21,575 bases of DNA from a virus: IMG/VR virus record IMGVR_UViG_3300048589_001605, positions 1-21,575 of that record, one strand, 5' to 3'. Made by a program: the position numbers and the translations under genes. Below are positions 1 through 21,575 of the stretch, piece after piece. Each line of letters begins with the position of its first letter. The stretch's first letter is position 1. The notes beneath the pieces were generated by a model. The model did no database searches, was not told the origin of the DNA, and saw only the letters and a program-made list of their open reading frames with translations.

Positions 1-912
1 ATGGGAAAACTGATCGATGGAGACGACGGACTGCTTGACGACGATCTCGAAAGGAATTCAGAGGATCAGCATTCTTTTGGGGGTGCCTGGACGCGCATCA
101 AGCTGGAGGCGTTGGAGAAGTATCTCGTAGCTTTCAACACGGCCCTCAGCAAACAGAGCTTTACTCGGCTCTACATCGATGCTTTTGCTGGTACGGGCCG
201 TTGCGAGATCAAGGTGGACGGTGAGAGGAAGAGCATCGATGGTTCCGCACGCAGGGCATTGACGGCCAACCCATCGTTCCACAAGTTCTGCTTCATCGAA
301 TTGCGCCCGAAGAAGCTAGCGGCCCTGAATGCGCTTGGGGCGGAATTCCCGGGTAAGGCCATCGAAGTGATCCAAAGCGATGCCAACGCAGCATTGAAAA
401 CGCTGTGCAGCCAGCATCAGTGGAACAGCGAACGGGCCGTGCTGTTTCTCGATCCGTTCGGAATGCACGTTGAATGGTCGACGCTGGAAGCGATTTCCAA
501 GACTGGCGCAATAGATGTCTGGTATCTATTCCCATATGCCGGGCTGTACCGACAGGCAGCCAAGAATGCCGACGCGCTGGATGCCGACAAGGAAACATCG
601 TTGACGCGCGTGCTCGGCACCGATGAATGGCGTCAAGCGTTTTACGCTCAGAACCGGCAGACCGATCTGTTCGGCGGCAGCAATGGCGATGTGCGTGAAA
701 CCGATCACTGGCAGATGTTGGAGTTCGTGTCCAAGCGATTGAAGGGGTTGTTCCCTGCTGTTACCGAACCCAAGGTGCTGTATCAGGGAGGCGATTCAAA
801 GAACCCGAGCGGCGCACCACTTTTCGCGCTCTACTTCGCGGCGTCCAATCCAACACCAAGGGCGTACGGGTTGGCGATGAAGATCGCCAAAGACATTCTG
901 GACACGTTATAG
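1..912 (+). CDS. tcmP: Three-Cys-motif partner protein TcmP, methyltransferase-like
   Basis: A 303-residue protein recognised as TcmP, the family found paired with three-Cys-motif Gp37/Gp68 proteins; its biochemical role is not established. It shows a class I SAM-methyltransferase-like layout: a DAFAGTG glycine loop at residues 60-66, an acidic residue after the second strand (E100 in IELRPKKL), QSDAN at 125-129, and a DPFG motif at 151-154 resembling motif IV. The partner gene lies immediately downstream but on the opposite strand, and the two stop codons overlap by 6 bp. The ATG is the first base of the window, so an upstream start or ribosome site cannot be judged, although the acidic opening looks natural. 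GC looks lower than in the phage genes (about 48% in the first 60 bases, higher further in), which suggests separate acquisition. The family call is fairly secure; methyltransferase activity is inference. Confidence 0.85.
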   Translation: MGKLIDGDDGLLDDDLERNSEDQHSFGGAWTRIKLEALEKYLVAFNTALSKQSFTRLYIDAFAGTGRCEIKVDGERKSIDGSARRALTANPSFHKFCFIELRPKKLAALNALGAEFPGKAIEVIQSDANAALKTLCSQHQWNSERAVLFLDPFGMHVEWSTLEAISKTGAIDVWYLFPYAGLYRQAAKNADALDADKETSLTRVLGTDEWRQAFYAQNRQTDLFGGSNGDVRETDHWQMLEFVSKRLKGLFPAVTEPKVLYQGGDSKNPSGAPLFALYFAASNPTPRAYGLAMKIAKDILDTL

Positions 913-1656
913 CGTTTCCGCAGCCTGCTGCGGGTAGTCGTCCCATGTGCGGCCACGGAAGATGCGCCCGTTCGCCTTCTTGTGGCGTTTGACGCCGTCC
1001 GCGCCCCAGCCGCCCCACTGCTTGAAGAAGAACGCCGCGCCAGCAGCCTCGGCTTGCACCTGAACGTTCGCCACCCACTCTTCGCGCATCGGGCGAGCCT
1101 TAGGGCCTGATTCGCCGCCGACGATCACCCAGTGGATGTCGCGCAGGTTGATGCGACCCAAGTCCTCCAGCAGCGGCTCCACCGAAAGGAAGCGGATGTG
1201 CGCGTCCACCTTGCGCAGATGGTCGATGCGCGGCACGCCGTACTTCTTGTCCTCCACCGATACGCCCAGCCACACGTTCTGCGGGCAAGCCCGGCGCGCG
1301 AAATACTCAGGCAGGCGCTCGGCGCGCTTGGTGAGGATTTGGTAGGTATGGTGCGGTGTGGCCTCGATGATCGAGAACACGCGGTCGAGGAACTTGTCCG
1401 GAACGGCCTCGTGGAACAGGTCGCTCATGCTGTTTACGAAGTACGTGGTCGGCTTCTTGCGCAGCAGCGGCTGTTCCAGCCGGTTTTCATGCACAGTGAG
1501 CTTGAACTCGTTTTCGTAGCCGGGCGCGCCCATCGCGTGCAGCCGCCGCGCCATCACTTCGGCGTAGCAGTGCTTGCAACCCGGCGAAACCTTGGTGCAG
1601 CCGGTGGTCGGATTCCACGTTTGCTCCGTCCATTCGATGGTTGATTGCGTTGCCAT
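907..1656 (-). CDS. Phage Gp37/Gp68 family (DUF5131) three-Cys-motif protein
   Basis: A 249-residue protein opening with the family signature: an EWTEQTWNPTTGC stretch and three cysteines, C20, C27 and C30, spaced C-x6-C-x2-C. This resembles a radical-SAM type iron-sulfur cluster loop, but the spacing differs from the classical C-x3-C-x2-C, so cluster binding is inference. Other conserved-looking blocks are VNSMSDLFHEAVP (74-86), ILTKRAERL (107-115), FLSVEPLL (156-163) and VGGESGPKARPM (179-190). The start is firm: AGGAGG lies 4 nt before the ATG. It sits 13 bp after the XRE regulator on the same strand, suggesting a two-gene transcript, and faces TcmP tail to tail. The family occurs on phages and mobile elements; its substrate is not known to me. 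Confidence 0.88.
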   Translation of the reverse strand: MATQSTIEWTEQTWNPTTGCTKVSPGCKHCYAEVMARRLHAMGAPGYENEFKLTVHENRLEQPLLRKKPTTYFVNSMSDLFHEAVPDKFLDRVFSIIEATPHHTYQILTKRAERLPEYFARRACPQNVWLGVSVEDKKYGVPRIDHLRKVDAHIRFLSVEPLLEDLGRINLRDIHWVIVGGESGPKARPMREEWVANVQVQAEAAGAAFFFKQWGGWGADGVKRHKKANGRIFRGRTWDDYPQQAAETL

Positions 1657-1669
1657 ACGGCCTCCTATG

Positions 1670-2017
1670 TCATTGCGGCGCAGCGCCCGACGAGCGGGCC
1701 TGCGCGTTTTCGGACGCGAAGGCGTCCACTAAGCGGGATAGCGCCGAGCGCACTTGACCCAACTTCGGGTCGGCTAAGGATTCGCGCACGCGGTCGGCGA
1801 GCTGTTCCGCCGACGGTGCCGCCTCGCCCTCGGCGGTATGCACCAGACGCATACAGCGGTTGATGATGTGGAGTTGCGGGTTGGCTTTGCCGCGCTCGTA
1901 TTTGCTCACCATCGACTGATCCACGCCCAGCAATTCGGCGAATTCCTTCTGGCTACGCCCATTTCGCGCCGCCTTGATGAGTTCTTCAACGCTCTCGAAT
2001 GCCACGATCTTGCCCAT
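1670..2017 (-). CDS. XRE-family helix-turn-helix transcriptional regulator
   Basis: A 115-residue protein with an N-terminal Cro/C1-type HTH at about residues 16-60; the recognition-helix region reads LLGVDQSMVSKYERG. The C-terminal half is helical and without a recognisable domain, probably for dimerisation. It is the first gene of a short minus-strand unit with the DUF5131 gene and may regulate it. An inverted repeat lies just upstream and could be its operator. No convincing Shine-Dalgarno precedes the ATG; the leader is AT-rich and may be short or leaderless. It could be a phage regulator, but its position at the far end of the late region and its pairing with the DUF5131 gene suggest a dedicated regulator of the accessory block. 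Confidence 0.85.
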   Translation of the reverse strand: MGKIVAFESVEELIKAARNGRSQKEFAELLGVDQSMVSKYERGKANPQLHIINRCMRLVHTAEGEAAPSAEQLADRVRESLADPKLGQVRSALSRLVDAFASENAQARSSGAAPQ

Positions 2018-2034
2018 TTAGATAATGCACTTGA

Positions 2035-2058
2035 AGCATAGTCTATTCTGATTATGCT
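2035..2058. promoter_or_regulatory. Inverted repeat upstream of the XRE regulator, candidate operator
   Basis: Two 6-bp arms, AGCATA and TATGCT, are exact reverse complements separated by 12 bp, with the inner arm 18 bp upstream of the regulator's ATG. The surrounding 50 bp are AT-rich in an otherwise GC-rich window, as expected for a promoter; on the minus strand the inner arm itself (TATGCT) could serve as a -10 element. The arrangement suits autoregulation by the HTH protein, but this is inference. The stretch from about 2059 to 2204 beyond it holds no gene that I can support. Confidence 0.4.
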
Positions 2059-2204
2059 CATTGTGCCTAGAACAGGCCGATAAGCCCGCCGTGGATGCAG
2101 GATCAGGGGTATTTCTGCCGCGCTACGAGACCCGGCAGCACTCGCCCGCCGCCATAGACCCAACGCCGCAGTTCAGGCTTGATAGTTTGCTCCCCAAGGA
2201 CTTC

Positions 2205-2702
2205 TCATTTCGCGGTGGCAGCCATCTCCCCGATCCACGCCTGCAACGCCCTCAGTTGCTCGGCGTTTTCGTGGCAGATCTGGTAGTTGACGGCAACGGT
2301 TCCGGCGACGGCAGAGAGCGCAATGCCTGCGGCGGGCGCATCAGCATCTCCGGCGGGTTCGGGCAGTTCACTGGCGGCGGCAGCGTCGTGCAGGCGCACA
2401 AAGCCACGGTTGATAGTACAAGCAGCATCGGCTTGAACGGGCACATAGATGGGAACCTCCTTGATGATGGTGTCGCCCTTCTCGCGGACGACGCGGACGC
2501 GGTTGACGTATTCGGTGACGACCTTGACGGTGGCTTCGGCCTGACGCAGGCGCGTGGCCGAGGTTTGCAGCGCTTGCTGTTGGACGGCGGCGTCCCACTG
2601 CGCCTGAACGTGTGCGGCGCCTTTGATCCAGCCGATGCCGATCAGTGCAGCGGCGAGCAGGACGAGGGCCAGGCAGCGGTACGGCCAAGGAAACAGGCTC
2701 AT
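2205..2702 (-). CDS. Rz: Inner-membrane spanin, Rz-like
   Basis: A 165-residue protein with an N-terminal membrane anchor at residues 9-26 followed by a helical, coiled-coil-prone region (about 33-70) and a periplasmic C-terminal part, the layout of a lambda Rz i-spanin. With Rz1 it fuses the inner and outer membranes in the last step of lysis. The chosen ATG overlaps the endolysin stop as ATGA. The same frame is open further upstream, but that extension only shadows the endolysin gene. An out-of-frame lipoprotein gene lies wholly inside it, the classic Rz/Rz1 arrangement, which strongly supports the call despite low sequence conservation in this family. Confidence 0.85.
   Translation of the reverse strand: MSLFPWPYRCLALVLLAAALIGIGWIKGAAHVQAQWDAAVQQQALQTSATRLRQAEATVKVVTEYVNRVRVVREKGDTIIKEVPIYVPVQADAACTINRGFVRLHDAAAASELPEPAGDADAPAAGIALSAVAGTVAVNYQICHENAEQLRALQAWIGEMAATAK
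2252..2446 (-). CDS. Rz1: Outer-membrane lipoprotein spanin Rz1, embedded in Rz
   Basis: A 64-residue product read in the +1 frame inside Rz. It has a short signal peptide with a lipobox ending LCAC (lipidated C19) followed at once by a proline-rich segment (TTLPPPVNCPNPP), the hallmark of o-spanins. The start ATG has its own strong ribosome site, AAGGAGG, 9 nt upstream and within the Rz coding sequence, so this is a real gene and not a shadow. An alternative ATG six codons in (at 2428) would also keep the signal peptide. It should be processed to an outer-membrane lipoprotein of about 46 residues that bridges to Rz across the periplasm. Confidence 0.88.
   Translation of the reverse strand: MCPFKPMLLVLSTVALCACTTLPPPVNCPNPPEMLMRPPQALRSLPSPEPLPSTTRSATKTPSN
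2456..2462 (-). promoter_or_regulatory. Shine-Dalgarno site for embedded Rz1
   Basis: AAGGAGG on the minus strand, 9 nt before the Rz1 ATG, lying in the Rz reading frame. Its near-perfect match to the anti-Shine-Dalgarno decides the Rz1 start. Confidence 0.8.
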
Positions 2703-3211
2703 TGCGCTTCCCCGAGGCATTGCCGGTACTCGGTCTGTCGACGCGTGGCCAGCCCGCCGCACAGGCGCGCATTGGCAGGCAGCGCGCAGTCCTTGCCCTG
2801 GAAGAAGCGCCAGCGCAGTAGTTCGGCGCAAGCCCCGGTGTAGTCCTCGGCGTTCAGCTTCTTGACCAGCGTGGATTGGCAGAACGCGCGGCTGCCGACG
2901 TTGTAGGAGAAGCTCACCAGCGCGTCGTACTCGTGCTGGGCCAGCGGCACGGTGACGCATTGCTTGAGCGCGCCCTCAAACTGCTGCACATCGGTGAGCG
3001 CGCGGGCCAGCGCCTTCGGCGGCGTGGTGGTGTCGCCCATCTTCACGTCGGTGGTGGTACCGAAGCCGATGGTCGGCACGTCACCCTTGACCGGGATCAC
3101 CGCGCGGTCGGTGTAGCCCTCGTGCAGCACGATGCCGACCAGGGCGGCGGCGGACAGGGTCAGCGCAGCCACGGTGCGTCGCGCAGTGGGTGATGATGGC
3201 GGGCGGATCAT
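2699..3211 (-). CDS. SAR-type endolysin, GH24 lysozyme
   Basis: A 170-residue muramidase that cleaves the peptidoglycan glycan chain. Residues 12-29 form a weakly hydrophobic, alanine-rich N-terminal segment typical of a signal-anchor-release sequence. E31 follows directly in the HEG motif and is the likely catalytic acid; TIGFGTT at 47-53 is the conserved GH24 block. The aspartate expected between them is most simply D44, a spacing unlike the E-8-D-5-T of T4 lysozyme. Six cysteines (85, 111, 128, 142, 151, 165) suggest disulfide bonds in the released enzyme. Start and stop overlap holin and Rz respectively, each as ATGA. The open frame upstream of the chosen ATG only shadows the holin gene. 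Confidence 0.9.
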   Translation of the reverse strand: MIRPPSSPTARRTVAALTLSAAALVGIVLHEGYTDRAVIPVKGDVPTIGFGTTTDVKMGDTTTPPKALARALTDVQQFEGALKQCVTVPLAQHEYDALVSFSYNVGSRAFCQSTLVKKLNAEDYTGACAELLRWRFFQGKDCALPANARLCGGLATRRQTEYRQCLGEAQ

Positions 3212-3432
3212 CGGTGCATCTCCGGCTGGGCGACGAGCCGCGCAATGGCCGCGCCGATGCTGGCACTGAAGGCGAGAAGCACGAACACGCCATGCGGCAA
3301 CACGTCGCCGAACAGCGGTACCACCACTTCCGCTGCCGTAAAGATCGCCGCGACGATGGACAGACGAATGCTCCATGCGCGCCGCGCGATCTTGCGCCAG
3401 TCGTCCAGCAGGCAGAGTTTGCGGGTGGTCAT
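3208..3432 (-). CDS. Holin-like membrane protein (DUF7940-like)
   Basis: A 74-residue protein starting MTTRKLCLLDDWRK, with a short charged N-terminus and two predicted membrane segments at about 21-40 and 47-66, ending in a short polar tail. Size, topology and position directly before the endolysin fit a phage holin; the LLDDWRKIARRAWS opening resembles DUF7940 phage proteins. With a SAR endolysin downstream it may act as a pinholin that depolarises the membrane rather than making large holes, but that is inference. Both ends overlap neighbouring genes by ATGA. Confidence 0.75.
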   Translation of the reverse strand: MTTRKLCLLDDWRKIARRAWSIRLSIVAAIFTAAEVVVPLFGDVLPHGVFVLLAFSASIGAAIARLVAQPEMHR

Positions 3433-3731
3433 TGCGGGCCTCCCATCAGCTTCAACTTGATGACAGCTCCGACTACCAGTGCGGCCAGGAGGCCGGTGGT
3501 GATGACTTTCACGGTGGTCTGCCACGCCGTGCGGCGGGCATCGCGCCACGCCTCCAGCAGATCACGCAGTTCGCGGATGTCGCGTGCGGCGTGTCCGTTC
3601 TCCAGCCCGAGGTGGGCCAGCACGCGTTCGGCACCACGCTCGGCGGCACGGTCGAGCAGTTCGTCGAAGTCCTCGCGTCGGATGAGCAGCATGTTTTCCA
3701 CGAGGGCGGCGGGTTGGGTTTCGTCGGTCAT
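3429..3731 (-). CDS. DUF6127 family phage membrane protein
   Basis: A 100-residue protein of the DUF6127 type: an N-terminal helical region with RREDFDELLDRAAERGAERVLAHLGL (about 18-43), an RELRDLLEAWRDARR segment (53-67) and one C-terminal membrane helix at about 74-95. It is the first gene of the lysis cassette and overlaps the holin by ATGA, so it may be a second holin or antiholin; this is positional inference. The ATG has TGGAGA 6 nt upstream; a TTG seven codons earlier is less likely. A terminator-like hairpin lies just upstream. Confidence 0.75.
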   Translation of the reverse strand: MTDETQPAALVENMLLIRREDFDELLDRAAERGAERVLAHLGLENGHAARDIRELRDLLEAWRDARRTAWQTTVKVITTGLLAALVVGAVIKLKLMGGPQ

Positions 3732-3752
3732 TGCAGGTCTCCAGAAATGCAA

Positions 3753-3786
3753 AACCCGCCTGATGCACGGGGCACCAAGGCGGGTT
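3753..3786 (-). terminator. Rho-independent-type hairpin between tail genes and lysis cassette
   Basis: On the minus strand AACCCGCC pairs perfectly with GGCGGGTT across an 18-nt loop, and the right arm runs into four T residues. It follows the 73-residue tail-region gene and precedes the lysis genes, so it should reduce or stop late transcription there unless antitermination applies. The T tract is short, so efficiency is uncertain; RNA protection or processing is an alternative. Confidence 0.6.
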
Positions 3787-3812
3787 CGGGGGTGAGCAGA
3801 AGGGAACGGGAT

Positions 3813-4034
3813 TCAGATTTCGATGATTTCCAGCGGCAGCGAAGGCGCGACGCCTTCGATCACCTCGTCGCGGACAAACACGGTCTGGCCGACGGTGGCG
3901 TCGCCGCGCGCGCGGATCAGGCCACCGCCGGGCAGCACGATCAGGACAACGCCGGAGCCGACTTCCAGCACCGTGCCTGCCTGCAGCGGTGCGTCGGGAA
4001 GCAACTGCCGGAACTGCTGGTAGAGGTTATGCAT
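3813..4034 (-). CDS. Small phage protein at the end of the tail gene block
   Basis: A 73-residue protein with a helical start (NLYQQFRQLLPD) followed by a small beta-rich domain (AGTVLEVGSGVVLIVLPGGGLIRARGD) and a C-terminal VIEGVAPSLPLEIIEI. It looks like an OB- or SH3-like small barrel. Similar small proteins follow tail genes in related prophages, but I know of no assigned function. Its start overlaps the end of the hub-like gene by 8 bp, and a terminator-like hairpin follows it, making it the last gene of the tail block. Confidence 0.7.
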   Translation of the reverse strand: MHNLYQQFRQLLPDAPLQAGTVLEVGSGVVLIVLPGGGLIRARGDATVGQTVFVRDEVIEGVAPSLPLEIIEI

Positions 4035-5955
4035 GGCTTTCCACTCCGAGGGTCTGCCACACCTCCGGCAATCCGGCCTCGATGCGCGTCGAGCGCACGA
4101 TGCCGAGCCGCGCCACGCCGCCGTCCTGATAGGCGACGAACGCGCCCGGTTCGATGATTCCGGTTTCCGGCAGCACCGGCAGGCGCAATGTCACTTCGAT
4201 CTGGCGGCCTGTGTCGGACAGGATGGCGATACCACGTTGCCGTGCCGCCGCCGCTTGGGTGACGAGCGCATCCACCACCATCGGCGCGAGCACGTCGCCT
4301 GCCGTGCCTGCGCGCGTGACCTGGCCGAGCACGCCCGCCTCTTGCCCGGCGACGAACACGCGGTTGTAGGCGGGCTTGTCGATCCAGCGCAGCGATTCGC
4401 GCGCGACCGTGTCCACCGGCAGCACGAAATCCGGCGTCACGTCTGTCCACCACTCCCACGGCATCACCGGGTAGCGATGGCGCACGCGGAGAATTTTCTC
4501 GGACGGATGCGGCAACAGGTAGCCGCCTGCAGCAGCAGCGATGGTGGTCAGCGCCTCGATCCACGTCCCCTGCTTGGCGAACACGCCGGTGGGCACCAGC
4601 CAGTCGGTCAGCGCCCAGTCCACCGTCCAGCCCAGTGGGATGCCGTTGAAGATGAGCACGTCCTCCATCAACTGCTGCGCGCTGCGCGGTTCGGTGTTGG
4701 CGAAGGCGATCACCGGCGCATACGGTGCAGCCAGCGCCGCGCTGCGTCCGCGCCCGGAGATGCGGATGCTGGCGTCGCCGAACACGCGCTCGCGGCTCAG
4801 GTTCTCGGCAAGCACGTGGAAGGTGGTGCCGTTGACCGTGGCGATCAGCTCGACTGGCGACGCGCCCTCGGCGGGCACGACCAGCGGTTCGGCGATCAGC
4901 GGCAGCGTGGCTTCGAAGCCCCACGCCCAGGAATCGGCATCCAGCGACAGCGACAGGCCCAGCACCGGCACCGGCGTCCCTTCGGGCCAGCGCGTCAGCG
5001 TCACCTCATTGATCACGAAATACACCCTCCGGTTGGGCACGAGCACCGACCCGTCGTTCGGGATGTCGTGCTCGCAGACGAACAACAGGTCGCCGTCGGT
5101 GGCGGCATCCTCGATGAACAACAGATGCGCGTTCGGCGCGTAGCAGGCCGCAGCCACGGGCGGCACAAACGGCACCGTGGGATGACGTCCCGGCAAGGGC
5201 CGCATTGCCGCCTGAAAGAACGCCCTCCACCAACGGCGCAGGTAGACCGCGCTCCGGACTTCCTCGGCGTGGAAGTGCCCCGCGTGCCGCCGTGCGCCCT
5301 CAAAGCGCGAGGTGGCGACGAACCGGCGATCACGCCAGCCATCCTGATGCCGCAGCGCCCAGCGCAGCCACTCGGAGCGCATAGCGTCCTCGAAGGTCGA
5401 GTCACGCGCCGTGCGCAGCCGGATGGCGTCTGCGTGTCCTGCCAGCCCACCGGTCTGCACTGGCGCGGCGTCCTGATGCCACGAGCGCCTGAGCAGAGTC
5501 GCGCGCACACGCGTGCTGGTGCGGCGGCTCTCTACGCCGACCACCCACGACCCAGCACTCTGCCACCGAGCGCGTGTGGCATCGAGTTGGCGCGACGTGG
5601 GCTCGCGCCGATCCTCGGCTCCGGCGTCGTGGCTGGCGGCGTGCTGCCAGCGGGTCGCGCTCTGGCCCACGACCGGACGCACCGCGTAGGACTGGTAGCG
5701 CGCCTCGGTCACCATCACCAGCGGCGGGAAGGCTCCCGCCAGCGCCACATCCGTGACCGTCGCCGCCTGCGCCGTGAATATCAGCGTGGGCAACGTGGCG
5801 GCCAGCGATGCACTGCCCAATGTCGCCGCATTCGCGCTGAAGGTGAGCGCAGGCAGTGTTGCGATCAGCGACGCGTTGGCGTTCGGGATGGCGGTGGCGC
5901 TGAAGCTCAGTTCCGGCAGCGTGGCGGCGAGGATCGCATCGCCGGGATCGCTCAT
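4027..5955 (-). CDS. Tail hub/baseplate-like protein with two N-terminal repeat arrays
   Basis: A 642-residue structural protein. Residues 11-80 hold three full and one partial 21-residue repeat, each opening ATLP or GAFP. Residues 99-187 are rich in Arg and Trp, with W103, W131 and W159 exactly 28 residues apart. The middle part (about 255-360) carries RRVYFVINEVTL and LGLSLSLDADSWAWGF blocks, and residues 356-642 resemble tail hub proteins that link the tube tip to fibres (ALTTIAAAAGGYLLP, then a beta-rich end). It starts 3 bp after the 129-residue gene. The call as a hub or receptor-proximal tail tip protein rests on position, size and recalled similarity, so the exact role is unsure. Confidence 0.7.
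   Translation of the reverse strand: MSDPGDAILAATLPELSFSATAIPNANASLIATLPALTFSANAATLGSASLAATLPTLIFTAQAATVTDVALAGAFPPLVMVTEARYQSYAVRPVVGQSATRWQHAASHDAGAEDRREPTSRQLDATRARWQSAGSWVVGVESRRTSTRVRATLLRRSWHQDAAPVQTGGLAGHADAIRLRTARDSTFEDAMRSEWLRWALRHQDGWRDRRFVATSRFEGARRHAGHFHAEEVRSAVYLRRWWRAFFQAAMRPLPGRHPTVPFVPPVAAACYAPNAHLLFIEDAATDGDLLFVCEHDIPNDGSVLVPNRRVYFVINEVTLTRWPEGTPVPVLGLSLSLDADSWAWGFEATLPLIAEPLVVPAEGASPVELIATVNGTTFHVLAENLSRERVFGDASIRISGRGRSAALAAPYAPVIAFANTEPRSAQQLMEDVLIFNGIPLGWTVDWALTDWLVPTGVFAKQGTWIEALTTIAAAAGGYLLPHPSEKILRVRHRYPVMPWEWWTDVTPDFVLPVDTVARESLRWIDKPAYNRVFVAGQEAGVLGQVTRAGTAGDVLAPMVVDALVTQAAAARQRGIAILSDTGRQIEVTLRLPVLPETGIIEPGAFVAYQDGGVARLGIVRSTRIEAGLPEVWQTLGVESHA
5395..5661 (-). repeat. 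28-residue Trp-centred repeats in the hub-like gene
   Basis: Tryptophans 103, 131 and 159 are exactly 28 residues apart and are preceded by R or S; the first two units share RWQxA and all three are Arg-rich toward the end. The units look helical. A looser continuation around W196, W199 and W207 may be a decayed fourth unit. Confidence 0.55.
5704..5925 (-). repeat. 21-residue tandem repeat encoded in the hub-like gene
   Basis: ATLP or its variant GAFP recurs at residues 11, 32, 53 and 74, an exact period of 21 residues (63 bp). Each unit reads roughly ATLPxLxFxAxAxxxxxxxLx, an alternating pattern fitting beta strands. The fourth unit is partial. The units differ in DNA sequence, so the repeat is old and kept at protein level. 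Confidence 0.75.
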
Positions 5956-5958
5956 GGC

Positions 5959-6348
5959 CTACCCCAGCAGGCCGGACACGATGCGGGTGTAGCCTCCGGC
6001 GTATAGCGTGGTGGATGGCAGGCGCAGCTCGCCCGTGCCGTTGAGATCGGATACGTCGCAGTCCCATGCCAGTTCGCCATCGCCGTTGACGATGCGCGCC
6101 CACGTCGCGGTGCCGCTGGTTGCAATCAGGGCTTCGCCCGTGGGTGTGATGGCGAGCAGACCGTCCTCGACCTCTCCGATGGGTTCGACCAGCACGATGG
6201 TCGCCAGCAGGTCGCCGCCCGGCGTCGCGCCGAGAGCCGGACGCACACCGCCGTAGATCAGGACGTGCGCATTCTCGGTGCCGATGGCGAGGAAGTTGAC
6301 GACGGCGTTGAGGCGGTAATCGTTGAGCGCGGTGGAAATCTGGATCAC
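5959..6348 (-). CDS. Phage tail-region protein of unknown function
   Basis: A 129-residue protein, no family recognised with certainty. It is beta-rich, with glycine turns and few charges, and has no signal peptide or membrane segment (MIQISTALNDYRLNAVVNFL at the start; ELRLPSTTLYAGGYTRIVSG near the end), consistent with a structural tail component. The start is GTG and overlaps the preceding gene's stop as GTGA, so translation is probably coupled to the lectin-like gene. Position between two tail genes suggests a tip or fibre accessory protein. Confidence 0.65.
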   Translation of the reverse strand: MIQISTALNDYRLNAVVNFLAIGTENAHVLIYGGVRPALGATPGGDLLATIVLVEPIGEVEDGLLAITPTGEALIATSGTATWARIVNGDGELAWDCDVSDLNGTGELRLPSTTLYAGGYTRIVSGLLG

Positions 6349-7325
6349 GGCAAAGGCTCCGTCATGGGTTGCGCGCGCAGGTTGTCGGCGACCACCGCGC
6401 GATGTTGTCGTTGGTGGTCGAAGGCGATGACGAGGTAGCGCGGCTCCGGGTCGATGTGGTCGAAGGCATACGCGCCGCTGGCGGCGTCACTCCACGTCTC
6501 GCGCACCACGACGTAGGTGGCCTGGTCGATCAGCAGCACACGGCGGGCGAGCGGCTCATCGGCGATGACGCCCTTCACGCGATGCTTCACCGTGCCCGCG
6601 ATGCGGTGGTCGCCGTGGTAGTAGTGGTTTCGCTTGCCGACCAGCATCCGCAGCCCGCGATGGTGGTAACCGACCATCGCCGCGTTGTCGGGGACGAGGA
6701 TGCGGTGCGCAAGCGCGATGGGTAGTCGGCGATGCGCGGGAAGCGGCGCGTCCACCAGCCCGCTACCCGCATCACCGGCGACGCGATGCAGGCGCAGCGT
6801 GATGCCGTAGCCGAAGATGCAGGGGCGGAACGACGCATACCACCGCTTGAAGTCGCGCCAGACGATCTCGCCATCCACCGACAGTTGCAGCAGCCATACG
6901 CCGAGGTTGGCTTGGCGCTTGATCTCCAGCCGGATCGTGCGCCGCGCGCCGACCACGGCCCAGCCCGCCCACGCCTCGGTGATCTGGTCGTATTCGGAAC
7001 CGCCGCTCGTCCAGTAGGAATGCGCCCAATTGCTGTTGTAGACGCACAGGCGATGCCCTTCGTAGGTCGCCACGCCCGTCCAGAGCCAGAAGCCGAAGTG
7101 TGGCGGTGGCGACGCCGAAGCGACGATCTCCACGTCCATCTCGAACCAGAAGTCCGTGGTCAGCGGCGCATCCGTCAGTCGCCAAAAGTTCTGGGCGTTG
7201 CTGAACACCAGATCGACGGCCTGCTGCCCTTCATTCCACGTCGCCGTGATGCCACCACCGCCGCCGTTGCTGGCAAAGCCAGACGGAATGCCAGTAACGA
7301 AGTCCTGCTCGAATGGATAGGCCAC
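6345..7325 (-). CDS. Tail protein with lectin-like N-terminal domain
   Basis: A 326-residue protein. Residues 1-185 look like a concanavalin/LamG-type jelly roll (FWFEMDVEIVAS, FGFWLWTGV, TIRLEIKRQ, WLLQLSVDGEIVWRDF), a fold often used for glycan binding. Residues 242-320 form a second beta domain of the carboxypeptidase-regulatory type (IAGTVKHRVKGV, then RYLVIAFDHQ). It may contact the cell surface; this is inference. The start is GTG in GTGGCCTATCC, giving MAYPF; no in-frame start lies upstream because a TGA precedes it by one codon. The IS630 copy begins 9 bp upstream (from 7334) and has cut this gene from its GGAGGA site, so expression may now be poor although the coding sequence is intact. 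Confidence 0.75.
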   Translation of the reverse strand: MAYPFEQDFVTGIPSGFASNGGGGGITATWNEGQQAVDLVFSNAQNFWRLTDAPLTTDFWFEMDVEIVASASPPPHFGFWLWTGVATYEGHRLCVYNSNWAHSYWTSGGSEYDQITEAWAGWAVVGARRTIRLEIKRQANLGVWLLQLSVDGEIVWRDFKRWYASFRPCIFGYGITLRLHRVAGDAGSGLVDAPLPAHRRLPIALAHRILVPDNAAMVGYHHRGLRMLVGKRNHYYHGDHRIAGTVKHRVKGVIADEPLARRVLLIDQATYVVVRETWSDAASGAYAFDHIDPEPRYLVIAFDHQRQHRAVVADNLRAQPMTEPLP

Positions 7326-7331
7326 GGCTCA

Positions 7332-7333
7332 TA
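7332..7333. repeat. TA target duplication, left side of IS630
   Basis: The dinucleotide TA lies directly outside the left inverted repeat and matches the TA at the other end. IS630/Tc1-type elements insert at TA and duplicate it. Confidence 0.8.
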
Positions 7334-7357
7334 CCAAGTCGCGTTCAATAATTTAGA
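7334..7357 (+). repeat. Left terminal inverted repeat of IS630 element
   Basis: Begins CCAAGTCGCGTTCAAT; the mate, read from the other end, begins CTAACTCGCGTTCAAT. Twenty of 24 positions agree. Confidence 0.85.
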
Positions 7358-7392
7358 TATCATGTCATTCCATGGACTTTCAGGAGCCGTGG

Positions 7393-7917
7393 ATGAAGAG
7401 TCTGATCGTAGGCGACAAGGCCACCGTGGAGCGCTTGGCCGAGAGACTGAAGAAGGCCACCAGCCACGCGCAGTACCAGCGCATCCAATGCGTGCTGATC
7501 CGTGCCACGCTGGGTAGCTCGGCAGCCGAGATTGCCCAGCTGCTGGGCTGGTCCACTGCCACGGTGCATGTGATGCACTCGCGCTGGGCCAAGGAAGGCG
7601 AAGCGATCTTCGAGGTAGGCCGCCGCGGTGGTCGACGCCACCAGTACCTCACGCTGGCGCAGGAGACTGACCTGCTGGAGCCTTTTGTCGAGCGCGCCGA
7701 GGCTGGCGGGATGCTCTCGGTGGCCGAGATCCAGCAGGCCTACCGGGAGCGCACTGGCAAGGAGGTAGCGCCTTCGACGGTGTATCGGCTGCTGGAGCGC
7801 CACGGCTGGCGCAAGCTTGTACCCCGTCCCCGGCACCCGAAAGCGGACGTCGCGGCGCAGGCCGCCTTTAAAAAAACTTCGCCGCGCGGTACGCCAAGAG
7901 GTCTCGCGCCAGGCTGA
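7393..7917 (+). CDS. IS630 transposase, N-terminal part (frame 1)
   Basis: The 174-residue upstream frame carries the DNA-binding half: helix-turn-helix segments around SSAAEIAQLLGWSTATVHVMHSRW and a winged-helix-like region with SVAEIQQAYRERTGKEVAPSTVYRLLERHGWRK. I chose the ATG at 7393 because CAGGAG lies 6 nt upstream; an ATG seven codons earlier is possible. Beyond the A7 tract at 7870-7876 the frame runs into non-homologous sequence and stops at 7917, so on its own it lacks the catalytic domain. It may act as an inhibitor or simply be the unshifted product. Confidence 0.85.
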   Translation: MKSLIVGDKATVERLAERLKKATSHAQYQRIQCVLIRATLGSSAAEIAQLLGWSTATVHVMHSRWAKEGEAIFEVGRRGGRRHQYLTLAQETDLLEPFVERAEAGGMLSVAEIQQAYRERTGKEVAPSTVYRLLERHGWRKLVPRPRHPKADVAAQAAFKKTSPRGTPRGLAPG

Positions 7918-8458
7918 GCGGGGCCGCTGCGTGCGGCTGATGTTCCAGGACGAGGGCCGCTTCGGGCTGCTCGGCATGCCGCGGCGCTGCTGGGCGCCGC
8001 GGCCCATGCGTCCCGTGGTGGGCGCGAGACTGCAGCGCAAGTATCTCTATGCGTTCAGCGCCGTCAGCCCGCACGACGGCGTTCTCGACAGCCTCGTGCT
8101 GCCCTGGGTCAACGCCCAGACCATGTCGCTGTTCCTGGCCGAGGTCGCCCGGCGTCACGCCGACGAGTTCGTCTTCATGGTGATGGACCAAGCCGGCTGG
8201 CACATCGCTGGCGCACTCGTTGTGCCGCCGAACATGCGGCTGATGTTCCTGCCGCCGTACAGCCCCGAGCTCAACCCGGCTGAGCATCTGTGGCAAGCGC
8301 TACGCGAGGACTGCTTCGCCAACCATGTGTTCTGCGACCTCGACGCTGTCGAGATCGCACTCACCCATGGCATCGCAGATCTCGAAGCCGATCCAGCAAG
8401 AACCCAATCGATGACCGGATTCGAGTGGATAACTTCTATATCATTGAACGCGAGTTAG
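7817..8458 (+). CDS. IS630 transposase, catalytic DDE part (frame 2)
   Basis: This frame continues the transposase after the A7 tract; the part homologous to the family begins about 7877 with LRRAVRQEVSRQ. It contains the DDE catalytic residues in the expected order: D in LMFQDEGRFG, D in FMVMDQAGWH, and E in NPAEHLW. The open frame begins before the shift point but its first 20 or so codons are not family-like. Dropping one A from the tract gives a single protein of about 354 residues, the usual length for IS630. The product would be made by slippage on the A tract, or the copy may be frameshifted and dead. Confidence 0.85.
   Translation: MYPVPGTRKRTSRRRPPLKKLRRAVRQEVSRQAERGRCVRLMFQDEGRFGLLGMPRRCWAPRPMRPVVGARLQRKYLYAFSAVSPHDGVLDSLVLPWVNAQTMSLFLAEVARRHADEFVFMVMDQAGWHIAGALVVPPNMRLMFLPPYSPELNPAEHLWQALREDCFANHVFCDLDAVEIALTHGIADLEADPARTQSMTGFEWITSISLNAS
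7870..7876 (+). other. A7 tract at the transposase frame shift
   Basis: Seven A residues follow TTT. In frame 1 the codons are TTT AAA AAA ACT; with six A the frame passes into the DDE-containing frame 2. The tract is a plausible site for transcriptional slippage or ribosomal frameshifting, or the place of a one-base indel. Confidence 0.6.
8435..8458 (-). repeat. Right terminal inverted repeat of IS630 element
   Basis: Mate of the left repeat; its last three bases are the transposase TAG stop codon. Confidence 0.85.
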
Positions 8459-8460
8459 TA
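8459..8460. repeat. TA target duplication, right side of IS630
   Basis: TA directly outside the right inverted repeat, matching the left-side copy. Confidence 0.8.
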
Positions 8461-8464
8461 TCAC

Positions 8465-8470
8465 TCCTCC
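8465..8470 (-). promoter_or_regulatory. Stranded Shine-Dalgarno GGAGGA
   Basis: GGAGGA on the minus strand lies 3 nt after the stop of the 423-residue tail gene. Before the IS630 insertion it would have stood 12 nt ahead of the GTG of the lectin-like tail gene, now more than 1.1 kb away. No start codon inside the IS makes clear use of it. Confidence 0.65.
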
Positions 8471-8473
8471 GAA

Positions 8474-9745
8474 TCAGGGCCTCCACGGCCCGGTGAGGTC
8501 GAACATGAAGCCGCTGGTGTTGCCTTCGCTGCCGTAGTCCATCGTGACGTAGAGGAACTTGCGATCCTCGTAACCGATGACGTTGTCGATCATCGTCAGA
8601 TGGCCGTAGGGCTGGTTCTGATGCACCCAGAACATCCCCGGCAGCGTACCGCGCAGATGGCCACCACTGGATTCGCGCAGGTAGATCGGATGCAGGATCA
8701 GGCCGTAGTCCGGGCCGTTCGGGAATGGAATGGCACCGGAACGCCCGGACACGTTCTGGTTGTTGCCGTCGTTGAGCGAGAACATCCCGAGGCGCACGTT
8801 GCCGCCGATCTGCGTGTGGTCGCGCAGGCAAATCTTGCCGGTGGTGTCCTGCGAGTAGGCCGAATAGGCGTATTGCGAGGGATAGCTGAAATAGTTGCCA
8901 CTGCCGGTGAGGCTGTAGTTCTCGGTGGCGATCAGGTAGGACGCGAAGTTGTCGCCGGGTTTGTAGCTGTCGAAGTCGGTGAAGGCGTGCAGCACGCGCT
9001 TGTCGCCGCCAAGGCCAGAGGAATTGGCGAGGAAGAATCCCCGGTCATCACCGACCAGCACCCAACTGCGCGCGCCTGCGCCGCTGTCGCCGTTGTTTTC
9101 GTAGGCGGTCGAGCGCGCGTAGTACCACTTGAACCATCCGGAGTACATCGATGTGCCGCTGCCAGTCGGCACCTCGTTGCGCGTCGGCGCACCCGGCGTG
9201 TACGGCGCTTGCGCCCCGACGAAGGTGTCGATATCGGCCATGCCCTCGGCGATGGTCACGCGCCCGAACTTGGCCCACGTCGAGGTGTAGCCTTCGGGCA
9301 GGCTGTCATCCACGCGGAAGCAGTGCCGGTTCGACAGCGGGTTCGGGCTGCGATAGACGCGCTTGTTGGTGCCGATGAACACGATCTCGAAACCCAGCGG
9401 CGCGATCTTCATCGTGATGCTGGTCTGCGTGGTCGCGGGTGATGCCGGTTCGCCTGCGATGCGGAAGCTCACCGTGGTCGAGGTGACGGAAACGACTGTG
9501 AACTCCCCGTTGTAGGTCGGCTGGTCGCAGCCCTCCACCAAGACCACCTGATCGACCACGAAGCCGTGGCCGGTGCCGATGGTCGCGGTGACGATGTCGC
9601 CCACTCGCGCGAGCGCCGTCACCGTCTTGAGATTGAAGCCGGTGACGAGGCAGGCATCGAGCAGCGCGGTCAGGCTGCCCCAGTTGTTGGTCAGCACCGG
9701 TGCGCCCGCGAAGGCGTTGTGCATCCACTTGACCTTGTTGCTCAT
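8474..9745 (-). CDS. Tail protein of unknown function, fibre or tip component
   Basis: A 423-residue protein. Residues about 47-112 form a small beta domain of the kind common in tail proteins (DIVTATIGTGHGFVVDQVVLVEG, then YNGEFTVVSVTSTTVSFRI). The rest is rich in Gly, Ser, Asn and aromatic residues without a recognised domain, and includes WFKWYYARSTAYENNGDSGAG and MFWVHQNQPYGHLTMID. It has no signal peptide or membrane segment. The ATG overlaps the stop of the 1206-residue tail gene as ATGA; the open frame before that ATG only shadows the neighbour. Position after the modular tail protein suggests a tail-tip or fibre part. The IS630 element lies 15 bp after its stop. Confidence 0.75.
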   Translation of the reverse strand: MSNKVKWMHNAFAGAPVLTNNWGSLTALLDACLVTGFNLKTVTALARVGDIVTATIGTGHGFVVDQVVLVEGCDQPTYNGEFTVVSVTSTTVSFRIAGEPASPATTQTSITMKIAPLGFEIVFIGTNKRVYRSPNPLSNRHCFRVDDSLPEGYTSTWAKFGRVTIAEGMADIDTFVGAQAPYTPGAPTRNEVPTGSGTSMYSGWFKWYYARSTAYENNGDSGAGARSWVLVGDDRGFFLANSSGLGGDKRVLHAFTDFDSYKPGDNFASYLIATENYSLTGSGNYFSYPSQYAYSAYSQDTTGKICLRDHTQIGGNVRLGMFSLNDGNNQNVSGRSGAIPFPNGPDYGLILHPIYLRESSGGHLRGTLPGMFWVHQNQPYGHLTMIDNVIGYEDRKFLYVTMDYGSEGNTSGFMFDLTGPWRP

Positions 9746-12700
9746 GGCGTTTCCTCCGCAGGACGATCCACATCGCCGCGCACCAGCAAGGTGAAAGAAT
9801 CGTTGGTGACGGTTTCCGGCCCCTGCTGAATCGTGCGCACCACCCATACCGGGAACAGCGCGCCGGTAGTGTTGAAGCGCAGCACATTGCCGGTCGCCCA
9901 GCCCGAGCCCCAGCCGATGGCGGCCAGCGTGAAGTACGGTTTGCCGGTGGCCGGGTTGATCGGCGCGATGTTGCTGCCCGTGGTGCCGGTGGCGATCACG
10001 CCGACGTGTTCGCCGATGACGTTGAACGAGGTCGCGTTGGTGAACTGGATCGCCCAGCGTTCGGTGATCGCGCCCGCGTTGGTGACGACGATGGGAGCCA
10101 GCACGTCGTTGTAGGTGGCGGTCGCCGCAGAGCCGCTGATGGCATCGAGGAAGGTGCCGTTCCACGTGGCCTGATCGAACAGGTTGGAGACGTAGGCACG
10201 CAGGTCGCCCGACACCAGCGCCGAGGAGACGTGCGCGCCGACCGGGTAGTCGTGGGTGATCTGGCGAGTGAAGGCGAGTCGCCCGGAGATCTGCACGTCC
10301 GACACCTGCGCCATGTCCTCGATGCGATGCTCCACCGTGATCGGCTGCACCCAGCCGGTGACCACACCGAAGTTCACGGTTCCGGCTTCGAGGTCTGCCG
10401 TGTAATCGGCGGTGACGACTGCGCCGTTGCCGTCGAGCACGCGCACGCGCGACAGGCGTTCGCGCCCGCAGTCCACGACCTGCCCGCTGGTGGCGACGAG
10501 CGGCCCGACCGTGGCGGTGTGGCCGATCACCGCGAAATCGCCCGCGCGGAAGATCGGCACGCGGCCATCCTGCGGCAAACGCACCGGATCGAGGCCGATG
10601 ATGTCGGCGTCCAGCGGCAGGTAGGAATACGCGACCGCGTTGTACTTGATGGTGTCGGCGAACACCGGCACCGGCTTGAAGATTTTGGGAACGCCGTCGA
10701 TGGTGACGACCGCATCCGGGTCGTACCAGATCTGCCCCTCGTTCCCGGCGGCGACGACCCACGCGCCGAAGCGCACCCGCACCACGCCGGTTTCGTAGTC
10801 GATGGTGCCGAGCACGTCGGTGCCGGTGATGTCGCCGTTGTTGTTGGCACTGACGTTGATCGTGCCGCCGGTCAGGCGCGTGGCCAGCAGTTGCAGACTC
10901 GATGGCCGCACCGGCGAGGCCGGAACGCGGAAGGTCACCTCATCGACCGGCGTGCCGTCCAGCGTGGTCAGCAGCGAGCGCAGCGCCACCGCGTTCGCGG
11001 CGGCGGGCACCCACGCCGTGATGCTGACTGCGCCGTTGGCGTAGTTGATGCCGCCCGCCAGCGTCGCCGCACCCGTCACCGGATTCAGGTCGTAATACAG
11101 GCTGCCCAGCCGGTCGAAGTAGGTCTTTCCGCCCAGCGTGAAACTGATGCTGCCCGGCACGATGTTCTCGGCGAAGCTGGGCGTCAGATCGATGACCAGA
11201 GCGCCTGCGGTGAAGCCCTCATTGACCGCGTTGGAGGTGCCCGCCGCCCGAAAGCGCACCTTGGCCCAGCCGGATTCGTCGATGGGCATCGATGCGCCCG
11301 CCGTGATGTATTCCCAATGCGAGAACAGGTTGCGGTACACCGGCACCAGCGCGTTGCTGGCGTTGCGTGTCCAGCCGATGCGGGTGACGCTGTAGCGCGC
11401 CACCGGAATGCGCACCGTGGTGTCCGGGCCGAAATGAACGACGCCGGTCGAATAGTTCACCGTGCCGAACGCCGTGCCCTGCGGGTCGCGCAACACGCCG
11501 AGGCCATCGTCCTTGACGATCTTGATCGGATCGATCTGGCGGATCAGTTGCAACTCGGCGGGCGTGGTCGAGATGTACTCGTAGAGGTCGATCAGCAGGT
11601 TCCACTCCAGCTCGACCGTGCCGGGGATCAGGCCATCGAAATCGACCTCCACGTCGATGCTGCCGTCGCCATTGCGCAGCGGCGCGTGGAATTCTTCCTC
11701 GTTGGGCGGCCCCCAGGTGTAGGCGACGCTGTAGGTCTGGCCGCCCGCAGGCAGCACGGCAGGCGTGATCTGGATCAGGCCGGTCTGGTAGTTGATGCTG
11801 CCGCTGGCGTGGCCGCTGATCGCGCCCTTGCCGTCATCGGTGGCGGTGCGGGCGGTGCCGTCGTTCCAGGTGATCGTCACCAACCCTGGCGTCACGCCCG
11901 CATTCGAGAGCTGGAGTGCCACCGCTGGCGGCGCAATGCTGCCGCCGGATCGATTGAAGTAGTTGGCCTTGCCGCCCCACGCATAGACGATCTCGCTGCC
12001 CACGTCCGGCAGCGCGCCCACGGTGACGGCCACCGTGCCGGTGGTGTAGCTGACCGTGCCGACGCCGTACTCGGGGCTGGCACCCTTGAGCACGCCCGCG
12101 CCGTTGTCGCGCAGGTCGTACCACTTGCCCTGTGCGCGGTAGCTCACCTGCACCGTGCCCGGAGATGGGCTGGGCACGATGGTCAGAATGTAGTTGTACG
12201 AGCGGTTTTCGATATCCACCCGCACGCCCGCCGTGTCGGCCACGCGGATCGGCGCGGCGGCAGGCCGGAAGGTGATGGTCTTGCTGCCCGAGTAGGTCGG
12301 CGCGCTGGATGCCAGCGCGATCTGGCCGCGCCCGTAGTTGATGGTGCCGACCACGGTCGCGCCCGACATCAGGTCGCCGCCGTTGTCGACGAGCGTCGCG
12401 CCGCTGACGGTGATCGACAGCGTCCCGGGCTGGATGGCGTTGCCGACCGAGAGCACGGTCGATGCATTGAACGCCAACGAGGTGGTGTAGGACACCGTGC
12501 CGTTGTCGGATTCGATCAGGGTTTCGGAGGTGCCGCCTGCGGTGAGATCGAGCAGCGGCGTTTCCGTCTGCGCCGAGGGCACCAGCTGTGTGAACACGCT
12601 GGTGACGCTGGCGGCCACATCGCCGATGGCGACCGGCTGGGTGGTCTTGACCACGCCGCAATATTTGGCGGCGTCGGCCACCACGGTATCGCGGGTCTTG

Positions 12701-13362
12701 GTCTTGCCGTTGGCCATCGTGAACAGGCGATCCGGCGGCGAACCCGCGAAGTCGTAGCGCAGCGCATCCGACAGATCGCAGGTGACGACCACCGCCTGAT
12801 AGTCCTGGATGCCGCTGCCGGAGCCAAAGCTGAAGGTGCGCGTCTCCGACTCGATGCGGGTGATGCGGATGTACTGCGAATACTCGTTGCCCAGCCCCTC
12901 GTTCATCACGAGGAACAGGGTCTTGCCGATGGTCGGCAGTTCGGCATCCACGCGCTGGAACAACTGGATGCTGCGCTGGCCCGCGATGTGGTTCTCCAGC
13001 AGGAAGCCGTTCCACATCGACCCCTTGTTGAGGTAGGCCTCGATGCGGTCGCGCGCGTTGGTGCGGCGGTCGAACACCTCCTCCGTGGAAAAGATGGTGA
13101 CGGCCACGCGCGGATCGGCGGGCGGGTCGGACACCACCACGTTGCCGCCGAGATAGGTGTCGGTGGTGTCGGTCTGGATGCTGGCGAAGACCTTGCGCAG
13201 GTTGACGCGGCCGCCCGCGCGATCCAGCTCCGAGATGTCGTTGAACAGCGAGTTGCTCGCGCCGTCCACGATGACGTTGGCGGTGGGCGCGCCGCCACCT
13301 TCGGCGACGTCGTCCATCACCTGACTGGCGACCAGCTTCACGTCGCCTGCAAGAATGGGCAT
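9742..13362 (-). CDS. Large modular phage tail protein
   Basis: A 1206-residue structural protein. Residues 1-270 form a distinct N-terminal region (AGDVKLVASQVMDDVAEGGGAPT at the start). Residues 312-863 hold six related beta-rich modules, each opening near PGxV and closing with a G[ST]IxYxTGxVxI-type block; less alike copies may lie at 288-299 and 992-1005. The C-terminal part (about 1010-1206) is unique. It starts with ATG preceded by GGAG 6 nt upstream, 16 bp after the 135-residue gene. In siphophages a very large protein after the tape measure usually forms the distal tail or central tip, so that is the likely site; binding function is not shown by the sequence. Confidence 0.8.
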   Translation of the reverse strand: MPILAGDVKLVASQVMDDVAEGGGAPTANVIVDGASNSLFNDISELDRAGGRVNLRKVFASIQTDTTDTYLGGNVVVSDPPADPRVAVTIFSTEEVFDRRTNARDRIEAYLNKGSMWNGFLLENHIAGQRSIQLFQRVDAELPTIGKTLFLVMNEGLGNEYSQYIRITRIESETRTFSFGSGSGIQDYQAVVVTCDLSDALRYDFAGSPPDRLFTMANGKTKTRDTVVADAAKYCGVVKTTQPVAIGDVAASVTSVFTQLVPSAQTETPLLDLTAGGTSETLIESDNGTVSYTTSLAFNASTVLSVGNAIQPGTLSITVSGATLVDNGGDLMSGATVVGTINYGRGQIALASSAPTYSGSKTITFRPAAAPIRVADTAGVRVDIENRSYNYILTIVPSPSPGTVQVSYRAQGKWYDLRDNGAGVLKGASPEYGVGTVSYTTGTVAVTVGALPDVGSEIVYAWGGKANYFNRSGGSIAPPAVALQLSNAGVTPGLVTITWNDGTARTATDDGKGAISGHASGSINYQTGLIQITPAVLPAGGQTYSVAYTWGPPNEEEFHAPLRNGDGSIDVEVDFDGLIPGTVELEWNLLIDLYEYISTTPAELQLIRQIDPIKIVKDDGLGVLRDPQGTAFGTVNYSTGVVHFGPDTTVRIPVARYSVTRIGWTRNASNALVPVYRNLFSHWEYITAGASMPIDESGWAKVRFRAAGTSNAVNEGFTAGALVIDLTPSFAENIVPGSISFTLGGKTYFDRLGSLYYDLNPVTGAATLAGGINYANGAVSITAWVPAAANAVALRSLLTTLDGTPVDEVTFRVPASPVRPSSLQLLATRLTGGTINVSANNNGDITGTDVLGTIDYETGVVRVRFGAWVVAAGNEGQIWYDPDAVVTIDGVPKIFKPVPVFADTIKYNAVAYSYLPLDADIIGLDPVRLPQDGRVPIFRAGDFAVIGHTATVGPLVATSGQVVDCGRERLSRVRVLDGNGAVVTADYTADLEAGTVNFGVVTGWVQPITVEHRIEDMAQVSDVQISGRLAFTRQITHDYPVGAHVSSALVSGDLRAYVSNLFDQATWNGTFLDAISGSAATATYNDVLAPIVVTNAGAITERWAIQFTNATSFNVIGEHVGVIATGTTGSNIAPINPATGKPYFTLAAIGWGSGWATGNVLRFNTTGALFPVWVVRTIQQGPETVTNDSFTLLVRGDVDRPAEETP
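10774..12429 (-). repeat. Six-module protein repeat within the large tail protein
   Basis: The closing block of each module is at residues 339-350, 435-446, 521-532, 633-644, 770-781 and 852-863 (for example GTINYGRGQIAL, GTVSYTTGTVAV, GSINYQTGLIQI, GTVNYSTGVVHF). Modules open near residues 312, 401, 492, 580, 736 and 820. Most have a DxGxGxL-like turn before the closing block. Module length varies, so this is domain duplication and not a simple tandem DNA repeat. Confidence 0.75.
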
Positions 13363-13378
13363 GAAATTCTCCGGTGGA

Positions 13379-13786
13379 TCAGATCTGCATCAGCCGCAGG
13401 CTGAGGCGGTAGAAATCGGTGTCGGACTGGGCCGGGAAGCCCAGCACGGGTTCGGCCTCGATGGCGGTGTCGGTATGGCGGAACGCCACCGTGAACGCGC
13501 GCGCATCGGACAACGCGAGTTCGAAGCGGCCACTGCTGGCCGAAAACGGCGCGGCGGCCCAGTTGTGCAAGGTCGCCACGGTCGCGCGCGTCACCCACGC
13601 CATGTCCGAGGGGCCGACCAGCGTGATCGGGCGGCCCGCCTGCTTTGTTGCCGACTGCACCAGCAGCGCGCCGGTGAGCAGGTAGGACACAGCGGTGACG
13701 GCGGGCGACCACGCGTGTTCGTCCGCCCACAGCAAGTCGTCCGGCAATGGCAGAGCCACCCCGGTGGCGAGGTTCTTCAGTTGCAT
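13379..13786 (-). CDS. Small tail-region protein of unknown function
   Basis: A 135-residue protein; I do not recognise a named family. The N-terminus (MQLKNLATGVALPLPDDLLWADEHAW) is followed by beta-type segments and a C-terminal DTDFYRLSLRLMQI. It lies between the tape measure and the large modular protein, where distal-tail proteins of many siphophages are encoded, so a small distal-tail adaptor is possible. I chose the ATG at 13786; the open frame upstream shadows the end of the tape measure gene. Confidence 0.7.
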   Translation of the reverse strand: MQLKNLATGVALPLPDDLLWADEHAWSPAVTAVSYLLTGALLVQSATKQAGRPITLVGPSDMAWVTRATVATLHNWAAAPFSASSGRFELALSDARAFTVAFRHTDTAIEAEPVLGFPAQSDTDFYRLSLRLMQI

Positions 13787-13808
13787 CGATGGAGTTCCGG
13801 AAAGGTCG

Positions 13809-16800
13809 TCAGGCCGTGCGGGCGCGAGCGGCGTCCAGCAGTTGCAGCAGGCGCGCCTCGTCGCGCGCGTCAATGCTGGCGTCGACCTTGCTGCCGCCTG
13901 CGGCGAGTTCCACGCGCACGGTGCGGGCGGGTGCGCTGGCGTCGTTCAAGGATGGGCGCGGCAGGCTCGCGCCGGTGGGTTGCACCAAGCCGCCACTGGC
14001 AAATCCCTGCACGCTGGCGAGCGTGCGGCCCGCCAAGGCCTGCGCGGGCGCGGACAGGTTGTTGATGGCCTCGAAGAAGCCCGCGCCGAAACGGGCGACG
14101 GCCCCCTTGTTCACCACGTACTCGCCGGGCGTGAGCATCGCCGGAACGGTGTCGGACTTCGACAGCCCGCCGAGCCGGTAGAACTCGCCCTGGTGCTGCT
14201 CCATGTAGTCGATCAGCTCGCGCTCCAGGTCTTTGCCCCAGAGCAGTGGCTGCGCCATTGCCGAGCGCCAGGTCTGCTTGATGCGCTCGAGGTTCTGGCG
14301 TTCGTTGCCGGTGAGCTGTTTGCGGTCGATGAACTCCTCCAGCGTACGCCGATCCGCCTGCGCCTGCTGGCCGTAGTTGCGCATCGTGTCGGATTTCATA
14401 TTCAGGCTGACCGCCGCGCCGTAGTTGTATTGCAGCCAGCTCGTGTATTCGTTCATCCCCTGCAGGCCCAGCTCGATCATCTTCAGGGTCTCGAAGGCTT
14501 CGCGGTTCTTCTTGGGGGTGTCGGGCTTGGTAACGGGGCCGGTGTCCGGTGCGGGTTTTCCGCTGCTCGACATCGCACGGACACGGCCGCCCACGGCGAA
14601 CCGCGCAACGCCTGCCAGCCGCGCCAGCGCGCCGCTGCCGTACTTGCGTACCGCTGCCTTGCGGATCACGAAGGCTCCGGCCTCCAGCGTGCGCGGGACG
14701 GTGTCGTGGTGGCCGGAGCCGGGCACGGAGCCGCCCGTCATCCGGGGAAACGCCGGAGACACCGCGCCACCGTCTGCGAAACGCCTGACACCAGCACCGA
14801 CCAGACCGCCGGTGGCGTTGGTCTCCACCTTCGTCACGTAGATCGTGTGGGTGCTGGTGGTGTGCATCCCGTTGAGGCTCATCACCTCGGCCCGCGCGGC
14901 ATCCGCGTTGTGGTTGATGGCGTGGTGGGATTCGGTCTGGATACGATCCAGTGCGTTGATCATCCCTTCGACGTTGGTGATCGCCGCCTGCGCTTTCTCG
15001 GTGGCGACTTTCAGTTCGAATTGCGCGTTCTGGTCGGCGTAGGTCTTGAGCCTGTCCAGCGCCTCGCGCGCCTTGCTGACATCGGCGTCGACCGGCAGCG
15101 TCTTGCCTTCCTTGAGCAGCGCCTCGTATTCCTTGAGCTGCCTTTCAGCTTCCTGCAGGTCGGCCTGGATCTGCAGCAGGTATTCCTTCTCGGCCAGCGC
15201 CTTGTCCAGATCGGCGATGGCCTTGTCGAAGCGCGTGGTGTCGGCGTCGAGCGTGAGCTTCAGGCCGTCCTTGAGCTTGGCGGTGATGTCGTCGATCTGG
15301 CGGGTGGTTTCCGACAGCGTGCGCTGAATCTCGTCGCGCGCGCTGAGCGCCGAGCGTGCCGCCGTCTGGTGCGCCTTGGCCTCAGCATCCAGCGTCTGGT
15401 TGAGGATTTCCTCGGACTGGCGAATGCGGTCGATGGCCTCGCGCACGCCTTGCTTGCCTTGCGCGGCCTGCACATCGGCGTCCTTGGCCTTCTGCGCCAG
15501 TTCCGCGCGCAGCTGGTCGGCCTGCCGCATCAGGTCGGTGGCCTGCTGGTATTCCTGCCTGCGGTAGGCCTCGCGCGACTGCGCTTCCAACTGCGTGGCC
15601 TGCGACACCGCCTGTTCGGCCTGCTTGCGCGCTTCCTCGGCGCGCTTGGCCTCGCTGGTCTGGCTGCTGGCGACCTGCGCCGCCATGTCCATCGCCTTCT
15701 GGGCGAGCTGGCGGGCCAGCTCCAGCTCGCCGTTGGCCAGCGCGCGACGCGCCTGCTCCTGCATCTCTGCAATCTGGCGCTTGCGATCCTCGGTGGCCTC
15801 GTACTCCGATAGCCCCGCCCGCCGGATGTCGCGGATGCGCTCCTCCGTCGACATCGACAACTGGCGCTTGGCCTCCTCGATGCGCTGGACTTCGGCCAGA
15901 TGCCGGTTGGCTTCGGCGTTGAGGGCGTCGATGTGCTGGCGGTATTCGCCCAGCGCCTGCGCCAGGGTCTGGCGCTTGGTGGCGAGGATGTCGTTCTCGA
16001 CGCGCTGCACGTTGGCGGCGCGCTCGGCCTCGGTCTGACCCTGGCGGGCGGCAGCGTCCTTGCGCGCCTGCGTTTCCTGGTCGATCAGTTGCAGGGTGTC
16101 GGTGGTGGCCTGACGGCGCAGCGTGGCCTGCTGCGTCAGCGCCTCGGTGAGCAACTGCGTGGACTTGGTGATCTTGGCGGTTTCGGACTGCTGGGTGCGT
16201 TCCAGTTCTGCCTTTTCCTGTTCGTAGCGGGCCTTGACCGCCGTGATCTGCGTTTGCAGATTGGCTTCGACGATGGCGGTGAAGCCCTTGTAGGCCTCGG
16301 CCATCTTGGCGGTGGCGTCGTTGACCACGCCTTGCGCCTTGCCGACCGCCTGCTCGACCTCGCCCAGACGCCCCTTCAGCTTCTCCAGCGCGGCATGAAC
16401 CGCCTCGATGCCGCGCCCGACCGCTTCCTGCGTGCCTTGCCGCACAGCTTCGAGCCGCTTGGCGATTTCCTCGGCGGCGGTCGCGGCGGTGTTCATCGCG
16501 CCCTTGGCCGCGTTCGCACCTTCGCTAGCGTCGGCGTACATCTCGGCAAAGATGCGGTTCATCTCCGTCAGGCGTTCGGCGTGGCGCTTGGTGGCTTCGG
16601 CGATGGTGTCGGAGGTGAAGATGGCAGCGAACACCTCCCAGCGGAAGCGCAGGTGCTCGATGCCGGTCATCAGCACCTGCACCATGAAGATGCCCGCCTT
16701 GCGGACGATCTCGAACTTCTCCGAGAGCCACGTGCCGATCTCCCAGCCGATGATGGCCGCGCCGAGCACGCCGAAGGCCACGCGCAGCTTGCCGACGGTG

Positions 16801-17855
16801 GCGATGGCGTTCGACAGCGACAGGTTCGCCGTCGCCCACGCTGCCGCCGTGGTGCTGGCCGCCGTCACCGCCGCCGCGCCCGCCGTCTGCCACGCGATGA
16901 TCAGCGCCGGGATCAGCCGGTAGATCAGCACCGCAAGGCCGACCTCGGCGATGCGCTGGAGCCACTTCATCACCGTGTCGAGGTTTTCCGACAACCACGT
17001 CAGGGCCTCGGCGAGCTTCTTGGTAAAACCGGTCGATTCGTCCAGCTTGCTGATCCACTGGCCGAAGGCGTTGGACAGGCGCGTGAAGGCCTGACTGACC
17101 GTCATCGGCAACTGCGCGTACTCGGCGGCCAGCTTGTCGCGCTGCGAACTCAGCGCATTGACCACCACGTCGGCGGTCAGCCGTCCTTCCTCGGCCAGCT
17201 TGCGCAAGCGCCCGATGGGCACGTTCAGGCCATCGGCCAGCGCCTTGGCCAGACGCGGGCTGTTCTCGACGACCGAGTTGAATTCCTCGCCGCGCAGCAC
17301 GCCCGAGGCCAGCGCCTGCCCGAGCTGCAACAGCGCCGACTGCGCCTCGGTGGCCGATGCGCCGGAGATGCGCAGGGCCTGCGAGATGCTCTCGGTGAGA
17401 GACAGCGCGTCCTGCTGCTCGCCGCCCAGCATCCGCACCGCCTGCTGGAGCTTGCCGTAGAGCGTCGCGGTTTCCTGGATCGGCACGCCGATGCGCTGGG
17501 CGATGGCGAACAGTTCCTTCTGCGCGACCGTGTACTCGCGGCTGCCTGCGGTAGCGAGCTTCAGGCGCGCGGACATCATGTTCCACGCATCGGCGATCTG
17601 GACGATCTCCTGCAGCTTGCCGCTGGCCCAGTTGATGGTCAGGAACGCCAGCAACTGGGTCTTGGCCTTGGCGACCTGATCGCCAAAGGCGTTCATCCCG
17701 GCCTTGACCTCGGCGATCCCGGCAGCCGCCTTGTCGCTGGCGGTCTTGGCGCTGGCACCGAAGCCACCGAGGCTGCGCTCGGCACTGTTGATGGCGCGCT
17801 TGAGCCCCTCGTCCGCGCCTTCCAGCGCAACGAGGACAGAAATACGGTTCGCCAC
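13809..17855 (-). CDS. Tail tape measure protein
   Basis: A 1348-residue protein that sets tail length and is ejected with the DNA. Residues about 80-275 match the tape-measure N-terminal domain (EIVQIADAWNMMSARLKLAT, then ASGVLRGEEFNSVVENSPRL). Hydrophobic segments lie at about 304-333, 357-375 and 388-398. Residues about 450-990 are a long Ala/Glu/Gln/Arg-rich coiled coil. Two copies of a D-T-V-P...G...V-x-K-x-A-V motif occur at 1051-1069 and 1235-1253, a typical tape-measure C-terminal feature. The start is GTG with AGGTGG 6 nt upstream, and it begins 1 bp after the DUF6441 stop. It is the longest gene in the window, as expected. Confidence 0.95.
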   Translation of the reverse strand: MANRISVLVALEGADEGLKRAINSAERSLGGFGASAKTASDKAAAGIAEVKAGMNAFGDQVAKAKTQLLAFLTINWASGKLQEIVQIADAWNMMSARLKLATAGSREYTVAQKELFAIAQRIGVPIQETATLYGKLQQAVRMLGGEQQDALSLTESISQALRISGASATEAQSALLQLGQALASGVLRGEEFNSVVENSPRLAKALADGLNVPIGRLRKLAEEGRLTADVVVNALSSQRDKLAAEYAQLPMTVSQAFTRLSNAFGQWISKLDESTGFTKKLAEALTWLSENLDTVMKWLQRIAEVGLAVLIYRLIPALIIAWQTAGAAAVTAASTTAAAWATANLSLSNAIATVGKLRVAFGVLGAAIIGWEIGTWLSEKFEIVRKAGIFMVQVLMTGIEHLRFRWEVFAAIFTSDTIAEATKRHAERLTEMNRIFAEMYADASEGANAAKGAMNTAATAAEEIAKRLEAVRQGTQEAVGRGIEAVHAALEKLKGRLGEVEQAVGKAQGVVNDATAKMAEAYKGFTAIVEANLQTQITAVKARYEQEKAELERTQQSETAKITKSTQLLTEALTQQATLRRQATTDTLQLIDQETQARKDAAARQGQTEAERAANVQRVENDILATKRQTLAQALGEYRQHIDALNAEANRHLAEVQRIEEAKRQLSMSTEERIRDIRRAGLSEYEATEDRKRQIAEMQEQARRALANGELELARQLAQKAMDMAAQVASSQTSEAKRAEEARKQAEQAVSQATQLEAQSREAYRRQEYQQATDLMRQADQLRAELAQKAKDADVQAAQGKQGVREAIDRIRQSEEILNQTLDAEAKAHQTAARSALSARDEIQRTLSETTRQIDDITAKLKDGLKLTLDADTTRFDKAIADLDKALAEKEYLLQIQADLQEAERQLKEYEALLKEGKTLPVDADVSKAREALDRLKTYADQNAQFELKVATEKAQAAITNVEGMINALDRIQTESHHAINHNADAARAEVMSLNGMHTTSTHTIYVTKVETNATGGLVGAGVRRFADGGAVSPAFPRMTGGSVPGSGHHDTVPRTLEAGAFVIRKAAVRKYGSGALARLAGVARFAVGGRVRAMSSSGKPAPDTGPVTKPDTPKKNREAFETLKMIELGLQGMNEYTSWLQYNYGAAVSLNMKSDTMRNYGQQAQADRRTLEEFIDRKQLTGNERQNLERIKQTWRSAMAQPLLWGKDLERELIDYMEQHQGEFYRLGGLSKSDTVPAMLTPGEYVVNKGAVARFGAGFFEAINNLSAPAQALAGRTLASVQGFASGGLVQPTGASLPRPSLNDASAPARTVRVELAAGGSKVDASIDARDEARLLQLLDAARARTA

Positions 17856-17856
17856 G

Positions 17857-18501
17857 TCAGTCCACCTGCCGCAACTGCTTTTCGATGGCCACCGACAGGC
17901 GCGGGATACGACCGGCGACCATGCGCTCGACGTTCAGCCGCTTCTTGAGCTGCACGCGCGGCACCAGCACGGCGATGGGCACGTCCGCGCCGCGCTTCAA
18001 CTTCTTGATGCCTTCGGCCTTGCGGTAGCGGCGCTTGAAGCCCGACAGTGGCCGGTCGTGTTCCTTGATGTTCTCGGCCATCAGCACGAGGTTCCCCTTG
18101 GCGTTCTTGATGAAGTAGGCGTTGCCGCCGCGCATCAACTCGGCGATTTGCGCCTTGAAGCGTTTGCGGCCCACGCGCCCGTGCAGCGGGATCAGCATCC
18201 GGCCACCGATCACGCCGCCACGCTCGTGGATGCCCGACCACGGAATGCGCGAGCCGACGTAGAGCGCAGGCAGTCGGTTCTTGTCCTTGTCGAGCACCTT
18301 GGCGGTGAAGCCCTTGACGAAGGACTTCTTGACCACGGTCATCTGGCCCGCGACGTGGCTGCGCACGTCCTGCTTCAGATCGGCGGCCTCGGACGCGATG
18401 CCGCGCGCGACCGCCTTCTTGACCTTGTCGCGGAACTCGCCGCCCCAGCGGCGCAACTGCGCCTGCGCGGCCTTGCTATCGATGCGGATCGATATGCGCA
18501 C
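17857..18501 (-). CDS. DUF6441-like minor tail protein
   Basis: A 214-residue basic protein. The N-terminus (MRISIRIDSKAAQAQLRRWGGEFRDKVKKAVARGIASEAADLKQDVRSHV) has the strand-helix start of HK97 gp10-like and DUF6441 proteins, and the middle carries HERGGVIGGRMLIPLHGR. It lies between the tail chaperone and the tape measure gene, where minor tail proteins of this type occur in related prophages. The start is GTG and overlaps the end of the chaperone GT frame by 26 bp. I am fairly sure of the family and less sure of its place in the virion. Confidence 0.7.
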   Translation of the reverse strand: MRISIRIDSKAAQAQLRRWGGEFRDKVKKAVARGIASEAADLKQDVRSHVAGQMTVVKKSFVKGFTAKVLDKDKNRLPALYVGSRIPWSGIHERGGVIGGRMLIPLHGRVGRKRFKAQIAELMRGGNAYFIKNAKGNLVLMAENIKEHDRPLSGFKRRYRKAEGIKKLKRGADVPIAVLVPRVQLKKRLNVERMVAGRIPRLSVAIEKQLRQVD

Positions 18502-19068
18502 GGTCTTGCAACCTGTCGAGGGTCTGGTCGAGATGACGCGATTCGCCGCGCGCGCCGATGGCGATCAGCGACAGCAGGTTCGCGTCGCGTGCCGCGTCGG
18601 CGCGCACGGTGGCGGCGCTGAAGCCACGCACCTGCGCCAAGGTGTAGTCGAGGATGTCCGGCAGGCGGTGGCCGTGCGCGATCAAGTGCTGGACGGCGTC
18701 GAACCAGCCGCCACCGTGCTCGCCTGCGTGATCAGTCCGTCGAGCCTTGGCATCACCGTCCGGGTAAAAAAATCCGCGTTCACCTCGATCACCTTGGCCG
18801 CCAGTAGGATGGCCTCGTCGGCGGCCAGCTCATCGACCCACTCACGCGGTTTGCCGACGGCAATCGACACCGCCGTCAGCAGATCGTCTCCGCGTTCGCC
18901 GAACAGCGTGAGCCAGTCGATGCCGTCGCCACCGAGGTGCTGCATCACCGGCGTGATCGCACGCAGGAAGGCGGGCATCTGCCCGACCTTCAGCGGCTTG
19001 ATGGCCAGCGGCTCGCCGTCGATGACCAGTTCCACCGCCTGCGGGATGAGGGCTTCCAGATCGCTCAT
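18476..19068 (-). CDS. Tail assembly chaperone, frameshifted GT-type product
   Basis: The first 101 residues are shared with the short chaperone; a -1 shift at the T7 tract (18766-18772) then leads into a frame that stays open for 96 codons to a stop at 18476, giving about 197 residues. The new frame reads YPDGDAKARRTDHAG, then GGGWFDAVQHLIAHGHRLPDILDY. The WFDAV...HRLPDILDYTLAQV segment is what T-domain chaperone extensions look like, and much of it lies before the only possible separate start (TTG at 18685). This matches lambda gpG/gpGT, where the minor long form binds the tail tube and tape measure. The fusion rests on the open frame and slippery site; it has not been tested. Confidence 0.82.
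18682..19068 (-). CDS. Tail assembly chaperone, unshifted G-type product
   Basis: A 128-residue protein opening MSDLEALIPQAVELVIDGEP, then LKVGQMPAFLRAITPVMQHL, typical of phage tail chaperones that bind the tape measure before tail assembly. I chose the ATG at 19068, with GGTGA 5 nt upstream. An ATG at 19080, which overlaps the tail tube stop as TGATG, and a GTG at 19083 are alternatives that add 4-5 residues. It contains the FF pair (residues 100-101) encoded by the slippery T7 tract. As in lambda it should be the major form, with the GT form made in small amounts. Confidence 0.85.
   Translation of the reverse strand: MSDLEALIPQAVELVIDGEPLAIKPLKVGQMPAFLRAITPVMQHLGGDGIDWLTLFGERGDDLLTAVSIAVGKPREWVDELAADEAILLAAKVIEVNADFFTRTVMPRLDGLITQASTVAAGSTPSST
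18766..18772 (-). promoter_or_regulatory. Programmed -1 ribosomal frameshift site, T_TTT_TTT
   Basis: In the chaperone frame the codons are GAT TTT TTT ACC, so the heptamer T_TTT_TTT stands in register for tandem -1 slippage. The -1 frame resumes as TAC CCG GAC and is open for 96 codons. A downstream stimulatory structure was not worked out. Confidence 0.8.
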
Positions 19069-19079
19069 GGCAGTCACCA

Positions 19080-19841
19080 TCACAGTTGCACGATGCGGCC
19101 GAACTGGCCGAGCACCGCGTCATAGGGTTTGGTGGTGTCGGCCAGCAGCGAGCCTTCCAGCTCGAACTTGTTGTACTCGTCCGAGATGAAGGAGATTTCC
19201 TTCAGCGGATCGAAGGCCACGCGGTACAGCTCGACCAGCACCTTGGCGTTGCCCTGCGCGGTGTTGATGCCTTCCAGCCGCAGATAGCGCTCGGGCACCG
19301 ACTGCGTGAAGATGCCGATCTCGGTGGCCGCACCAAAGGTGTAGGCCGCCTTGAACGGCGCGGTGAAGCCGGTGGTATCCAGAAACTGGAGGGCACCGAA
19401 GTCGGTGTCCACGGTGTAGTGGGTGCCCGCCACCAGCGTCGCGGGCGTGCCCGCCGAATCCGTGACCACCACCGCCGACACCTTCGGGTGCGCGAAGAAG
19501 TAGCGGTCGCCGATGACCGGCCCGATCAAGCCATTACCGCCAATGGTCTCGGCGGTCACCGAGCCGGTCGTGCCGGTGATGTGGTTGCCGTAGAGCGCCA
19601 GCGCAAGGTTCTCCTTGGTGAACTCCTCGATGGTGAGGTTCACCGTGGCCGACTTCTGCTTGACCATCCGGTGATCCAGCGAACGCTGGCCGGTCTGGCT
19701 CTCGTAATGCTCCAGCACATCGGTCTTGAGCGAGAGCTTCAGCTCGGCGACGTTGCCGGGCGAGCGCACTTCGATGGGAAGGCCGTCGGTATCGCGCTTG
19801 CCGAGGAAGACGCGGCCCTGAAAGCTGGCGTAGGTGCTCAT
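19080..19841 (-). CDS. Major tail tube protein
   Basis: A 253-residue protein that should polymerise into the tail tube around the tape measure. It starts MSTYASFQGRVFLGKRD and has a core of alternating beta strands (VAELKLSLKTDVLEHYES, then TVNLTIEEFTKENLALALYG) and a C-terminal ISFISDEYNKFELEGSLLAD, characteristic of phage tail tube proteins. A middle segment (GTHYTVDTDFGALQFLD) looks like a surface insertion. It lies just before the chaperone gene, as in lambda V-G-T order. The ATG overlaps the previous stop as ATGA; upstream open frame is shadow. Confidence 0.88.
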   Translation of the reverse strand: MSTYASFQGRVFLGKRDTDGLPIEVRSPGNVAELKLSLKTDVLEHYESQTGQRSLDHRMVKQKSATVNLTIEEFTKENLALALYGNHITGTTGSVTAETIGGNGLIGPVIGDRYFFAHPKVSAVVVTDSAGTPATLVAGTHYTVDTDFGALQFLDTTGFTAPFKAAYTFGAATEIGIFTQSVPERYLRLEGINTAQGNAKVLVELYRVAFDPLKEISFISDEYNKFELEGSLLADTTKPYDAVLGQFGRIVQL

Positions 19842-20068
19842 GATTTGGATTCCTTGCGTTGGGTGGTGATGGATCGGGTGGGTTCGACGGGCGCGCCGTC
19901 GCCTTCCGGCTGCGGTACAGGTGCGGGCTGGCGGTCGTGGCGCGCGATGCCGTTGGCGACGAGCCAGTCGGCGGTGCCGCGTTCCACATCGAGCCGTTCG
20001 CCCGCTGCGTGGGGTTTGCCCGCATGGGTGTGCGGGCGGGTCAAGACGATGGAGGTCATGGGTGTCAT
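19838..20068 (-). CDS. DUF7210-like small phage protein
   Basis: A 76-residue protein with the pattern SIVLTRPHTHAGKPHAAGERLDVERGTADWLVANGIA, matching small DUF7210-type phage proteins, followed by a Pro-rich tail. Function unknown. The ATG at 20068 overlaps the previous stop as ATGA; an internal ATG at 20059 is a second candidate. It lies between the tail terminator and tail tube genes. Confidence 0.75.
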   Translation of the reverse strand: MTPMTSIVLTRPHTHAGKPHAAGERLDVERGTADWLVANGIARHDRQPAPVPQPEGDGAPVEPTRSITTQRKESKS

Positions 20069-20511
20069 CCGTTGGTTGAAAGATCGGTGTCGAGCGTGCG
20101 ATAGGTGATCGCGTAGCGCGCCGGGATCGATGCCGCGACCGCGTCGGCGTCCTCGACATCCCATTCGCAGTCCTGCTCGCGGATGCCGAGGCACAGGCCG
20201 CCCAGATTCCGGTCGACCAGCAGCGCGGCGTGGGCGGCGGTGAGCAACCGGTCGGCTTCGGTTTCCGGAATCGCGGGCGGCACAGCACGGGCCAGCGCAA
20301 CGAGGCGCACGGTCAGTTCGCGCGTGACGCGGTCGTTGGCGCGTTCGGTGATCTGCTCGGATTCGGGGAACACCACCAGCGCCGGGGATTGCTCCCGGCT
20401 GATGGCCACCGTGGGCGAGCGGTGCACCGTGGCCCCGAGCGATTCCACCGGCGAACGGACAGCGTCGAGCACCGCGAGCAGAATCCGCTCGCGGATCGAG
20501 TTGCCAGCCAT
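20065..20511 (-). CDS. Likely tail terminator (lambda gpU-like) protein
   Basis: A 148-residue protein with an N-terminal helix (NSIRERILLAVLDAVRSPV), central strands (ELTVRLVALARAV) and the C-terminal ARYAITYRTLDTDLS that commonly ends terminator-type proteins whose strands pair around a ring. It is placed between the head-tail connector and tail tube genes, the position of lambda U. Sequence similarity in this family is weak, so the call leans on synteny. It starts with ATG 3 bp after the connector stop. Confidence 0.6.
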   Translation of the reverse strand: MAGNSIRERILLAVLDAVRSPVESLGATVHRSPTVAISREQSPALVVFPESEQITERANDRVTRELTVRLVALARAVPPAIPETEADRLLTAAHAALLVDRNLGGLCLGIREQDCEWDVEDADAVAASIPARYAITYRTLDTDLSTNG

Positions 20512-20514
20512 CGG

Positions 20515-20817
20515 TCAAAGCCTCGTGAGCTTGGCGCGCATCTCCGAGCCGTCGCCAACGGCCCGGACATCGCGCACCTGATAGCTCACGCCGTCGATCA
20601 CCACGGTGTCGCGCGCGGCGAGGCCCACAAACACCGACGACGGATAGGTGATCGCGTAGTCGGTGTTCAAGGCCAGACCGTCGAGCACGGTGTCATCCGG
20701 CGCGGAGAAGCCGACCTGCTGCGTTCTGGCGGGCCCGCCGCCCGCAGGCTGCCAGCAGCAGCGCACCGTCAGGCCCGCATTGGCGGCGGACTGGTACAGA
20801 CGCTCGATCAGGGCCAT
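20515..20817 (-). CDS. Head-tail connector/joining protein
   Basis: A 100-residue protein: N-terminal helix MALIERLYQSAANAGLTV followed by a small beta barrel (DYAITYPSSVFVGLAARDTVVIDGVSYQVRDVRAVGDG). The DTVVIDGVSYQVRDV block is typical of small head-tail stopper or joining proteins (lambda FII type). It follows the capsid gene with a TGATG overlap. The family is hard to assign by eye; synteny supports the role. Confidence 0.6.
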   Translation of the reverse strand: MALIERLYQSAANAGLTVRCCWQPAGGGPARTQQVGFSAPDDTVLDGLALNTDYAITYPSSVFVGLAARDTVVIDGVSYQVRDVRAVGDGSEMRAKLTRL

Positions 20818-21575
20818 CACGCCACCGACAGCTTCACCAGCACGCCTGGACGATGGCACATCGGCAGCGGATTGGATTGCGAGTGCAGATCGGTGCCCCG
20901 TTCGAACTTGCGCGGCTCCTGCTTGGCGTACAGCGGCTGACCGACCGTGTTGACGGTTTCGTTGAAATCTGCCGGTGCGAAGTAGGTGCCGAAGGTATCG
21001 ATGGTGCCTACCGGGAAGGCATGCGCTTCACCAGCGGCGATGAAGCGGCGCACATTCCCGCTGGCATCGGACGCCTTGCCCCGGTACTCCTCGAAGGTGA
21101 TGCCGCCAAAGGTGAAGCCTTTGCGGACATCGTTGATGAGGATCGAACCGTTTTGCCAATTGACGAAGGCGTCCTTGACGTTCTTGTGTCCCGTCAGCGC
21201 GGCGAAGAACTCCTGCGAGCACAGCACGTGAACGCCGGTGGAGAACTCACCGCTGAGAGCTTCGTCGATGGCCGCCAGCGTCTCCATACACTTGGCCTTG
21301 ACGTTGGTGCCGTCCGTGCCGAGTGCGTAGGAGATCGTCGTCTGCGGAATGTTGAACTCTGCGAACAGGTTGTAGAGCGTCGAACCATCGGCGTCGAGGA
21401 TCACGCCTTTGAGCGCGCCCATCCGCAGGTGTTCCAGCGTGATGGCGTGCTTGTTGCGCATCGTCTCCAGATGGCGCACGACGACCGCCGCGACGGATTC
21501 GGATTCGGTTTCCGATCCGAAGGCCCGGATACCTTGCACTTCTTCGGGAAGCACCACATCGTCGTGCGGAATGTG
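20817..21575 (-). CDS. Major capsid protein, lambda gpE-like, 5' end outside window
   Basis: The frame stays open to the right edge, giving 252 C-terminal residues; family proteins are about 340 long, so roughly a quarter is missing. Visible blocks include HIPHDDVVLPEEVQGIRAFG at the start of the fragment, NWQNGSILINDVRKGFTFGG in the middle, and FAPADFNETVNTVGQPLYAK and FERGTDLHSQSNPLPMCHRP near the end, all characteristic of gpE-type capsid proteins. The product forms the icosahedral shell. A GTG at 21557 lies inside the conserved region and is not the true start. Confidence 0.9.
   Translation of the reverse strand, partial: HIPHDDVVLPEEVQGIRAFGSETESESVAAVVVRHLETMRNKHAITLEHLRMGALKGVILDADGSTLYNLFAEFNIPQTTISYALGTDGTNVKAKCMETLAAIDEALSGEFSTGVHVLCSQEFFAALTGHKNVKDAFVNWQNGSILINDVRKGFTFGGITFEEYRGKASDASGNVRRFIAAGEAHAFPVGTIDTFGTYFAPADFNETVNTVGQPLYAKQEPRKFERGTDLHSQSNPLPMCHRPGVLVKLSVA

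Follow-up and report, generated by a model that had tools for sequence, protein, structure and literature searches.

A complete insertion sequence (IS) of the IS630 type lies in the late operon of a tailed phage, between an intact lectin-like tail gene and the ribosome binding site from which that gene would have been translated. Separation of the gene from its site, together with the loss of expression that we infer from it, is likely to be the best explanation of this arrangement.

The sequence analysed, hereafter called the window, is an IMG/VR viral contig of 21,575 bp with the late genes on its minus strand. These include genes coding for a major capsid protein of the E family, a tape measure protein, tail proteins and a lysozyme, as well as holin and spanin-like genes. 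Each late gene compared aligned over approximately its full length with at least one relative, except the tape measure gene, for which comparison was limited to the part lying in the fetched loci. Broken late genes, which would mark a defective prophage, were not found among the genes compared on this partial contig. The holin, lysozyme and spanin-like genes (2205-3752) overlap tightly. Beyond the phage lysis genes, positions 1-1656 contain a gene for a three-Cys-motif partner protein (TcmP) and a convergent DUF5131 gene, a pair which fits the PADLOC candidate defence pair PDC-M41A/B.

The junction between the two tail genes

The lectin-like gene (6345-7325, minus strand) starts with GTG and codes for 326 amino acids. 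Its reading frame is collinear with those of the relatives, in agreement with the earlier note, which had described the coding sequence as intact. The protein model had a mean pLDDT of 70, with mostly 75-93 for residues 31-190, and model residues ~25-190 resemble CBM66 and other concanavalin-like carbohydrate-binding folds; the label lectin-like appears reasonable on the basis of this model. The gene upstream (8474-9835, minus strand, start codon approximate) matches PHROG 9998 and the tail assembly PHROG 9600, and its coding end, ...GPWRP-TGA, is intact as judged from the relatives. Downstream, a virion structural gene (5959-6348, minus strand, PHROG 3758) starts at 6348 and overlaps the end of the lectin-like gene at 6345 in GTGA, the overlap that had been noted earlier.

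The lectin-like protein (eleven loci) and the upstream protein were both used to fetch relatives, which gave 25 loci with 21 distinct junctions. All 25 were free of the IS, which was present in the window only, and all had the same order, ...TGG AGR NNN, stop codon, 3 nt, ATG or GTG. In every one of them the final codons of the upstream gene contain a Shine-Dalgarno sequence, GGAGG or GGAGA, 8-9 nt before the start codon of the next gene. The corresponding site in the window is the GGAGG at 8480-8484 (minus strand), in the Trp-Arg codons at the end of the upstream gene, a position which in the relatives lies 9 nt before the next start. The GGAGGA at 8465-8470, which had been taken for the ribosome site of the lectin-like gene, was absent from all 25 relatives. 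All 25 use the same start codon and none starts elsewhere, which confirms GTG 7325 as the start codon in the window.

The two genes are thus placed in the relatives as would be expected for translational coupling, and every one of them retains the stop-start arrangement and a strong site, down to 55 % protein identity. In the window the junction reads GGAGG (8480-8484), TGA, TTCGGAGGAGTGA (8473-8461), IS, TGAGCC-GTG. What the insertion removes is therefore the conserved 3-nt spacing between stop and start and the Shine-Dalgarno sequence within the upstream gene. No exact sibling of the window without the IS was found, and a looser junction pattern gave 73 matches, none with a lectin-like gene.

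The insertion element and its target duplication

The element between GGAGGA (8465-8470) and GTG 7325 is of the IS630 type, as had been proposed, and the insertion is real; its limits are 7332-8460 (plus strand, 1129 bp). The ends, TACCAAGTCGCGTTCAAT.../...ATTGAACGCGAGTTAGTA, were defined by the inverted repeats and by full-length copies with the same ends. The repeats (7331-7357 and 8435-8461) have 27-nt arms with 85 % complementarity, in keeping with the terminal repeats of the IS630 family. Full-length related copies with 70-82 % identity occur in beta-proteobacterial genomes and in one Polaromonas plasmid, and the tips TACCA...TAGTA are common to all related copies. Neither other viral contigs nor 321 genomes from the class to which L003 belongs yielded a close relative of the IS, the latter search being run without a positive control.

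The transposase is coded by two overlapping reading frames on the strand opposite to the late genes, so that the element is antisense to the late operon, as stated earlier. orfA (7372-7917, plus strand) contains the winged-helix/HTH DNA-binding part (Pfam HTH_33, HTH_29 and HTH_23) and corresponds to positions 2-133 of the NCBIfam profile transpos_IS630. orfB (7817-8458, plus strand) contains the catalytic part (Pfam DDE_3; MFQDEGR, VMDQAGWH and NPAEH) and corresponds to positions 119-296. The score against this profile was 120 bits for orfB (cut-off 100) and 74.9 bits for orfA alone. The two thus match complementary halves of the profile, and together they have the HTH and DDE_3 domains that characterize the IS630 family. 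The second D and the E of the transposase are 31 residues apart.

An A7 run (7870-7876, plus strand) is located at the passage from orfA to orfB. Production of the transposase would require a frameshift here. Seven full-length copies, i.e. the window and six others, have a run of A7 or A8 at this place (IS position 538/539) and change frame in the same way. Because the run and the frame change are both conserved, a programmed frameshift or a slippage site most likely accounts for the split, and a decayed transposase was ruled out. Fusion of orfA and orfB through a frameshift is known for part of the IS630 family (PMC5009743). The element in the window is complete and probably active.

The IS630 family typically duplicates TA at its target, and the superfamily is usually held to be TA-specific. 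The window element is instead flanked by the 3-bp repeat TCA (TGA on the coding strand) at 7329-7331 and 8461-8463, as assigned by flank comparison and an empty site. The loci used for this reading were the window (7329-8463), L045, L014, L044, L047 and L170. The flanks of five copies were TCA/TCA in the window, TGA/TGA in L045, L044 and L047, and TTA/TTA in L014. In L047, 53 bp at the right end of the IS are repeated in tandem (reverse complement ~2577-2682), and the target duplication fits only after the second copy. The exception was L046 (TCA/TAA), in which the right flank seemingly does not continue the interrupted gene, the other half of which is missing. On the Polaromonas plasmid pPNAP04 the empty paralogous site reads CTGAAAA and the filled site CTGA-[IS]-TGAAAA; once joined, the flanks of this copy match another site on that plasmid, which has a single TGA and lacks TA. 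The TNA/TNA flanks, together with this empty site lacking an extra TA, show that 3 bp, TNA, are duplicated, and the empty site rules out TA duplication. In the window one TNA, rather than one TA, should hence be removed to restore the empty site, and the distance between GGAGGA and GTG becomes 7 nt instead of the 12 nt calculated earlier.

IS elements are common points of misassembly, and since the record is an IMG/VR viral contig, phage sequences could have been joined through an IS copy belonging to another replicon. This is highly improbable, as the genes on either side are neighbours in one operon, just as they are in every relative, and direct repeats of TCA are what a true insertion would leave.

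The element works like IS630 but is not classed among the canonical members that duplicate TA, the TA dinucleotide duplication of the family not being found. Whether it represents an IS630-type subgroup in which TNA duplication and the 31-residue D-E spacing reflect a changed cleavage stagger is about evenly balanced. Searching the literature for 3-bp duplications by IS630 elements yielded nothing pertinent, which is weak evidence of absence. To specialists in IS elements, the more unusual feature here is that a transposase of the IS630 type duplicates TNA.

The 13-bp stretch and the expected effect on expression

The stretch TTCGGAGGAGTGA (8461-8473, minus strand), which contains GGAGGA (8465-8470) and ends in the TGA of one target duplication copy (8461-8463), was absent from all 25 relatives. 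It combines a strong Shine-Dalgarno sequence, a position directly adjoining the IS and a sequence unique to the window. It was ruled out as part of the IS, not being common to the other copies. Two phage contigs that match GGAGGAGTGATACTAAC and have no IS inside (L172, L173) were chance matches.

Most likely the junction already had the 13 bp before the insertion, with GGAGGA 7 nt from GTG. In the joined flanks this site gives -9.5 kcal/mol, and so strong a Shine-Dalgarno sequence at that place was obtained with 18 of 2000 random 10-mers from the window (~1 %). Because random 10-mers so rarely give such a site, a native origin is preferred, and the figure points to selection for GGAGGA prior to the insertion. 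The opposite view, which is possible but rather doubtful, is that the IS hit the ancestral stop codon TGA of CCC-TGA-GCC-GTG and either brought donor flank or gained base pairs at its right end; the native site would then be GGAGG 8480-8484, and GGAGGA would never have served the gene. It accords with the 3 nt between stop and start in 25 of 25 relatives and with L151, which reads precisely the expected CCC-TGA-GCC-GTG. The stretch also ends in TGA, which is frequent in the flanks of this element; the right end of L047 shows that extra DNA is possible, and no phage contig with the 13 bp but without the IS was found. Besides the random 10-mers, the finding that no IS copy in 20 genomes had such a flank stands against it. 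If the 13 bp are native, as preferred here, a sibling phage without the IS would carry TGATTCGGAGGAGTGAGCC before the GTG.

Whichever site was native, the lectin-like gene lost one of -9.3 (relative-type) or -9.5 kcal/mol (GGAGGA). The best anti-Shine-Dalgarno pairing in the 20 nt before GTG 7325 is now at background level, -2.8 kcal/mol, compared with -6.4 to -9.3 kcal/mol in the relatives. Arbitrary GTGs of the window have a median of -2.5 kcal/mol, and 58 % of those on the strand of GTG 7325 pair no more strongly than -2.8 kcal/mol. The claim that the gene lacks a good ribosome site is thus borne out. A search of 7250-8600 revealed neither a sigma-70-like promoter nor an intrinsic terminator. 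Weak Shine-Dalgarno pairing also occurs at several other starts in the window, e.g. -3.2 kcal/mol at 18501, so that GTG 7325 may still support some translation. Antisense reading frames inside the IS (7360-8040 and 7868-8296) could carry ribosomes part of the way.

On the favoured reading, a complete IS630-type element inserted at a TGA in the junction of two late tail genes that are translationally coupled, duplicated TNA and left both reading frames whole. The lectin-like GTG is now separated from its Shine-Dalgarno sequence by 1.13 kb of antisense DNA, and it has also been moved away from the upstream stop codon. Loss of the initiation site and of coupling is well supported by the junction sequences. 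Translation of the lectin-like protein would be strongly lowered, and polarity may extend to the downstream tail and lysis genes, hence reducing or abolishing particles and infectivity. Such a loss of expression and its spread to later genes, as suggested earlier, is plausible by deduction from the junction, and ORF-level annotation would indeed miss it.

It is also conceivable, although unlikely, that the phage tolerates the insertion and remains viable, with enough tail protein made through transcription across the IS and weak initiation at GTG 7325. The neighbouring reading frames are all intact, no terminator was detected in the IS, and other genes of the window use weak Shine-Dalgarno sites; the tight coupling and strong site kept to 55 % protein identity, however, argue that the strength of initiation matters. 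An insertion of this kind is an ordinary type of mutation, the effect of which on the phage is not readable from the sequence alone. With reduced expression as the favoured reading, the window provides a clean example of how an IS can silence phage late genes without a frame break, visible only by comparison of junctions.

The further proposal that a prophage was fixed in a defective state is not borne out by the record, a 21.6-kb viral contig without host DNA or integrase. The IS is possibly present in only part of the population, and the sample may also contain phage without it. A search of 16 related viral records gave no tyrosine integrase. The phage lineage is possibly temperate, because four relatives sit in bacterial contigs and Curvibacter phage PCA1 has integrase genes.

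Comparison with known systems

Phage PCA1 (OP588919) has the same gene order as the window, i.e. tape measure, large tail protein, upstream gene, lectin-like gene, virion structural protein and tail protein, and its integrase and excisionase genes adjoin. It is a distant relative in which the upstream and lectin-like genes are 2 nt apart with no IS. The protein at the lectin-like position is annotated as B30.2/SPRY and has ~40 % identity with that of the window over the C-terminal 98 residues only.

Like members of the IS630 family (Tc1/mariner-like DDE), the window element has an HTH and DDE_3 transposase, a length of ~1.1 kb and TA at both tips, but it differs from them in the 3-bp TNA duplication and in the 31 residues between the second D and E. 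The copy on Polaromonas naphthalenivorans pPNAP04 (133047-134176) shares with it the ends, the length, the A7 site, 70 % DNA identity and the TGA duplication, whereas it has a further frame break in orfB and is located in plasmid DNA rather than in a phage operon.
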